A program made the translations under genes and the position numbers. The notes beneath the pieces are model-generated. The model searched no databases. It worked only from the letters and a program-made list of their open reading frames with translations, and was not told where the DNA came from. A stretch of DNA of 64,000 bases. Origin: Vulcanimicrobiota bacterium (GTDB lineage: Bacteria > Vulcanimicrobiota > Vulcanimicrobiia > Vulcanimicrobiales > Vulcanimicrobiaceae). The DNA is taken from the NCBI GenBank assembly GCA_003151115.1, contig PLWS01000003.1, positions 63,350-127,349 on the forward strand, read 5' to 3'. This document shows, in pieces, positions 1-64,000 of the stretch; position 1 is the first letter of the stretch; each line of letters opens with the position of its first letter.

Positions 1-1809
1 CGCGGCAAACTTCTGCAGATCTGGGACGCCGCGCGCATCGAAGCCGGCGCGAGCAAAGCTCAGATTCTCAACGCCTACGTCAACCGGGTTGCCATGGGAG
101 GAAACGTTTACGGCGTCGAGGCCGCTGCACGCACGTATTTCGGCGTGCCGGCGAGCGACTTGGATCTCGCGCAAGCCGCCTTGTTGGCAGGCCTTCCAAA
201 CGATCCGGCGGGATTGCAGCCGCGCACGCATTGGCGGCGAGCTCGCGCGCGTATGCGCGCCGTGCTGAACGCGATGGTTTCGGCCGGGTACATCACGCGC
301 GGCCAGGCGCAGACTGCGGCGCGCGAAACGTTGCACGTGCGCAGCGCGGGCGGCGAACTGGTTGCAGCACAGCAGCTTCTCTTCCGCCTGGCGCCTAGAG
401 CAACATCAAGCCCCGTTCGCACGACGATCGATCTTCCGCTTCAGCTCTTCGTGCAGGCGCAAGCGCGCGATGTAGTGGCTGCGCTCGCCGGGCGCAACGT
501 AACCCAAGCCGCGGCGCTCGTTATCGACAACCGCAGCGGCGAAGTGCTGGCGTACGTCGGGTCGACCGATTACTTCGACGACGCGTATTTAGGAAAGAAC
601 GACGGCGTCCGCACGCTTCGCCAGCCCGGCTCGACGCTCAAGCCGTTCTTATACGAGTACGCGCTGGAGCGCAGAACGGTCCGTCCGTACACGATCTTGG
701 CCGACGTGCCGACCTCGTATGCGATTCCAAACGGCCAAGCATACTCACCCGAAGATTACAGTTCGAGTTTTTCGGGGCCGGTCTCCGTCCGCATCGCACT
801 TGCGAATTCGCTCAACGTTCCCGCGGTGCGCGTACTCTCGTCGATCGGCGTTCCGTCGTTTCTGGAGCGGCTGCAAACGCTTGGATTTTCGGATCTGAAG
901 CGCTCGCCCGATTACTACGGGCTGGGGCTAACGCTCGGAGCGGGCGAGGTAACGCTTTGGGATCTCGCGCACGCTTACGTGACTTTGGCTCGCGGAGGCA
1001 GCGCGATTCCGCTTCGAACCGTCCTAGACGCCGGCGCGCCGGCCGCCGTACAAGTCGGCGACCGCGCCAGCTGGGAACTCGTCGCGGACATCCTCGCCGA
1101 TCGCTATGCGCGCGCAAAATCGTTCGGCATCGGATCGGTTATCGACACGCCGTTTCCGTCGCTGGTAAAAACCGGAACCTCATCGGATTACCGCGACACT
1201 TGGACCGTCGGAGCGACGCCCGAATACACCGTTGCCGTTTGGGTGGGAAATTTCTCCGGCGCGCCGATGCGGCGCATCGCCGGCGTGACGGGCGCGGGTC
1301 CGCTTTGGAACAGAATCATGCTGCATCTCTACGAGCAACGCGATCCGCCGCGGTTTGCGCCGCCGTCCGGCTATCGCGTCGTAAGCTGGGCGGGAGTGAG
1401 CGAATACGCCGACGCAGCCGACCTGCGCGCGATGCGCACGGCGCCGCGTTTAGCGGCATCCGCAGCGTACGACGAATGGCGAGCGCGCCAAGGCGACACA
1501 GTCGGCGTGTTGCGTGTGCTCTTCCCGAATGACGGTGACGTCTTTGAGGACAATCTGGCCGCGAACGACCGGCGCCGTGCGCAGCAGCAAATTGAGTTTC
1601 GCATCAGCCGTCCCCGTCACGCGACGGCGGTTTGGGACCTCAACGGCAGGCGCATCGCCGCCGGCGGCGGCGATGCCTATTTCTGGCCGGTGCGAACCGG
1701 CGATTGGGTACTGACCGTACGGTCTACGCGCGCTGTCCGAACGGTACATTTCCGCGTCGTTCGCGGCAGCACGCACGGCCCGCGCGGCTTTGCCGTTAGC
1801 CGCCGGTGA
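1..1809 (+). CDS. pbpC: Penicillin-binding protein 1C-like bifunctional transglycosylase/transpeptidase, 5'-truncated by the window edge
   Basis: Class A PBP that polymerises lipid II and cross-links peptidoglycan on the periplasmic side of the inner membrane. The frame is open from base 1, so the N-terminal anchor and the first part of the GT51 domain lie outside the window. The first codons carry the end of GT51 (NAYVNRV, then GVEAAARTYFG). The transpeptidase domain has the SxxK motif STLK near codon 211, SLN near codon 270 and KTGTS near codon 390. The last ~100 codons (from LRVLFPNDGDVF) resemble the BiPBP_C domain typical of PBP1C, which is why I prefer PBP1C over PBP1A. The 3' end overlaps the convergent lipoprotein gene by 14 bases. 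Confidence 0.9.
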   Translation, partial: RGKLLQIWDAARIEAGASKAQILNAYVNRVAMGGNVYGVEAAARTYFGVPASDLDLAQAALLAGLPNDPAGLQPRTHWRRARARMRAVLNAMVSAGYITRGQAQTAARETLHVRSAGGELVAAQQLLFRLAPRATSSPVRTTIDLPLQLFVQAQARDVVAALAGRNVTQAAALVIDNRSGEVLAYVGSTDYFDDAYLGKNDGVRTLRQPGSTLKPFLYEYALERRTVRPYTILADVPTSYAIPNGQAYSPEDYSSSFSGPVSVRIALANSLNVPAVRVLSSIGVPSFLERLQTLGFSDLKRSPDYYGLGLTLGAGEVTLWDLAHAYVTLARGGSAIPLRTVLDAGAPAAVQVGDRASWELVADILADRYARAKSFGIGSVIDTPFPSLVKTGTSSDYRDTWTVGATPEYTVAVWVGNFSGAPMRRIAGVTGAGPLWNRIMLHLYEQRDPPRFAPPSGYRVVSWAGVSEYADAADLRAMRTAPRLAASAAYDEWRARQGDTVGVLRVLFPNDGDVFEDNLAANDRRRAQQQIEFRISRPRHATAVWDLNGRRIAAGGGDAYFWPVRTGDWVLTVRSTRAVRTVHFRVVRGSTHGPRGFAVSRR

Positions 1810-2221
1810 CTTGGAAGTCGACTTTCTTGTCGGGTGCGCCATTAAGCGTGAGCGCGCACTGGTATTTTCCGAGCGGCCACGGGCGCGGCAACGAGAACTT
1901 TCCATCGCCGGTGTTGGTGATGCCGTTGGTCGTCAGGACGGTCGAAAGGATCGATTGATTTTTCGCGCCGCCGGCGTCGACGGCGATCAGTGAAATTCCA
2001 ATTTTGGTGCCGCTGTCGATCTTGTTCAGAGTCGCCACGCAGTGAATCGGACCGTCGCCGGGATGGAACCCGGTTACGACGTCGCCGTCACCGCCCTGGC
2101 CGTCGTCTTTGGTCAGTTGGACGCTTGCAATGGAAACCGGTCCTTTGTCGCCGCCGGAGCAGGCGGTCGATGCAAAAAGAATCGCGGCTCCCACCGCGAG
2201 AAATGTGGTGGAGCGAAACAT
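1796..2221 (-). CDS. Small putative lipoprotein, function unknown
   Basis: 141 aa. The N-terminus is a lipoprotein signal: MFRSTTF, a hydrophobic stretch, then the lipobox ASTAC with Cys at about residue 21, followed by a Ser/Gly-rich linker. The mature part is about 120 residues with alternating hydrophobic positions suggesting a small beta-sandwich, and two further Cys. I do not recognise the family. The ATG at 2221 is preceded by AAAGG at 7-base spacing. It is the last minus-strand gene before the convergent PBP gene, whose end it overlaps. It sits 75 bases downstream of panE; that gap holds a small 5-bp hairpin without a T-run, so it may or may not be in the panE operon. Confidence 0.7.
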   Translation of the reverse strand: MFRSTTFLAVGAAILFASTACSGGDKGPVSIASVQLTKDDGQGGDGDVVTGFHPGDGPIHCVATLNKIDSGTKIGISLIAVDAGGAKNQSILSTVLTTNGITNTGDGKFSLPRPWPLGKYQCALTLNGAPDKKVDFQVTGG

Positions 2222-2296
2222 GCTCTAACCTTTCTTAGTGGGCCCTCAGCTTGAAGGAGCTGGCTTCGGGACGATTTCGGGAGCCACCTATGCGAG

Positions 2297-3235
2297 CTAC
2301 TTAGACTTGCGCTCAGCGTGCAGTGCTTCGCGCGCCTTCACCAATCGTACCATCGTGTCGTTGTAAGGTGTCTCGACACCGGTGCGGCGGCCCGCGGCGC
2401 AAACCGCGCCGTTGATGTGGTCGATTTCCGACGGATGGCCGGATTCCAGATCGAACGCCATCGACGTTTTGGAGTCGGCGCCGACCGCAATCACTTCGCT
2501 CACGTATTGCCAAGGGTTTGCGTATGGCAAATGGATCTTCAGCGCTGACGCCACGGCGGCGGCTTCTTCCGCGAGCGCTTCGCAGAGCCGCGCCGCATTC
2601 GGATCGCGCAGCAAATCGCCCGCGACGCAATCCAGGATCGCGCTCGGCGCATTGATCGCGGCGTTGGCGACGAGTTTGCCCCAAAGGTGCGGGCGGATGT
2701 CATAGACCACCGCGGCGCGCAGCCCGCTTTGGATCAGGAGGTCGGCCACTGCGCGGGACGTGGCCGGTGATGCGCCGCCCGAGCCGACGATCGTGCTGCC
2801 CTCTTCCGAGCTGCGCACGCGGCCCGGCTTCACGGTGAGCGAGGACTCTGTCGTAATGCCCAACACCACCGGAACGGCGCCGCCCAGGGCGGCTTTGATC
2901 GCGTCTTCATTCCCGACGCCGTTTTGCAGCGAAACGATTGGCGTCGAGGGGTTTAATTCGCCGGCGAACGGCCGCAGGGCGCGCAAAGTGTCGACGGCCT
3001 TGACGAACAGAAAGACCATGTTCGATCCGAACAGATCGCGCGGTGTTTTCCCGACGCGCACCGCTCGCGCCGGAGCGTTGTTGACGGAAAGCCCTTTATG
3101 TTTTTGGATGCCTTCGAGCACCGAGGCGTTGCTGTCGAGCATGGTGACGTCGCAGCACGACGCCAGATGAAAACCGAAGAGCGTGCCCATCGCACCGGAG
3201 CCGATGATACCTACGCGCGGACGGCTCTGCTCCAT
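2297..3235 (-). CDS. panE: Ketopantoate reductase (2-dehydropantoate 2-reductase)
   Basis: 312 aa. It reduces 2-dehydropantoate to pantoate with NADPH for pantothenate/CoA synthesis. The N-terminal Rossmann motif VGIIGSGAMGTLFG lies at residues ~8-21. The ApbA C-terminal domain contains LWGKLVANAAINAPSA, which includes the catalytic Lys and Asn. The start is the ATG at 3235 (MEQSRPRVGI), directly before the Rossmann strand; a longer reading to 3355 would run into the end of mlaD and add a non-homologous Ser/Thr-rich tail. It follows mlaD with a 7-base gap, so it is probably the last gene of the mla operon although its function is unrelated. Confidence 0.9.
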   Translation of the reverse strand: MEQSRPRVGIIGSGAMGTLFGFHLASCCDVTMLDSNASVLEGIQKHKGLSVNNAPARAVRVGKTPRDLFGSNMVFLFVKAVDTLRALRPFAGELNPSTPIVSLQNGVGNEDAIKAALGGAVPVVLGITTESSLTVKPGRVRSSEEGSTIVGSGGASPATSRAVADLLIQSGLRAAVVYDIRPHLWGKLVANAAINAPSAILDCVAGDLLRDPNAARLCEALAEEAAAVASALKIHLPYANPWQYVSEVIAVGADSKTSMAFDLESGHPSEIDHINGAVCAAGRRTGVETPYNDTMVRLVKAREALHAERKSK

Positions 3236-3242
3236 CGGCGGA

Positions 3243-4808
3243 TCAGAACTGCAGTTGCAATCCGAAAACGGTGCGCCGGTCCGGGCGGCCCGCGTCTCGC
3301 TGTCCGAGGAACAGCTTGCCCCACTGCGCGACGTTGAAGTTTCCGTAGAAGTCAAAACTGGGCTGGCGCAAGTTGTAGACGCGCGTTTCGAGTCCGACGA
3401 GTCCTGCGTCGAACGTCGCGAGCGCCCCGATCTGCGAATATAAGACTCCGCCGCCGATGCGAATGTTCGGCGTGAACGTCTTGATTGCGGCCAGGTTGTA
3501 TGTCGTGCGCCCGCTGCCGATATCGTTGGCGCCGGTCATGACGCTTAAGTTTCCGCGCGGTAAGAGTATCGCGTTCACGTCCGCCTGCGGCCCACGGTCG
3601 GTCGTTAACAAGCGGTTGTTGCTCGGCACCGTCAGTTGATTGAGATAGCTTAGCCGGAATTGAACGGAAACCAAACTGCTGAGAATTTTTGACAGCCCGC
3701 CGTTGAGCGCGGAACCGTTCGGCGACGCCATCGGCTCCGGCGTGCCCGGGACGGTTTGCGGAACACCATTCTTATTCGGCATCGGATACGGCGTGGCGCC
3801 CGCGTCTACGCCGGGGACGTGACTTCTTCCGCCGAGCGTGCCGAGCAGGGAGTTCGCTTTTTGCATGGTCGCATCGAGCGAGGCGACGGTGTCTCTCAGC
3901 TGCGCCTGCGTTTGCGCGCTGCCGGTGACTTGCCGTAAGTCGCTGGCGACGCCCGATAAATTCATCGTCAGGTCGCGGATATTTGTTGTCGTGTCGATAA
4001 GATTGGCGTGCAGCCGCGGATCCGTCGAAAGCGCCCGCAGCGCATCCATCGATTGGCTGAGCGCGAGCGCGGTGGTATCCAGCGAAGCGAGCATCGAGTC
4101 GATCTTGTACTGGTTGCGCCCCAGCGTTGAGTTGAGCGTATTGGTCATCGCGACGATGTTCGCGCCGGCCTGGTGCATCGTCACTTCCATCGTTCCGGAA
4201 ACGTCGGCGACGGTGTTCTTCAGTTGGCCCGACATTTCGTCCACGTTGGAAAGCGCCGTCTGCAGCGTGTTCAGCAATTTGCCCTCGCGGCTTTGCAGCA
4301 TGACGAGCATCGCGTCCAGCCGTTTGATCTCGCCCTGGCCTTGCGAAAGCAAATCCGCCACGGTCGCGCCGGTGATGCCCGCGGGCTGCTGTTGGAGCGG
4401 GAGAACTTCGCGCGGCAGCATGGCGCTCTTGGGCAAGGGCGTCGCGGTGTATCCGGGCTCTATTGCCGGCGGCACGGGCGGGACGATGTAAAAATTCGGC
4501 GTGCCGGTCAGCGGCGACTGAATGAGGAATTTCGAATCCTTCGGAATGTCGACTTGGGGTTGGATCGCCAGGATGACGTCGACGGTGTTGTCGGGGAGCA
4601 GTTGCACTTGGTCGACGGTGCCGACGCTCACGCCGCTGAAAAACACCTGCGCCCCGGTCGGCAAGCCAGAGGCCGACGCGAAATGGACGCCGATCCGGTA
4701 GCCGCTGTGACGCGTGCCGTAATCCGTGATGACGTAAAAGATCCCGAACAAGAAGAGCAGCGCGGCGATTGCGAAAACGCCCAACTGCGCCTGCCTGGTA
4801 AGAAACAT
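3243..4808 (-). CDS. mlaD: MlaD-family MCE protein with long helical region and C-terminal beta-rich domain
   Basis: 521 aa, far longer than E. coli MlaD (~180 aa). It has an N-terminal membrane anchor (residues ~9-29, GVFAIAALLFLFGIFYVI) and one MCE domain (about 37-115, with GLPTGAQVFFSGVSVGTV). A long heptad-rich, probably coiled-coil region covers about 155-310, and a Pro/Gly linker about 320-360. The last ~150 residues form about eight alternating, amphipathic strands ending in Phe (GLQLQF). That ending is typical of outer-membrane beta-barrels. The partner permease and ATPase genes lie just upstream. Long MlaD proteins with a terminal barrel that bridge the envelope are known in the diderm Firmicute Veillonella; assigning that architecture here is inference. 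Confidence 0.88.
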   Translation of the reverse strand: MFLTRQAQLGVFAIAALLFLFGIFYVITDYGTRHSGYRIGVHFASASGLPTGAQVFFSGVSVGTVDQVQLLPDNTVDVILAIQPQVDIPKDSKFLIQSPLTGTPNFYIVPPVPPAIEPGYTATPLPKSAMLPREVLPLQQQPAGITGATVADLLSQGQGEIKRLDAMLVMLQSREGKLLNTLQTALSNVDEMSGQLKNTVADVSGTMEVTMHQAGANIVAMTNTLNSTLGRNQYKIDSMLASLDTTALALSQSMDALRALSTDPRLHANLIDTTTNIRDLTMNLSGVASDLRQVTGSAQTQAQLRDTVASLDATMQKANSLLGTLGGRSHVPGVDAGATPYPMPNKNGVPQTVPGTPEPMASPNGSALNGGLSKILSSLVSVQFRLSYLNQLTVPSNNRLLTTDRGPQADVNAILLPRGNLSVMTGANDIGSGRTTYNLAAIKTFTPNIRIGGGVLYSQIGALATFDAGLVGLETRVYNLRQPSFDFYGNFNVAQWGKLFLGQRDAGRPDRRTVFGLQLQF

Positions 4809-4846
4809 CTGCCCTCTTATTCCTGGACGGCTTCTTCAGTCATTCT

Positions 4847-5605
4847 TTAAAGGGGGATGGGCCCCACCTCGGAGCCCTGAAGGAATTGCTGTACGATGGG
4901 GTTGTTGGACTTGCGTACGTCCTCGACGGTTCCGTTCGCGATGATGGCCCCCTCAAACAGCATCGCGACATAATCGGCCATCATATAGATGGACTGCAGA
5001 TCGTGCGAAATGACCACGGCCGTCGAGTTCAGCTGCTTGCGCAAGCGTTTGATCGTATCGGTCAGCAAATGCGTAACGATCGGATCGACGCCCGTCGTCG
5101 GCTCATCGTAGAGAACGATCTCCGGATTGGTCACGACTGCGCGGGCAAAGCCGGCGCGCTTGAGCATGCCGCCCGAGAGCTCGGAAGGCATATTATGGTA
5201 CGTGTGGGCTAGGCCGACGCTGTCGAGCGTGTGCATCGCGATGTCAAAAATCTCTTTCTCCGAGAGCGTTGTGTGTTCGCGCAGCGGAAGCGAGACGTTC
5301 TCGCCGACGGTCATGCTGTCAAACAGCGCCGCGAATTGAAACGCGAAACCGATCTTGGTGCGCATCTCGATGAGCTGGCTCTCGCGCATGTGGCAGATAT
5401 CGTGCTCGTGCAGATAAACGTGCCCGCTGTCCGGCTTAATCAATCCGTCGAGCAGCCGCAAGATCGTCGACTTACCGGCGCCAGAAAGTCCGATGATGCA
5501 CATGATCGTACCATCGGGCACCTCGAGCGAGCAGTTCTTCAAAACCACACGCTCACCGAAACTGACCGAGACGTCGTCGAGCCTCGCTATCGGTTCTGCC
5601 ATCAA
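4847..5605 (-). CDS. mlaF: ABC transporter ATP-binding protein, MlaF type
   Basis: 252 aa cytoplasmic ATPase that powers phospholipid movement through MlaE. Motifs in order: Walker A GLSGAGKST (about 39-47), Q-loop region FQFAALFDSMTVGENV, signature LSGGM, Walker B IVLYDEPTTGVDP, and the switch His in VISHDLQS. The TTGVDP form of Walker B and the FAALFDS loop are characteristic of the Mla/MCE transporter family rather than general ABC importers. Its start overlaps the end of mlaE by 4 bases (ATGA), and mlaD follows after 38 bases, so E-F-D form one unit. Confidence 0.93.
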   Translation of the reverse strand: MMAEPIARLDDVSVSFGERVVLKNCSLEVPDGTIMCIIGLSGAGKSTILRLLDGLIKPDSGHVYLHEHDICHMRESQLIEMRTKIGFAFQFAALFDSMTVGENVSLPLREHTTLSEKEIFDIAMHTLDSVGLAHTYHNMPSELSGGMLKRAGFARAVVTNPEIVLYDEPTTGVDPIVTHLLTDTIKRLRKQLNSTAVVISHDLQSIYMMADYVAMLFEGAIIANGTVEDVRKSNNPIVQQFLQGSEVGPIPL

Positions 5606-6441
5606 GCTCCCGCGTACAGAAAGTACGACATCACGAAATTCAAGATGAAGATCAAGATGATGCAGGTGACCACCGCGCTCGTCGCCGACTTGCCGACGCC
5701 AGCAGCGCCGCCCTTGGTCGTCAATCCCTGGTACGACCCAATCATCACGATCACGACGGCAAACACGAGCGCTTTGAATAAACCCTTAACCACGTCTTCG
5801 AAGCCGACGGTCTGCCGCGCCGACGCCATAAAATCCTGAGTCCCGATGTGCGCTTGGGCGTGCGCGATCCATTGGCCGCCGTAAACGCCGATCACGTCGG
5901 CGAATATCGTTAGCAGCGGCAACATGATCATGAGCGCCAGCAAACGCGGAACGACCAGGAACCGGACCGGCGCTAGCCCGAGCGATTTCAGTGCTTCGAT
6001 CTGCTCGGTGACTTCCATCGATCCGAGCTCGGCGGCAATCGCGGCACAGGCGCGACCCGCCACGACAACGGCCGAAAGCATCGGCCCCAGTTCGCGAACG
6101 ACGGTGTAGGAAACGATTCCGCCGACAAAGCTGCCGAAACCGTATTGCACCGCCTGCACGGCGGATTCGAGCGAAAAGACCATGCCCGTAAAGAGCGACG
6201 TCAGCAAGACGATGATCAGCGATTGATAGCCGAGCAAGTAGCATTGGTTCAGCGTCTCGGCAAAACGAATGCGCAGGCGAAAGATCGTCTTCGCGGTCTC
6301 CCACATGAGCATTGTGAGGCCGCCGGTGTATTCGAGCATGTCGCTGACTCTGCGGCCGACCGACGCCAGGACGCCGACGCTGACGCGCTCGACGGCCTGC
6401 GCCGTCGGGCTCTCTTCAACCTCGCGCAGCGTGTGCGCCAT
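5602..6441 (-). CDS. mlaE: MlaE-family lipid ABC transporter permease
   Basis: 279 aa integral membrane protein. About five to six hydrophobic segments are visible, including LIIVLLTSLFTGMVFSLES, LLALMIMLPLLTIFADVIG and ALVFAVVIVMIGSYQGL. The MlaE/YrbE hallmark is the cytoplasmic loop around ELGPMLSAVVVAGRACAAI followed by ELGSMEVTEQIEALKSLG. It forms the membrane channel of the MlaEFD complex. It overlaps mlaF by 4 bases downstream and the small coiled-coil gene by 26 bases upstream, which implies translational coupling. Confidence 0.93.
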   Translation of the reverse strand: MAHTLREVEESPTAQAVERVSVGVLASVGRRVSDMLEYTGGLTMLMWETAKTIFRLRIRFAETLNQCYLLGYQSLIIVLLTSLFTGMVFSLESAVQAVQYGFGSFVGGIVSYTVVRELGPMLSAVVVAGRACAAIAAELGSMEVTEQIEALKSLGLAPVRFLVVPRLLALMIMLPLLTIFADVIGVYGGQWIAHAQAHIGTQDFMASARQTVGFEDVVKGLFKALVFAVVIVMIGSYQGLTTKGGAAGVGKSATSAVVTCIILIFILNFVMSYFLYAGA

Positions 6442-6757
6442 CTTCGATCTCTTTTAGCACGCTTTGCGTCGCTTCGATCCGTTTGACCACCACGCCGCGT
6501 TCGGCGGTCAGGTTAAAGCGGACCTGGTTTGCGTGCACGAGGCGCTGGTCGACGTCGCGCAACTGCGCGCGAGCTTCCCGTTCGAACCCCGTGAAATACC
6601 GCCGGACCGCTTCGATATAGTGCTGCCGGGCAGACGCCTCGGCGCTCCCTGCGGCGAGCTCCGCCTCGATCTTCTTCTGCGCGGCCTTCATCGCTCGGTC
6701 GGTGATATAGAATTCGCCGACGCGCGCTACGAGCGCGCCAAAGCGGTCATCGGACAT
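6416..6757 (-). CDS. Small coiled-coil protein, function unknown
   Basis: 113 aa, highly charged and predicted almost entirely helical, with a likely coiled coil over residues ~20-105. No signal peptide or membrane segment is visible. The start is ATG at 6757 ([10 protein letters not shown]); a longer frame to 6850 lies wholly inside rph and is ignored. It overlaps the end of rph by 11 bases and the start of mlaE by 26 bases, so it is embedded in the same transcript. The size and helix pattern resemble FliJ-like or prefoldin-like small helical proteins, but I see no specific motif and assign no function. Confidence 0.65.
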
Positions 6758-7496
6758 GAGCGAGCGCCGGAAATCCCAGCGGTTCGACGATGGCGCGCTG
6801 CACTTCGAGCAGCTGCCGTATCCCCTGATCGGCGAGCTGCAGCAGTGCATCGAGTTCAGCGCGGCTGAACGGCGTCGCTTCGGCCGTGCCTTGCAGTTCC
6901 GTGAATTTCCCCGAATCCGTCATAAAGACGTTGAGATCGACCTGCGCCCGGCTGTCTTCGTCGTATGCAAGGTCGAGCAGGTTGTATCCGTCGACGATGC
7001 CGACGCTGGTTGCCGCAATTTGTCCGAGCAGCGGCCACGAGGCGCGGGCCTTGACGTCGAACCGCTGGATCATTGCCAGCGCGAGCGCGACCCACGCGCC
7101 GGTAACGGCGGCGGTGCGCGTACCGCCGTCGGCTTGCAGTACGTCGCAATCCAACCATACCGTGCGCTCCCCCAACTTCGCCATGTCGGTGACGGCGCGC
7201 AGCGCTCGGCCGATGATGCGCTGAATCTCGTGCGTGCGCCCGCCCAGCCGGCCCTTGGAAGCTTCGCGCTGCGTGCGTTCTTGCGTCGCGCGCGGCAGCA
7301 TCGAATATTCGGCTGTGACCCAGCCGACGCCGCGACCCTTCATCCATTGCGGTACGCGCTCTTCGATCGTCGCAGCGCAAAGCACGCGTGTGTTTCCCAC
7401 CGTGATCAGCGCGCTGCCCTCGGGGTATTTGAGGTAGTTCGCTTCGATGGCGATCGGCCGCAGGGCGTCCGGCGCGCGTCCGTCGCTTCTCTTCAT
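6747..7496 (-). CDS. rph: Ribonuclease PH
   Basis: 249 aa. Phosphorolytic 3'-5' exoribonuclease that trims tRNA precursors, working as a hexamer. Typical signatures: R(P)[11 protein letters not shown] at the start, the [16 protein letters not shown] strand, [19 protein letters not shown], and the catalytic region [16 protein letters not shown]. Length matches the family (~240-260 aa). It overlaps the upstream 125-aa gene by 4 bases and the downstream coiled-coil gene by 11 bases. rdgB, a frequent neighbour of rph in other bacteria, lies about 37 kb away here. Confidence 0.95.
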
Positions 7497-7870
7497 CTGC
7501 GGCGAGGTTTGCGTCCGCGGCCCGCGACTCCGCTCTCACGTTCGTCCATGCGGATGACGTTTGAAGGCTGCTCGGGTCCGGTGCGCGCGATCTGCTCGTA
7601 TTCGGCTTCGAAGTAGCCGTCGCGGAGATTGCCCAACTGCATGTCCCGCGGAACGGGAGATCCGTCGCCGCGGAAAACCGTCAGCCCCTTGGCAAGCGTA
7701 CGGTACGCGCCGAGCCGCTCGTTCTTCCAGTCCGAAATCTTCCAGCGTTGCGGCGCCATGACGCGCCATTCGTACTCCGGCAGCGGGCGCTTCGGATCGA
7801 AGAGGTCGAACTCGACGCGAAAGCCTTCGAGTGCAAAGATCGCTTCTTCCACTTGCTTCTTGGCCGGCAT
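7493..7870 (-). CDS. Conserved-looking cytoplasmic protein of unknown function
   Basis: 125 aa. The central part is rich in aromatic and charged residues ([34 protein letters not shown]), and the C-terminus is a basic tail (GRGRKPRRR) that could bind nucleic acid. There is no signal peptide or membrane segment. It lies 1 base after glmS and overlaps rph by 4 bases, so it is co-expressed with both. I do not recognise the family. The tight packing and coding-like composition support a real gene. Confidence 0.65.
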
Positions 7871-7871
7871 G

Positions 7872-9710
7872 TTATTCGACGGTAACGGTCTTTGCCAGAT
7901 TGCGGGGCTGATCGACGTCTTTGCCTTCGATGTCAGCGATATGGTATGCGAGCAGCTGCAGCGGGATGACGTTGACGATCGGCGATAAGAGTTCGTCCAC
8001 CTTGGGTACCCAAAAGACGTGGTCCGCGATAGCCTTCGCGTCTTCGTCTCCGTGGTTCGCCACCACGATGACCGGAGCTTCGCGAGCCTTCGATTCCGCT
8101 AAATTGGAAAGAATTTTCTCGCGCACACGCCCGTCGGTCATCACGCCGACCACCGGGACATTGGGATCGAGCAGGGCGATGGGCCCGTGCTTCATTTCGC
8201 CCGCCGCGTATCCCTCAGCGTGAATGTAGGAGATCTCTTTGAGTTTGAGCGCGCCTTCTAGTGCGGTCGGGAAGTTAATGTATCTGCCGATGAAGAGCAC
8301 CGAGTGCGCCTTGCGGATGCGGCGCGCGACTTTGCGGATCTGGTCCGACGTATTGAGTACGACGTCGACGGCGGCGGGCAGCAGCCGCGCGTTGTCGGCA
8401 ATCTCGCGCAAACGCTCGAGCGGCGCCGTTCCGCGCAGCCGTGCCAAGTACAGCGCGAACAGCGTCATGGCCGTTACCTGCGAAACGTAGGTCTTGGAAG
8501 CGGCCACGCCGATTTCGGGGCCCCCGCGAGTGAAGAGCATTCCGTCGGCCAGGCGCGTTAAATGCGAGCCGAGGACGTTGCAAATGCCGAGCACGGAACT
8601 GCCGGCTTCTTTCGCAATACGCACGGCCTCGATCGTGTCGGCGGTCTCGCCCGACTGCGACATGGCGATTGTCAGCGACGTGGGGTCGATGACCGGATCG
8701 CCGTAGCGAAATTCGCTTGCGAGTTCCATCTCAACGGGAATGTGGACGAGCGATCGCAGCAAGTACATACCGACCATTCCGGCGTGATAGGCGGTGCCGC
8801 ACCCGGTGATCGCAATCTTTGAAAGGTCGCGCAGTTTCGCTTCGTCGATGCCGATCTCGGGCGCCAAATGCACGTCGTTGTTCTCGTCGACCCGGCCGGA
8901 GAGCGTTTCCTTGATGACGTTGGGCTGCTCGAAGATCTCCTTGAGCATGAAATGTTTGAAGCCGCTTTTTTCGGCTGAGGTGACGTCCCACGTGATGTTC
9001 ATCACGTCGCGCGCGATCGGATGGCCTTCGTAATCCGTTAGGCGCCAGCCGTCCCGGCCGACGACGACGATCTCGCCCTCCTGGAGAATGATCTCTTTTC
9101 GGGTGTACTGCAGAATCGCGGGCGTATCGGAGGCGACGAACATCTCGCCGTCGCCGATGCCGACCACCAGCGGGCTCGCGCCGTTGCGGGCAAAGACCAG
9201 ATGCTCGGGATCGTCCGAACTGATGATGCCGAGCGCGTATGCGCCGCGCACTTCGCGCAGGGTGCGGCGAACCGCTTCTTCCAGGTTGCCGTCGTAATGC
9301 GCTTCGATTAAATGCGCCAGCACTTCGGTATCGGTTTCGCTTTTGAAAATGTGTCCGGACTCGATGAGCCGCGCGCGCAGCGGCGCGTAGTTTTCGATGA
9401 TGCCGTTGTGCACGACGGCGATCCGTCCGCTGCAGTCCATATGCGGGTGCGCGTTGGCGTCGGAGGGACGGCCGTGCGTCGCCCAGCGCGTATGGCCGAC
9501 GCCTACGCGTCCCGAAAGCGCTTCACCATTGCGCAGCCGCTCCGCAAGCCGCTGAAGTTTGCCCTCGGCTTTGGATCCGGTGAGCGCGCCTGAGCTGTCG
9601 ATGACGGCGATGCCGGCGCTATCGTAGCCGCGATACTCCAGCCGGGAAAGCGAATCGAGGATGATCGGGACGCTGTCGCGCTCTCCGATGTATCCGACTA
9701 TCCCGCACAT
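7872..9710 (-). CDS. glmS: Glutamine--fructose-6-phosphate aminotransferase (isomerizing)
   Basis: 612 aa. It makes glucosamine-6-phosphate from fructose-6-phosphate and glutamine, the first step toward UDP-GlcNAc for peptidoglycan and LPS. The N-terminal Ntn-amidotransferase domain begins MCGIVGYIG with catalytic Cys2, followed by LEYRGYDSAGIAV and GHTRWATHG. Two SIS domains follow, the first with AMSQSGETADTIEAVR and the C-terminal one ending with the conserved DQPRNLAKTVTVE. Length is normal. There is no leader space for a glmS ribozyme: rpoZ ends only 7 bases upstream. Confidence 0.97.
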   Translation of the reverse strand: MCGIVGYIGERDSVPIILDSLSRLEYRGYDSAGIAVIDSSGALTGSKAEGKLQRLAERLRNGEALSGRVGVGHTRWATHGRPSDANAHPHMDCSGRIAVVHNGIIENYAPLRARLIESGHIFKSETDTEVLAHLIEAHYDGNLEEAVRRTLREVRGAYALGIISSDDPEHLVFARNGASPLVVGIGDGEMFVASDTPAILQYTRKEIILQEGEIVVVGRDGWRLTDYEGHPIARDVMNITWDVTSAEKSGFKHFMLKEIFEQPNVIKETLSGRVDENNDVHLAPEIGIDEAKLRDLSKIAITGCGTAYHAGMVGMYLLRSLVHIPVEMELASEFRYGDPVIDPTSLTIAMSQSGETADTIEAVRIAKEAGSSVLGICNVLGSHLTRLADGMLFTRGGPEIGVAASKTYVSQVTAMTLFALYLARLRGTAPLERLREIADNARLLPAAVDVVLNTSDQIRKVARRIRKAHSVLFIGRYINFPTALEGALKLKEISYIHAEGYAAGEMKHGPIALLDPNVPVVGVMTDGRVREKILSNLAESKAREAPVIVVANHGDEDAKAIADHVFWVPKVDELLSPIVNVIPLQLLAYHIADIEGKDVDQPRNLAKTVTVE

Positions 9711-9717
9711 GGCGGCG

Positions 9718-9936
9718 TTATTTTATGCCCTCTTTAGTGCGGTGATAGTGAATCTTGCCGGTTGCAACTTCCGCAAAAGCGGTCGAAACCGGTTTGTTCG
9801 GATTGATGTTTTCCGTGAGTTCGGGCGCGCCGTTATTCAATTGTTTGGCGCGCTTGGTCACCACGTTGACCAGGCTGAACTTTGAATCCACGTGTTTGAG
9901 CAGTTCGTCGAGATCTCCGAAGACTGGTTCGGTCAT
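9718..9936 (-). CDS. rpoZ: RNA polymerase omega subunit
   Basis: 72 aa. It assists assembly of the beta' subunit of RNA polymerase. The pattern DSKFSLVNVVTKRAKQLNNG, followed by NKPVSTAFAEVATGKI, is the omega-family signature. It lies directly after gmk (1-base overlap), the classical gmk-rpoZ pairing, and 7 bases before glmS. Confidence 0.93.
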   Translation of the reverse strand: MTEPVFGDLDELLKHVDSKFSLVNVVTKRAKQLNNGAPELTENINPNKPVSTAFAEVATGKIHYHRTKEGIK

Positions 9937-10553
9937 TATGAGTGTTCCAATTTCCTTATAGCGTCGTCACCGAAACGGTGAATGCGGAACCGCTCCGCAT
10001 GCAGTATGGCCTGAAGGTCTTTGACGGCTTCGTCCGAGCGATGCTCCTCGTTGATGACGATGTAGTCAAAGTCACGGATGTTTCTGATCTCTTCGTGCGC
10101 GATTTCCAAGCGCCGCGCAATCTCTTCGTTCGTTTCGGTCCTGCGCGCCAACAGGCGCCCGCGCAGATACGAAAACCGGTCCGGCAGCAAAAATATCAGC
10201 ACGGCATCCGGAAACGTGCTCTTGATTGCCAACGCGCCGTTGACTTCGGGCTTCATGATGAGGTCGTAGCCCTGGGTCAGGGTATCTTCGACGAAGTCCC
10301 TCGGAGTTCCGTATAGGTTGCCGTTGTACTCGCGCCACTCGAGCAGCCCGTCGGCCGCAGCGCGTTTTTCGAACTCCTCACGCGTAACGAAGAAGTAGTG
10401 CTCGCCCTCTCGCTCGCCGGGCCTGGGAGGCCGCGTGGTGGCCGAGACGGAGTAACGAAGCCGTCCTGTCCGAGCCAGGAGCGCATCCACGAGCGTGTCT
10501 TTGCCGGCCCCCGACGGGCCGGAGACCACGAAGAGCAGGCCCGGGCCCAACAC
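9936..10553 (-). CDS. gmk: Guanylate kinase
   Basis: 205 aa. It phosphorylates GMP to GDP with ATP. The P-loop reads GPSGAGKDTL, with Asp where most homologues have Ser. SATTRPPRPGE and EGEHYFFVTREEFE are typical GMP-binding segments, and LLEWREYNGNLYGTPR follows. I chose the GTG at 10553 (VLGPGLLFVVSGPSG) because it is preceded by AGAGGA about 9 bases upstream and gives the usual family length. A TTG at 10628 would add a 25-residue non-homologous leader and overlap the upstream lipoprotein gene. Confidence 0.93.
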   Translation of the reverse strand: MLGPGLLFVVSGPSGAGKDTLVDALLARTGRLRYSVSATTRPPRPGEREGEHYFFVTREEFEKRAAADGLLEWREYNGNLYGTPRDFVEDTLTQGYDLIMKPEVNGALAIKSTFPDAVLIFLLPDRFSYLRGRLLARRTETNEEIARRLEIAHEEIRNIRDFDYIVINEEHRSDEAVKDLQAILHAERFRIHRFGDDAIRKLEHS

Positions 10554-10612
10554 AGCGGAGTTCCTCTCTGGCAAAGGGCCTAATGTTCCGACCGGGTGGG
10601 CGGGTCCCCTGG

Positions 10613-11059
10613 TCACGGAAGAGCGCAAACGTTGGCGGCCATGGCATCGATTGCGGCCGGATCGTCGGGGTCTCCTATCAGCTTCTGGTAGGTGACGGTC
10701 ACTTGGCGGCTCCCTTGAACCGCAAAAGCCACCTCGGCGATCATGTGAATCGAACGCAGCGCGAAGGTTTGGAGACCGGCTACAGCCGGACAGCGCGAAA
10801 ACGGCACGCCATTGAGAAACTTGGCTCCTAACGCCTTGTTATTCAAAATGACTTCGGTCGTTTTTTGCGAGGCGAGATCCGACAGCGTGCCGCTGTAGGG
10901 TCCGCCGGCGGCAATCCAGGTTTGCTTGGACGCCTGCGGATTCACCCATAAACCCGGCACGTTGCCGGGTTTCCATCCGCGTGGGCCGGATCCAAAACCG
11001 GAACTCGCGCAACTCGCCAGAAATGCAGAAATTGCGAGAAAGCCTATGCTTCTTCTCAT
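10613..11059 (-). CDS. Putative lipoprotein, function unknown
   Basis: 148 aa starting at the ATG at 11059 (MRRSIGFLAIS). It has a lipoprotein signal with lipobox FLASC (Cys at about residue 16). The mature domain contains SKQTWIAAGGPYSGTLSDL and a C-terminal strand pattern (RQVTVTYQKLIGDPD), with three Cys in total. No family recognised. It starts 32 bases from the divergent RqcH/NFACT gene, so the two share an intergenic region, and it is the gene before gmk. Confidence 0.7.
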   Translation of the reverse strand: MRRSIGFLAISAFLASCASSGFGSGPRGWKPGNVPGLWVNPQASKQTWIAAGGPYSGTLSDLASQKTTEVILNNKALGAKFLNGVPFSRCPAVAGLQTFALRSIHMIAEVAFAVQGSRQVTVTYQKLIGDPDDPAAIDAMAANVCALP

Positions 11060-11091
11060 GCCCACTTTGTACCACAAACAGAGAGGCCGCA

Positions 11092-12591
11092 GTGCGGACT
11101 GATGCGATCCTGATCGCGCGCTTGGCGCATGAAATCCAGGCCGAGTTCGGAGGCGCACGCGTCCGTGACGTGGGTCAGCTCGAAGACGGCCGCGTCGCGC
11201 TCGCGCTCTGGAAGAAGGGCCGCACGCAATTGCTGAGCGCGGACCTCTTCGCACCGACGCCGCTCATAACGCTTGAGAACGGCGAGCTTCCCATCGCGGC
11301 TGAGCCCGGCTTCGTGCGCGCGCTGGGCGCGGCGTTGCGTGGAAAGACGTTGAGCGCGGCGCGCTCGCTCGAGGGAGAACGCATCGTCGAGCTCGAGTTT
11401 GCGGCGCAATCGCGCTTCGGCGTTCCCGAATCCTATCTCCTGATCTTCGAGCTGGTGCCGCGGTTCGGAAATGCGATCCTCGCGAAGGGCGGGATCGTCG
11501 TGGCCGCGCTCAAGGAGTTCCGGCATTCGGGAAAGGCCGGGCGTTCAGTGCGTCCCGGAATTCCGTACGAGCCGCCGCCTTTGCGCGCGGGAAAACCTCG
11601 CGCGCAATTCGCGGAGGAACTCTCCGCCGACACGATCCGCACCGGCGACCTCTACGTCTATCGCGACGGCGAGGGCACGCTGATCCAGGCGCACGTCGTC
11701 CCATTACCCGAATGTGAGGAATCGGCATGCGAGCGGAAATCTTCGCTCCTCCCGCTCCTCTCGGAACTTCGAACGACCGCATCCGCACGCCCGGATTCCG
11801 GCGGCGAGGATAAGGTCCGCACGGCCACGCAGCGGCTGCTCGAAGAACGCGAACGAAAGCTTCGCGCCGAGCTCGCGCGGGTCGAAGCTGCGTTAGCCGC
11901 ATCGGCAACGCGCGACCACCTTCGCGCCCGCGGTGATGCGATCTACGGGGGACTGCACGAACTCGCGCCGGCCGAGCGGCAAGCCGCCAAGGATGAGGCG
12001 GCTGCGGTCTTTGCGCGCTACAAGAAAGCGGGCTCAGCAGCTGCTCACCTTGCGCGGCGGCGCAAATCCGTGCGCAGCCGTTTGGACGAGGTCGAAGAGT
12101 TGCGCTGGGAACTCGAACGCGCGGACCACGATCAGGTTCGCGAAATAGCGGAGCTGGTCAAGCCGCGCGACGCAGGCGCGCCGAAGAGCCGGCCAAAAAA
12201 GCGCGCGCCGATGCAAGGCATGACACAGGCCGGCTCGCGCATTTTCGTCGGACGATCGCCGGCCGAAAATGCGGAGCTGACCTTTCGAATCGCGCGGCCG
12301 AACGATCTCTGGTTTCACGCGCGCGGTCAGCCGGGCGCTCACGTCATTCTGCAACGCGACGATCGCGCAACGCCGTCGGACTTAGACGTCCATGCCGCTG
12401 CCGAGTTAGCGGCGCTGCATTCGAAGGGACGCAACAGCGCGAAAGTCACGGTGGATTACACGCAGCGCAAGCACGTTCGCAAGCGGCCGGGCGCGGCGCC
12501 GGGCTTGGTCTTCTACACGGACGCCGCGTCGATGGCGGTGGAACCGCGCGACTCGATAAACATTGCGTCGCCGAAAGAAAAGAACCGGTAG
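11092..12591 (+). CDS. rqcH: RqcH/Rqc2-type NFACT RNA-binding protein (ribosome-associated quality control)
   Basis: 499 aa. RqcH family members bind stalled 50S subunits carrying peptidyl-tRNA and recruit Ala-tRNA for C-terminal tailing; related proteins were annotated as fibronectin-binding FbpA. It has an NFACT-N domain (~1-200), coiled coils (~245-330, with RKLRAELARVEAAL) and an NFACT-R domain (~370-470) with GRSPAENAELTF, NDLWFHARGQPGAHV and SAKVTVDYTQRKHVRK. The start is GTG at 11092, preceded by AGAGG at about 5-base spacing; a longer ATG at 10981 would run back into the divergent lipoprotein gene. The 3' end overlaps the convergent queA by 79 bases. Confidence 0.88.
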   Translation: MRTDAILIARLAHEIQAEFGGARVRDVGQLEDGRVALALWKKGRTQLLSADLFAPTPLITLENGELPIAAEPGFVRALGAALRGKTLSAARSLEGERIVELEFAAQSRFGVPESYLLIFELVPRFGNAILAKGGIVVAALKEFRHSGKAGRSVRPGIPYEPPPLRAGKPRAQFAEELSADTIRTGDLYVYRDGEGTLIQAHVVPLPECEESACERKSSLLPLLSELRTTASARPDSGGEDKVRTATQRLLEERERKLRAELARVEAALAASATRDHLRARGDAIYGGLHELAPAERQAAKDEAAAVFARYKKAGSAAAHLARRRKSVRSRLDEVEELRWELERADHDQVREIAELVKPRDAGAPKSRPKKRAPMQGMTQAGSRIFVGRSPAENAELTFRIARPNDLWFHARGQPGAHVILQRDDRATPSDLDVHAAAELAALHSKGRNSAKVTVDYTQRKHVRKRPGAAPGLVFYTDAASMAVEPRDSINIASPKEKNR

Positions 12592-13595
12592 CCGCTCTCC
12601 ACCGCATCGCGGTACGCTCGAAAAATGCGGTCGCGCCCCGCAAAGGCGCAGACGAGCACGAGCAGCGTCGAGCGCGGCAAATGAAAATTGGTCAGCAGCG
12701 CGTCAACGACGCGAAACTCGAACCCAGGTTTGATGAACAGATCGGTATCGCCGGCACCAGGCCGCACCGCACCGCTCGCCTGCGCCGATGCTTCCAACGC
12801 GCGGACCACCGTCGTGCCGGCCGCGACAACGCGCCGGCCTTCTTTTTTTGCACGCGCGATCGCGCGCGCGGTCTCTTGCGGGATCGTGTAATATTCGGCG
12901 TGCATCGTATGCTCGTCGAGGCGATCGGTTTGCAGCGGCCTGAACGTGCCCAGTCCCACATCCAACGAAAGTTTGGCGATCTCGACGTGACGGCGCTCGA
13001 GTTCGTCGAATTGTGCTCGCGTAAAATGCAGCGACGCCGTCGGCGCGGCGACACTGCCGGGCTCCCTTGCGAAGATCGTCTGATATCCGGCTTGCGCCTC
13101 GCGCGAGTCTTCGGTTACGTACGGCGGCAGCGGCAGCTCGCCCGCACGCTCGAGGAACGCTTCGAACTCGATGTTGAGCCCCAGTTCTATTTCGCGCACG
13201 CCGTCCGCGCGAACGTCAATGACGGTTGCTTCGCCGAATTCGCCGAATCCGATCCGCTCGCCGGCGCGCAAGCGCCGTCCTGGCTTGGCAAGCACCAGCC
13301 AACGCGACGAACGCGGATCGTAATGTGCTTCATGTGCCGGCCGCAAAAATAGCAACTCGATCTCGCCACCGCTTGGTATGCGTCGCCCGTGTACGCGCGC
13401 GGGAATGACGCGCGTCTCGTTGAGGACGAGGAGATCTCCGGCACGCAGCAGCGACGGGAAATCGGAGAACCGCAGATGTTCGGTCCGGTCGCCGCGCAGT
13501 GCGAGCAGCCGCGACGAATCGCGCGGCTGGGCGGGCCGCTGTGCGATCAGTTCCTTAGGAAGATCGTAGTCGTAAGAGGAAGCGAGTTCAGACAG
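12513..13595 (-). CDS. queA: S-adenosylmethionine:tRNA ribosyltransferase-isomerase, apparent CTG start
   Basis: About 360 aa. It transfers the ribosyl part of SAM to preQ1 in tRNA, forming epoxyqueuosine. The family N-terminus is present in frame upstream of the first ATG/GTG/TTG: YDYDLPKELIAQRPAQPRD, then LLVLNETRVIPARVHG. The first canonical start is a TTG at 13355, about 80 residues too late. The only suitable upstream initiator is CTG at 13595, overlapping the spoIID stop by 8 bases. Other motifs are HTMHAEYYTIP, GTTVVRALE, LLTNFHLPRSTLL and FFSFGDAMFI. Normal QueA ends near DAMFI; here about 14 extra residues extend into the convergent rqcH gene. Function is certain, the initiation site is not. 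Confidence 0.9.
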   Translation of the reverse strand: MSELASSYDYDLPKELIAQRPAQPRDSSRLLALRGDRTEHLRFSDFPSLLRAGDLLVLNETRVIPARVHGRRIPSGGEIELLFLRPAHEAHYDPRSSRWLVLAKPGRRLRAGERIGFGEFGEATVIDVRADGVREIELGLNIEFEAFLERAGELPLPPYVTEDSREAQAGYQTIFAREPGSVAAPTASLHFTRAQFDELERRHVEIAKLSLDVGLGTFRPLQTDRLDEHTMHAEYYTIPQETARAIARAKKEGRRVVAAGTTVVRALEASAQASGAVRPGAGDTDLFIKPGFEFRVVDALLTNFHLPRSTLLVLVCAFAGRDRIFRAYRDAVESGYRFFSFGDAMFIESRGSTAIDAASV

Positions 13596-14583
13596 TGCCG
13601 ACGCTCGTACCGGGAAAGTAATAGGCGAGGATCGCGGCGCCGTCCCCTCCCGTTTTGGCGAGCCCGCGCGCGCCCCACTGACAGAATCCGACGCCGTGTC
13701 CTAGTCCGGCGCCCTGAACGAGCGCGTCGCCGGAGGGCTGCAACTGCACGCTGCTCACGAGCAAACTGGGTAGCACGCGCGAGCCTGCGAGTCTGCGCAC
13801 GTCCGACGCGCGCACACGCGCGGTGCCCGCTGAGCCGGTGAAAATCCAAAAACGCGCCCGTCCGCTTGAGTCCGGCGAATCCAGCGAAATGCTTTGCAGA
13901 TCGCCGACCGCGTCGGCTTGATTGCCAAGCGTGCTCCGAAGTGCGCTTGCGTTGACGGTTTGCGTCCAGCGGTACCACGATGAGTCCTTGCAGTAGTCGC
14001 AGGCGACGCCCGAAAGATAGGGCAGCGGTTTGCCGCCCCACGCCTCCGCGGACGATTCGGTGTGACCGCCGCAGCACGATGAGTACGCGATCGAAGCGAA
14101 CCCCGCTCCAAATCTTAGCGCTTGGCCCGCGGTGGCGTCGACCGCGGCGCTCGTCTGGGGCGCTTCCGCATCCATTCCTGTGTAGACTTGATCCGCTTGC
14201 GACGGCACCAAATCGTAACCGCGGTTGGGGTTGCTGCGCTGCAAGACGTAGGTGCGCGCGAGAATCGCTTGAGCTTGCAGCGATTCCGACGGCCAGCTGC
14301 GCGGCATCTCGCGCGAGACGACGCTGTACAGGTACTGCTCCACGGGAACGGTGCTGACGACTTGCCCGGTGCCGGGCAAAACTGCGGCGGTCCCGCGATA
14401 ACGCCTTCCTTCATAAAGGAACGTCTGCGCGTCGATCGTTTGCACGCGCCCGCTTCCGAGCAAGACGCGAAGTGCTTGAACCTGCGACGAAACCGCGGGA
14501 TCGTCTTGCGCATGAACCGGGCGCGCTAAGGTGCAGCTTCCGGCGATCGCCGCCGTTGCGGCGATGAACGCGGAACGTTTCAC
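13588..14583 (-). CDS. SpoIID/LytB-domain protein, secreted
   Basis: 331 aa with a signal peptide ([19 protein letters not shown], then ARPVHAQDD). The SpoIID domain covers roughly residues 95-325, with [44 protein letters not shown] and a C-terminal [15 protein letters not shown]. SpoIID proteins are lytic transglycosylases acting on denuded glycan strands in endospore formers. In non-sporulating diderm bacteria this family is annotated as amidase-enhancer-like, and its role is less clear. The GTG start at 14583 overlaps the ruvB stop by 4 bases (GTGA). Confidence 0.88.
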
Positions 14584-15659
14584 AAGAGGCGCTCCTGCGC
14601 ATGTCGCGCTCCACCTTTCATGCCCAAGTGCGTATAGGCTTCGGGCGTCGCTTTCCGCCCCGCCGCCGTGCGCGTCACGAAGCCGGTTTTCAATAGATAG
14701 GGCTCGACGACGTCTTCGAGCGTTTCGGCATCTTCCGTGAGGGTGGCCGCGATTGCCGCGATGCCGACCGGACCGCCGCGGTATTGCTCGACGATCGTTC
14801 GCAGAAAAGCGCGATCCAAACGGTCGAGTCCGAGTTCGTCGACGCCCTCGCGCGCGAGCGCTTCTTCCGCGACGGGCTTGGTGACGCGCCCGTCGGCGCG
14901 AACTTCGGCGAAATCTCGCACCCGGCGCAGAAGGCGGTTTGCGATGCGCGGCGTGCCGCGGCTGCGCCGGGCGATCGTCGCGGCCGCATCGTCCTCGATC
15001 GGTACGCCGAGCACGCCGGCGGAGCGCAGCACGATCCGCTTCAGATCGCTTTGCTCGTAGTAATCGAGATGGTGCATGATTCCGAAGCGCTCGCGCAGCG
15101 GCGCGGAGAGCATTCCCGCACGCGTTGTCGCACCGACGAGGGTAAAGCGCTTGAGCGGCAGCTTCAGCGTTTTTGCATACGCGCCGCGATCGACGACGAA
15201 ATCGATTTGGTACTCCTCCATCGCTGGATAGAGAAATTCTTCGACCACGCGGCCGAGGCGGTGGATTTCATCGATGAAAAAGATGTCGCCATCTTCGAGC
15301 GACGTCAGGATGCCGACCAGATCCTTGGGTTTCTCCAGCGTCGGTCCGCTGGTCGGGCGTAGCGCACTGCCCAGTTCCTTGGCGATGAGTGCGGCCAGCG
15401 TCGTTTTGCCGAGCCCCGGCGGACCATAAAAGAGCACGTGCTCGAGCGGTTCGTTCCGCTGCTTGGCAGCCTCGATCGCGATCTTGAGGTTTTCCACGAC
15501 CGTCGTCTGGCCGACATATTCGTCGAACGAGCGCGGACGTAAACTTGCGCCGTAGACTTCGTCCTCGAGCGAGTCGACCGGATCGACGACGCGTTCCGGA
15601 TCGGCATCGCCGGGCGGCCCATACAAACGCTTGAGCGCGTCGTCACTCACGGGCGGCAC
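14580..15659 (-). CDS. ruvB: Holliday junction branch migration ATPase RuvB
   Basis: 359 aa AAA+ motor driving branch migration with RuvA. Motifs: [11 protein letters not shown] near residue 40, Walker [12 protein letters not shown], Walker [11 protein letters not shown], sensor region [20 protein letters not shown], and a C-terminal winged-helix domain including [17 protein letters not shown]. The GTG at 15659 overlaps the end of ruvA by 17 bases; a second GTG at 15650 (VSDDAL) is an equally good start. It is the third gene of ruvC-ruvA-ruvB. Confidence 0.97.
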
Positions 15660-16263
15660 GCTGACGGTAGATTTCGGCCAGTAACGCTTCGGAGTCGTTG
15701 ATGCTCGGTGCGGCTTCCAACGTCGCGCGAATCATCTCCTCGGCTTCGGACCGGCGGTACTCGAGCTGCAGCAGCACCGCGAGCGCCTCTTCGGCGAAAT
15801 CCGGAATGCGCGGCGCCGGCGCCGGCTCGGCTTCGCGGATCAGCAAGAATTTCGTCACCTTCCCCTGCAACTTCGCGACGATGTCGCGCGCCTTCTGCTG
15901 GCCGATGCCGGGCAGCGTTTTAAGAAACGCATGATCGCCCCGATCTATCGCGCCGGCGATACGCGACATCGGCTGCGAGAAAGCGCGCGCGGCGGATCGC
16001 GGTCCGATGCTGGCCACGCTTAAAAGCTTTTCGAAAAACTCCCGTTCGATGGCGTTGCTGAAGCCGTAAAATGTGAAGTGACCGGTGTTGCCCTCCATAT
16101 TCATCACCGAGTACACCTCCAGCGTGAGCTGCTCACCGTCCTCGATCGCGACTTTCTCTTCGACGCACGGCGGAAGGATGATGTCGTAGGAAAGGCCGCC
16201 CACGTCGAGCACGACGTTCCCGTCGCTGCGTTCGATCAGCGTCCCGGTGATTCTAGAGAACAT
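15643..16263 (-). CDS. ruvA: Holliday junction DNA-binding protein RuvA
   Basis: 206 aa. The tetramer recognises four-way junctions and loads RuvB. The OB-fold starts [13 protein letters not shown] and includes [17 protein letters not shown] helix-hairpin-helix repeat is visible as [17 protein letters not shown] (about 100-116), and the C-terminal RuvB-contacting helix bundle ends [11 protein letters not shown]. The start is the ATG at 16263; the longer frame to 16374 lies inside ruvC. It overlaps ruvC by 11 bases and ruvB by 17 bases. Confidence 0.95.
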
Positions 16264-16771
16264 GCCGCAACCGTTCGGGAAGCCGGCGGTCGTGTTCGCG
16301 GACGTTGCAGTAAGCCAGCGCCAGCGCCAGCGCGTCCGAAACGTCGTCGGGTTCCAAGGGTTTTGAAAAACCAAGCAGTTGCGCTACCATCCGGTTGACT
16401 TGTTCTTTTCGTCCCGCGCCCGAACCGACGAGCGCGCGCTTCACGCGCGAATGTGCGAGCGTCGCCACCGGAATGCCGGCCTGCGCTCCGGCCAGGCACA
16501 GCACGCCCCGCGCGTGCCCCATCATGATCGCCGTCATCGGATTGCGGTAGGTCGTATACAGCTCTTCGATGACGATGACGTCGGGGTGGGTCGAAGCGAC
16601 AACTTTCTCAATTCCGGCATGCAGCTCGCGCAGCCGCGATTCGAGCGCGGATGAAGCCCGGGGAGAAACCACGCCCGCTTCTACGACGCGTGTTTTACCG
16701 GCGGCAAATTCGATAACGCCGTAGCCCGTCACGCGCAGGCCCGGATCGATGCCGAGAATTCTTTCGGTCAC
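16253..16771 (-). CDS. ruvC: Holliday junction resolvase RuvC
   Basis: 172 aa crossover junction endonuclease. The catalytic Asp is in ILGIDPGLRVTGYG and the Glu in VIVIEELYTTYRNP; a C-terminal acidic pair lies in PDDVSDALALALA. Length is typical (about 160-180). The GTG start at 16771 overlaps the stop of the PASTA kinase by 4 bases (GTGA). Coupling a resolvase to a cell-wall-sensing kinase is unusual, but may reflect only operon packing. Confidence 0.95.
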   Translation of the reverse strand: MTERILGIDPGLRVTGYGVIEFAAGKTRVVEAGVVSPRASSALESRLRELHAGIEKVVASTHPDVIVIEELYTTYRNPMTAIMMGHARGVLCLAGAQAGIPVATLAHSRVKRALVGSGAGRKEQVNRMVAQLLGFSKPLEPDDVSDALALALAYCNVREHDRRLPERLRHVL

Positions 16772-18834
16772 GGCGGATTTGCGTTGTTGACGTAGATGTT
16801 GACGGGCGAACCCGGCGCCAGTTTTGTGCCTACTTCGGGTTCGGTCCGCACCACTTTCCCAGTCGCGCCTTCCGTGGTCGGCGTCACGTTGCCAATCGAG
16901 TAACCGTAGTCGGCGAGCTGCGCCTTGGCCTGATCGATCGTCATCCCGTTCGTATCGGGCACCTCGCCCGATACCGAGAGCGTCATGCGAATCGTCGACC
17001 CTTTTTCCGCAGGCGTTCCCGGCTGCGGATCCAGCGCGATGACTTGGCCGTTGTTCGGCGATCCGGGCTCGACCAGGTAGCTGATTGCGGCTGAAAACCC
17101 GGCCGCTTTCAGTTGCGACTGGGCGCTTGTCAGATCGCTGCCGATCAGATTGGGAACGTTCGTGAGGCCGCCGCCGCTGCTAACGACGACGTTGACGGTG
17201 GTCGAATGATCCGAGGGCACTTGCACTCCCTCGGGCACGTCTTGCGACTCGATCACGTTGGGCGGAATATTTGGAAACGCGGACCGCTCGCTGACGTTGA
17301 TCGTGAAGCCGTCCTTGGCCGCGATCTGCCGGGCTTGATCCAGCGTTAAGCCCGCGAGCCGCGGCATCTTGATGGGTGCTGGCCCTTGCGAGACGACCAG
17401 AGTGACCTTGGCGTTTTGCCGCACCTTGGAGCCCGGCTTCGGGCGTTCTTCGATCACGCTGCCCTTCGGCGACGGATCGAACTTCTGCACCACGGTGACG
17501 TCGAGTTTGTCTCCCGTCAGATCTTTTTGGGCGTCATCGAGCGTGTAACCGACTACGTCGCGCAAGCCGACCGTCGGCGGCCCCGAACTGATGACGAGCT
17601 GTACCACCGATCCGCGCGCGGTCTTCGATCCCACAGCCGGATCCTGGCGGATGACGTGATTCGGAGCGATCGTGTCGCTGGTCTCGCGCGTCGCTTTGTA
17701 GGTCAGTCCCGCATTGACGATCGCTTTTTGTGCCTGCGCGTCCGGCATATTCACATAGTTGGCTACAGCAACTTGCGGCACGGGCGTGAGCGGATGCACC
17801 GACATGAAGTATCCCGCTACGGCCGCACCGATCAGCACGACGGCGAGCAAGACCACGACCCATGCCGCCGGTCCGTGGCGCTCTTCCTTTTCGAAGGTGT
17901 CCACCCGGCGGTCGGGACGGCGCGACGTGCGGGGCGGCGGTTGGGCGCCAAGCGCGCCCGCTCGCAAACCCGGTGCGTCGTCAACCAAAGAATATGCGGC
18001 GAAACTCGGACGCTCGCGCGCCTCACGCAGTGCCGAGGCAACCTCGCTGGCAGATCCGAACCGGTTCTCCGGCTGCTTCTGCAGCAGTTTGCTCACGATC
18101 GAACTGAGCGCCGGACTGACGCCCGCCGACGGATCGAGCGGAGGCGCCGGGTCCGAGATATGTTTGAGCGCAACCGTGACCGGCGACTCGCCCGTGAATG
18201 GAAGTTTTCCGGTCAACATTTGATAGAGCACGATGCCGACGCTGTAGAGATCGGAAGCTTCGGTCAGTTCCAGGCCCTGCGCTTGTTCCGGCGAGAGGTA
18301 GTAGACGCTCCCCATGACCATTCCGGGGCGCGTCATCGTCATGGTCTTCTGCGAGACGGCCCGCGCGATGCCGAAATCGGAAAGCTTCACGACGTCGTCT
18401 TTGGTGATCAAAATGTTCGCCGGCTTGATGTCGCGGTGCAGCAAGCCTTGCCGGTGCGCGTATGCCAGCCCGTTGCAGACTTGCGCGGCGTAATCGAGCG
18501 CTACGGGTTCGGGCAGCCGGCCGTCGGCGGCGATGATCTCCGCCAGCGACGGACCGTCGACCAGTTCCATGACGATGTAGTACGTGTCGCCTTCGCGGCC
18601 GACGTCGTACGTGTTGACGATATTTGGATGGGAGAGTTTGGCCGCCGACTCGGCTTCCTGGTAGAAACGCCGGACGAACTCTTGATCCGTTGCGTAATCG
18701 CGGCGCAAGACCTTGATCGCGACGCGCCGGCGCAGCAGCGTGTCGGTGCCGCAAAAGACGGTCGCCATACCGCCCTCGCCGAGCTTGTTGTCCAGCCGGT
18801 AACGGTTATTAAAGATGTGCGCCGAGTCGATCAT
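16768..18834 (-). CDS. pknB: Membrane Ser/Thr protein kinase with five extracytoplasmic PASTA domains
   Basis: 688 aa. The N-terminal kinase domain (~12-275) is complete: Gly loop LGEGGMATVF, VAIKVL Lys, catalytic loop HRDIKPANIL, DFGIA, and SPEQAQG in the activation segment. A juxtamembrane linker follows, then one transmembrane helix (about 328-350, WVVVLLAVVLIGAAVAGYF). Five PASTA repeats of ~65 residues follow (first one beginning VAVANYVNMPDAQ, last ending VNIYVNNANPP). PASTA kinases sense muropeptides or lipid II and phosphorylate division and wall-synthesis proteins. It lies 16 bases after a class B PBP, the classical pbp-pknB association, but no FtsW/RodA gene is adjacent. Confidence 0.96.
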   Translation of the reverse strand: MIDSAHIFNNRYRLDNKLGEGGMATVFCGTDTLLRRRVAIKVLRRDYATDQEFVRRFYQEAESAAKLSHPNIVNTYDVGREGDTYYIVMELVDGPSLAEIIAADGRLPEPVALDYAAQVCNGLAYAHRQGLLHRDIKPANILITKDDVVKLSDFGIARAVSQKTMTMTRPGMVMGSVYYLSPEQAQGLELTEASDLYSVGIVLYQMLTGKLPFTGESPVTVALKHISDPAPPLDPSAGVSPALSSIVSKLLQKQPENRFGSASEVASALREARERPSFAAYSLVDDAPGLRAGALGAQPPPRTSRRPDRRVDTFEKEERHGPAAWVVVLLAVVLIGAAVAGYFMSVHPLTPVPQVAVANYVNMPDAQAQKAIVNAGLTYKATRETSDTIAPNHVIRQDPAVGSKTARGSVVQLVISSGPPTVGLRDVVGYTLDDAQKDLTGDKLDVTVVQKFDPSPKGSVIEERPKPGSKVRQNAKVTLVVSQGPAPIKMPRLAGLTLDQARQIAAKDGFTINVSERSAFPNIPPNVIESQDVPEGVQVPSDHSTTVNVVVSSGGGLTNVPNLIGSDLTSAQSQLKAAGFSAAISYLVEPGSPNNGQVIALDPQPGTPAEKGSTIRMTLSVSGEVPDTNGMTIDQAKAQLADYGYSIGNVTPTTEGATGKVVRTEPEVGTKLAPGSPVNIYVNNANPP

Positions 18835-18850
18835 GCGCCGCGCTGCAACC

Positions 18851-20254
18851 TCAAGGTATGCTCTTCAGAGCAGTCCGCAACACTTCCCTCGCAATCGGCG
18901 CGGCAACTTCCGCGCCGTAGCCTGCATTTTCAACGACGATGGCAACGACCACGCGCGGGTTTTCCGCGGGCGCAAAACACACGAACCACGAGTGCGCTGC
19001 GCCGAACGGGTTGGTTGCCGTTCCGGTCTTCCCAGCAACGGTGACGCCGGGCAACTGCGCGGGTGTACCGGTTCCGTGCTGCACGACGGCGATCATCATC
19101 TTCTTCACGTTCGCCGCTGTATCCGCCGATATGGGGTTGGCCAGCTCGGAAGCGCCGTAACTGCCGCTCGGGGCGCCTTGCCTGACGACCTGGCGAACGA
19201 GAAACGGACGCGGCTCCGAACCGCCGTTGGCGATCGTGGCAGCCAGCAGCGCCATACGCAGCGGGGTCATGAGCAGGGCGCCTTGCCCAAAACCCATTTG
19301 CGCCAACTCGCCCGGAACGATCGAATCTTCGGGTGGGACGCGATCCGTATTGGACGGGATTTGGAAATCGACCGATTTTCCGATTCCCCACCGATCGATG
19401 TACTTGTAGAACGTTTGGGTTCCCATCTTCAAAGCGATCTGGCCGAAATCGACGTTGCTCGAGAGCGAGAACGCTCCGGTGAGATCCTGCGTACCGGTGG
19501 CCTCGAATTCGTTGTCGTGCAGCGTGAAGTTGCCGATCGTAAAGTAGCCGGGATCGTAGAATGTCGACTGCATGGTGACGCTTCCGGAGTCGAGCGCAGC
19601 CGAAGCCGTAAAGATCTTGAACGTCGAGCCTGGCGGGTAGAGCCCGTCGATCGCGCGATTGAGGAGCGGGCTGCGCGGATCGTGCAGCAGCGACTGAAAT
19701 TCGGTCGCGAGCGCGTTCGGATCGAAACTAGGCACGCTCCCGAGCGCGAGCACGGCTCCGGTTCGCGGATCGAGAACTACACCGCCCGCGCGCGGATGCA
19801 GCGCGAGCCTCGAGTACAACGCGTTCTGAACCGCCGGGACGATCGTGGTGACGACGTCCGCGCCGCGCGCTGTGGCGCTCTGTCCGGTAAACGCTTCGAC
19901 GATTTCGGCAATCTGCGCGCTGACGTCGCCGGTGGTGTCGGCCGGCGTAAGCGCGGCGTCGTAGGCGTCTTCGAGCCCGCTGGTTCCATAGCGGATCGAA
20001 ACGTACCCAACGGTTTGCGCAAGCGATGCGCCGTAGGGATACTGCCGTTCGCCTTTCGCGGTTTGTGCGAGCACCGTTCCATCACTTGCGAGAATGCGCC
20101 CGCGGCGCGTCGCGAGCAGCGCGTGGCGTGGATTGTATGAGAGCGCGGCGATGCGTGGCCCTTGGATAACTTGAACGTACGCTTGGCGGGCGGCCAATAC
20201 GCCGAACAGGAGCGCGAACAGGATGCCGAGTTTGACCGAAACCGACGGTCTCAG
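18851..20254 (-). CDS. pbpA: Class B penicillin-binding protein (PbpA/FtsI type), apparent CTG start
   Basis: 467 aa from CTG at 20254. D,D-transpeptidase for cell-wall cross-linking. It has an N-terminal anchor (LGILFALLFGVLAARQAYVQV), a juxtamembrane RGRILASDGTVLAQT motif, and transpeptidase motifs GSTFK (SxxK), SLSSN (SxN) and GKTGTATN (KTG). The first canonical start, TTG at 20197, falls inside the membrane helix and would destroy the anchor. In-frame CTG at 20254 instead makes a CTGA overlap with the carB stop and has GGTGA 7 bases upstream, matching the anti-Shine-Dalgarno sequence. No ATG/GTG/TTG exists in frame between. pknB follows 16 bases downstream. Confidence 0.9.
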   Translation of the reverse strand: MRPSVSVKLGILFALLFGVLAARQAYVQVIQGPRIAALSYNPRHALLATRRGRILASDGTVLAQTAKGERQYPYGASLAQTVGYVSIRYGTSGLEDAYDAALTPADTTGDVSAQIAEIVEAFTGQSATARGADVVTTIVPAVQNALYSRLALHPRAGGVVLDPRTGAVLALGSVPSFDPNALATEFQSLLHDPRSPLLNRAIDGLYPPGSTFKIFTASAALDSGSVTMQSTFYDPGYFTIGNFTLHDNEFEATGTQDLTGAFSLSSNVDFGQIALKMGTQTFYKYIDRWGIGKSVDFQIPSNTDRVPPEDSIVPGELAQMGFGQGALLMTPLRMALLAATIANGGSEPRPFLVRQVVRQGAPSGSYGASELANPISADTAANVKKMMIAVVQHGTGTPAQLPGVTVAGKTGTATNPFGAAHSWFVCFAPAENPRVVVAIVVENAGYGAEVAAPIAREVLRTALKSIP

Positions 20255-23200
20255 GACAGGTTCACCGTCGCCCGGCTTTGCAGATTTCGATACTCCTGTA
20301 GAGAGCGTGGCGGGCCCGCGCCGCTGCTCCCCAATGCTTCTGCTAGCGCCCGGGCGGTATCCAAGCTGGTTAAGCAGGCTATGTTTGCTTCGACTGCAGC
20401 GCGACGTATTTTATAGCTGTCCGAAATTTCGCGCGCGCCCTGTGCGTCGTTGATAACGAGGTCCACTGCGCGCTGGCGAATCAGATCCAACACGTGCGGC
20501 GAACCGTCTGCGATCTTATTGACTTCCTCGCATGCTATGCCCGCAGCTTGCAGATGTTCGCGCGTTCCCGGAGTCGCTATGAAGCGGTGGCCGAGATCGG
20601 CGTATCTTCGCAGGACCGGAATCGCGTCCAATTTCTCCTCGTCGGCAATGGACACGAGGATTCGGCCGCCGCTGCCCGGCAGCTTGATCCCGGCTGCGAT
20701 GAACCCTTTTCGCAACGCGCCGGCAAAGTTGTGGTCTATGCCGAGCACTTCGCCCGTGGATTTCATCTCGGGGCCGAGGATCGTTTCGACGCCGCGCATC
20801 TTCCCGAACGAAAAAACGGGAATTTTTACGACCACGAAAGGCGCTCGCGGCGCCAGGCCGGTACCGTATTCCATGTCGCACAGCTTCTCGCCGAGCGCTA
20901 TGCGCGTCGCAGCTGCGACAATATTGACTCCGGTCGCCTTTTGAATGATAGGCACGGTGCGGCTTGCGCGCGGGTTGGCTTCGATGATATAAAGTTCGCC
21001 TTCGTGAATGACGAACTGTATGTTGATGAGCCCACGAATCTTCAACTCGCGGGCTATTGCCGTCGTGACCTCCACGATTCGCGCCTCCATCGCAGCATCG
21101 ATGGAAAGCGGAGGGTAGACGCCGATGGAATCTCCCGAATGGATTCCGGAACGTTCGATGTGCTCGAAAATGCCCGGAATCAAGATATTCGTGCCGTCGA
21201 AGACGGCGTCCACCTCGAGTTCGAGACCGCGCAAATACTTGTCGACCAACAGCGGGCGTTCGGGCGCAATGGGCGGCGCCGACTCAACATACGATGCGAG
21301 CTGCCCCTCGTTGTAGACTATCTCCATCCCGCGCCCGCCCAAGACATAAGAGGGCCGCACTAACACGGGAAAACCAAGCTCGCGTGCGATGACGCGGGCC
21401 TGGCGGAACGATTGTGCCGCTTGTCCTTGTGGGCGCGCAACACCGATTCTGTGCAGGGCAGCATCGAATTTCGCGCGGTCTTCAGCCATGTCCAAACTTT
21501 CGCGATCGCTTCCGAGCAAGGGCACGCCGCGCTTTGTCAGCTCGTCCGCCAGATTGATCGCCGTTTGACCGCCGAAAGAAAGCATGACGCCGATCGCGCC
21601 GGTTGCGCGGTAGGCGGCCTCTACCTCGTCCGGGCCCGGCGGCTCGAAAATCAATACGTCCGATACGTCGAAATCGGTTGAAACCGTTTCTGGATTGTTG
21701 TTGACGATGACGGAAGCAACGTCGGCGGCGTGCAACGCCCAGGCGGCGTGCACGCAGGAGTAATCGAATTCGATCCCTTGCCCGATTCGGATAGGCCCAC
21801 TGCCCACCACGACGGCCGCTTGGCGACTCGGAACGCGCATTTCGTTGCGTTCGCCGTGTGAGAGATAGTAGTAGGGAGATTTCGCCGGAAACTCCGCGGC
21901 CGCCGTGTCGACCATGCGGAACGCCGCCGCACCGTTGGTGCCGTAGCCGTTCCTACGGGCTTTTTCCAAGGCGCCGGCACCGTTGCGATCGCGCCGTTCC
22001 GTCTCCAGGGTAACGAGGTCGGCGATTTCATGTAAGAAAAACACGTCGATGCCGGATAGTGTGTTGATTCGCCCAATCGCATCGGCACCCTCAGTGAGAG
22101 CGCCGCGGCGCAGCATCTCCGCGACGGCAAAGAGACGCTCGTGATTCGGTTTCCTAACGATTGACTCCAGCTCGCTGTCGCTCAACTCGACGAGCGGGCT
22201 ACCCGTCAGTTTTTCGCGCTTCAAATCCAAGCCGCGCATCGCCTTGATGAGCGCCGCGCCGAACGTGCGCCCGATTCCCATCGCTTCGCCGGTCGATTTC
22301 ATTTGTGTGCCCAGCGACGTATCCGCCAGTGGAAACTTATCGAAGGGCCAGCGTGGAATTTTCACGACCACGTAATCGAGAGTCGGCTCGTAAGCCGCCT
22401 TGGTTACGCCCGTCACGGGGTTTGCGATTTCGTCCAGGGTCTGCCCAAGCGCGATGCGCGTGCTGATCTTGGCGATCGGGTATCCGGTTGCTTTGCTCGC
22501 CAGCGCCGAGCTGCGTGAAACGCGCGGGTTAACCTCGATGATTCGGTATTCGCTTCGTTCGGGGTGCAGCGCGAACTGAATGTTGCATCCGCCCTGCACG
22601 TTCAAGGCGCGAATCACGTTGAGACTCGCGCTGCGAAGCATTTGATACTCAACGTCCGAAAGGGTTTGCGAAGGCGCGACGACGATTGAATCGCCGGTGT
22701 GCACGCCGACCGGATCGATGTTTTCCATGTTGCAGACGATGATGCAGTTGTCGGCTGCGTCGCGCAGGATCTCGTACTCGATCTCCTTCCACCCTAGGAG
22801 CGAGCTCTCTACCAGGGCTTGATGGATGGGGCTGGCTTCGAGTCCGCCCTCGAGCGTCTCGCGCAGCTCCGTCTCGTCGTGCACAACTCCGCCGCCGGTT
22901 CCGCCCAGCGTGTAGGCGGGTCTCACGACCACCGGATACCCGAATTCGGCCGCGAACGCGACGCCTTGCTCAACGCTCGTAGCGACCGTGCTTTGAGGAA
23001 CCGGCTCGCCGATTTCGATCATCTTGGCTTTGAACAGATGCCGATCTTCAGCTAAGCGAATCGTTTCTATCGGCGTGCCCAGCAGCTCTACGCCGAACCG
23101 ATCCAACACGCCGGCGTCGTGAAGGTCGACGGCGAGGTTCAAGCCGGTTTGGCCGCCCAGCGTGGGCAAGAGCGCATCGGGGCGCTCTCGTTCGATAATC

Positions 23201-23424
23201 GCCTCGACGGATGCGAGCGTCAGAGGCTCGAGATAGACCGCGTCCGCAACCTCGGTATCGGTCATGATTGTGGCGGGATTCGAGTTGACGAGAATGACGC
23301 GGCGGCCTTCCTCACGCAAGGCGCGGCACGCTTGAACGCCCGCGTAATCGAATTCGGCGGCTTGACCGATCACGATAGGGCCCGAACCGATGACGAGAAC
23401 GCTGCGCACGACCGTTGGATTCAC
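20251..23424 (-). CDS. carB: Carbamoyl-phosphate synthase large subunit
   Basis: 1057 aa. It makes carbamoyl phosphate from bicarbonate, ATP and ammonia delivered by CarA, for pyrimidines and arginine. Two homologous ATP-grasp halves start at VRSVLVIGSGPIVIGQAAEFDY and VVVGSGPIRIGQGIEFDYS. Each contains PSYVLGG/PAYTLGG-type loops and EVNPRVSRSSALASKATGYP or EANPRASRTVPI. The C-terminal MGS-like allosteric domain holds TPGTREHLQAAGI. GTG at 23424 is the start, because it forms a GTGA overlap with the pdxH stop; the longer frame to 23655 is inside pdxH. It is separated from carA by four unrelated genes. Confidence 0.97.
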   Translation of the reverse strand: MNPTVVRSVLVIGSGPIVIGQAAEFDYAGVQACRALREEGRRVILVNSNPATIMTDTEVADAVYLEPLTLASVEAIIERERPDALLPTLGGQTGLNLAVDLHDAGVLDRFGVELLGTPIETIRLAEDRHLFKAKMIEIGEPVPQSTVATSVEQGVAFAAEFGYPVVVRPAYTLGGTGGGVVHDETELRETLEGGLEASPIHQALVESSLLGWKEIEYEILRDAADNCIIVCNMENIDPVGVHTGDSIVVAPSQTLSDVEYQMLRSASLNVIRALNVQGGCNIQFALHPERSEYRIIEVNPRVSRSSALASKATGYPIAKISTRIALGQTLDEIANPVTGVTKAAYEPTLDYVVVKIPRWPFDKFPLADTSLGTQMKSTGEAMGIGRTFGAALIKAMRGLDLKREKLTGSPLVELSDSELESIVRKPNHERLFAVAEMLRRGALTEGADAIGRINTLSGIDVFFLHEIADLVTLETERRDRNGAGALEKARRNGYGTNGAAAFRMVDTAAAEFPAKSPYYYLSHGERNEMRVPSRQAAVVVGSGPIRIGQGIEFDYSCVHAAWALHAADVASVIVNNNPETVSTDFDVSDVLIFEPPGPDEVEAAYRATGAIGVMLSFGGQTAINLADELTKRGVPLLGSDRESLDMAEDRAKFDAALHRIGVARPQGQAAQSFRQARVIARELGFPVLVRPSYVLGGRGMEIVYNEGQLASYVESAPPIAPERPLLVDKYLRGLELEVDAVFDGTNILIPGIFEHIERSGIHSGDSIGVYPPLSIDAAMEARIVEVTTAIARELKIRGLINIQFVIHEGELYIIEANPRASRTVPIIQKATGVNIVAAATRIALGEKLCDMEYGTGLAPRAPFVVVKIPVFSFGKMRGVETILGPEMKSTGEVLGIDHNFAGALRKGFIAAGIKLPGSGGRILVSIADEEKLDAIPVLRRYADLGHRFIATPGTREHLQAAGIACEEVNKIADGSPHVLDLIRQRAVDLVINDAQGAREISDSYKIRRAAVEANIACLTSLDTARALAEALGSSGAGPPRSLQEYRNLQSRATVNLS

Positions 23425-24059
23425 GGTTGCAGTCGCTTTTGCATCCACGCGCCCTCGAAACGCCGCAGTTCTATACGGTCGTGCATGCGGTCCGAGCGAC
23501 CCTGCCAAAACTCGAACCGATCGGCCCGCAGCAAGTAGCCTCCCCACGAATGCGGACGAGGCACCGCGCTTCCTTCGAAACGGCGCGTGAAATCTTCGAG
23601 CCGCTGCTCCAGTATGTGCCGGCTTTCCACTTCTTCGCTTTGCTCCGATGCCCACGCGCCGAGCTGGTGTCCGCGCGGACGGCTCGCGAAGTATGCATCC
23701 GATTCATTCTCCGGAAGTTGCTCGACGGCACCCTCGACGGAGACTTGCCGGTGTATCTCCGGCCAAAAGAAAATCGCAGCGACCCGAGGATTGCGCGCGA
23801 GCTCTTGTCCCTTGCGGCTAAAATAGCTTGTGAAGAATATCAACCCGCGATCGTCGAGCCCGCGCAAAAGCACCATGCGCGCGCTCGGACGGCAATCTTC
23901 GCCGGCCGTGCAAAGGCACATCGCGTTTGCCTCGTGCGATCCGGCGGCATGCGCCGCGTCGATCCAAGTGCGTAGATGTTCGATCGGTTCGCCGCGCATG
24001 TCCATCTCCGCCGGCTCGTCGTACGTGTGGCGCGTCGTCGAAATATCCCAGCGACTCAT
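23421..24059 (-). CDS. pdxH: Pyridoxamine 5'-phosphate oxidase
   Basis: 212 aa FMN enzyme oxidising PNP/PMP to pyridoxal 5'-phosphate. Signatures: NAMCLCTAGEDCRPSARMVL, LRGLDDRGLIFFTSYFSRKG, LARNPRVAAIFFWPE, RQVSVEGAVEQL, and the C-terminal RADRFEFWQGRSDRMHDR. Length is normal. It lies 15 bases after the VWA gene and overlaps carB by 4 bases (GTGA), so it belongs to the pyrimidine-operon transcript despite the different pathway. Confidence 0.95.
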   Translation of the reverse strand: MSRWDISTTRHTYDEPAEMDMRGEPIEHLRTWIDAAHAAGSHEANAMCLCTAGEDCRPSARMVLLRGLDDRGLIFFTSYFSRKGQELARNPRVAAIFFWPEIHRQVSVEGAVEQLPENESDAYFASRPRGHQLGAWASEQSEEVESRHILEQRLEDFTRRFEGSAVPRPHSWGGYLLRADRFEFWQGRSDRMHDRIELRRFEGAWMQKRLQP

Positions 24060-24074
24060 GCTCGGCGGGTTCGC

Positions 24075-24956
24075 TTACAGGAGAAAAGCGCCCCGCTTTG
24101 CGGCAAACCAAGCTGCCGTCAGGAGAAACAGACCTGAAAACACGAATGCCTCGGAGCATTCGCGCGGCTTTCGAATCGTTGCATCTTCGCGCGCGGCGCG
24201 CAACACTTCCCGTGGCAACTCGGTCGCGCTTCGGATGCGTATGTACGATCCGCCGGTCTCCGCCGCGTAACGGCGCAGCTCCGGTTCCGAAAGCGGCCCG
24301 CTGCCGACCCCGATAACATCGAGACGGATGTGCCATGAACGCAACCGCATCGCCACGCCGCCTGGGTCCTCTCCGCGGTTGTTTGTCCCGTCGGTCACGA
24401 GCACGATGGCGCGTGTGCCGCTAGCCGGAAGTATCGCCAATGCAACGCGCAGTCCGTTTCCGATCGCGGTCTGCCCGTTCGGCAGCGGTACGGACGCGAG
24501 TCCCGCGAGGACCGCATTGCGGTCGACACTCGGAAATGCGACGATCTGCGCGGTCCCTGCAAACGAGGTGATGCCTATGCGCGTGCCGGGCGGAACTTCG
24601 GTGACGAACGCCCGCAACGCTCGCAGCGCAGCTCGCGCGCGAGTCGGCGCTACGTCCCGCGATCTCATGGAACCCGACGTGTCGATGCAGATCGCTAAAG
24701 TCGCGTCGGCCGGCACCGTGACATAGTAGCGTGGCTGCGCCGCGGCGAGAAGCAGCGCACAAAGCGCGAACGCGCCGGCCGCGTCCAACACTACGCCGGG
24801 CCACACGGGAGCGCGCAACGCCTCGGTCAAGAAGGCCAGGTTCGAGTATGCGTATGCGGCCCGCCGCTCGAGAAGCGACCCAGTCCTTTGCGCGACAAAA
24901 ACGGCCGGAAATGCCAGCACTGCAAGAATCGCTAGGCCGGAGTGCGCGAAGCTCAC
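24075..24956 (-). CDS. VWA-domain membrane protein (BatA-like)
   Basis: 293 aa. Two N-terminal hydrophobic segments (LAILAVLAFPAVFVA; GAFALCALLLAAAQPR) precede a von Willebrand A domain (~88-260) with intact MIDAS: DTSGSM, then a Thr/Ser loop, and VLVTDGTNNRGED. A C-terminal hydrophobic segment (FVFSGLFLLTAAWFAA) suggests the VWA domain is periplasmic between helices, as in BatA. It overlaps the DUF58 gene by 4 bases. MoxR-DUF58-VWA trios are widespread and thought to act as a AAA+ chaperone with metal-dependent adaptor proteins; the substrate here is unknown. Confidence 0.88.
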   Translation of the reverse strand: MSFAHSGLAILAVLAFPAVFVAQRTGSLLERRAAYAYSNLAFLTEALRAPVWPGVVLDAAGAFALCALLLAAAQPRYYVTVPADATLAICIDTSGSMRSRDVAPTRARAALRALRAFVTEVPPGTRIGITSFAGTAQIVAFPSVDRNAVLAGLASVPLPNGQTAIGNGLRVALAILPASGTRAIVLVTDGTNNRGEDPGGVAMRLRSWHIRLDVIGVGSGPLSEPELRRYAAETGGSYIRIRSATELPREVLRAAREDATIRKPRECSEAFVFSGLFLLTAAWFAAKRGAFLL

Positions 24957-25666
24957 GCCAAACGAAAAGCTCGCAGCACGCCCGCCGTCCCACCAGACTC
25001 ATCGAAGAACGATGCGCGCCAACCTGCGCAGCGCAGCAGTCGCCGGATCGCATCTAGGCGTGCGCGCACGGCCCTCGCGTAACGCGCCCGTTGCCGTCTG
25101 CCAACGAAGAAATGTCGGCGCCGCCCGCTTTCGATATCGCTGACTTGCACGAAGCCATTCATGGCTAGGTCGTGACGCCACGGATCGTCCGCTATAAGCG
25201 CAGTGCAATCGAAGCGCTGCGCCAGCTTGCGCAGCATGTCCGCCGCTAACGTATCCGGTTGGTGGAAGTCGCCCGCTACGATGAGTGCTGCGTGTGCGGG
25301 AAGCACCTTTAGGGCAACCTCACATGAATCGCGGAGCCCAAACGGGTGGCCCCTCTCAGGCAACTCGACCCAGCGATCGTGCGCATCGGCGCATGAGCGC
25401 CAAAAATGAACCGCTTCCCAAGCCGCAACGGCAAGGGCGCGCCGCCGACCGACATCCATGGATGATGAGCGATCGACGATCGCGCTCCAGGCAAGAGGTT
25501 CGTCTCGCCGGCGTTCGCGCATGAGCGGTAAGCCGGCGCGCGCGGATGCCGACCAATCGATTGCGCGAGTATCTCCGCCGGGGCGATAATCGCGAGGAGG
25601 CGTCCGCTCTCCGTGCCGGCGCAATATTGCACGCGCTTGCAGTACTGCACGGCGCACTGGGGTCAC
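24953..25666 (-). CDS. DUF58-domain protein of the MoxR-VWA cassette
   Basis: 237 aa. The DUF58 hallmark appears near the start (RDYRPGGDTRAIDWSASAR, about 26-44), then a MIDAS-like strand AIVDRSSSMD. It lacks the two N-terminal transmembrane helices many DUF58 proteins carry, so it is probably soluble. The GTG start overlaps the moxR stop by 4 bases, and its own stop overlaps the VWA start by 4 bases. Role: presumed partner of the MoxR ATPase; no specific function can be given. Confidence 0.85.
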   Translation of the reverse strand: MTPVRRAVLQARAILRRHGERTPPRDYRPGGDTRAIDWSASARAGLPLMRERRRDEPLAWSAIVDRSSSMDVGRRRALAVAAWEAVHFWRSCADAHDRWVELPERGHPFGLRDSCEVALKVLPAHAALIVAGDFHQPDTLAADMLRKLAQRFDCTALIADDPWRHDLAMNGFVQVSDIESGRRRHFFVGRRQRARYARAVRARLDAIRRLLRCAGWRASFFDESGGTAGVLRAFRLA

Positions 25667-26703
25667 GGCAGCGGAACCCCGTCGACGATGTCACTCAAGC
25701 GCCGTTCGCGCTCCTCACGATCCAAGAGAAACGTATCTGCAAAAGCCACGCGATGACGGAGAGCTGCGCATGCGATGCTCTGCACGTCCTTCGGAAGGAC
25801 GTACACGCGGCCAGCGATCATTGCTTTCGCGCGCGCGCCTGCGAGAATGGCAAGGGCGGCTCTTGGGCCTGCCCCATATTCGAGACCCCCTTCGAGCGCA
25901 CGGTGGCGCGTCGCGCGTACGAGCGCGACCATATACTCCATCAAGCGCGGCGCACAGTATATCGTGCGAGCGGTGCCTCGCCAGCCAGACACCGTTTCGA
26001 TTGAGACGGCCGGTTTTACGCATGGCGCCAACCCGCCGCCGAACCGGTCGAGTATCTCGAGCTCTTCGCACCGGCTTGGAAAATGTAGGAGCACCTTCAA
26101 TAGGAAGCGATCGACCTGCGCCGCGGGCAGCGAATAAATTCCGTCCGCTTCGATTTCGTTCATCGTTCCAAGTACCAGAAACGGCTCCGGCAGGCGGTGC
26201 GCGGCCCCTCCGAGCGAGACTTGCCTTTCCTCGAGCGCCTCGAGCAGCGCGGCCTGCGTTTGCGCCGGCGCCCGATTGATTTCGTCCACGAGCACGACGT
26301 TGGCGAACAACGGACCCAGTCGCGTCTTAAAAGACAGGTCGCGCTGATCGAATATCTCCGATCCGACAATCTCCGCCGGCAAAAGATCGGCGGTGCACTG
26401 TATTCGCGAGAACGTTGCGTCGATCGACCCGGCCAGAGTGCGGCACGCCAGCGTCTTTGCCAGACCCGGAGGTCCTTCGAGCAGGACATGCCCACCCGCG
26501 ATCAGCGCCACCATCAGCGCTTCAATCGCATTGCCCTGCCCGACGATCGCACGCCTGAGCGCATTATGTAAGGCCGATACATCGGCGATGGCCGCCGCGC
26601 GGTAATCGCGCGGTGGTTTGAATTCGGCGTCGGAACTTGCCGCGATCGTCGCCGGAACGCAGACTACAGATTCGTCGACCAAGGCTTCGTGCCGGTAACG
26701 CAA
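25663..26703 (-). CDS. MoxR-family AAA+ ATPase
   Basis: About 346 aa from TTG at 26703. AAA_3 ATPase core: IVGQGNAIEALMVALIAGGHVLLEG, Walker A GPPGLAKT, Walker B VVLVDEINRAPAQTQAALLE, sensor GTMNEIE, and a C-terminal lid domain (GPRAALAILAGARAKAM). The start is unclear: TTG codons at 26703 and 26682 have no Shine-Dalgarno sequence. The frame stays open without ATG/GTG/TTG back to the carA stop (26801) and encodes a hydrophobic stretch (VFILAVAVLAAVTIV) that could be a membrane anchor if a near-cognate start is used. The much longer frame to 27177 lies over carA and is spurious. DUF58 and VWA partners follow directly. Confidence 0.87.
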   Translation of the reverse strand: MRYRHEALVDESVVCVPATIAASSDAEFKPPRDYRAAAIADVSALHNALRRAIVGQGNAIEALMVALIAGGHVLLEGPPGLAKTLACRTLAGSIDATFSRIQCTADLLPAEIVGSEIFDQRDLSFKTRLGPLFANVVLVDEINRAPAQTQAALLEALEERQVSLGGAAHRLPEPFLVLGTMNEIEADGIYSLPAAQVDRFLLKVLLHFPSRCEELEILDRFGGGLAPCVKPAVSIETVSGWRGTARTIYCAPRLMEYMVALVRATRHRALEGGLEYGAGPRAALAILAGARAKAMIAGRVYVLPKDVQSIACAALRHRVAFADTFLLDREERERRLSDIVDGVPLP

Positions 26704-26800
26704 GCGTTTTACGATGGTGACGGCCGCAAGAACCGCGACCGCGAGAATGAAAACGCGGCGCCCGATGAGCGCCGCACAGATTAACGATCCGGTGAGGAAG

Positions 26801-27880
26801 TTACCTTCGCACCAGATCTTGGAGCCAATATGCGAAAAGGCCGCGCGCATCGAACGGTCCGGGAGAGGCTTCGGGATGGAACTGAACGGCTTCGACCGGC
26901 AAGTGCCGGTGCCGAAAGCCTTCGTTGGTTCCGTCGTTGAGGTTGACCATTGTCTGCTCGAGCGAGCTTGGGAGCGAGGCTGCGTCGACGGCGTATCCAT
27001 GGTTGTGCGCGGTAACAATGACCTCTCCATGTTGCAGATTCTTGACCGGCTGATTGCCGCCACGATGCCCGTAGGGCAACTTGAACGTGGTGGCGCCGCA
27101 GGCCAACGCCAACAGCTGATGCCCCAAACAGATGCCGTACATTGGCCGCTTTCCGAGCAGCGAACGCAGCGTTTCAATCGTTTGTGGAAGGTCCGTCGGA
27201 TCGCCGGGGCCGGGGGAGATGAGGATTGCCTGCGGATCGTGGCGCAGAATCTCTTCTTCGGTTGTGTCGTACGGAACCACGGTGACCGATGCGCCGAGCG
27301 CCCCCAGCTCGCGAATGATCGCGCGTTTCACGCCGCAATCGATCAGCACCACTCGCGGACCGCCAGCGACGCCTTTGACCTGTTCGGTGCGCGTTGCCAC
27401 GCTCGGAACCAGACCCTTCGTGTTCGCGCTGCGCACGAATTGCACTAGAAGTTTCTCCGCGCCGTGCAACGCAGATTCTCCCACCGCCAGCGCAGCCCAA
27501 ATCGTTCCGTGTTCGCGCAAAGTAACGGTGATGGCTCGCGTGTCCGCCTCCACCATGGTTGGAACACGCTCCTGGTTCAGCCACGACGGCAGGTCGCTGT
27601 GCGAGGCGTGATGTGACGGATGACGTGCGATGTGTTTGATGACGGCACCCGCAACGCAGGCGCGCGAATACTGGGCGGCTTCCCCTGACATGCCGTAGTT
27701 CCCGATCATGGGAAACGTGAACGTAAGAATCTGACCGGCGTACGACGGATCCGTAAGGGCTTCTTCGTAACCCGTCATGCCCGTGTAGAAAACGGCCTCA
27801 CCTAAAGCGACCCCTTCGCAGTCGAGACCTTCTCCGTCGAAGCGCGTGCCGTCGGCTAAGAACAACGCCGCGCGTTTCAT
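26801..27880 (-). CDS. carA: Carbamoyl-phosphate synthase small (glutaminase) subunit
   Basis: 359 aa. It hydrolyses glutamine and channels ammonia to CarB. The N-terminal CPSase_sm_chain domain (ALFLADGTRFDGEG, EAVFYTGMTGYEEALTDPSY) is followed by a class I glutamine amidotransferase with nucleophile GICLGHQ and the His/Glu pair in AVQFHPEASPGP. The ATG at 27880 overlaps the pyrC stop by 4 bases (ATGA); the longer frame to 27985 is inside pyrC. Between carA and carB lie moxR, DUF58, VWA and pdxH. Confidence 0.96.
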   Translation of the reverse strand: MKRAALFLADGTRFDGEGLDCEGVALGEAVFYTGMTGYEEALTDPSYAGQILTFTFPMIGNYGMSGEAAQYSRACVAGAVIKHIARHPSHHASHSDLPSWLNQERVPTMVEADTRAITVTLREHGTIWAALAVGESALHGAEKLLVQFVRSANTKGLVPSVATRTEQVKGVAGGPRVVLIDCGVKRAIIRELGALGASVTVVPYDTTEEEILRHDPQAILISPGPGDPTDLPQTIETLRSLLGKRPMYGICLGHQLLALACGATTFKLPYGHRGGNQPVKNLQHGEVIVTAHNHGYAVDAASLPSSLEQTMVNLNDGTNEGFRHRHLPVEAVQFHPEASPGPFDARGLFAYWLQDLVRR

Positions 27881-29097
27881 CGCGTACTCCAAGCGGCGAC
27901 GCGGTAGTTCTGCATCACGGCCGAACCCGCCACGATCGTGGCGATTGCACGGCGAGGTAGCGTCATACCGGCGAACGGGGTGCACTTGCCCTTTGAATAA
28001 AATTCCTTCGGATCGACCACCCAGTCGCGGTCGGCGAAGATCGTGACGTCGGCGGGCGATCCCACGACGAGCGTACCTCCGGGCACGCCGAGAATGCGCG
28101 CGGGATTACACGAGAGCATCTCCACGTACCGGCGCAAGGGCAGGTCTGGAAGGGCAAGCGCGTATGCGCCGATCGCGATCTCCAGCCCGCTAAAACCGGG
28201 CGACGTCGTGTCGGCATGCGGCGCGTGGTCGCTCGCGAACGCGTCGATCGTTCCGTTGCGTACGGCCTTGCGCAGCGCCGCGACGTCGTCGGCTGAGCGC
28301 AGCGGCGGATGCACTTTTGCCGCCGCGCCCAAGCCCTCAGCATCCATCCGCGTGAAGACGAGATGGTGCGGCGTAGCTTCGGCCGTGCACGCGACACGGG
28401 CGTGTTTAGCCGACGCAATGGCCTCGAGTGCCGCATGCGTGGAGACGTGGGCGATGTGCCACGGCACCGACGTTGCGCGCGCGATCGCGATGTCGCGCAC
28501 GACGGCCGACGCTTCCGCTGCCGGATCGAACTCGTCACGCTGCTTGATGGCGGCGTTCTCGCAGTGCGTGATGAACGCGCGTCCGCTTTTACCCGCGCGC
28601 AGGGCCGCACTCGTCTGCACTATCGCGCTTTCAATCGTGCTTCCATCATCGCTGAACGCGACGGCGCCGGCGCCGGCGAGACCGGCATAATCAACCGGCT
28701 CTTTCCCTTGCCGGCCATGCGTGATAGCCGCGATAGGATAGACTCTCGCCAAGCCCGCCGCCGCCGCCGCTTCGATGACCCAGCGAACCATTTCGGGCGT
28801 ATCCAACGCCGGATGCGTGTTGGGCATTGCGCCGACGGCGGTGAACCCGCCGGCGACGGCGGCCGCGCAGCCGGTGGCGATCGTTTCTTTTTCGGGATTG
28901 CCGGGCTCGCGCAGGTGCACGTGCATGTCGATAAATCCCGGCGCAACGTAGGCGTTGCGCGCGTCGATAACATCTTCGCTATCCTCCGGGCGCAGCAATT
29001 CGCCGACCTCGCAGACGATGCCGTCGCGAATGCGTATGTCCAATACCGCGTCGATCCGCGCAACCGGATCGACGACGCGACCACCTGCGATAAGAAT
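27877..29097 (-). CDS. pyrC: Dihydroorotase, apparent ATT start
   Basis: About 406 aa. It cyclises carbamoyl aspartate to dihydroorotate. Motifs: GFIDMHVHLREPG (metal His pair), THCENAA, HIAHVSTHAALEAI and FASDHAPH. The family N-terminus (LIAGGRVVDPVARIDAVLDIRIRDG) starts upstream of the first canonical start (TTG at 29043). In frame before it lie only CTT, AAC and ATT after the pyrB stop. ATT at 29097 places the N-terminus where homologues begin and has GGTGG 6-7 bases upstream. I use it as a tentative start; enzyme identity is secure. It overlaps carA by 4 bases. Confidence 0.92.
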   Translation of the reverse strand: MLIAGGRVVDPVARIDAVLDIRIRDGIVCEVGELLRPEDSEDVIDARNAYVAPGFIDMHVHLREPGNPEKETIATGCAAAVAGGFTAVGAMPNTHPALDTPEMVRWVIEAAAAAGLARVYPIAAITHGRQGKEPVDYAGLAGAGAVAFSDDGSTIESAIVQTSAALRAGKSGRAFITHCENAAIKQRDEFDPAAEASAVVRDIAIARATSVPWHIAHVSTHAALEAIASAKHARVACTAEATPHHLVFTRMDAEGLGAAAKVHPPLRSADDVAALRKAVRNGTIDAFASDHAPHADTTSPGFSGLEIAIGAYALALPDLPLRRYVEMLSCNPARILGVPGGTLVVGSPADVTIFADRDWVVDPKEFYSKGKCTPFAGMTLPRRAIATIVAGSAVMQNYRVAAWSTR

Positions 29098-29098
29098 G

Positions 29099-30013
29099 TT
29101 AAGCCACCAGCGCTGGGGCGCCGTTTACCAGGAAATCCAACAGTGCCATCCGCACCCGCACGCCGTGCATCACTTGGCTCGCATAGCGCCAGCCCGCGTA
29201 GTCGAGCACGCTGTCATCGAGTTCTACGCCACGGTGATAGGGGCCGGGATGCATGATGATCGCCTCAGGACGCATACGCTTCAAACGGCGTGAATCCAGG
29301 CGGTAACGGGCGATGTACTCTTCATCGGAGATCGGCATATCGGCGAAGCGCTCGCGTTGAATGCGTAGAAGCATAATTGCGTCCACATCTCCGAGGATCG
29401 GATCCAGGTCGCGTTCGATCTTTACGTGCGGCTGCGCATAGTCGTCCGGCAAGAATGCCGGCGGTCCCACCAGGGTGATCTCCGCGCCGAAGCTTCGCAG
29501 TCCGGCAATGTTAGAATGAGCGACCCGGCTGTGCAGAATATCGCCGACTATGGCAATGCGCCTGCCCGATAATTCTCCGAACTCCTGGCGCATCGTATAG
29601 ATGTCGAGCAGTCCTTGCGTCGGGTGCGCGTGCGTCCCATCGCCGGCGTTGATCACGTGTCCGTCAAATGCGAGCGCGACGCGACGCGGATACCCTTCTT
29701 CCGAATGACGGATAACGAGGACGTTGATTCCCATCGCTGCCAGCGTAATGGCCGTATCTTCGATCGTCTCGCCTTTCTGAAGGCTCGACTCTTTCGGCCA
29801 GAGGGTGATCGCATTTGCACCTAGCCGCTGCTCGGCTAGCGCAAAAGACGTCATCGTGCGCGTACTGTTTTCGAAGAACATGTTGACGCAGGCGACGTCG
29901 TCTAGCAGCCGGTCGGGTTTTTCATGCTCGAAATCGGCCGTACGTTCGAAGATGTAAGTCATTTCCGAGGCGGTGAGGTCGTCGAGATCGATTACGCTAC
30001 GTCTCGTCCGCAA
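29099..30013 (-). CDS. pyrB: Aspartate carbamoyltransferase catalytic subunit
   Basis: 304 aa. It condenses carbamoyl phosphate with aspartate. Carbamoyl-phosphate-binding STRTMTSF at about residue 51, DGTHAHPTQGLLDIYTM (HPTQ), GDILHSRVAHSNI and MHPGPYHRGVELDD are all present. The start is TTG at 30013, with GGTGA 6 bases upstream, overlapping pyrR by 17 bases. No pyrI regulatory subunit is present in the window, so the enzyme may work as the unregulated trimer or with PyrC, as in some other bacteria (inference). Confidence 0.96.
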   Translation of the reverse strand: MRTRRSVIDLDDLTASEMTYIFERTADFEHEKPDRLLDDVACVNMFFENSTRTMTSFALAEQRLGANAITLWPKESSLQKGETIEDTAITLAAMGINVLVIRHSEEGYPRRVALAFDGHVINAGDGTHAHPTQGLLDIYTMRQEFGELSGRRIAIVGDILHSRVAHSNIAGLRSFGAEITLVGPPAFLPDDYAQPHVKIERDLDPILGDVDAIMLLRIQRERFADMPISDEEYIARYRLDSRRLKRMRPEAIIMHPGPYHRGVELDDSVLDYAGWRYASQVMHGVRVRMALLDFLVNGAPALVA

Positions 30014-30542
30014 CGATCGTCACCTCGTCGGCTTCCGACGGCTCGTTTTGCAGGCTGACATTGACGCGTTCCTTACGGCTGGTGGGCACGAAGCGGCCGA
30101 CGTAATCGGGTTGAACGGGCAGTTCGCGCAAGCCACGGTCTACGAGCACGCAGAGACGCACTGCCGCGGGGCGGCCCAAATCGATGACCGCGTCCAGGGC
30201 CGAGCGGACGGTCCGCCCCGTATATAAGACGTCGTCGACGATGACCACGGTCTTGCCATCCGGGTCGCCCGGGATTAGCGATTCAGGCAATTCGTGCCAA
30301 ACTTCATCGTCACGATAGAGATTGATGTTCAGAAATCCGAGCTGCGGACGCTGCCCTGAAACGTGTTCGATCTGCGCTGCGATCCGCTGCGCCAGCGCTT
30401 CACCTCCCCGGCGGATGCCGATCAGATAAAGCCGCGCTTGCGGACCTTCGGGCTCGAGGATCTGGTGCGCGAGACGCGCGACGATGCGCTCGATTTCAGC
30501 GGCGCCCACGAGAACGCGGCGCTTCGCCACGGAAGCCGTCAT
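29997..30542 (-). CDS. pyrR: PyrR bifunctional regulator / uracil phosphoribosyltransferase
   Basis: 181 aa. It has the PRPP-binding loop VVIVDDVLYTGRTVRSAL and the LIGIRRGGEALAQRI segment. In Bacillus PyrR binds UMP and pyr leader RNA to cause attenuation. Here pyrR is wedged between valS (4-base ATGA overlap) and pyrB (17-base overlap), so there is no leader for a classical anti-antiterminator. Any regulation must act at translation, inside valS, or upstream of the whole chain. UPRTase activity is likely retained. Confidence 0.95.
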   Translation of the reverse strand: MTASVAKRRVLVGAAEIERIVARLAHQILEPEGPQARLYLIGIRRGGEALAQRIAAQIEHVSGQRPQLGFLNINLYRDDEVWHELPESLIPGDPDGKTVVIVDDVLYTGRTVRSALDAVIDLGRPAAVRLCVLVDRGLRELPVQPDYVGRFVPTSRKERVNVSLQNEPSEADEVTIVADET

Positions 30543-33166
30543 TTGGCTTCTCCCATCCCCGCCAGCATCGTCACGATATGCTCGAGTTCCCTCTGGTAGC
30601 CCGCTAACTTTTCGCGCTCCTTCGCCACCACGTCGGGTTTCGCATTTGCAACAAAGCGCTGATCCGCCAGCTTGCGCTCGGACCGGGCGACCTCGCTGCG
30701 CAAGCGGGCTTCTTCCTTCTTATAGCGCTCCGATAGAACGCCCGTCGGCGCTTGAGCTTCAGCGGCCGCGATCCCCTCCACGATCGAGCCGCCCTGTGCC
30801 GGAACCGGCACGATATCCGCTGCCGCTAACGTTGCGATGAGCGATGCAGTGCCGGCGGGCACGTTTGAAGGCACGTTCACTGTGAGCCGTTCGCGCGGGG
30901 ACAAGCCGAGTTCCGCGCGCAGATTCCTGATCTGCTCGACCTTGCGGCGGAGCGCCTCGAAAGTCGCCGCCGCCTCGGGATCGGTTGGAATCTCCGCGAG
31001 GTCGGGCCAGCTCGCCGTCACGATCGTATCGCCGTCGTGCGGCAGCGTCAGCCATACTTCCTCGGTGATGAACGGCGCGATGGGGTGCAGCAAACGCATG
31101 GCATGGTTGAGCACAAAGGAAAGAACGGCCGCTCGCGTTTCGCGTGCACCCGGATCTTTGGTTCCTTCGAGGTACCAGTCGCAGAATTCGTACCATACGA
31201 ACGACCAGACCGTTTCTGCGGCAATGCCGAAATCGTAACGATCCAATGCCCCACTGAGTTCGGCCACCGTCTGATGCAGTCGGGTGAGGATCCACTTGTC
31301 GGCGAGCGTGAGCTTTTCAACCGCGGGGAGCTGCATCGCGGGCGGCAGCCCTTCGGGCAGCGCCAGCGTGTAGCGCAGCGCGTTCCAAATCTTGTTGTTG
31401 AAGTTGCGCGCCTCTTCGCAGCGCTTTTCGTTGAACCGGACCTCTTGGCTTTCAAGGCGGAGCTGGCGCAGCATGCCCATCCGGAACGCGTCGGCGCCGT
31501 ACTGCTCGATTAAGGTGAGCGGATCGATTACGTTCCCGAGCGACTTGCTCATCTTCCGGCCTTGCGCGTCGAAGAGCAACGGTGCCACGAACACGTCTTT
31601 GAACGGAAGACGCCCCGTGAAACGCAAGCCCAGCATCACCATGCGCGCTACCCAAAGGAAGATGATCTCCCAGCCTGTCAGCAACACTTGCGACGGGTAC
31701 CAATGTGCGAACTCCGGCGTTTGTTCCGGCCATCCGAGGATCGAGAACGGCCACAGGCCGCTCGAGAACCACGTGTCGAGCGTATCGGGGTCGCGCGCTA
31801 AATCGTCGCCACCGAACTTGCGCGCTTCTTCTTCGGTCTCCGCGACAACCACCGTTCCGTCAGGGTTATACCAAACCGGCAGCTGATGGCCCCACCAAAT
31901 CTGGCGTGAGATATTCCAGTCCCGGATGTTTTCCAGCCATTGCTCGAACGTGCGTCCGTAACGCTCCGGCACGAAACGCACGCGCCCCTCGCGATACGCT
32001 TGCAGCGCCGGCTCGGCTAGCGGTTTCATTTTGACAAACCATTGCAGCGAGAGCAACGGTTCGATCACCTCACCCGTGCGTTCGCTGATCGCGATCGCGT
32101 AACGATACGGTTTTTCTTCTAACAGCAAGCCTTGCGCGCGCAACGCAGCGATGATGGCCGCTCGTGCCTCCAGACGCGGCATGCCTTCGTAGCGACCGAC
32201 CGCGATCTCGGCGCCGGTGATCCGCGCGTCGAGATCCAGCACCGATGGCATCGCCAGCTCGTGGCGCAGGCCGATTTCATAATCTGTGGCATCGTGCGCC
32301 GGCGTAACTTTCACGGCGCCCGTTCCAAACTCGGGATCGACCCTCTCATCGGCGATGATTGGAATCTTCCGCTGCAGCAGTGGCGGAACGAGGACGGCCT
32401 TTCCGATAAGATCGCGGTACCGCTTGTCACCGGGGTGAACGGCGATGGCGACATCACCCAGCATCGTTTCGGGGCGCGTGGTTGTCACTTCTATGCCCGG
32501 CAGCTCCGATAGCCCCGGGAATTCTTTAGGAAACTCAGTCAGCGCCGTGAACGGATAGCGAATGCGCCAAAGCGTACCGTCGCGTTCTTCGTGCTCGACC
32601 TCAGCGTCGGAGACGGTCGTGTGGGCTTTCGGATCCCAGTTCACGAGACGTTTGCCGCGGTAGATCAACCCGTCGCGGTAGAGCGCGACAAAAACCTTAC
32701 GCACGGCGGCGGAAAGCTGCTCGTCCATCGTAAAGCGCGCACGCTGCCAGTCCGGTCCGAAGCCGAGCCGGCGGAATTGCTCGAAGATCGTCCCGCCCGT
32801 TTCGCGTGACCATTGCCATGCGATCTCGAGGTATTTCTCACGGCCAAGCGATTCGCGCGATTGACCCTTAGCCGCGAGCTCGCGGACGAGCACGGCTTCG
32901 GTAGCGATCGCGGCGTGGTCGGTTCCCGGAAGCCAATCGGCGTTCTCACCGAGCATTCGGTGATAACGCGTGAGCACGTCCATCGGCGTGTACGTCGATC
33001 CGTGTCCGAGGTGCGCGCGCGCCGTGACGTTCGGCGGCGGCATGCAGATGATGAATGGCGGCCGCGACGGATCGGGCTCCTCATGGAAATAGCCCGCGTC
33101 TTCCCAGCGCTTATAGAGCCGTGATTCTACGGTTTTTGGATCGTAATTCTTAGGAAGTTCCGCCAC
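30539..33166 (-). CDS. valS: Valyl-tRNA synthetase
   Basis: 875 aa class Ia synthetase. HIGH-type motif HLGHG near residue 54, editing domain including TTRPETMLGDVAIAVHP, KMSKS motif GRKMSKSLGNV near residue 525, an anticodon-binding helical domain (WILTRLHQTVAELS), and a C-terminal coiled-coil tRNA arm (RLRSEVARSERKLADQRF). The start is GTG at 33166. A perfect 6-bp inverted repeat sits immediately before it and no Shine-Dalgarno sequence is evident. The 3' end overlaps pyrR by 4 bases. Confidence 0.97.
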   Translation of the reverse strand: MAELPKNYDPKTVESRLYKRWEDAGYFHEEPDPSRPPFIICMPPPNVTARAHLGHGSTYTPMDVLTRYHRMLGENADWLPGTDHAAIATEAVLVRELAAKGQSRESLGREKYLEIAWQWSRETGGTIFEQFRRLGFGPDWQRARFTMDEQLSAAVRKVFVALYRDGLIYRGKRLVNWDPKAHTTVSDAEVEHEERDGTLWRIRYPFTALTEFPKEFPGLSELPGIEVTTTRPETMLGDVAIAVHPGDKRYRDLIGKAVLVPPLLQRKIPIIADERVDPEFGTGAVKVTPAHDATDYEIGLRHELAMPSVLDLDARITGAEIAVGRYEGMPRLEARAAIIAALRAQGLLLEEKPYRYAIAISERTGEVIEPLLSLQWFVKMKPLAEPALQAYREGRVRFVPERYGRTFEQWLENIRDWNISRQIWWGHQLPVWYNPDGTVVVAETEEEARKFGGDDLARDPDTLDTWFSSGLWPFSILGWPEQTPEFAHWYPSQVLLTGWEIIFLWVARMVMLGLRFTGRLPFKDVFVAPLLFDAQGRKMSKSLGNVIDPLTLIEQYGADAFRMGMLRQLRLESQEVRFNEKRCEEARNFNNKIWNALRYTLALPEGLPPAMQLPAVEKLTLADKWILTRLHQTVAELSGALDRYDFGIAAETVWSFVWYEFCDWYLEGTKDPGARETRAAVLSFVLNHAMRLLHPIAPFITEEVWLTLPHDGDTIVTASWPDLAEIPTDPEAAATFEALRRKVEQIRNLRAELGLSPRERLTVNVPSNVPAGTASLIATLAAADIVPVPAQGGSIVEGIAAAEAQAPTGVLSERYKKEEARLRSEVARSERKLADQRFVANAKPDVVAKEREKLAGYQRELEHIVTMLAGMGEAK

Positions 33167-33186
33167 CCGGCGCTTTTAGTCGCCGG
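33167..33186 (-). repeat. Short inverted repeat abutting the valS start codon
   Basis: CCGGCG and CGCCGG arms separated by 8 AT-rich bases, filling most of the 32-base clpX-valS gap and ending directly at the valS GTG. There is no T-run, so it is unlikely to be an intrinsic terminator. In mRNA it would put the translation start at the base of a hairpin. Confidence 0.45.
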
Positions 33187-33198
33187 AGTTGCTGCGCC

Positions 33199-34458
<1,260 letters not shown>

Positions 34459-34467
34459 GCTTCCCCT

Positions 34468-35082
34468 TTAGGCCGGCGTCGCCAGCGACGAGCGGTTCTC
34501 GATGATCGTATCTATGATACCGTACTCCTTGGCCTCGGGCGGCGTCATGTAGTAATCCCGTTCGATGTCCTTGAGAATCTGCTCGACATCTTTCTTGGTG
34601 GTCTCCTCGTAGATTCCCGCCAGCATGCGGCGGGTGGCGATGAGGTCCCGGGCGTGAATCTCGATATCGGTGGCCTGCCCCCCGACCTGCGAGACCCAGG
34701 GCTGATGGATCAAAATCTTGGAGTGAGGCAGCGACATCCGTTTCCCGGCTGCTCCGCCGGTGAGCAGAATGGAGCCCATCGAGGCCGCCATCCCCGAGCA
34801 AATCGTCGCCACATCGGGCTTGATGAAGCGCATCGTGTCGTAGATCGCAAGTCCCGCTGTCACGCTGCCGCCCGGACTGTTGATGTACATGTCGATGTCT
34901 TTGTCGGGATCTTCTTTTTCGAGAAAGAGTAGCTGCGCGATCACCAGGTTGGCCAAATGATCGTCGACCGGACCGCCGACAAAAACGATGCGATCTTTGA
35001 GTAAGCGCGAGTAGATATCGAATGCGCGCTCGCCTCGCGCGCTTTGCTCGACGACCATGGGGACCAGGTGAGCCATTATCAT
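34468..35082 (-). CDS. clpP: ATP-dependent Clp protease proteolytic subunit
   Basis: 204 aa serine peptidase forming the double-heptamer chamber. Ser in [14 protein letters not shown], His in KILIHQP and Asp in [16 protein letters not shown] form the triad. The N-terminus [20 protein letters not shown] is typical of mature ClpP with almost no propeptide. The gene lies 11 bases after tig and 9 bases before clpX. Confidence 0.97.
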
Positions 35083-35093
35083 ATGGCTCTCAA

Positions 35094-36398
35094 CTACGAC
35101 GGAGCCGCTGCGGTTGCTTCCTCTATCTGCGCGTTCTCAACCAGAAAGTCGACCGTCTTGGTGCGAACGATGCCTTCCATTAAAGGAAGGACGTTGTTTC
35201 CGAGGGCCTGACGGACCCGGTCGACGGGCTGCCCGTATTGGCGGGCGAGGGATCGGAGCTCTTCCTTAATGTCGGCCGGCGTCGCCGCGATCTTCTCAGC
35301 CTTCCCGATAGCCTCGAGCACCAGCGTTGCTTTCACCCGGCGCTCGGCCTCGGGGCGGTACTCGTCGCGCAGTTGCGCCTCGGTTTTCTTCGCGGTCTTC
35401 AAGTAATCGTCGAGCGAAATTCCCATGCGCGCCGCCATGGAGGCCGTGTCGCCGAGCATGTTTTCGATTTCGCGCTCGATCAAGATCGCCGGCAGCGGAA
35501 ACTCGTGCGTTTTGACGAGTTTTTCCACGGCTTGACTGCCGAGCTCACGCTGCGCGCGCGCCTGCGCAACCGCTTCCAAGCGTTTGCGGATATCCGCGCG
35601 CAGTTCTTCCAACGTTTGGTGGTCCGATACGGCTTTCGCCAACTCGTCATCGACGGGCGGAAGTTCGAGCTCTTTGACCTCGTGCACCGTAATCGTAAAC
35701 GTGGCAGTTTTTCCGGCGAGCGTCTCTTGCTGATAGTTTTCCGGGAAGACCGCTTCGATTTCTTTGGTTTCGCCCGCACTCATGCCGGCGATGCCGGTTG
35801 CAAAACCCGGAATGAACCGGCCCTCGTTCAGCTCGGTTGTCTGTCCCTTGGCTGCGCCGCCTTCGAACGGCGTACCGTCGATCTTGCCTTCGTAATCCAC
35901 GGTTGCGACGTCGCCGAGTTTCGCAGCGCGTTCCACCGGAACGAGCGTCGCGCGCTCGCGCGCCAAGCTTTGCAGGCTACGGTCGACCTCTTCCTCGGTG
36001 ACGACGGAGAGTCTCCGCGTCAATTTCAAGCCTTTGTAGTCCCCAAGATCGATCGCAGGCCGCACCTCGACCACGGCCTTGAGGCGCGGCGGCTCACCTT
36101 CCTCACCCGGCAGCAGTTCCATGTGCGGACGATCGACCGGTTCCAAGTCGTGTTCGCGTACGGCTTTTGCGTAAACCGTCGGAACGACGTCTTCCATCGC
36201 TTCGTGTGAGATCGTCTCCGCGCCGTAGGCTTGCTCGAAGATCTTGCGCGGAGCTTTGCCCGGACGAAAGCCGGGAAGCTTCGCCTTTTTTACCAAACGC
36301 CGGAACGCGCGATCTTCCGCCTCGCGCATCTCGTCGGGCGAGATGGCAATCAGCAGTTCGACTTGCGTGGGGGAAAGTTTGTTGAGTGTTGCGGTCAT
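35094..36398 (-). CDS. tig: Trigger factor (ribosome-associated chaperone / prolyl isomerase)
   Basis: 434 aa. The N-terminal ribosome-binding domain has the signature [14 protein letters not shown] (GFRxGxxP). The FKBP domain (~155-240) contains [20 protein letters not shown], and the C-terminal helical cradle follows. The start is the ATG at 36398; the longer frame to 36452 lies inside the tRNA-Gly gene. Only 12 bases separate the tRNA 3' end from this ATG and they contain no Shine-Dalgarno sequence, so tig may be expressed from the tRNA transcript or from a leaderless promoter. Confidence 0.95.
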
Positions 36399-36410
36399 AG
36401 AAATACCATT

Positions 36411-36482
36411 AGCGGAAGACGAGATTCGAACTCGCGACCCTCGCCTTGGCAAGGCGATGCTCTACCACTGAGCTACTTCCGC
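36411..36482 (-). tRNA. tRNA-Gly (anticodon GCC)
   Basis: Complete cloverleaf read on the minus strand: acceptor GCGGAAG/CTTCCGC with discriminator T, D-arm GCTCAGTGGTAGAGC, anticodon stem TCGCC/GGCGA enclosing TTGCCAA, T-arm with GTTCGAATC. CCA is not encoded. It lies immediately upstream of tig. Confidence 0.95.
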
Positions 36483-36546
36483 GCGACCCGCCCTATTCTT
36501 AGCCTTCCGGCCTCGCGCCTTTTTGTCATAATCTAGCGAGGGTTCG

Positions 36547-36597
36547 TCTCATGCCTGCCGAGCGATTAACTCGGCCTAAAGCGAGGCAGGCATGAGA
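36547..36597. repeat. 13-bp perfect inverted repeat in the 130-bp tRNA-Leu/tRNA-Gly spacer
   Basis: Arms TCTCATGCCTGCC (36547-36559) and GGCAGGCATGAGA (36585-36597) surround a 25-base loop. The loop region contains a second possible stem (GCCGAG/CTCGGC) that shares bases with the first arm, so two alternative hairpins are possible. There is no T-run on either strand. The rest of the 36483-36612 spacer shows no ORF or other feature I can support. Confidence 0.7.
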
Positions 36598-36612
36598 TGA
36601 GCCCGAGCGTCT

Positions 36613-36694
<82 letters not shown>

Positions 36695-36712
36695 TTACCG
36701 CCCGGTATTGTA

Positions 36713-37249
36713 CTACTGAATCGCGGTATGGGGGTAACTTTGCCCGGTGACGTCCGCCGGGTGTCCCGTTGTGTGGAGTTTCACGACCCAGCAGCGGTTG
36801 AGCAGCGAACAGTAATAGACGTTCATCGTGAGGCGGTTATAGGCGCCGGCAAGGATCGAGAGGTCGCGCATGTTTACATTCACGACGGGGGCCGATGCGC
36901 CGGCGCGGATCACTTGCCCCGGACCAACGGAGCTCGTTGTGTATGTGAAGGCGCCGTGGCGAAGGGCTTTCGCAGCTAACTGCCGCAGCGCGCTCGACAT
37001 CGAGGCAAGCGGTTTGCCGTCGACGAACACCTGAGCGCTGTCGATGATCGCGGGGCCGGCGCCGTCGTTTTCCAACGTTAACGTGAACGTTGACGGTCCC
37101 GCCGTGGTGGTGAACGACAGATACGGCCAAACCGTCGCGCTCAACTGATCCGAAAAGACTTTGCTCTGGTAGAGCGCTGCGGATGCCGTCAGACCACTGA
37201 CCACGAGCGCGGCCAGCGCGATCCAAAGGTCTAATTTCCAGGCCTTCAT
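36713..37249 (-). CDS. Single-pass membrane-anchored protein, function unknown
   Basis: 178 aa from the ATG at 37249 (MKAWKLDLWIALAALVVSG). It has one N-terminal transmembrane helix (about 7-27), then a predicted beta-rich extracytoplasmic domain (WPYLSFTTTAGPSTFTLTLEN, AGPAIIDSAQVFVDGK). Two Cys lie near the C-terminus (YYCSLLNRCWVVKL). The layout resembles small beta-sandwich sensor domains, but no family is recognised. It is divergent from the HerA gene, 59 bases apart. Confidence 0.7.
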   Translation of the reverse strand: MKAWKLDLWIALAALVVSGLTASAALYQSKVFSDQLSATVWPYLSFTTTAGPSTFTLTLENDGAGPAIIDSAQVFVDGKPLASMSSALRQLAAKALRHGAFTYTTSSVGPGQVIRAGASAPVVNVNMRDLSILAGAYNRLTMNVYYCSLLNRCWVVKLHTTGHPADVTGQSYPHTAIQ

Positions 37250-37308
37250 GGCGAGGCTCTGCGGTACGTTTCGAGGCGAAGCCTGCAAGCAAGCCGAAAA
37301 CCTATAGT

Positions 37309-38898
37309 ATGAACGAAGTACTCGGGCGCGTACTGACCGTTGACGGTTCGCAGATCACAGCGAGCTTGGATACCGAGCCCGGCGAGTTGAGCTCGGTTCG
37401 CGTGGGTGCGATGGTGAGCATCAGCGGACCCGTCGGTGAGGTTGTCGGCACCGTTTCGGCGGTTCGTTTAGAGCCTGCGTCTCCTACCGGACGCGTGCTG
37501 GTCGTTGATTTGCTCGGCGAAATCTTCCGCGCGGAATACGGGGGTTCTCACTTTTTACGCGGCGTCTCCAACCATCCGGCTCCCGGAACGCCCGTCATCT
37601 GCGCGAGCAATGCGGACTTGGAAACGGTCTACATTCCGTCGTCGCGTTCGAGCATACAGGTCGGCACGCTCTACAACGATTCGACGCAGCCCGCATTTCT
37701 TATGGTCAACGAACTGCTGGCAAAACACTTCGCACTCCTCGGCGCGACGGGCGCCGGGAAGTCATGCGCGCTCACGCTGATCCTCTCGGCGATGCTCGAC
37801 AAGCATCCCAACGCGCACGTCATCTTGCTCGACCCGCATAACGAGTATCCGCAAGCGTTCCCCGAAATCGCCGAGAGCGTTAATGCCGACAATTTGCAAT
37901 TGCCGTTCTGGCTTTTCGATTTCGAAGAGGCATGCCGCATCTTGATCCGCGGCGGCTCTGAGCAAGAGCAAGAGTCGCAGGCGATGATTCTCAAAGACGT
38001 TATCACGGCCGCGCGCGCGGAGTACGCCAAAGGCCAGCAGTTGCCGTTCTCGATTACGGTCGACACTCCGATCCCGTACTTGACCTCGGATCTTTTGAAT
38101 ATCTTGAGCCAGCGCATGGGCAAGCTCGACAAACCCGACTCCGCAACTCCGTATCTTCGACTCAAGACACGCTTCGAATCGTTGCGCAACGATCCGCGTT
38201 TCAAGTTCATGTTCACCGATACGTTCGATGCACCCGATCGCCTCTCGGAAGTCGTCGGACGGTTGCTGCGCATTCCCGTGCGCGGCAAACCGCTGACGAT
38301 CGTCGATCTCTCGGGCATGCCGGGCGAAATCGTCGATGTCGTCGTTTCATTGTTATGCCGCGTACTGTTCGACTTCGCGGTGTGGTCGGAACGCGATCGG
38401 ATGCCGCCGGTGCTATTGGTCTGCGAAGAAGCGCACCGCTATGTTCCCGAGGATGAGCGCGTCGGTTTTTCCGCGACATCGCGCGCCATCACGCGGCTCG
38501 CGAAAGAAGGCCGCAAGTACGGCGTTTCGTTGGCGCTCATCTCGCAGCGGCCGTCCGAGCTTTCGGCGCACGCGCTTTCGCAATGCGGCACGATCTTTGC
38601 GATGCGCATGGGCAACGAGCTCGATCAGGAGATCGTAGCCAAGGTTATCCCGTTTGCCGCGCGCGGCATGCTGAACGCGTTGGCCGGCTTGCCGACGCAG
38701 CAGGCGATCGTTTCGGGTGAAGGCGTGCCTTTGACGATGCGCCTTCGCTTCACCGACCTGCCGGAAGAGCGCCGTCCGCGAAGCCTGTCCGCCGAGTTTT
38801 CGCAAGCGTGGCAGCGCGATTCGGCCGATGACGAGTTCCGCGACGAGGCCGTTTGGCGCTGGCGCCTACAGAGCCGGCAAGCGGAGCAGCCGCGCTAA
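37309..38898 (+). CDS. herA: HerA-type DNA-translocating ATPase (DUF87/HAS-barrel)
   Basis: 529 aa. The N-terminal HAS-barrel-like beta domain (~1-110) is followed by a RecA/FtsK-superfamily motor with Walker A GATGAGKS (about 147-154), Walker B-like HVILLDPHNEYPQAFPE, PPVLLVCEEAHRYVPED, and the downstream SQRPSELSAHALSQCGTIFAMRM. HerA hexamers act with the NurA nuclease in end resection in archaea, and bacterial versions pair with Sir2, nuclease or DUF4297 partners in defence. No NurA or other nuclease is adjacent; the neighbours are an unknown membrane protein and an aspartic-protease-like protein. TATAGT lies immediately before the ATG. Confidence 0.85.
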   Translation: MNEVLGRVLTVDGSQITASLDTEPGELSSVRVGAMVSISGPVGEVVGTVSAVRLEPASPTGRVLVVDLLGEIFRAEYGGSHFLRGVSNHPAPGTPVICASNADLETVYIPSSRSSIQVGTLYNDSTQPAFLMVNELLAKHFALLGATGAGKSCALTLILSAMLDKHPNAHVILLDPHNEYPQAFPEIAESVNADNLQLPFWLFDFEEACRILIRGGSEQEQESQAMILKDVITAARAEYAKGQQLPFSITVDTPIPYLTSDLLNILSQRMGKLDKPDSATPYLRLKTRFESLRNDPRFKFMFTDTFDAPDRLSEVVGRLLRIPVRGKPLTIVDLSGMPGEIVDVVVSLLCRVLFDFAVWSERDRMPPVLLVCEEAHRYVPEDERVGFSATSRAITRLAKEGRKYGVSLALISQRPSELSAHALSQCGTIFAMRMGNELDQEIVAKVIPFAARGMLNALAGLPTQQAIVSGEGVPLTMRLRFTDLPEERRPRSLSAEFSQAWQRDSADDEFRDEAVWRWRLQSRQAEQPR

Positions 38899-38902
38899 GC
38901 TT

Positions 38903-39919
38903 CTACTTCCGCGCTCGAAAGCCGACGCGTCCGCATTTCGCATCGTACAAGTAATCGTAACCGCGTATAACGTTGCGACCGGTGTTGACGAACGCGCCGT
39001 TTCCCGTCGCGCTCGACCAGCGGATGGACGCGGGAGTCAGGGCGCCGCGATCGCCGACGGAAAAGCGGTAGTGCATGACGGGGCGCTCGAAGTTCGGTGC
39101 GGCTATTTCGATCGCGGTTCCGTCGGGTATTGCCGTTTTTATCCCCGACGGACGCAGCGAGGGCGCGCGGGAAACGATCATGGACGCAAGGCCGGTATCG
39201 ACCAATAGCGTTCCGCATATGCGCTCATAACCGGAGAGTCCCGGAAACCCGAAGCACGCTGGAGCGCTGAGCCAATCATGCGGACCCCGGGTCAGCTGAA
39301 TGAAATCGAAGCCGCGCGAGTTTTGGGCCGTCAGTCCAAGTTCTATCGCATCATTTTCGACGATGTATCCCGGATGCATGCCGCCATTAACCATGGATGC
39401 GATCTGCAAGAAGGCGTTGCTGCCGATACTCTCTTTCCTCGCGAAGCCAACACCAAGTACGCCAACACTCTGCGCAGAGCGCCCGCGGACCGAGCATTTG
39501 GGATATTTCGGATCGCATGCGAGCTGTTCAACTGCAAGCAGCGTGATCGGCACGGTCGTCGCGCGTGCGGATCCGCCTTCAAATGTCACCGGCGCGCGAT
39601 AGTAGTGTCCCAGTAAGATCAATCCATTGCTGGTGTATTCTTGCCGTCCCGCCGCTAACGGTCCGACCGCGTGCGGACCGACGGCCTTTCGCCCCACGAC
39701 AAACCCGATCGAGCCGGTGTCGATTTGTACGCCTCGTTGTTTGCCTCCGGCGATCGAGGCGTTCAAATGCCAGCCGGATCTGAAATTTCTCGCGACGTCG
39801 GAAAGTTCAAACCGGACCGACTGTGTGCCGAGGACACACGATGGATTTGCCATTACGGCGCCGTGCGTTGCAGAGCCGGTGAGTGCGAGAAATACAATTG
39901 CCGCTAACGATCGTAACAA
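38903..39919 (-). CDS. Secreted bilobal aspartic-protease-like protein (pepsin-type)
   Basis: 338 aa with a signal peptide (LRSLAAIVFLALTGSATHG). Two DTG motifs, IDTGS at 66-70 and VDTGL at 240-244, sit ~174 residues apart. Between them is a GVLGVGF strand resembling the glycine-rich psi-loop element of pepsin folds. That spacing fits a two-lobed A1-type protease rather than a single-lobe retropepsin. Several Cys (AVEQLACDPKYPKCSV; ERICG) could form disulfides. TTG at 39919 is the start used. Proteolytic activity is inferred from motifs only. It is convergent with herA, 4 bases apart. Confidence 0.65.
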   Translation of the reverse strand: MLRSLAAIVFLALTGSATHGAVMANPSCVLGTQSVRFELSDVARNFRSGWHLNASIAGGKQRGVQIDTGSIGFVVGRKAVGPHAVGPLAAGRQEYTSNGLILLGHYYRAPVTFEGGSARATTVPITLLAVEQLACDPKYPKCSVRGRSAQSVGVLGVGFARKESIGSNAFLQIASMVNGGMHPGYIVENDAIELGLTAQNSRGFDFIQLTRGPHDWLSAPACFGFPGLSGYERICGTLLVDTGLASMIVSRAPSLRPSGIKTAIPDGTAIEIAAPNFERPVMHYRFSVGDRGALTPASIRWSSATGNGAFVNTGRNVIRGYDYLYDAKCGRVGFRARK

Positions 39920-39993
39920 GCACTGCCCGTTCGGGCCGCTACGGCGAGGTCCTCGCGCCAGTAAAATGTGCGCGCGAGCGGTCGGCGCGTTTA

Positions 39994-40002
39994 TGGTATA
40001 AT
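39994..40002 (+). promoter_or_regulatory. Extended -10 promoter (TGnTATAAT)
   Basis: TGGTATAAT, an extended -10 with a perfect TATAAT hexamer at 39997-40002. No -35 match lies 17 bases upstream. The expected start of transcription, about 7 bases after the hexamer, coincides with the ATG at 40009, so the mRNA would be leaderless. The rest of the 89-base divergent region (39920-40008) shows nothing else I can support. Confidence 0.7.
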
Positions 40003-40008
40003 CGACCT

Positions 40009-40503
40009 ATGAAACGGCTAGTTGGTGTTGCGCTTCTTATTGTTCTTGCAGCAGCGGCCCCAGCCACTGGGAAAGCGGACCCGCCGGTTCGCGTTACCGC
40101 GTGCGGGCCCTCGAGCAACTTTATGGGGTTTGATAGCGTAGGGTTCCACCCGCAAGCGTGGACATGGGCCATGGGGGGCGGACCTGAAGACGGACCATAT
40201 TATACGTTTATGAACAGCGACATCGACACTTATGATGCACCAATGATGCCCCGTAGTCCTAACTTGGCGGTAGATTACGTCAATCAAACCACGAGCGTGA
40301 TCAGAAGCGTCGAATTCGGATTGATGACTCGCGGACATCTGCTCGCCGAAGTTCGGGATGCGGGGATGTTCACGCCGACCGTGGAGATTAGCCATGACTT
40401 TCGCGTCCCTAACCTCTGGATAGGGCGCGGGGGCCTCACATGCGTTCCGCTGACGGTGACCTTCTCCGACGGCACCATCTGGAATAATCCAGCCCCCCAT
40501 TAA
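40009..40503 (+). CDS. Small secreted protein, function unknown
   Basis: 164 aa. Signal peptide KRLVGVALLIVLAAAAPATGKA with likely cleavage after GKA. The mature domain contains YVNQTTSVIRSVEFGLMTRG and PTVEISHDFRV, suggesting a small beta-sandwich, with two Cys (TACGPSS; LTCVPL). Its last residues form FSDGTIWNNPAPH. No family recognised. The ATG at 40009 is right where transcription should begin from the extended -10 element. A strong intrinsic terminator follows 7 bases after the stop, so it is a monocistronic unit. The longer frame from 39883 crosses the promoter and is rejected. Confidence 0.8.
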   Translation: MKRLVGVALLIVLAAAAPATGKADPPVRVTACGPSSNFMGFDSVGFHPQAWTWAMGGGPEDGPYYTFMNSDIDTYDAPMMPRSPNLAVDYVNQTTSVIRSVEFGLMTRGHLLAEVRDAGMFTPTVEISHDFRVPNLWIGRGGLTCVPLTVTFSDGTIWNNPAPH

Positions 40504-40510
40504 AATTAGG

Positions 40511-40546
40511 AGGCCCGAAAGCGCATGCTCTCGGGCCTTTTTATTT

Positions 40547-40547
<1 letters not shown>
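40511..40547 (+). terminator. Rho-independent terminator
   Basis: Stem AGGCCCGA/TCGGGCCT with a 12-base loop, followed by TTTTATTTT. It ends transcription of the small secreted protein gene and abuts the convergent tRNA-Lys gene. Confidence 0.9.
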
Positions 40548-40618
<71 letters not shown>

Positions 40619-40625
40619 AAACCTT

Positions 40626-40698
40626 TGCGCCCCCCGGGACTCGAACCCGGGACCAACGGCTTAAAAGGCCGCTGCTCTACCGACTGAGCTAGAGGCGC
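40626..40698 (-). tRNA. tRNA-Lys (anticodon TTT)
   Basis: Acceptor GCGCCTC/GGGGCGC with discriminator A, D-arm GCTCAGTCGGTAGAGC, anticodon stem GCGGC/GCCGT with loop CTTTTAA, T-arm CCGGGTTCGAGTCCCGG. Together with the CTT isoacceptor it covers both Lys codons. Confidence 0.95.
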
Positions 40699-40745
40699 AC
40701 GTTCGACGTGCCTTGCGCAAGCTCCAGGTCGCAGTGTAGCGAGGT

Positions 40746-42410
40746 TTACCCGCTTTGACAAGGAGCATGCGCGCCGAAGGCGGCCGGGTACGTCGCGGCA
40801 AGCTCCTCGGCCGTTCGCGGCCGCGAGAAGAGAAAGCCCTGCCCGTAGCGGCAACCGGCGGCGAGCAGCGCATGACGCTGTCGCTCCGTCTCGATGCCTT
40901 CGGCAACCACGCGTACGTTGAAGCCGTCCGCGAGCGTCATCAGCGCCCGGACGATCGGTTCGCTGGCGAGTTCTTCTCCCGGGCCGCAAACGAACGAGCG
41001 ATCGATCTTCATCGCGTCGATGTGAAAGCGCTGCAAATAATGGAGCGACGAGTAACCGGTGCCGAAGTCGTCGATGCAGACGCCAAAACCGTGCTGCCGG
41101 AGCCGCTCGACGACCTGCGTAGCCTTTCCATCGGGGTTCAGCACGATATTCTCGGTGATTTCGAGCATCAGTTGCTCGGGCTTCACCTGAAACTCGCGCG
41201 TAACGGCGATCAGGCTCTGTTCGAATTCGGCTTCGAGCAGATCGGGCCACGCAACGTTGACGTTCATGTGAATCTGCAAGCCGCGCTCGTCGCGCCACGC
41301 GGCCAACTGCCGGCAGGCAAGGCGGGCCACGAGGCGTCCGATCTGGGTGGATAAACCGAGCTGCTCGGCGAGCGGGATGAATTCGGCGGGCGAGATGATG
41401 CCTTCTTTCGGATGTCTCCAGCGCAGAAGCGCCTCGCAACCGGTGAACTCGCCATCTTCAAGCTGCACGATCGGCTGGTAGAGCAGAAAGAACTCGCCGC
41501 GCTCGAGGCCCGCGCGCATGTCGGATGACAGCTGCAGCCGCTCTTCCGCGCTAACTGCCATCGTTGCATCAAAGATCGCGGTCCGGCTTCCGCCGCTGGC
41601 TTTTGCGTAACGCGTGGCGATTTGCGCGTCTCGGATCATGTCTTCGGCTCGCAGGTAGGCTGGCGAACCCAGCGCTACGCCGACGCTTGCAGAGACGTAA
41701 ACCGTTCTCGCACCCAATGTGAGCGGTTTCGCCAGCGCGCTGAAAAGATGGCGTGCGGTTATCTCGACATGTCTTTCATTGCCCTGTGAGCACGCGAGGA
41801 TGGCGAATTGGTCCGTGCCGACGCGCGCGATCAGATCGTGTGCGCCGATTGCGGCGACCAGCCGCTGTCCGATCTGCGAGACGACGAACTCGCCCGCGTC
41901 GTGTCCGAAGCCTTCGTTAATCTCGCGGAAGTGATCGATGTCGAGCATCAATACGCCGAAGGACGCCGGCACAGCCGTCTGCAGCGCGGCGAGCTGTTCG
42001 CGCAACTTCGATTCGAACAACAGTCGGTTCGGCATGCCGGTGAGCGGATCGTGCGTCATGTCGTGGAGCATGCGCTGTTCGGTTTCTTTGACGTGCGTGA
42101 CGTCGCGGATCAGGCAAATCGCACCGCGGACGTTTCCGCGCTCGTCTTTTAGGCGCGAGAGAGTGCATGAAGTCCACATGCCATCGCCGCCGGCGGTGCG
42201 CGCTTGTTGTTCGAACTCTAAGTGGGGGCGGTTTCCTTGCAGCAGCGCTGTGAATTCCGCTTGGTGATCGCGGAGTAAGTCGGCAGAGATCTCGCCGTAT
42301 GCCTTGCGAAAGACGGCGTTCGAATCGCGCACGGCGCCCTCGAGATCGAGAACGGCGATGCCGAAGGCCGCGCCTTCGAAAACCGTGGCAAGGTTCGGAA
42401 GACTGCTCAC
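40746..42410 (-). CDS. PAS-GGDEF-EAL protein with degenerate GGDEF (likely c-di-GMP phosphodiesterase)
   Basis: 554 aa, soluble. A PAS-like domain covers ~5-110, ending in the PAC strand GAICLIRDVTHVKE. The GGDEF domain (~118-285) begins DPLTGMPNRLLFE, but its active site reads RVGTDQF at 197-202, replacing the second Gly and the Glu. The EAL domain (~295-545) keeps CEALLRW, a Glu/Asn-rich strand (IHMNVNVAW), and DDFGTGYSSL, so it should hydrolyse c-di-GMP, with the GGDEF domain perhaps serving as a GTP sensor. The GTG start is at 42410. It is flanked by tRNA genes on both sides. Confidence 0.92.
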   Translation of the reverse strand: MSSLPNLATVFEGAAFGIAVLDLEGAVRDSNAVFRKAYGEISADLLRDHQAEFTALLQGNRPHLEFEQQARTAGGDGMWTSCTLSRLKDERGNVRGAICLIRDVTHVKETEQRMLHDMTHDPLTGMPNRLLFESKLREQLAALQTAVPASFGVLMLDIDHFREINEGFGHDAGEFVVSQIGQRLVAAIGAHDLIARVGTDQFAILACSQGNERHVEITARHLFSALAKPLTLGARTVYVSASVGVALGSPAYLRAEDMIRDAQIATRYAKASGGSRTAIFDATMAVSAEERLQLSSDMRAGLERGEFFLLYQPIVQLEDGEFTGCEALLRWRHPKEGIISPAEFIPLAEQLGLSTQIGRLVARLACRQLAAWRDERGLQIHMNVNVAWPDLLEAEFEQSLIAVTREFQVKPEQLMLEITENIVLNPDGKATQVVERLRQHGFGVCIDDFGTGYSSLHYLQRFHIDAMKIDRSFVCGPGEELASEPIVRALMTLADGFNVRVVAEGIETERQRHALLAAGCRYGQGFLFSRPRTAEELAATYPAAFGAHAPCQSG

Positions 42411-42465
42411 CTGGCATACGTTCTGCCAAGGCGGCGCAGCCTACTTTTGAGGGGATTGGAGCTTG

Positions 42466-42541
42466 GGGTGACTGACGGGCTACGATCCCGCGACCTCCGG
42501 CTTCACAGGCCGGCGCTCTAACCAGCTGAGCTACAGTCACC
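42466..42541 (-). tRNA. tRNA-His (anticodon GTG)
   Basis: Acceptor GGTGACT/AGTCACC with discriminator C, as expected for tRNA-His; the -1 position is T in DNA, so G-1 would have to be added post-transcriptionally. Anticodon stem CCGGC/GCCGG with loop CTGTGAA. Only 3 bases separate it from tRNA-Arg. Confidence 0.95.
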
Positions 42542-42544
42542 ACG

Positions 42545-42617
<73 letters not shown>

Positions 42618-42642
42618 CTACTCCGAACCTGAACTAGAATAC

Positions 42643-42676
42643 CACGGCCCGCAAGGTTGCTTGCCTGCGGGCCGTG
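42643..42676. repeat. 11-bp perfect inverted repeat between tRNA-Pro and tRNA-Arg
   Basis: CACGGCCCGCA and TGCGGGCCGTG around a 12-base loop (AGGTTGCTTGCC). It sits in the 66-base gap between two minus-strand tRNA genes. No T-run follows on the minus strand (TGGTATTC), so it may be a weak terminator or a processing hairpin in the tRNA precursor. Confidence 0.65.
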
Positions 42677-42683
42677 TTCATGG

Positions 42684-42757
42684 TCGGGGCGACTGGGATC
42701 GAACCAGCGACCTCTAACTCCCAAAGTTAGCGCTCTACCAGGCTGAGCTACGCCCCG
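42684..42757 (-). tRNA. tRNA-Pro (anticodon TGG)
   Basis: Acceptor CGGGGCG/CGCCCCG with discriminator A, D-arm GCTCAGCCTGGTAGAGC, anticodon stem CTAAC/GTTAG with loop TTTGGGA, T-arm CTGGTTCGATCCCAG. The upstream HNH gene reads into its first 10 bases. Confidence 0.95.
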
Positions 42758-43185
42758 TGCTTGCTCTTGAACCATTGAAACTGCTTAGCGGTTTTCCTGC
42801 GGTGGCAATTCGCGCATCTAACCTCGCATTTTTCTAACTCGCCCGCAATCTTAACCCACGACAGCCTCGATATGGCGTCACCGATGTTAAACTTTTTGAC
42901 TCCGAGCACGTGATCCAAATCAAGGACTACCGGGTCGCGTTCCCCGCAGTCAACGCACTGCCTATGTAGCAAATATTCAAGAAGGTTTTGCCGATTGCCT
43001 CGCACGTAGCGTTTTTGGTTGTCGCGCCGCCTATGGTTATGTTTGTGTTTATTGGCCGCGTAATGCCGTCGGCTGTATTCGCGCTGACAGGGCCTGCAAT
43101 AAGCGTTCGGCGCCTGAGTGTTTAACGATCGCGTTGGAAATTCCGAAATGGGCAACACTTTACTGCATAATCTACAGTGTTTCAT
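42748..43185 (-). CDS. HNH endonuclease-like protein ending inside tRNA-Pro
   Basis: 145 aa. An N-terminal zinc-finger-like pair (CRLCSK ... YCRPCQREYSRRHY), a very basic, His/Lys/Arg/Asn-rich middle (NKHKHNHRRRDNQKRY), and an HNH core with CVDCGERDPVVLDLDHV and EVRCANCHRRKT (two further CxxC pairs). Small free-standing HNH proteins of this type are common in phages and mobile elements. Its ATG has GAGGTG 5 bases upstream and a TATAAT box further up. The stop TAG is made of tRNA-Pro bases (GGGGCGTAG), so the coding sequence overlaps the tRNA 5' end by 10 bases. The region looks more AT-rich than its neighbours, which suggests recent arrival. Confidence 0.8.
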   Translation of the reverse strand: MKHCRLCSKVLPISEFPTRSLNTQAPNAYCRPCQREYSRRHYAANKHKHNHRRRDNQKRYVRGNRQNLLEYLLHRQCVDCGERDPVVLDLDHVLGVKKFNIGDAISRLSWVKIAGELEKCEVRCANCHRRKTAKQFQWFKSKHGA

Positions 43186-43207
43186 AACAACACCTCGCTT
43201 TGTATCT

Positions 43208-43213
43208 ATTATA
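43208..43213 (-). promoter_or_regulatory. -10 box of the HNH gene promoter
   Basis: TATAAT on the minus strand, 22 bases upstream of the HNH ATG at 43185, in an AT-rich spacer (43186-43238). A convincing -35 is not visible. The leader contains the Shine-Dalgarno sequence GAGGTG. Confidence 0.5.
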
Positions 43214-43238
43214 CTAAAAGCGCGTGTTCGAGTTGTTG

Positions 43239-44099
43239 CTAAAAGATTAACGGAGTGCCCCCAGTGTAACGAGTTAGATCAGAAATGTTATTGTCGCTCG
43301 CGAATACCTTTGTACCGCTTATACGCAAGCGAGCTTTCATAGCTGCGCGCAATATCTTGGTGTTGACGCCTGGAACAAGCAGCATGCACCACTCCGCGTT
43401 GTAAGCCGCTCGCAGCGCCGCCAACGCATATGCGAGCATTTGCACCGAGTAGTTATGCGATACCGACGCCATCGGCCCAATCCGTCCGCTCGGCCAAACG
43501 TAGGCATATCCCGCGATTTCCGCCTCGCGCGTAAAAACAAATCCCTTAGCGTTATCGGCAAAATACAAATGGTCCGCCGAGCGCGCAGAGCCGCGCACCT
43601 CGCGATCCAGCTGATTGAGGGCGGAAGCATGCGCCATCGGATCGATAGGAACCGCGCCGAAGCGGTGCTCTCCAGACGCCATCTTCTCGAGCTCGCTCGC
43701 CCGCGGTACTTCGCCGGCGATTTCCAGTAACGGCGTCTGCATCGGTACGGCGACGCGCGAATAAAAAGCGAGTCCTTCCAAGTGCGCGGGATCCAACACA
43801 CCGCTCCGCGTAACCGATCCGGCGCCTTCGGCCGCAGCCGTCAAGAGTTCCAATCCCAATCCGCGTCCGCGAAACGACGGCTCGACGTACAGATCGCTCA
43901 GAAACCACTCGTCCTCAAGCGCGTGCGGCATCGCAATGCCGATCGCGGTTCCCTCGTCGCGCGCTACGAATACACCGTTCGGCGCAACATGCGCGAGATC
44001 GACGTACAGCCGCGCGTCATGCTCGTTGGCGGTGCGCCGGCGCGCAAAATAAGCGACCTCATCGGCAGTTGCAGGCCCGATGACCTGCTCGTTAGCCAC
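43239..44099 (-). CDS. GNAT-family N-acetyltransferase
   Basis: 286 aa. The first GNAT domain (~1-130) has the acetyl-CoA-binding strand-loop LSDLYVEPSFRGRGLGLELL (R/QxxGxG/A form RGRGLG). The second half (~150-280) keeps the fold pattern with KGFVFTREAEIAGYAYVW but no clear acetyl-CoA loop, suggesting a tandem GNAT with one degenerate copy. Substrate unknown. GTG at 44099 overlaps the rdgB stop by 8 bases, so it is translated with rdgB. Confidence 0.85.
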   Translation of the reverse strand: MANEQVIGPATADEVAYFARRRTANEHDARLYVDLAHVAPNGVFVARDEGTAIGIAMPHALEDEWFLSDLYVEPSFRGRGLGLELLTAAAEGAGSVTRSGVLDPAHLEGLAFYSRVAVPMQTPLLEIAGEVPRASELEKMASGEHRFGAVPIDPMAHASALNQLDREVRGSARSADHLYFADNAKGFVFTREAEIAGYAYVWPSGRIGPMASVSHNYSVQMLAYALAALRAAYNAEWCMLLVPGVNTKILRAAMKARLRISGTKVFASDNNISDLTRYTGGTPLIF

Positions 44100-44688
44100 G
44101 AGTTCGCAACGCGCTCAAAAGCGCACTAGCCGCCCGGCCGCGATGACTCACGCGGTTCTTCGCATCATTATCGAGTTCCGCGAACGTTTTTCTAGCGGGC
44201 GGATAAAAAAAGATCGGATCGTATCCGAATCCGAATTTGCCGTGTTCTTCAGTCGCAATCGTGCCGCGAACTTCTCCGTAACCTTTGACCTCGGAACCGT
44301 CGCTGAGAATCAGCAGCATCGCGCAACAAAACTTCGCGGCGCGCTTGTCCTCCGGTACGTCCTTCATCTCTTCCAGCAGTGCTTCGCGCCGAGCGGGCCA
44401 GGTCGCATCGGGGCCTTGATAACGTGAAGAAAGCACGCCGGGTCGTCCGTCGAGCGCCGCTACCTCGAGTCCGGAATCGTCCGCCAGCACTGCGCCGTCG
44501 ACGCCGGCCTGCTGAAGCTGGCCGCGCAGTGCGCGCGCTTTGATTGCCGCGTTTTCGACGTAGCTCGTCTCGCCCTCAGCCGGCTCCGCGTAGAGCGGAT
44601 ACGTATCGAGATCGAGTTCCGTGCCCGCGAATATCTCGCGCAGCTCACCGAGCTTGCCAAGGTTCTTGGTCGCGACGAACGTCTTCAA
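44092..44688 (-). CDS. rdgB: Non-canonical purine NTP pyrophosphatase (RdgB/HAM1)
   Basis: 198 aa. It hydrolyses ITP, dITP and XTP to keep damaged purines out of nucleic acids. Signatures: FVATKNLGKLGELREIF at the start, VLADDSGLEVAALDGRPGV and FGYDPIFF. TTG at 44688 is the start, 3 bases after the lepA stop. Length is normal. Confidence 0.94.
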   Translation of the reverse strand: MKTFVATKNLGKLGELREIFAGTELDLDTYPLYAEPAEGETSYVENAAIKARALRGQLQQAGVDGAVLADDSGLEVAALDGRPGVLSSRYQGPDATWPARREALLEEMKDVPEDKRAAKFCCAMLLILSDGSEVKGYGEVRGTIATEEHGKFGFGYDPIFFYPPARKTFAELDNDAKNRVSHRGRAASALLSALRTRG

Positions 44689-44691
44689 ACG

Positions 44692-46509
44692 CTACTCGGA
44701 CCCCAAGCGCAGCACCGCCATAAAGGCCTCCTGAGGCAGATCGACTTTGCCGACGCGTTTCATCCGCTCTTTGCCGGCCTTCTGCTTCTCTAAAAGTTTG
44801 CGTTTGCGCGTGATGTCGCCGCCATAGCATTTGGCAAGCACGTTCTTGCGCATCGCGGTCACCGTCTCGCGCGCGACGATCTTTCCGCCGATGGCCGCTT
44901 GAATCGGCACCTCGAACATCTGCCGCGGAATCAGCTCCTTCAGCTTCTCCGCCAACGCGCGGCCGCGGGCCGCGGCACGCTCGCGCGAAATAATAAACGA
45001 CAGCGCGTCCACGACGTCGCCGCTCAGCAATATCTCCAGCTTGACAAGGTCGCCCTCGCGGTACCCGATGATGTCGTAATCCAGCGACGCATAGCCCTTC
45101 GTGCGCGATTTGAGTTGATCGAAATAGTCGATGATGACCTCGATGAGCGGCATTTCGTACGTCATGATGACGCGGCCGTCATGGAGATACTCCATGTTGC
45201 CGAGTTCGCCGCGCCGCGCTTGCGTGATCTCCATAATCGCCCCGACGTAATCGGGCGGCGTGATAATCGTCGCTTTGACGTACGGCTCCTCGATCATCGA
45301 AATGAGCGTCGTCGCGGGGAGTTTGCTCGGGTTGTCGATCATCTCAACGGTTCCATCCGTTCGCGTCACGCGGAACACAACCGAAGGCGATGTCGCGATG
45401 AGATCGAGCCCGTAATCTCGCTCCAGCCGCTCTTGCACGATCTCCATGTGCAGAAGGCCGAGAAAGCCGCAGCGGAAACCGAACCCGAGCGCGACCGACG
45501 TCTCCGGCTCGTACGTGAATGCTGCGTCGTTGAGTTTCAGCTTCTCGAGCGCGTCGCGCAACGCGCCGTACTCGGCGCCCTCGTTTGGATATAAGCCGCA
45601 GTAGACCATCGGGACGGCTTTGCGGTAGCCGGTCAAAGGAACGTGCGCCGGATCGTTCGCTCCGGTAATTGTGTCGCCGACGTCGATCTCACCCAGCGAT
45701 TTGATATTACCGATCACGTAACCGACGCCGCCCATGTCGAGCTTCGCCGTCGGCTGCATATGCGGCGCGAAGATCCCCACCTCGGTGCATTCGAAGACAC
45801 GCTGATGCGCCATCGACATGAACTTCGTGCCCGCATGCAGTTCGCCGTCGGCAACGCGCACGTACGCAACAACTCCGCGATACGAATCGAACTGCGCGTT
45901 GAAGACCAACGCTCGCAGGTGATCGCGATGACCCTTGGGCGGTGGAATCCGGTGCACGATCGCTTCCAGGATCTCGTCGATGCCGACACCGTTCTTGGCG
46001 CTGGCTAAAATGCACTCGCTGCGCTCCATGATGAGCAACTCTTCGACCTCGCCCATCACGCGTTCGGGATCGGCGGCCGGCAAATCGATCTTGTTGATGA
46101 CCGGAATGATCGTCAGATCGTGCTCGAGCGCAAGGTGATAGTTGGCGAGCGTCTGGGCCTCAATGCCCTGCGCCGCGTCGATAATGAGAATCGCGCCTTC
46201 GCAAGCCGCCAGCGATCGCGAAACTTCATACGAGAAGTCGACGTGCCCGGGCGTATCGATCAAATTCAGTTGATAGGTCTTGCCATCGCGCGCGGGATAG
46301 CTGAGCGTGACGGGGTGCATACGGATCGTGATCCCGCGCTCGCGTTCCAGGTCCATCGCGTCGAGCGCTTGATCTTCCATGTTGCGCAGCTCGATCGTGC
46401 GCGTCATCTCGAGCAGCCGGTCGGAGAGCGTCGTTTTTCCGTGGTCGATGTGGGCGATGATGCAAAAATTGCGGACGCCCTCCGCAATTTCGCTACGGTG
46501 AGCGGTCAA
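44692..46509 (-). CDS. lepA: Elongation factor 4 (LepA) GTPase
   Basis: 605 aa. Ribosomal GTPase that back-translocates or assists initiation under stress. G1 [11 protein letters not shown]3 [12 protein letters not shown] and G4 NKIDLP, followed by EF-G-like domains and the LepA-specific C-terminal domain ([21 protein letters not shown]). I prefer the TTG at 46509, which overlaps the yggT stop as TTGA; an in-frame TTG at 46515 would add two residues. No Shine-Dalgarno sequence is visible, consistent with coupling. Confidence 0.95.
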
Positions 46510-46781
46510 TAGCAAGCAAACGCGTTAGGCCGGATCAGGAAATTGTCCAGCAGCCATAGCAGAAAGATCACGATCATGAACGACCAGTCGATCCCGCCCG
46601 CCGGGGGAACCAAGCGCCGCACGGGAGCCAGCACCGGTTCGACCAGCATATCCACCCAGCGGCTCCAAGCGCCGCGGAGGTCGGGCACAAACGAAAGCAC
46701 GGCGTAGACGAGCATGATGATCGTATAGAGCCAGATGACTTTGTCCAGCACAAAAAAGACCTGGCAAGACAGCGCGCTCAT
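46506..46781 (-). CDS. YggT-family integral membrane protein
   Basis: 91 aa with two hydrophobic segments ([18 protein letters not shown] and [18 protein letters not shown]) around a short loop [20 protein letters not shown], the YggT signature (P-hydrophobic-PVRR). YggT proteins are often near the divisome or cell-envelope genes; function is poorly defined. It lies 12 bases after the M23 peptidase and overlaps lepA. Confidence 0.9.
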
Positions 46782-46793
46782 GAGCTGGCCGTT

Positions 46794-47717
46794 CTAGGGA
46801 AGAGAGGCTAAAACTTTTGGCGGGACGCCGTTGAGGTAGGGCGCGGGATCGACCGCAGCGCCGTTGAGCATCACCTGATAGTGAAGGTGGGGGCCGGTCG
46901 AGAAGCCGGTGTCGCCTACGAGGCCGATCAGCTCGCCCTTGTGGACGTACTCGCCCGCAGACACATCGAAGCGCGAGAGGTGCGCGTACCAGGTGTGATA
47001 GCCGTTGCCGTGATCGATATCGATCTTCATTCCGAAGCCGCCGTCCCAACCCGCGCTGGCAACCGTGCCTGCGGCCGTAGCGTGGACGGCGTCGCCGTAG
47101 TTCGCGCCGAGGTCGACGCCCGGATGAAACTCTACGTCGGGCGCGGAGCGGTAGCAGAAACAGCCCACTACGGGTGCGCCGTCAACCGGATCGATCGACG
47201 GGATTGCCGCCAGGAGCCGCGCACGCGCCAATTCGGCGAGATGATGCATGTTCAAAACGTGCAGCGTCAGCCGGCGCAAGTCGTCGGCTTGGCGGAGCGT
47301 TTCATTTGAAGCTTGTGCGAGCTGGTCGACGTGCCGCGCCAGTTGAACGACGCCGGGCTTTCCGCTCGAGGGCACCCACGACGTCTTCTGTACGCCGCCG
47401 GCGTGCGAACGCGGCTTCGCTCCGACGCCGATCAGTTGCTGAATCTCCTGATTCTGGCGCTGGACTTGCTGGAGCTGCGAGCGGATCGCGCTCGCCTTTT
47501 TATCCAAGCTCTGCAACTGCTCGTGCTGTGATTGCAGCGCGGCTTGCTGTGCGTGCACGCGGAATACCTGGAAGCCCGCGCCGGCCAGCACGAGAAGCAG
47601 GACCGCCGCCAAGGCGGCGGAGCCTGAAACGATGTGCTTGCGCGTCACTTCAAAGCGATGAACGACATCGCCCCGTTGCGGCACGATCTTAATGAAGTAG
47701 CGTTCTTTTATGCTCAA
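46794..47717 (-). CDS. Membrane-anchored M23-family metallopeptidase/murein hydrolase regulator
   Basis: 307 aa. One N-terminal transmembrane helix (about 30-52), a coiled coil (~55-110, QQAALQSQHEQLQSLDKKAS), and a C-terminal LytM/M23 domain (~190-305). The latter has FHPGVDLGANYGDAVHATA (HxxxD zinc ligands), HGNGYHTWYAHLS and GPHLHYQVML (HxH). All four metal ligands appear present, so it could be an active endopeptidase rather than an EnvC-like activator. TTG at 47717 is the start. Confidence 0.9.
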   Translation of the reverse strand: MSIKERYFIKIVPQRGDVVHRFEVTRKHIVSGSAALAAVLLLVLAGAGFQVFRVHAQQAALQSQHEQLQSLDKKASAIRSQLQQVQRQNQEIQQLIGVGAKPRSHAGGVQKTSWVPSSGKPGVVQLARHVDQLAQASNETLRQADDLRRLTLHVLNMHHLAELARARLLAAIPSIDPVDGAPVVGCFCYRSAPDVEFHPGVDLGANYGDAVHATAAGTVASAGWDGGFGMKIDIDHGNGYHTWYAHLSRFDVSAGEYVHKGELIGLVGDTGFSTGPHLHYQVMLNGAAVDPAPYLNGVPPKVLASLP

Positions 47718-47806
47718 AAAAAAGACTCATCGGCGTACGGAAGCCGGGACGAGGCAGGTTCGAGCCTGGGCGACCCCGCCCTCCCCCCGGGATGCGGGTT
47801 AACCAC

Positions 47807-47914
47807 AACGGGGGTCAGGTGGTTCGCGGCACCCGTAAGGGCTCGCTTACCGTTGCTCCCTTCCGGTCCTGGCGGGGTTCACGAGGTTACGCTGCGCGAG
47901 GCCCGGCCCCCGTT
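47807..47914 (-). ncRNA. ffs: Signal recognition particle 4.5S-type RNA
   Basis: About 108 nt on the minus strand. The conserved apical domain is clear: CCAGGACCGGAAGGGAGCA, then the return strand with GGGTGCCGCG. The ends pair as AACGGGGG/CCCCCGTT, giving a single long hairpin. It binds Ffh and FtsY for co-translational membrane targeting. No Alu domain is evident. The flanking 47718-47806 bases have no supported feature. Confidence 0.93.
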
Positions 47915-47926
47915 ATGGCGACAAGC

Positions 47927-47953
47927 ATCATAGCACAAAGGGGCGATTTCCAA
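47927..47953 (-). promoter_or_regulatory. Promoter of the SRP RNA gene
   Basis: On the minus strand, TATGAT at 47927-47932 is preceded by TTGGAA at 47948-47953 with 15-base spacing (or GTTGGA with 16). Transcription would begin a few bases before the 5' pairing arm of the SRP RNA. It lies in the 75-base gap divergent from the M3 peptidase gene. Confidence 0.5.
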
Positions 47954-47989
47954 CGTTTCCAAAAACGACACCCCTTCCGGAGGTACAGA

Positions 47990-50011
47990 TTGAAGCGCAT
48001 CGCCCTCTACGCCGTCCTGTTTCTCGCTTGCCCGCTTCAGGCCGCCGCCGCAGCCGGACCTACCCCGGTCAATTGGAATCTGACCAAAGACCAGATTGCC
48101 TCTTCCTGTAAATCTGCGATCGGGCAGGCGCAGAACCGCCTGAACGCCGTCCTGGCGCTGCATGGCCGGCGCACGTTCGGCAACACGGTGCTGTCCTTAG
48201 AAAACTTATCTTCGGATCTGAACGACTCAACGGTCGCCGATCAATTTCTTTTCAATGTGACCACCGACTCCGGCGTGCAGCAGGCCTCGTTGAATTGCAA
48301 CAACGACGAATCGTCCTTCTTCACCGATTTGACGGCGAGCCCGCAACTCTACGCGGCCCTATCGGCCGCGGTGCGCAGCAACACGGCGACGAACGTTTAT
48401 CAGCGCAAGCTCGCGTCGATCTGGCTCGACACGCTCAAGCGCAGCGGAGCCGGTTTGCCGTCGGCACGGCGCCTGGAGTTCGTGCGCCTCAGCAAAGAGC
48501 TGACCGACCTGCAGAACACCTTCGCGCAAAATCTCGGAAACGACGCGACCACGGTAACGATCACGGCCGCTCAAGCCGCGATGCTGCCGCAGGGCTTTGT
48601 CGGCGGCTTGGTCGTCCCCGTGAACGAAAGCACGGTCACGCCCTTCATGCAAAACGAAACCGATGAATCGGCGAGGCAAGCATATTACATCGCCTACAAC
48701 AATCGCGAAGCCGCGGCCAACACGCCGCTGCTGGAGCGCGCAATCGCGGTGCGCGACCGGTTGGCGCATTTGCTGGGATACGAAACGTGGGCGGCCTATC
48801 AGGTCTCGAACCGCACCGCGAAGACGCCGCAGCGCATCGAGACCTTCTTGGGCGGCCTCGACAAGACGCTGCTGCCTAAAGCAAGCGCCGAAGTTGCGAA
48901 TCTGACCGCGCTAAAAATTTCCGACACTCACGATCCGGCCGCCGTGCTTCATCCGTGGGACTTCACCTACTACGACAACGTGCTGCACAAGACGCAATAC
49001 GCGGTCGACCAAAACGAGATCCGGCAATACTTTCCGGTGCAGCACACGATCGACGCCGTGCTCGATATTTACCACCGCCTTCTAGGCGTGGATTTCAAAC
49101 AAATCACGCCGGCCGAGGCCTGGAATCCTGACGTGCTCGAATACTCGGTCAGCGACTCGGCCACCGGCCGTTTCATCGGAACGACGTACTTCGATCTTTA
49201 CCCGCGGCCGCACAAGTACGGACACTTTGCGAATTTCCCGATCATGCCGGTCCGCAAGCTTTCCAGTGGGAGTTACCGTCCGCCATTTGCCGCTATCTTA
49301 GGAAACTGGCCTCGCCCGGCGCCCGGCCAGCCGGCGCTTCTGAGTCACGACGACGTCGTGACCTTCTTCCACGAGTTTGGGCACAACATGGCCGCGCTGC
49401 TGGCAACGGCGCCCTATGAATCGCTTTCCAACGGCTTCGTTTGGGATTTCGTGGAAGCGCCGTCACAGATGCTCGAGAATTTCGTCTGGCAGCCTTCGGT
49501 ACTCAAACAAATCAGCTCGAACTGGCAGACGGGCCAACCGCTGCCCGACGATCTGATAAACAGTTTGATCAACGCGCGCTACGTCGATGATGCCTATGCG
49601 ACGACGCGGCAGATCATGTACGCGCAGATCGATATGACGTACCATACCAGCGGTCCACACGTCGATACGACCGCGGTGTGGGATCGGCTGGCGGCGGAAC
49701 TCACGCCCATGCCGGCAGTGCCGGAAACTCGCCCGCAAGCATCCTTCGGGCACTTGATGGGCGGGTATGACGCGGGCTACTACGGCTATCTGTGGTCGAA
49801 GGTCTACGCGCAAGACATGTTCACGGCGTTCCTCAACGGTGGCCTCGAAAGCCCGGTCGTCGGCATGCGCTACCGTCGCGATATCTTGCAGCCCGCGCGC
49901 ACGTACGATCCCGATGTGGAAGTCAAGAACTTCCTCGGCCGTCCGATGAACCCCAATGCTTTCTATGCGGAATTCAACAACCCGCAGCCGCCGGGGGTCA
50001 CCAAACCATGA
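47990..50011 (+). CDS. Secreted M3-family (thimet oligopeptidase-like) metallopeptidase
   Basis: 673 aa. The start is TTG at 47990, preceded by GGAGGT at 5-base spacing; the longer frame from 47792 lies over the SRP RNA and is rejected. A signal peptide (LKRIALYAVLFLACPLQAAAAA) sends it to the periplasm, unlike most bacterial M3 peptidases. The zinc site is FFHEFGHNMAALL near residue 460, with a downstream Glu in FVEAPSQMLENF. It probably degrades oligopeptides. The stop overlaps the next gene as ATGA. Confidence 0.92.
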   Translation: MKRIALYAVLFLACPLQAAAAAGPTPVNWNLTKDQIASSCKSAIGQAQNRLNAVLALHGRRTFGNTVLSLENLSSDLNDSTVADQFLFNVTTDSGVQQASLNCNNDESSFFTDLTASPQLYAALSAAVRSNTATNVYQRKLASIWLDTLKRSGAGLPSARRLEFVRLSKELTDLQNTFAQNLGNDATTVTITAAQAAMLPQGFVGGLVVPVNESTVTPFMQNETDESARQAYYIAYNNREAAANTPLLERAIAVRDRLAHLLGYETWAAYQVSNRTAKTPQRIETFLGGLDKTLLPKASAEVANLTALKISDTHDPAAVLHPWDFTYYDNVLHKTQYAVDQNEIRQYFPVQHTIDAVLDIYHRLLGVDFKQITPAEAWNPDVLEYSVSDSATGRFIGTTYFDLYPRPHKYGHFANFPIMPVRKLSSGSYRPPFAAILGNWPRPAPGQPALLSHDDVVTFFHEFGHNMAALLATAPYESLSNGFVWDFVEAPSQMLENFVWQPSVLKQISSNWQTGQPLPDDLINSLINARYVDDAYATTRQIMYAQIDMTYHTSGPHVDTTAVWDRLAAELTPMPAVPETRPQASFGHLMGGYDAGYYGYLWSKVYAQDMFTAFLNGGLESPVVGMRYRRDILQPARTYDPDVEVKNFLGRPMNPNAFYAEFNNPQPPGVTKP

Positions 50012-50475
50012 TGCTCGCAGCCGCAGCGTTCGCTTTGGCGTCCTACACGTTCAAGCCCAACACGACGTTGCCGTTTACCGCCGTTTACGACAAATGCGGC
50101 GGCGGCAACGTCTCGCCCGAACTGCATTGGACGAACGCTCCGCGCGGCACGCGCAGCTTCGCGCTGACCGTTTTCGATCCCGACGCGACCGGCGGCTGGT
50201 ACCATTGGGTTGCCTATAACATTCCCGTGTCCGTCAGCGAGCTGCGGGCGGGCATAAGGTTACAGCTCGCGGAAGTCGGCGCGACGTCGTTCGGCCAGTT
50301 GCGTTACGGCGGACCGTGTCCGCCGCCGGGCAAGGTCCATCACTACATCTTTACGCTGTATGCGTTGGACACCAAGCGGATCGGACCGACCGGGATGACC
50401 GGCCCGCGCGCGGAGGCTGCGATGCGAAAACACGTCCTCGCGCGCGCGAGCGTTACCGGCTTGTACCGGCGCTGA
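50008..50475 (+). CDS. YbhB/YbcL-family (PEBP, Raf kinase inhibitor-like) protein
   Basis: 155 aa with a short hydrophobic N-terminus (MMLAAAAFALASYTFK) that may act as a signal. PEBP signatures: GGGNVSPELHWTNAP, SFALTVFDPDA, YHWVAYNIP, and GGPCPPPGKVHHYIFTLYAL. Bacterial PEBP proteins bind small anionic ligands; function is unknown. Its ATG overlaps the M3 peptidase stop by 4 bases, and it ends base-to-base against a convergent gene. Confidence 0.9.
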   Translation: MMLAAAAFALASYTFKPNTTLPFTAVYDKCGGGNVSPELHWTNAPRGTRSFALTVFDPDATGGWYHWVAYNIPVSVSELRAGIRLQLAEVGATSFGQLRYGGPCPPPGKVHHYIFTLYALDTKRIGPTGMTGPRAEAAMRKHVLARASVTGLYRR

Positions 50476-51477
50476 TTATTGCGCCTGGGTAAAACCGGGC
50501 GGGACACTGAACAGCGCGTCCGCTTGCGGCTTGGTGAGCCAAAGAACGTTTCCGCGCTGCGTCACGCTTTGGAACTTTCCGGCAGCGTCACCCGACAGCA
50601 TCGTCATGCGGTTGTACATCTCGAGCTTGTCGCCCGTGTGCATCCAATACATGCCCGTCGCGTTCCCGTGCATGGTCGGCTTGCAGCCGCCTTGCACGAC
50701 CATATCGACCGGCGTTGCCGTTCCGCGACCTTTCGGAAGCGGACACATGCGGCGCGGAACCGTGATGTTCGAAACGTAGCGTTCGTTCTCGGCGCCGAAC
50801 GAACCGTTGCTGCACGAGCCGGTGGCGTTCGTCATCGACATTTGCGTCGTGTCGGTGGAACCGTGCGTCGGTATTCCCTGAAGCGTCTTTGCCCCCAGAT
50901 TCACGGCGTTTGACGTGACCGTTAAGTCCATCGTGCCGGGCGCCTCGTTGACCCGCTGCGGCTGCCCCATCGGCTGCTGTGCCGTAACGCACGGCGCGGC
51001 GCTGCCGTTTGTGTTGATAATCTTATACGTCTTGCGCGCAAGATCGAGCTGAATGGCCTGATGCTGCGCGCACTTATCGATGACTGCGGTCTTAGCGACC
51101 ACGTTATCCGTCCGCACCCACCCATTATAATAGGCCAAGCGCGTGAGCGTGCCGTCGGTAAGCGAGAGCTGCATCTGGTTGCCGGCTTCTTCGGCCTGCG
51201 ATGAAGCATTAGTGACCGAGCTCAGCAACCCGCCGAAGAGTCCTCCGCGCCGCGGCGCGGGAGTCGAGGCGACTGTCGCAGGCGCGTCCGCTAAGATCTT
51301 TTGATAGGCGTCGGCGAACGTGCCCGGGGGCGGAGCCGTCGCGGGCGCGAGCACCATACGCGCTATCTCGTCGTACTGAAGACCGACATATTTCGGCGGG
51401 GCGGCCGTTGCGCTGACGATGCTGAGCGTGAGCGCGAAAAAGCAAATGCCGGCTGCCGTAATTGAGCGCTTATACAT
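50476..51477 (-). CDS. Secreted protein of unknown function
   Basis: 333 aa. Signal peptide YKRSITAAGICFFALTLSI (cleavage near ATA-APP). The mature protein has a Pro/Ala/Thr-rich linker, a Gly motif GGLFGGLL, and a C-terminal ~170 residues with five or six Cys (TGSCSNGSFG, RRMCPLPKG, QGGCKPTMHG), probably disulfide-bonded. Expression signals are strong: AGGAGG 4 bases before the ATG. No recognised family. Convergent with the YbhB-like gene and divergent from the next secreted protein. Confidence 0.75.
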   Translation of the reverse strand: MYKRSITAAGICFFALTLSIVSATAAPPKYVGLQYDEIARMVLAPATAPPPGTFADAYQKILADAPATVASTPAPRRGGLFGGLLSSVTNASSQAEEAGNQMQLSLTDGTLTRLAYYNGWVRTDNVVAKTAVIDKCAQHQAIQLDLARKTYKIINTNGSAAPCVTAQQPMGQPQRVNEAPGTMDLTVTSNAVNLGAKTLQGIPTHGSTDTTQMSMTNATGSCSNGSFGAENERYVSNITVPRRMCPLPKGRGTATPVDMVVQGGCKPTMHGNATGMYWMHTGDKLEMYNRMTMLSGDAAGKFQSVTQRGNVLWLTKPQADALFSVPPGFTQAQ

Positions 51478-51558
51478 GCATCCTCCTAAAGTGATAGCAC
51501 CGGGAGAGACCGAAGACTTCCGTGGCAGCTTTTCCGCCCCTACCTCCGGAGGGTCCCA

Positions 51559-52152
51559 ATGCGACGATTACTGCTTATGCTCTCTGCCTTCTCCGCAATT
51601 GGACTGCTGGCAATCCCGCACGGGGCGCGTGCGGCGTCCCCCGCCATCGAGGCAATGACCGACCAGCAACTCAACACATACATCAACTTCGCGGGGCTAC
51701 GCACGCGCATCGACAAGATCGAAACCGTCAAGAGCCCAGACGGCCGGCCAATTTTGCAGAAGGCCGGCGGAACGCCCGACGGTACCGGGTACATCATGGT
51801 TACCGTCAGCCTGCAAAATCCGAGCGCAACCGACCTTATCGGCATTCCCGGAAATTTGCTCGGGTTCGAATTGGCTGATGGGACGCAAATCGACGAGGTC
51901 GGACCCGACGGTTTCTACATTCTACCGAGTCTCAACGACTCGCCAGACTCCCTCCACCCGAAGCAACACATCCAAGTCGTCTATGTGAAAACGAATTGGA
52001 ACGGCCAAGACATCACCAAAATGTTCCTCAAAGTGAACAGCGGGGGAAGCGAAAACGATACGGGCTATAAATACGCCCGCTTCCAAATTCCCAAGGGATA
52101 CGTGACGCAATTGGATCCGGTAGCCACACCCGCGCCTTCACCGGAGCCTTAA
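51559..52152 (+). CDS. Secreted protein of unknown function
   Basis: 197 aa. Signal peptide RRLLLMLSAFSAIGLLAIP then HGARAASP. The mature domain includes YINFAGLRTRIDKIETVKSP, VTVSLQNPSATDLIGIPGN and LKVNSGGSENDTGYKYARFQ, a beta-sandwich-like alternation. The C-terminus is a Pro-rich tail. A strong Shine-Dalgarno sequence (GGAGGG) precedes the ATG. Divergent from the 333-aa secreted protein with 81 bases between. hmgA begins 1 base after the stop. Confidence 0.75.
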   Translation: MRRLLLMLSAFSAIGLLAIPHGARAASPAIEAMTDQQLNTYINFAGLRTRIDKIETVKSPDGRPILQKAGGTPDGTGYIMVTVSLQNPSATDLIGIPGNLLGFELADGTQIDEVGPDGFYILPSLNDSPDSLHPKQHIQVVYVKTNWNGQDITKMFLKVNSGGSENDTGYKYARFQIPKGYVTQLDPVATPAPSPEP

Positions 52153-52153
52153 A

Positions 52154-53305
52154 ACGCCGTCGTATTTCCGGGCCGGCGAACTTCCGCCCAAACGTCATAT
52201 CCAATTCCGGCGGCCCGACGGCGGCTTGTATGCCGAAGAACTCTTTTCGACCAAGGGTTTTGAAAGCGCGTACTCGCTGCTCTATCATCTTCGCCCGCCG
52301 ACCGCGACCTTAGAGGTTCGACCGTGGAAACGCGCGGCAGTCGAACTGCTGCCCAACGAACCGTTACGCAACCGCCATTTTAGAACGGCCGAAATTCCCG
52401 CCGGCAAAGACGCGATTGAAGCCCGCACGCCCGTTCTCGGAAACTCCGACGTCCTCATGAGCGTCTCGGAGACGGCCGCGCCGATGAACTACTTCTACCG
52501 TAACGTCGGCGGCGATGAACTCCTGTTCATTCATCGCGGCCAGGGAACGATCCAAACGCCGTTCGGAAACCTCGAATACCACGCGCGCGATTACGTGCTG
52601 CTGCCCACCGGAACGACGTACAAAATTCTACCGGAATCGCCTACCCGAATGCTTGTTTATGAAAGCAGCGGCATGATCACGATCCCGCGCAAGTTCCGCA
52701 ACGACTTCGGCCAGCTCGAGGAACACGCGCCGTACTACGAACGGGACTTTCGCTCTCCCGTGCTGCGCGCGCCGAACGATGAAACGGGCGAATTCGAAGT
52801 GCGCGTCACCAACGCCGGCCGGAATGCCGTCTACATCGTACAGAATCATCCGTGCGATGTGGTCGGATGGGACGGCTACTGCTATCCGTATGCCTTCAAT
52901 CTCGACGAGTACGCACCGGTCACCGGAAAGCTCCATCAGCCGCCGCCGGCGCATGCCACATTCGAAGCGCCCGGCGCAGCGTTTTGTGCGTTCGTGCCGC
53001 GCATGTTCGATTATCATCCGCTCGCGATTCCCATTCCGTACAACCACTCGAGCGTGGATTGCGACGAAGTGCTCTACTACGTCAGCGGAAACTTCATGAG
53101 CCGCCGCGGCGTCGAGGAAGGCTCGATAACGCTGCACGCAGCCGGCGCCCCGCACGGTCCGCAGCCCGGCGCCGTCGAGGCAAGTTTAGGAAAAACGTCG
53201 ACCGACGAAATTGCCGTCATGGTCGACACCTTCGCGCCACTTCAAATCGCAAGGCCCGCCCTCAAGGTCGAGGACGACAGCTACTTCCGCTCGTGGGTCT
53301 CGTAA
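52154..53305 (+). CDS. hmgA: Homogentisate 1,2-dioxygenase, apparent ACG start
   Basis: About 383 aa. Fe(II) enzyme that opens homogentisate to maleylacetoacetate. The family N-terminus (YFRAGELPPKRHIQFRRPDG) is encoded upstream of the first canonical start (TTG at 52226). Between an in-frame TAG (52121) and that TTG there is no ATG, GTG, TTG or CTG. ACG at 52154 gives a protein starting (M)PSYFRAGEL, with GGAG 7 bases upstream. The cupin core has FIHRGQGTIQTPFG, and the iron ligands fall within YHPLAIPIPYNHSSVDCDE and HAAGAPHGPQPG. Length fits short bacterial homologues. Enzyme identity is secure, initiation is inferred. Confidence 0.93.
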   Translation, partial: TPSYFRAGELPPKRHIQFRRPDGGLYAEELFSTKGFESAYSLLYHLRPPTATLEVRPWKRAAVELLPNEPLRNRHFRTAEIPAGKDAIEARTPVLGNSDVLMSVSETAAPMNYFYRNVGGDELLFIHRGQGTIQTPFGNLEYHARDYVLLPTGTTYKILPESPTRMLVYESSGMITIPRKFRNDFGQLEEHAPYYERDFRSPVLRAPNDETGEFEVRVTNAGRNAVYIVQNHPCDVVGWDGYCYPYAFNLDEYAPVTGKLHQPPPAHATFEAPGAAFCAFVPRMFDYHPLAIPIPYNHSSVDCDEVLYYVSGNFMSRRGVEEGSITLHAAGAPHGPQPGAVEASLGKTSTDEIAVMVDTFAPLQIARPALKVEDDSYFRSWVS

Positions 53306-53306
53306 C

Positions 53307-53687
53307 GTGCTGCCAACCCCCGTGCCTTCGCCCACGATCGATCCGTGCAATCATCCGCCCGCGATCGTCAATAAGGCGCCGTTGAGAAACTACGGAATGT
53401 TTCCAGCGGTCATTTATCCCAGGCGAGGACCGGCGGTGACTGTGGCCGACCCGCTCTTCGGCCAGGCACAACCGCAACGGCTGCCGCTCTCAGCGACGCT
53501 CGACGTGCTCGTTTCGACGGTTGGATCGCCGATGGAAGCAGTCGTTCTTGAGCCCAGCGGGGACTCGTCTTTCGACCGCGCTGCCCTGGACGCCGCGATG
53601 CGTTCAGCGTATTCTCCCGGCAAAACGAATTGCGTCTTGGAACGAATGCATTTCAGTTTCGTGGAAACACTCGGCCCCGCGCTTTAG
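53307..53687 (+). CDS. Small TonB-C-like domain protein
   Basis: 126 aa from GTG at 53307, 1 base after the hmgA stop. The second half matches the TonB C-terminal pattern: DVLVSTVGSPMEAVVLEPSG, DSSFDRAALDAAMRS, then a strand ending FSFVETL. It has no transmembrane anchor, Pro-rich spacer or obvious signal peptide, so it is not a complete energy transducer. It may be a stand-alone periplasmic domain with an unrecognised export signal. It overlaps the convergent fahA by 4 bases. Confidence 0.6.
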   Translation: MLPTPVPSPTIDPCNHPPAIVNKAPLRNYGMFPAVIYPRRGPAVTVADPLFGQAQPQRLPLSATLDVLVSTVGSPMEAVVLEPSGDSSFDRAALDAAMRSAYSPGKTNCVLERMHFSFVETLGPAL

Positions 53688-54934
53688 TGCGCGGGTAAGA
53701 TCATTCCGCTGACGCTGCCGAACCCGATGCGCGGCTTTCCGGGCTCTTCGCAATAGCCGGTCATCGTTACCTCGTCGCCGTCTTCCAAAAAGCTTCGCGT
53801 CTCGCCCGAACGGAGTTCTAGCGGCTTCGTTCCGCGCCAGGTCAGTTCGATCAGACTTCCATAAGAGTCCGGCTCCGGGCCGGAGATCGTGCCCGACGCA
53901 AACAAATCTCCGGGTGATATCGTCGCCCCGTTAGAGGTGGCGTGAGCGAGTTGTTGCGCCACGCTCCAGTAAAGATACTTAGAGTTCGATCGCGAGACGA
54001 CTTCGGCAGTCACATTCTCGCCGCACATCTTCGCCGTCCGGAGCCCGATGAACAACGCGATATCGTAATTCCAGTCTTCGGAAGCGCGAAGGTACGGCAG
54101 CGGCGCGGGCTCTTGTTTCGGAACAGCGGTGCGGTAGGGTTCGAGCGCGTCGAGCGACACGACCCACGGCGAGATCGAAGTGGCGAACGATTTCCCCAGA
54201 AAAGGCCCCAGCGGCTGATACTCCCACGCTTGAATGTCACGTGCGCTCCAATCGTTCACGAGCACCATGCCGAAGATGTGCTCGCGCGCGCGGTCGATTG
54301 GAATCGGATCACCAAGCGCATTGCCGACGCCCGTTACGAATCCGACTTCGAGTTCCGCGTCGAGCATTTTCGTCGGCGCAAACTCCGGTTCGCCGCTTTC
54401 GCTCTTGATCTGGCCGCGCGGCCTTACGACGGGTGTTCCATCGATCACAACCGTGCCGGCGCGCCCGTGATATCCAACCGGCAGCCGCCGCCAGTTCGGC
54501 AGCAGCGGTTCCGTGCCGGGCCGCATAATTTTCCCCAGGTTGGTCGCGTGTTCGAGCGACGAATAGAAATCCACGTAGTCGCGTACTTCGAACGGCATCA
54601 CCATTTGCGCCGAAAACTGCTGTACTAAGAACCTTTCGCGATCCTCTGCGGCTATCGGCGAGGAACTCTGCAGCAGCTCTTGCAGCCGTCTCCGCAAACG
54701 CACCCACGCATCGCGCCCGAGCGCCAACAGCTCGTTCAACGACCCCGAGCGTAGTGCGGCGTTTAGATCGGCGTCATGAAAGAGGCCGGCACGTGAAGCG
54801 ACGTGGACGTCGAAGATCCGATCGCCGATCGCCAGGCCGATATGCGCTCCACCCGGAGCGCGAAAGACTCCGTACGGTAAGTTCTCGAGCGGAAAACCGG
54901 AACCGGCCGGAACGGGCACCCAAGAGCCGGACAC
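53684..54934 (-). CDS. fahA: Fumarylacetoacetase
   Basis: 416 aa. It cleaves fumarylacetoacetate into fumarate and acetoacetate, the last step of tyrosine degradation. The N-terminal SH3-like domain (GVFRAPGGAHIGLAIG) is followed by the catalytic domain with metal ligands in VRDYVDFYSSLEHATN, DAELEVGF and LVNDWSARDIQAWEYQPLG, plus SKYLYWSVAQQLAH. The GTG start at 54934 shares one base with the stop of the upstream 310-aa gene (TAGTG), so they are coupled. No maleylacetoacetate isomerase is seen in the window. Confidence 0.95.
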   Translation of the reverse strand: MSGSWVPVPAGSGFPLENLPYGVFRAPGGAHIGLAIGDRIFDVHVASRAGLFHDADLNAALRSGSLNELLALGRDAWVRLRRRLQELLQSSSPIAAEDRERFLVQQFSAQMVMPFEVRDYVDFYSSLEHATNLGKIMRPGTEPLLPNWRRLPVGYHGRAGTVVIDGTPVVRPRGQIKSESGEPEFAPTKMLDAELEVGFVTGVGNALGDPIPIDRAREHIFGMVLVNDWSARDIQAWEYQPLGPFLGKSFATSISPWVVSLDALEPYRTAVPKQEPAPLPYLRASEDWNYDIALFIGLRTAKMCGENVTAEVVSRSNSKYLYWSVAQQLAHATSNGATISPGDLFASGTISGPEPDSYGSLIELTWRGTKPLELRSGETRSFLEDGDEVTMTGYCEEPGKPRIGFGSVSGMILPAH

Positions 54935-55866
54935 TACCCTATGAATCCGAGCATGGTGAGATCCTCCACCGGTTCGCTAAAGCTGCAGCTCCCGTACGAA
55001 TTGAAGCTGTTCGCTCGCGTGTCGCGCAGGGCTTCTTCGGAGATCGCGATATCTCGCCACCGCAAACGTTCAGAATCGAACGCGAAATGACCGGCATCTT
55101 CGTCTTCGAGCGCCGCAACGACGCTATCTTCGTCTGCTCCCTGACGCACCAGCGCAGCTGCCGCCAGCACGTTCAGGAATCCATGCATGATGAAGCCGCT
55201 TGTTTCATTGTATCCACGGATCGGATGGTGCAGACCGGCCGTCGCTTTAAAGGCAACTTCTTCTTCGGCAGCCGCGCGCAGAAACGTCGCGATGTCGTAA
55301 ACGGGCGGGACCGACGCCGCGGTCAATCCGCCGCAGCGCAGTTTGGCGCGCAGACGGTGCCGCTTCATCGACGCCAACGCGCCCGGCAACAGGACGGCCC
55401 GCCGATCGTCTTTCGGCAGCTCTATATATGAAGGAAGATCGCTCAAGCCGTTTTGCGCCGCGGCCGCGGAATACTGGCCGATGGCCGCATCGTACGTTTC
55501 GCGCTGCGAAAGCGGGCGCGGCAACAGCAACTCTAACGATTCGATCGGAACGCCCGCTTCTTTGTGCGCGGCAATGCGCTGCAGTGACGCCTGCACCGAT
55601 CCAAACCACGTACGCGAATCATCGGCGGTGCCGACGATCACGCTGAGCGGAACCGGCGCCGGCGCGCACTTTAGCAGTTCGCCTACCCGCGATTCGGGCA
55701 CGATGAATCGCGCCATCATCCACGCGTGCGGCCCGCTGCGAGCGCTGCCGTACTCAGCGAGCGCCGCCTCCACTTTCAAGTGCGCCGGCGGAAAGAGCCC
55801 CGCGTAGTCGATCAGGCCGGCAAATGCCGCGCGAACAGCAGCTGAAGACGTCGCGGAGGTGGCCAT
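54934..55866 (-). CDS. Unrecognised protein coupled to fahA in the tyrosine-catabolism island
   Basis: 310 aa from the ATG at 55866 (MATSATSSAAVRAAFAG). Soluble, no signal peptide. Regions that look conserved: FAGLIDYAGLFPPAHLKVE near the start, WMMARFIVPESRVGELL, an alternating beta-alpha pattern through the middle (VPLSVIVGTAD, ESLELLLPRP, LPSYIELPKDD, RAKLRCGG), and KATAGLHHPIRGYN near residue 220. This is compatible with a TIM-barrel-like enzyme, but I cannot name it. It directly precedes and touches fahA and is divergent from hppD (42 bases), so a role in aromatic amino acid breakdown is plausible. Confidence 0.75.
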   Translation of the reverse strand: MATSATSSAAVRAAFAGLIDYAGLFPPAHLKVEAALAEYGSARSGPHAWMMARFIVPESRVGELLKCAPAPVPLSVIVGTADDSRTWFGSVQASLQRIAAHKEAGVPIESLELLLPRPLSQRETYDAAIGQYSAAAAQNGLSDLPSYIELPKDDRRAVLLPGALASMKRHRLRAKLRCGGLTAASVPPVYDIATFLRAAAEEEVAFKATAGLHHPIRGYNETSGFIMHGFLNVLAAAALVRQGADEDSVVAALEDEDAGHFAFDSERLRWRDIAISEEALRDTRANSFNSYGSCSFSEPVEDLTMLGFIG

Positions 55867-55908
55867 ATACAGGGCCGCTTCGGTCGGCTCGCTAAGTGCC
55901 CTTCTGCG

Positions 55909-57024
55909 ATGTCCGCGCTCACTTCCCCAAAAACGCAACCGCTCGCGAAGATCGACTGGGATTACGTCGAGTTCTATACGGGCAACGCCAAACAGGCGGC
56001 GCATTACTATTGCTCCGCGTTCGGATTCGAGCAAATCGCGTACGCGGGTCCTGAAACCGGCGTGAAAGATCACGCGTCATACTTGCTCGCGCAAAACAGC
56101 TTACGCTTCGTGCTGACGTCGAGCTTACTGCCCGACGACGCAATCGCGCGCCACGTCGCGCTGCACGGCGACGGCGTCAAAGACATCGCGATCCTCGTGG
56201 AGGATTGCCGCGCGGCTTTCGCCGCTGCCGTGGCCGGCGGCGCCCGCGTAATCGCCGAACCTGCCGAACTCTCCGACAAGGACGGCCGGATCGTGAAAGC
56301 CACGATCGCCACCTACGGAGACACGGTTCACAGTTTCATCGAGCGCAAGAACTACGCCGGCGTCTTTATGCCGGGTTTTGTCGCTCAGACGAAGACGTTT
56401 CCGCACGTCAGCAAGCCAGGACTGCTCGCGATCGATCATTGCGTCGGCAACGTCGGCTGGGGTGAGATGGATATCTGGGGCGACTTCTACACGCGCGTCT
56501 TCGGTTTCTCGCAGCTGGTCTCGTTCGACGATAAAGATATTTCCACCGAGTACACGGCGCTGCGTTCCAAGGTGATGTCCGACTCCGAACACCGCGTCAA
56601 GTTCCCGATTAACGAACCCGCGCAAGGCAAGAAGAAATCGCAGATCGAGGAGTACCTCGAATTCTACCGCGGCGCCGGCGTCCAGCACATCGCGATCCGG
56701 ACCGACGACATCATCGCGACGATTCGCGCGCTCAAGGAAAACGGGGTTGAGTTCCTCGACACGCCCGATACGTATTACGACGATCTCGAGGCTCGCGTCG
56801 GCAGAATAGACGAAGCGATGCAGATTCTGCGCGACCTGCGCATTTTGGTCGATCGCGACGACCGCGGCTACATGCTGCAGATCTTCACCAAGCCGTTGCA
56901 AGACCGGCCGACGGTTTTCTTCGAGATCATTCAGCGCAAGGGCAGCCTAAGTTTCGGCAAGGGAAACTTCAAAGCGCTCTTCGTTTCGATCGAAAAAGAG
57001 CAAGAACGCCGGGGCACGCTATGA
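55909..57024 (+). CDS. hppD: 4-hydroxyphenylpyruvate dioxygenase
   Basis: 371 aa. It converts 4-hydroxyphenylpyruvate to homogentisate, the substrate of HmgA. Two VOC domains: residues ~15-150 (DYVEFYTGNAKQAAHYY) and ~165-350. Fe(II) ligands are His in AIDHCVGNV, His in VQHIAIRTDDI and Glu in TVFFEIIQRKG. The start is the ATG at 55909, without a clear Shine-Dalgarno sequence. The stop overlaps deoC by 4 bases (ATGA). Confidence 0.96.
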   Translation: MSALTSPKTQPLAKIDWDYVEFYTGNAKQAAHYYCSAFGFEQIAYAGPETGVKDHASYLLAQNSLRFVLTSSLLPDDAIARHVALHGDGVKDIAILVEDCRAAFAAAVAGGARVIAEPAELSDKDGRIVKATIATYGDTVHSFIERKNYAGVFMPGFVAQTKTFPHVSKPGLLAIDHCVGNVGWGEMDIWGDFYTRVFGFSQLVSFDDKDISTEYTALRSKVMSDSEHRVKFPINEPAQGKKKSQIEEYLEFYRGAGVQHIAIRTDDIIATIRALKENGVEFLDTPDTYYDDLEARVGRIDEAMQILRDLRILVDRDDRGYMLQIFTKPLQDRPTVFFEIIQRKGSLSFGKGNFKALFVSIEKEQERRGTL

Positions 57025-57899
57025 GCGTTACCGTCGACGCCGTGATGCTCGAAGCGCGCGCCGGCTCGCTGGCGAAGCGCTCGATTAAGACGACCACCAA
57101 AGTTGCGGGGATCCGCTTAGCGATCGGGTGCATGGATCTTACGACGCTCGAGGGCAAGGATTCCGAAGGACGCATTCGTTCGCTGTGCGCCAAAGCGCTG
57201 CATCCGGCGCCGCATCTGCCCGACGTGCCCAGTGTGGCCGCGGTCTGCGTCTACCCGAATCTCGTGCCCGCCGCTAAGGAAGCGCTGCGCGGAACCAGCG
57301 TCAAAGTTGCGTCGGTTGCGACCGCTTTTCCAAGCGGCCTCTCTTCAATGGAAGTGCGCCTTGCGGATACGGCAGCGGCGATTCAAGCGGGTGCGGACGA
57401 GATCGACATGGTCATCGACCGCGGCGCTTTTCTGGCCGGGCGTTACCGCGAAGTCTACGACGAGATCGTGGCCGTGAAAGCGGCGTGCGGTCCCGTCCAT
57501 CTGAAAGTCATCCTTGAAACCGGCGAGCTCGGAAGTTACGATGCCGTCCGCCGCGCCAGCGATCTCGCACTCGAAGCGGGCGCGGATTTCATCAAGACGT
57601 CCACGGGCAAGGTCGGCACGAACGCCACGTTCCCCGTGGCGGTGACGATGTGCGAAGCGATTCGCGATTACGCGCGGCGTACCGGACGGCGCGTGGGCTT
57701 GAAAGTCGCGGGCGGCGTGCGGAACACCAAGCAGGCTATGACCTACCTGGTCATTATAAAGGAAACGCTCGGCGAATCGTGGCTGACGCCGGACCTCTTC
57801 CGGATTGGCGCGAGCTCGTTGCTCGACGACCTTCTCATGCAGTACGAAAAAGAGTTGACCGGCCATTACGCCGGGCGCGACTACTTCCCAATGGATTAA
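57021..57899 (+). CDS. deoC: Deoxyribose-phosphate aldolase
   Basis: 292 aa. It cleaves 2-deoxyribose-5-phosphate to glyceraldehyde-3-phosphate and acetaldehyde. Schiff-base Lys in GADFIKTSTGKVG; GADEIDMVIDRG, HLKVILETGEL and VGLKVAGGVRN are all family motifs. It is longer than E. coli DeoC (259 aa) because of N- and C-terminal extensions. It overlaps hppD by 4 bases and is followed 2 bases later by an aldehyde dehydrogenase that could oxidise the acetaldehyde. Confidence 0.95.
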   Translation: MSVTVDAVMLEARAGSLAKRSIKTTTKVAGIRLAIGCMDLTTLEGKDSEGRIRSLCAKALHPAPHLPDVPSVAAVCVYPNLVPAAKEALRGTSVKVASVATAFPSGLSSMEVRLADTAAAIQAGADEIDMVIDRGAFLAGRYREVYDEIVAVKAACGPVHLKVILETGELGSYDAVRRASDLALEAGADFIKTSTGKVGTNATFPVAVTMCEAIRDYARRTGRRVGLKVAGGVRNTKQAMTYLVIIKETLGESWLTPDLFRIGASSLLDDLLMQYEKELTGHYAGRDYFPMD

Positions 57900-57901
57900 C
57901 G

Positions 57902-59338
57902 ATGGCAATTTTTGAATACGCGCCCGCGCCCGAATCTGTCACGGCTTCGATCCGCGAGCAGTACGGTCTCTTTATCGACGGCAAGTGGACCGCGCCGCGC
58001 AGCGGACAATACTTCGACACCGTCAATCCCGCTACCGAGGAAACGCTCGCACGAGTGGCTTATGCGACCGACGAAGACGTGGACCGCGCCGTTCGCGCGG
58101 CGCGCAAAGCCTACGATAAGTATTGGCGCAAGATGCGTCCGGCCGACCGCGCCAAGTACGTCTACCGGATCGCGCGCGCGATCACGGAGCGCTCCCGCGA
58201 ACTCGCGGTGCTCGAAACGATGGACGGCGGCAAGCCGATCAGAGAATCGCGCGACTTCGATATCCCGCTCTCGGCAGCGCACTTCTTCTACTATGCGGGC
58301 TGGGCCGACAAACTCGAATGGGCGATGCGGGCGGGCGAAGAGCCCAAGCCCATCGGCGTAGCCGGCCAGATCGTACCGTGGAATTTCCCACTGCTTATGG
58401 CGGCGTGGAAAGTCGCGCCGGCGCTCGCCTGCGGCAACACCATCGTCCTGAAGCCCGCGGAAACGACGCCGCTGACGGCCCTGGCGCTTGCGCAGATCGC
58501 CGCGGAGGCGGATCTGCCGCCGGGCGTCCTCAACGTCATCACCGGCGACGGAGTGACGGGCGCCGCGCTCGTCGGACACCCCGACGTCGACAAGATCGCG
58601 TTCACCGGATCCACCGAGGTCGGCAAAGCCATCCAGCGATCGACCGCCGGTACCGGAAAACGTCTAACGCTGGAGCTCGGCGGAAAAGCCGCGCACATCG
58701 TCTTCGCTGACGCGCCCATGGATCAAGCGATCGAAGGCATCATCAACGGCATTTATTTCAACCAAGGGCACGTGTGCTGTGCCGGATCCCGGCTGCTTGT
58801 CGAAGAGAGCGTTCACGAACAGATCGTGGTACGCTTGACCGACCGCATTCAAACGCTCCGGCTGGGTAATCCGATGGACAAGAACACCGACGTCGGCGCG
58901 ATCAACTCCAAGATGCAGCTGGACAAGATCAAAGAGCTCGTCAGCAGCGGCATCGACGAAGGCGCCGTTCTCGTGCAGCAGTCCTGCGAGTTACCGGAAA
59001 AGGGGTTTTTCTTTCCCGCCTCCTTCTTCACGAACGTTCAGCAGTCGCACCGGATCGCGCGTGAAGAGATTTTCGGCCCGGTTCTCTCCATTCTCACTTT
59101 TAGAACACCCGCAGAAGCCGTCGAAAAGGCAAACAACACGCCGTACGGACTTTCGGCGGGCATTTGGACCGACAAGGGAAGCAAGAACATGTACATCGCG
59201 CAGTATTTGCGCGCAGGCGTGGTGTGGTGCAACACGTTCAACCAATTCGATCCGAGTTCGCCTTTCGGCGGATTCCGCGAGTCAGGATTTGGGCGCGAGG
59301 GTGGCGTCCACGGCTTACGTGAGTACCTGGCCCACTGA
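57902..59338 (+). CDS. NAD(P)-dependent aldehyde dehydrogenase
   Basis: 478 aa, ALDH superfamily. N-terminal NPATEETLARVAYA, cofactor-binding PWNFPLLMAAWKVAPAL, FTGSTEVGKAI, catalytic Glu in LELGGKAAHIVF, nucleophilic Cys in QGHVCCAGSRLL, and C-terminal SPFGGFRESGFGREGG. The ATG at 57902 is used; the longer frame from 57650 runs inside deoC. Position after deoC suggests acetaldehyde as substrate, but the superfamily is broad. Confidence 0.94.
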   Translation: MAIFEYAPAPESVTASIREQYGLFIDGKWTAPRSGQYFDTVNPATEETLARVAYATDEDVDRAVRAARKAYDKYWRKMRPADRAKYVYRIARAITERSRELAVLETMDGGKPIRESRDFDIPLSAAHFFYYAGWADKLEWAMRAGEEPKPIGVAGQIVPWNFPLLMAAWKVAPALACGNTIVLKPAETTPLTALALAQIAAEADLPPGVLNVITGDGVTGAALVGHPDVDKIAFTGSTEVGKAIQRSTAGTGKRLTLELGGKAAHIVFADAPMDQAIEGIINGIYFNQGHVCCAGSRLLVEESVHEQIVVRLTDRIQTLRLGNPMDKNTDVGAINSKMQLDKIKELVSSGIDEGAVLVQQSCELPEKGFFFPASFFTNVQQSHRIAREEIFGPVLSILTFRTPAEAVEKANNTPYGLSAGIWTDKGSKNMYIAQYLRAGVVWCNTFNQFDPSSPFGGFRESGFGREGGVHGLREYLAH

Positions 59339-60998
59339 TCCCCGCGCATTCGAATCATTATTCGAGGCCACGCCGAGCGCGATCTTCGCGCTGGATCGCG
59401 CGGGCCGCATCGTCGGAGCCAACGCCGCAGCAGCGGAGCTGACCGGCTACTCTCGTGAAGAGCTCGTCGAGCTCGATATCTCCCAACTCGCGTTAGAGTC
59501 CATACAATTCGTCAGCGACGCACTCGATGCGGCGGAGAAGCGCGAAGCCAGCGCCGCAGAAATGGATTTCCGCCGCAAGGACGCCGCGATCGTGCCGGTC
59601 CAAGTGACGACCATCCCGATCCTCGAGGGCAACCATGCGGGCGGCGTTTTCTTCCATGTCGAGGAAGCGCACTATCTCTCCGAGATGCGGCGCACGCGCG
59701 CGCATGTGCGTACGCTGGCCTATTACGACTCGTTGACGGGGCTTCCCAACCGGATATTCTTCCAAGAGCGATTGCGCGACGCTTTAGAGCAGACGCCCGG
59801 ACAGTTGCCGCGCGTCGCCCTGCTTTTTCTGGACATCGACCGATTTAAAGACATCAACGACACGCTCGGGCACGCGCTCGGCGACCGGTTCTTGCAGCTG
59901 GTCGGAGAGCGGCTGGTGCTGCTGGTCAAGAATCGCGGCGTGGTGGCGCGTTTGGGCGGGGACGAATTCGTCGTGCTCGCTCCCTGTGCCGAGGACGGCG
60001 AGGTGCGCAAACTAGCCGAAGAGCTGCTGGCAAGTTCCGATCAGCCCTACCGGATCGAGGGGTACGAACAGTTCATTACCACCAGCATCGGCATTTCGGT
60101 CTATCCCGATCACGGCCGCAACGATCAAGCGCTGATCAAAAACGCCGACATCGCTCTGTACCATGCGAAGGAACAGGGCCGAAACGCGTATTTCTTTTAC
60201 GACGAATCGCTCGAAGCGCCGATTCGCAGCCGGCTCGCGCAAGAGAAAGAACTGCGCCTGGCGCTCAAACGCGACGAGTTCGTGCTGCAGTACCAGCCGA
60301 TCATGCAGGTCGGCGGCGACAACCGGATCGTCGGCGTCGAAGCGCTCATCCGCTGGAACCATCCGGCGCAAGGCCTGCTCGGACCCGACGCTTTTATTCC
60401 GGCTGCCGAAGCCAGCGGTTTGATCGTTCCGCTCGGCGAGTGGGTGCAAAAAACCGGCGCCGGACAAATGCGCATCTGGCAAGAGCGGTTCGGATTTCTG
60501 GTGCTGGCCATCAACATCTCCGCGCGCCAGTTTCATCAGCGCGATCTCTGCGAGCGTTTGGTTGAGATTGTCACCGGAGCCGGTTTGCTTCCGCAAGCGA
60601 TCGAGGTGGAGATTACCGAGAGCATGGCGCTGTTCGACGCCGAGCACGCGGTCGAAACGATTCGCGCCATAAAACGGACCGGAGCGCAGATCGCGATCGA
60701 CGATTTCGGTACGGGCCATTCGTCGCTCAACTACCTGCGCCGGTTCGACGCGGATCACATCAAGGTCGACCGCTCCTTCGTGGCCGGCATCGGCGGCCCG
60801 GGCAGCGACGACACGATCGTGAAGGCCATCATTGCGATGGGACACAGTCTGGGATTGAAGATTATCGCCGAAGGCGTGGAGACGCCGGAGCAGTACGAGT
60901 TTCTGCGCGCACAGGGGTGCGATCTGGTCCAAGGGAACCTCTTTGCTCCGCCCATGGACCCCTCTCAACTCGAAAAGCTGCTGGCCGCAAGAGTGTGA
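59319..60998 (+). CDS. PAS-GGDEF-EAL bifunctional c-di-GMP enzyme
   Basis: 559 aa from GTG at 59319, overlapping the ALDH end by 20 bases; a GTG at 59301 is an alternative, and the longer frame from 59061 lies inside the ALDH gene. A PAS domain at ~10-125 (FEATPSAIFALDRAGRIVGA) is followed by an intact GGDEF domain (~135-300, DSLTGLPNRIFFQ and RLGGDEFVVL near 212) and an intact EAL domain (~315-555, VEALIRWNHP near 340, DDFGTGHSSL). Both cyclase and phosphodiesterase activities are possible. Compare the window's other copy at 40.7-42.4 kb, which has lost GGDEF. Confidence 0.93.
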   Translation: MSTWPTDPRAFESLFEATPSAIFALDRAGRIVGANAAAAELTGYSREELVELDISQLALESIQFVSDALDAAEKREASAAEMDFRRKDAAIVPVQVTTIPILEGNHAGGVFFHVEEAHYLSEMRRTRAHVRTLAYYDSLTGLPNRIFFQERLRDALEQTPGQLPRVALLFLDIDRFKDINDTLGHALGDRFLQLVGERLVLLVKNRGVVARLGGDEFVVLAPCAEDGEVRKLAEELLASSDQPYRIEGYEQFITTSIGISVYPDHGRNDQALIKNADIALYHAKEQGRNAYFFYDESLEAPIRSRLAQEKELRLALKRDEFVLQYQPIMQVGGDNRIVGVEALIRWNHPAQGLLGPDAFIPAAEASGLIVPLGEWVQKTGAGQMRIWQERFGFLVLAINISARQFHQRDLCERLVEIVTGAGLLPQAIEVEITESMALFDAEHAVETIRAIKRTGAQIAIDDFGTGHSSLNYLRRFDADHIKVDRSFVAGIGGPGSDDTIVKAIIAMGHSLGLKIIAEGVETPEQYEFLRAQGCDLVQGNLFAPPMDPSQLEKLLAARV

Positions 60999-61002
60999 TC
61001 TC

Positions 61003-62271
61003 GTGCTAACGCAAACCGAGCGCTTGGATCGCCAAGCATTAGCGGACTGGTACCGGCGCAACCGCCAACGGTCGGCGCGGCTGTTCGCTTTGATCGCGCC
61101 CGAAGGATACTACGACCGTCCGATTCCGCTGCGCCATCCGTTCGCATTTTACGAAGGGCATTTGCCGGCGTTTAGTTTTTTAACCCTCGACGAGCGCGCA
61201 CTGGGAGAGCCGCCGGTAGATGTACGCCTGGAAAAGGTCTTCGAACGCGGCATCGATCCCGCGACGGTGAGCGACGCCGGCGGTCACGCGCGTTCAGACT
61301 GGCCCTCGAAAAGTGAAATCGAAGCGTTCGGCCGCGCCTGCGACGAGCGCGTCTTGACCGCGATCGCGGACGCCAAGCTCGACGACCCAAACATTCCGCG
61401 GCTCGTTCGCGGACAATCCGTGTATACGATTTTGGAACACGAGCCGATGCATCACGAAACGCTCGTCTATCTCATCCACCAACTTTCCGACGATAAGAAA
61501 CGTCCGGTCAAACAAACCCACCGCGACACAACGCCGCCGCAGAACGATTTCGTTGAAGTCGCCGCTGGAACGGCGACGCTGGGTGCGCGCCGCGACCGGG
61601 CGGTGTTTGGCTGGGACAACGAGTTCGACGAGCACACCGTGCCGGTGAACGCGTTTGCAATGCAACGCTATCCTGTAACGAATGCCGATTACCGCGAATT
61701 CGTGAAAGCCGGCGGACCGATGCCGCCGTTTTGGATCGAGCGCGCCGGCGAATTGAAGCTGCGCGGCGTTTTCGAAGAACTTCCCCTTCCGCTCTCGTGG
61801 CCCGTATATGCGCGTCACGACGACGCACAAGCCTACGCAAACTGGAAGGGCGCCCGGCTTGCAACGGAGTCCGAATACCACCGCGCCGCATTCGGCACGC
61901 CGGGCGGCGCCGAACAACCTTATCCTTGGGGCGCACAGCCGCCAAGCGCCGCGTATGGAAACTTCGGTTTCGCGCGCTACGATCCGGAACCGGTCGACGC
62001 GCACCCGGCCGGCGCGAGCGCATGGGGCATCCACGATATCATCGGCAACGGTTGGGAATGGACCGGCACGGTCTTCGCGCCGTTTCCGGGATTCGAACCA
62101 ATGGCTAGCTACCCGCAATACAGCGCCGATTTCTTCGACGGAAAGCACTACGTCATGAAAGGGGCCTCACCCGTGACCGCACTCGAACTTATCCGCCGAA
62201 GTTTTCGCAACTGGTTCTACGCCGACTATCCTTATATGTACGCCAAGTTCAGACTCGTCCTCGACCGGTGA
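61003..62271 (+). CDS. EgtB-like protein (DinB_2 plus formylglycine-generating/sulfatase-modifying fold)
   Basis: 422 aa from GTG at 61003. An N-terminal DinB-like helical domain contains the metal-binding HEPMHHETLVYLIHQL near residue 145. A C-terminal FGE-sulfatase domain (~175-420) contains FVEVAAGTATLGARRD, RYPVTNADYREFV, RLATESEYHRAAFG and IIGNGWEWTGTVF. This is the architecture of EgtB, the iron sulfoxide synthase of ergothioneine biosynthesis. No EgtD methyltransferase is next to it, so exact substrate is uncertain (OvoA-like or other). The stop overlaps the next gene as GTGA. Confidence 0.85.
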   Translation: MLTQTERLDRQALADWYRRNRQRSARLFALIAPEGYYDRPIPLRHPFAFYEGHLPAFSFLTLDERALGEPPVDVRLEKVFERGIDPATVSDAGGHARSDWPSKSEIEAFGRACDERVLTAIADAKLDDPNIPRLVRGQSVYTILEHEPMHHETLVYLIHQLSDDKKRPVKQTHRDTTPPQNDFVEVAAGTATLGARRDRAVFGWDNEFDEHTVPVNAFAMQRYPVTNADYREFVKAGGPMPPFWIERAGELKLRGVFEELPLPLSWPVYARHDDAQAYANWKGARLATESEYHRAAFGTPGGAEQPYPWGAQPPSAAYGNFGFARYDPEPVDAHPAGASAWGIHDIIGNGWEWTGTVFAPFPGFEPMASYPQYSADFFDGKHYVMKGASPVTALELIRRSFRNWFYADYPYMYAKFRLVLDR

Positions 62272-63878
62272 AACGCTACACGGCGTTCGCGCTGGCTCTG
62301 CTCTTCGCCGCGAGCGGCTGCGCGAAGCAAGGGTCGGTCACGTCATCGGGCGGCGGCGTTCTACGCGCCGCGATCTTTGCGGAGCCGGCCTCTTTGAATC
62401 CGTTGCTCGGCACGAACACTGCCGAGAACTTTCTCGCGAGCTTGGCGTTCGATCTGCTCGTGACACTCGACGATCGCGGCAACGATATTCCCGACCTCGC
62501 ATCGGCGGTGCCGTCAATTGAAAACGGCGGCATTAGCCGCGACGGCCGGACGATCACCTACAAGTTACGGCACGGCGTGAAGTGGCAAGACGGAAAGCCC
62601 TTCACCAGCGCGGACGTTAAATTCAGCTGGCAAGCGGTCATGAATCCGAACAACAACGTCGTCGAACGTACCGGCTACGACAAGGTCAAGTCGGTGGACA
62701 CGCCCGATCCCTACACTGTCATCTTTCACCTCAACGAGCCGTTTGCGCCGTTCGTCGACACGGTATTTGGTGAGAGCGACCAGCCGTTCCGGATCATTCC
62801 CAAACATTTGCTCGGCGGGTATGCCAACATCAACCGCATTCCGTTCAATCAGCAGCCCATCGGCACAGGTCCCTTCCGCGTCGTGCGCTGGTACCACGGC
62901 GACCACGTCGAGTTTGCCGCGAATCCGTTCTATTTCCGCGGTGCACCCAAACTGCAAAAGATTCTCGTCTACACGGTCCCCGACGGAAACACTTCGGCTG
63001 CCGAGCTGCAGTCGCACGGGATCGATCTCATCGCGGCCGTCACCTCTGCGAACTTCCGTAATTTGCGCGGCGTACCGGGCGTACGGACGATGCTCGTCAA
63101 GCAGCCTGCTTATGCCGCCGCGGTCTTCAACACCAAGCATCCGCCGCTCGACGACGTTCGCGTACGGCAAGCCATCGCATATGCCATTGACGAAAAGCGC
63201 ATCGTTGACAACCTGACCTACGGCACAGCGACGCTCGCTTCTGCCGATCTCTCCGATTACTATTGGGCGCACGATCCCGCCTTAGCCGGATATCCGCACG
63301 ATAGCGCGGCGGCGAGCCGCTTACTCGACCAGGCCGGCTGGCGTCGCGGATCGTCGGGAATGCGCGCCAAGAACGGCAAGGCGCTCTCGCTGCAGATCAC
63401 GATTGGCGCGGGCAGCCAAACAGCCAATCAAATCGCCGTCGAATTGCAATCGGATCTGCGGCAAGTTGGAATCGATCTCGCGATCAAGACGTACAACTAC
63501 TCGCTGCTCTATGCGACCGCGGCCATGGGCGGAATTCAGCAGACGGGCAAATTCGACATGACGCTGCAGGTTTGGGTCGCGGGCGCCGACCCCGACGACT
63601 CGTCGCAGTGGATGTGCAAACAGGCTCCCCCCGCCGGTAACAACATCTCGCGTTATTGCAGCCGTGCATTCGACAACGCGGAAACGGCGGCGCTGACGCA
63701 CTTCGACCGCGCTACGCGCAAGCGCGCTTACACGCTGACGCAGCAGTTGCTGGTGAAGGATGCACCCGCGGCTTTCGAATACTACCCGCGGGGCCGGTAT
63801 GCAATGACTCCGAGCCTGCAAAACTTCTCACCCAACGGCATCAGCGAAGGATGGAACGCTTACTTGTGGTCACTTTGA
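62268..63878 (+). CDS. ABC transporter substrate-binding lipoprotein, peptide/nickel family (SBP_bac_5)
   Basis: 536 aa. Lipoprotein signal with lipobox AASGC (Cys near residue 18), then a Ser/Gly linker. SBP_bac_5 features: EPASLNPLLGTNTAENF, LRHGVKWQDGKPFTSADVKFSW, RIIPKHLLG, GTGPFRVVRWYHGD, KHPPLDDVRVRQAIAYAID. Periplasm-facing receptor for oligopeptides or similar. No permease or ATPase gene is seen downstream in this window. GTG at 62268 overlaps the EgtB-like gene by 4 bases. Confidence 0.93.
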   Translation: MKRYTAFALALLFAASGCAKQGSVTSSGGGVLRAAIFAEPASLNPLLGTNTAENFLASLAFDLLVTLDDRGNDIPDLASAVPSIENGGISRDGRTITYKLRHGVKWQDGKPFTSADVKFSWQAVMNPNNNVVERTGYDKVKSVDTPDPYTVIFHLNEPFAPFVDTVFGESDQPFRIIPKHLLGGYANINRIPFNQQPIGTGPFRVVRWYHGDHVEFAANPFYFRGAPKLQKILVYTVPDGNTSAAELQSHGIDLIAAVTSANFRNLRGVPGVRTMLVKQPAYAAAVFNTKHPPLDDVRVRQAIAYAIDEKRIVDNLTYGTATLASADLSDYYWAHDPALAGYPHDSAAASRLLDQAGWRRGSSGMRAKNGKALSLQITIGAGSQTANQIAVELQSDLRQVGIDLAIKTYNYSLLYATAAMGGIQQTGKFDMTLQVWVAGADPDDSSQWMCKQAPPAGNNISRYCSRAFDNAETAALTHFDRATRKRAYTLTQQLLVKDAPAAFEYYPRGRYAMTPSLQNFSPNGISEGWNAYLWSL

Positions 63879-64000
63879 CAGCCAAAAAGACGCCCATTAC
63901 CGTAGCGTACGGCGACGGTATCGGTCCTGAAATCATGGATGCAACGCTGCGCATGATTACCGAAGCCGGCGCTCAGCTCGACATGGAGCGGATCGAGATC
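63875..64000 (+). CDS. Isocitrate/isopropylmalate dehydrogenase family protein, 3'-truncated by window end
   Basis: Only 42 codons are in the window. The segment TPITVAYGDGIGPEIMDATLRM is the N-terminal strand-loop-helix of the isocitrate/isopropylmalate dehydrogenase family; its wording is closest to NADP-isocitrate dehydrogenases of the Thermus type. TTG at 63875 overlaps the upstream stop (TTGA) and is the favoured start. In-frame GTG at 63866 and ATG at 63851 would add 3 or 8 residues. Confidence 0.8.
   Translation, partial: MTAKKTPITVAYGDGIGPEIMDATLRMITEAGAQLDMERIEI

Follow-up and report, generated by a model that had tools for sequence, protein, structure and literature searches.

A probable ACG start codon for hmgA behind an inserted gene, and further near-cognate starts, in a genus of uncultured Vulcanimicrobiota

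The hmgA reading frame and its first codon

Where does translation of hmgA begin when its reading frame lacks every usual start codon at the expected place? In the window (C2:63350-127349 of the genome under study, G000; 64,000 nucleotides), the hmgA frame is closed upstream by an in-frame TAG (52121-52123, plus strand), and from there up to a TTG at codon 25 (52226-52228) it holds no ATG, GTG, TTG or CTG. An earlier note on this DNA had pointed this out and had proposed that the gene starts at ACG (52154-52156), at the position of the initiator methionine. Upon re-reading the sequence, we found all of its coordinates correct. The Shine-Dalgarno-like GGAG (52143-52146) lies seven bases before the ACG, the TAA (52150-52152) of the upstream open reading frame (51559-52152) ends one base before it, and a start at the TTG would cost about 24 residues, as had been claimed. 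By itself, a start-codon gap of ~35 codons is not improbable; it is homology and selection that take the case beyond chance.

Read from the ACG, hmgA spans 52154-53305 on the plus strand (383 codons and a stop). Its product matched the family PF20510 with 46.1 bits (cut-off 20.2) but reached only 62.2 bits against the equivalog model TIGR01015, far under the cut-off of 510.75, and is therefore a divergent homogentisate 1,2-dioxygenase-like enzyme. We call it HmgA-like by pathway context only, as genes of the same pathway adjoin it, namely those for fumarylacetoacetase (FAH; 53684-54934, minus strand; TIGR01266, 516.6 bits) and 4-hydroxyphenylpyruvate dioxygenase (hppD; 55909-57024, plus strand; TIGR01263, 460.7 bits). 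The gene order common across the family is M3-like peptidase, PEBP-like gene, minus-strand gene, hmgA, fumarylacetoacetase, a next gene and hppD, where the names M3 and PEBP were read from the sequence and not from a family search. In the window, the minus-strand gene, which has long accompanied hmgA in the family, lies divergently at 50476-51477 and encodes 333 aa without a Pfam match. A short open reading frame after hmgA (53211-53687), found in some genus members only, matched a TonB C-terminal domain (27.3 bits). Further downstream, the called 5' parts of a minus-strand gene (54934-56073, no Pfam match) and hppD overlap, and homology runs across this overlap in many relatives.

To place the first codon, we compared 80 homologous loci fetched from genome contigs; relatives belong to Candidatus Eremiobacterota / Vulcanimicrobiota. 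At the codon aligned to the ACG, 62 of these loci have ATG and 14 have GTG (76/80 together), which supports the claim that the ACG occupies the position of the initiator. Two loci carry ATG one codon later (L106 and L107) and one is broken by an N gap (L068); these are not real exceptions to the alignment. The remaining locus has ACG itself (L035, isolate fen_1528; the same record as G001/L007). G001 represents a second species within the genus, independently assembled, with 88% protein and 80% nucleotide identity in hmgA, and its ACG stands behind the same upstream gene as in the window. The comparison of starts among close relatives that the earlier note had suggested thus yields ACG in one further species and ATG in the other five genus members. 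Both ACG species keep the GGAG (CCGGAGCC in G001), and their junctions read ggagccgtaagACG in G001 and ggagccttaaaACG in the window, so that stop and start are spaced as TAA-G-ACG and TAA-A-ACG, respectively, with both genes on the same strand. Near the conserved N-terminus, the two species have no near-cognate of ATG in common other than the ACG, and the first ATG, GTG or TTG in the hmgA frame of G001 lies at about codon 46.

Selection across the junction was read from the differences between the window and G001. Within hmgA codons 2-24, 15 codons differ, 13 synonymously and 2 non-synonymously, and 14 of the 18 substitutions fall at third positions (p 1.4e-4 against 1/3); for codons 2-14 alone the bias is modest (7/11, p 0.04). 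Upstream of the ACG, it is the third position of the 51559 frame that collects most substitutions, with counts at positions 1, 2 and 3 (TAA at -4 to -2) of 2, 1, 7; 0, 1, 9; and 2, 0, 7. Third-position bias thus holds in the upstream gene to its stop and in hmgA from codon 2, which indicates that translation switches frame at TAA-N-ACG. The conservation of GGAG is no independent evidence, because these bases also encode part of the upstream protein. Judging from the same ACG in two species and the constraint on codons 2-24, the proposal of the earlier note gains support, and hmgA is very probably translated from the ACG at 52154.

The inserted gene upstream of hmgA

The gene that ends one base before the ACG (51559-52152, plus strand) encodes 197 aa with a signal-peptide-like N-terminus, and no Pfam or NCBIfam family matched its product. 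It is present in two of the seven genus genomes, G000 and G001, between the minus-strand gene and hmgA. Both carriers have the ACG start (2/2), compared to none of the non-carriers (0/5), an association of insertion and ACG that the earlier note had not foreseen. G004 (L036) lacks the gene, and the stretch preceding its hmgA ATG is alignable to the sequence in front of the 51559 gene; from this alignment, the divergent intergenic region at 51478-51558 is the presumed promoter of both the minus-strand gene and the 51559-hmgA unit. In G002, G005 and G006, the hmgA ATG overlaps the stop of the PEBP-like gene (TGATG or TAATG). Distant homologues of the 51559 gene, about 40% identical, occur in 14 other genomes of the family, on contigs other than that of hmgA where both contigs are listed. 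Between the two carriers, the gene shows 79% nucleotide identity, like its neighbours (78-80%), and is therefore old. Trees of rpoB (without G006), FAH and M3-PEBP place G001 with G004, and G000 with G002, G005 and G006. We read this history as mostly vertical descent followed by loss in the other genus members; exchange is less likely.

These observations suggest how the ACG could serve. The insertion of an unrelated gene would have separated hmgA from the old divergent promoter, leaving a two-gene unit in which hmgA comes second and starts one base behind the upstream stop. A ribosome terminating at the TAA would cover the ACG, the GGAG would hold it there, and reinitiation could follow with the ordinary initiator tRNA (anticodon CAU) through near-cognate pairing of two of the three bases. 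Termination-reinitiation is established as such (PMC6728339, PMC12548453), and we consider coupling to the upstream gene a reasonably likely means of initiation at the ACG. What speaks against this account is the ACG itself, which should initiate very poorly and be discriminated against by IF3. As IF3 represses non-canonical starts (PMC5472188), the yield of hmgA should be low and IF3-dependent, and it is probably reduced. RNA folding around the ACG did not stand out from that of shuffled sequences (z 0.11 and -1.35). A TATAAA-like site before the ACG in the window was dropped as a candidate, as G001 has not kept it.

Probable near-cognate starts elsewhere in the genus

To see whether hmgA stands alone, we surveyed 842 kb of G000 against ~1.3 Mb of G003 and pieces of five other genus members, using a phase-aware test that handles shadow reading frames and upstream genes in other frames, and curated the cases by hand. 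Among 342 conserved genes, at least 8 have no available ATG, GTG or TTG in two or more species, including hmgA with its ACG in two species. The dihydroorotase gene pyrC (27880-29097, minus strand; L318-L323) appears to start at ATT (29097-29095) one base after the stop of an upstream gene that is pyrB by position and sequence; this ATT is found in 6/6 genus genomes. In leuB (G000:C6:77399; L288-L294), an ATT overlaps the upstream stop (ATTAG) in 7/7 genus genomes; an ACG start considered for this gene was rejected, since outgroup alignment shows it to be an old Thr3 codon, with the ATT two codons earlier. For both pyrC and leuB, the other genera that were read have ATG, GTG or TTG available. 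The gene for release factor 1, prfA (G000:C2:212439, minus strand; L196), has CTG directly after the upstream stop, a codon read in G000 and G003; its frame holds no ATG, GTG or TTG for 65 codons, and six genomes share an open frame of exactly 361 aa. The other cases are a priA-like gene (plus strand, at about G000:C2:36633) with ATT behind GGGAGG in G000 and G003, a glycosyltransferase-like gene that has ATC or GTA/CTA following AAGGAG/GGGAGG, a gene at C2+51393 for which the codon is CTG, and a minus-strand gene on C4 with CTG/CTA one base after a stop.

Two further genes were seen in G000 only. The gene queA (12516-13595, minus strand; NF001140, 436 bits) lacks ATG, GTG and TTG in the first 115 codons of its frame and would start at CTG (13595-13593), and tmk (G000:C4:80428) probably starts at CTG, with GTG in G003. 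Outside the survey, infC (L124-L129) has an ATA start behind AGGAG in six genus genomes; a break of infC in G001 turned out to be an assembly gap (N) and no loss of IF3.

Starts at -1 to +1 from the upstream stop occur in 5/8 near-cognate genes versus 8/276 genes with conserved normal starts (Fisher p 4.5e-6). Restricting the comparison to genes with a detected co-directional upstream gene gave 5/8 versus 8/146 (p 9.3e-5). The genus thus seems to tolerate near-cognate starts, mostly those that adjoin the stop codon of an upstream gene. That further genes of the genus would have non-canonical starts had not been foreseen by the earlier note either. A genus-specific rise in such starts is likely, the survey having been run within the genus only.

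No cause of a general loosening of start-codon choice was found in the initiator tRNA, the anti-Shine-Dalgarno sequence or IF3. The initiator tRNA looks ordinary, with its C1-A72 pair, GGG/CCC anticodon stem and CAU anticodon. The 3' end of the 16S rRNA is GGATCACCTCCTTT, in which the anti-Shine-Dalgarno sequence looks normal; the 16S motifs found read normally, infC is intact, and IF3 can be aligned over its length to solved IF3. Local coupling explains most of the cases without a general loosening. We give even chances to a relaxed start-codon selection in the genus, by which at least 2% of conserved genes, including the core genes pyrC, leuB, prfA, priA and infC, would be translated only from ATT, ATA, CTG or ACG, most of them needing ribosomes that arrive from a stop at most one base upstream. 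The account as a whole, with an ACG start, an insertion, reinitiation and a wider tolerance of near-cognate starts in the genus, appears probable to us.

Alternative explanations and known start codons

Could the true codon be ATG, misread in the assembly? Probable indel errors do occur in G000, where rpoB runs in two frames near C6:878570, and a gene at C2:187894-188537 contains stops that break it in comparison with G003 (either an assembly error or a pseudogene). However, the known errors are indels and not C for T, and the other species has the same ACG amid many synonymous differences. The caution of the earlier note about a read error is thereby answered, and we regard such an error as very unlikely. 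An internal start at codon 16 (ATC/ATT) or codon 25 (TTG/CTG) with loss of the N-terminus is unlikely as well, if a little less so. Codon 16 is indeed near-cognate in both ACG species, but the amino acids of codons 2-15 are kept (YxxAGELPPKRH) with mostly synonymous changes, and the KRH motif is conserved from Vulcanimicrobiota to Firmicutes and Cyanobacteria. Furthermore, no GGAG-like site was seen at the internal starts, and codon 25 differs between TTG in the window and CTG in G001; we therefore rejected it as the start.

The frame switch at the TAA would be equally compatible with a +1 frameshift that fuses the 51559 protein to HmgA in the manner of prfB, and the GGAG standing before the stop fits this too. 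Yet the conserved slippery codon and weak stop of prfB are absent: the last sense codon is CCT in one species and CCG in the other, slipped pairing would be poor and worst for CCG, and neither UAAA nor UAAG is a weak stop. Moreover, the 51559 protein looks exported while HmgA should be cytoplasmic, and the arrangement recurs at pyrC, prfA and leuB, where a fusion would be senseless. We consider this reading slightly less probable even than an assembly error. Least probable of all is decay of hmgA, with proper expression already lost in the two species that carry the ACG. The loss of its normal start codon would fit, but the frame is unbroken throughout and constrained (of the codons that differ within 101-383, 100 do so synonymously and 31 non-synonymously), and in both species the neighbouring genes of the pathway are intact.

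Initiation at ACG, which we favour, has partial parallels. The IF3 gene infC starts with AUU in E. coli and ATC in Streptomyces, as cited in PMC5472188, and sigR of Streptomyces starts with GTC, where repression by IF3 was measured (PMC5472188). Like infC, hmgA is a normal bacterial gene without an ATG, GTG or TTG start, and as in sigR, one member of a gene unit has a rare near-cognate start that only close analysis brought to light. For hmgA, too, the conserved N-terminus offers no ATG, GTG or TTG and the codon is conserved in related species (G000 and G001). The AUN codons of infC, however, serve autoregulation, whereas the ACG has a middle-base mismatch and lies behind an upstream stop; sigR does not lie behind an inserted gene, and repression of hmgA is expected only. 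With termination-reinitiation pairs (PMC6728339, PMC12548453), hmgA shares the strand and a stop and start within about one base, but the coupled pairs described start with ATG, GTG or TTG, while its restart codon is near-cognate. Ribosome profiling in Salmonella revealed CUG and AUU as near-cognate alternative starts (PMC11005335), which likewise shows such initiation in ordinary bacteria; there, they give extra forms beside a normal start, whereas the ACG would be the sole start of hmgA.

In plastids, ACG starts are edited to AUG (PMC9845219). These genes resemble hmgA in having ACG where ATG is expected but, unlike hmgA, need organellar RNA editing. To our knowledge, no RNA editing of bacterial mRNA starts has been described. 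In vitro, ACG has been used as a variant start codon in work on IF3 (PMC8266586). A natural bacterial gene with an ACG start was not found in open-access full texts, which is weak evidence of novelty as subscription journals lie mostly outside such a search.

Gene finders that accept only ATG, GTG and TTG would truncate proteins of this kind, HmgA by 24 residues and release factor 1 by 65. From the conserved ACG next to an upstream stop, it would seem that coupling lets even a poor codon serve, and that start codons may degenerate after a gene becomes coupled. Taken together, the sequences compared here suggest an unusually frequent tolerance of weak start signals in these uncultured bacteria, and the genus-wide pattern makes start-codon stringency testable across close genera.
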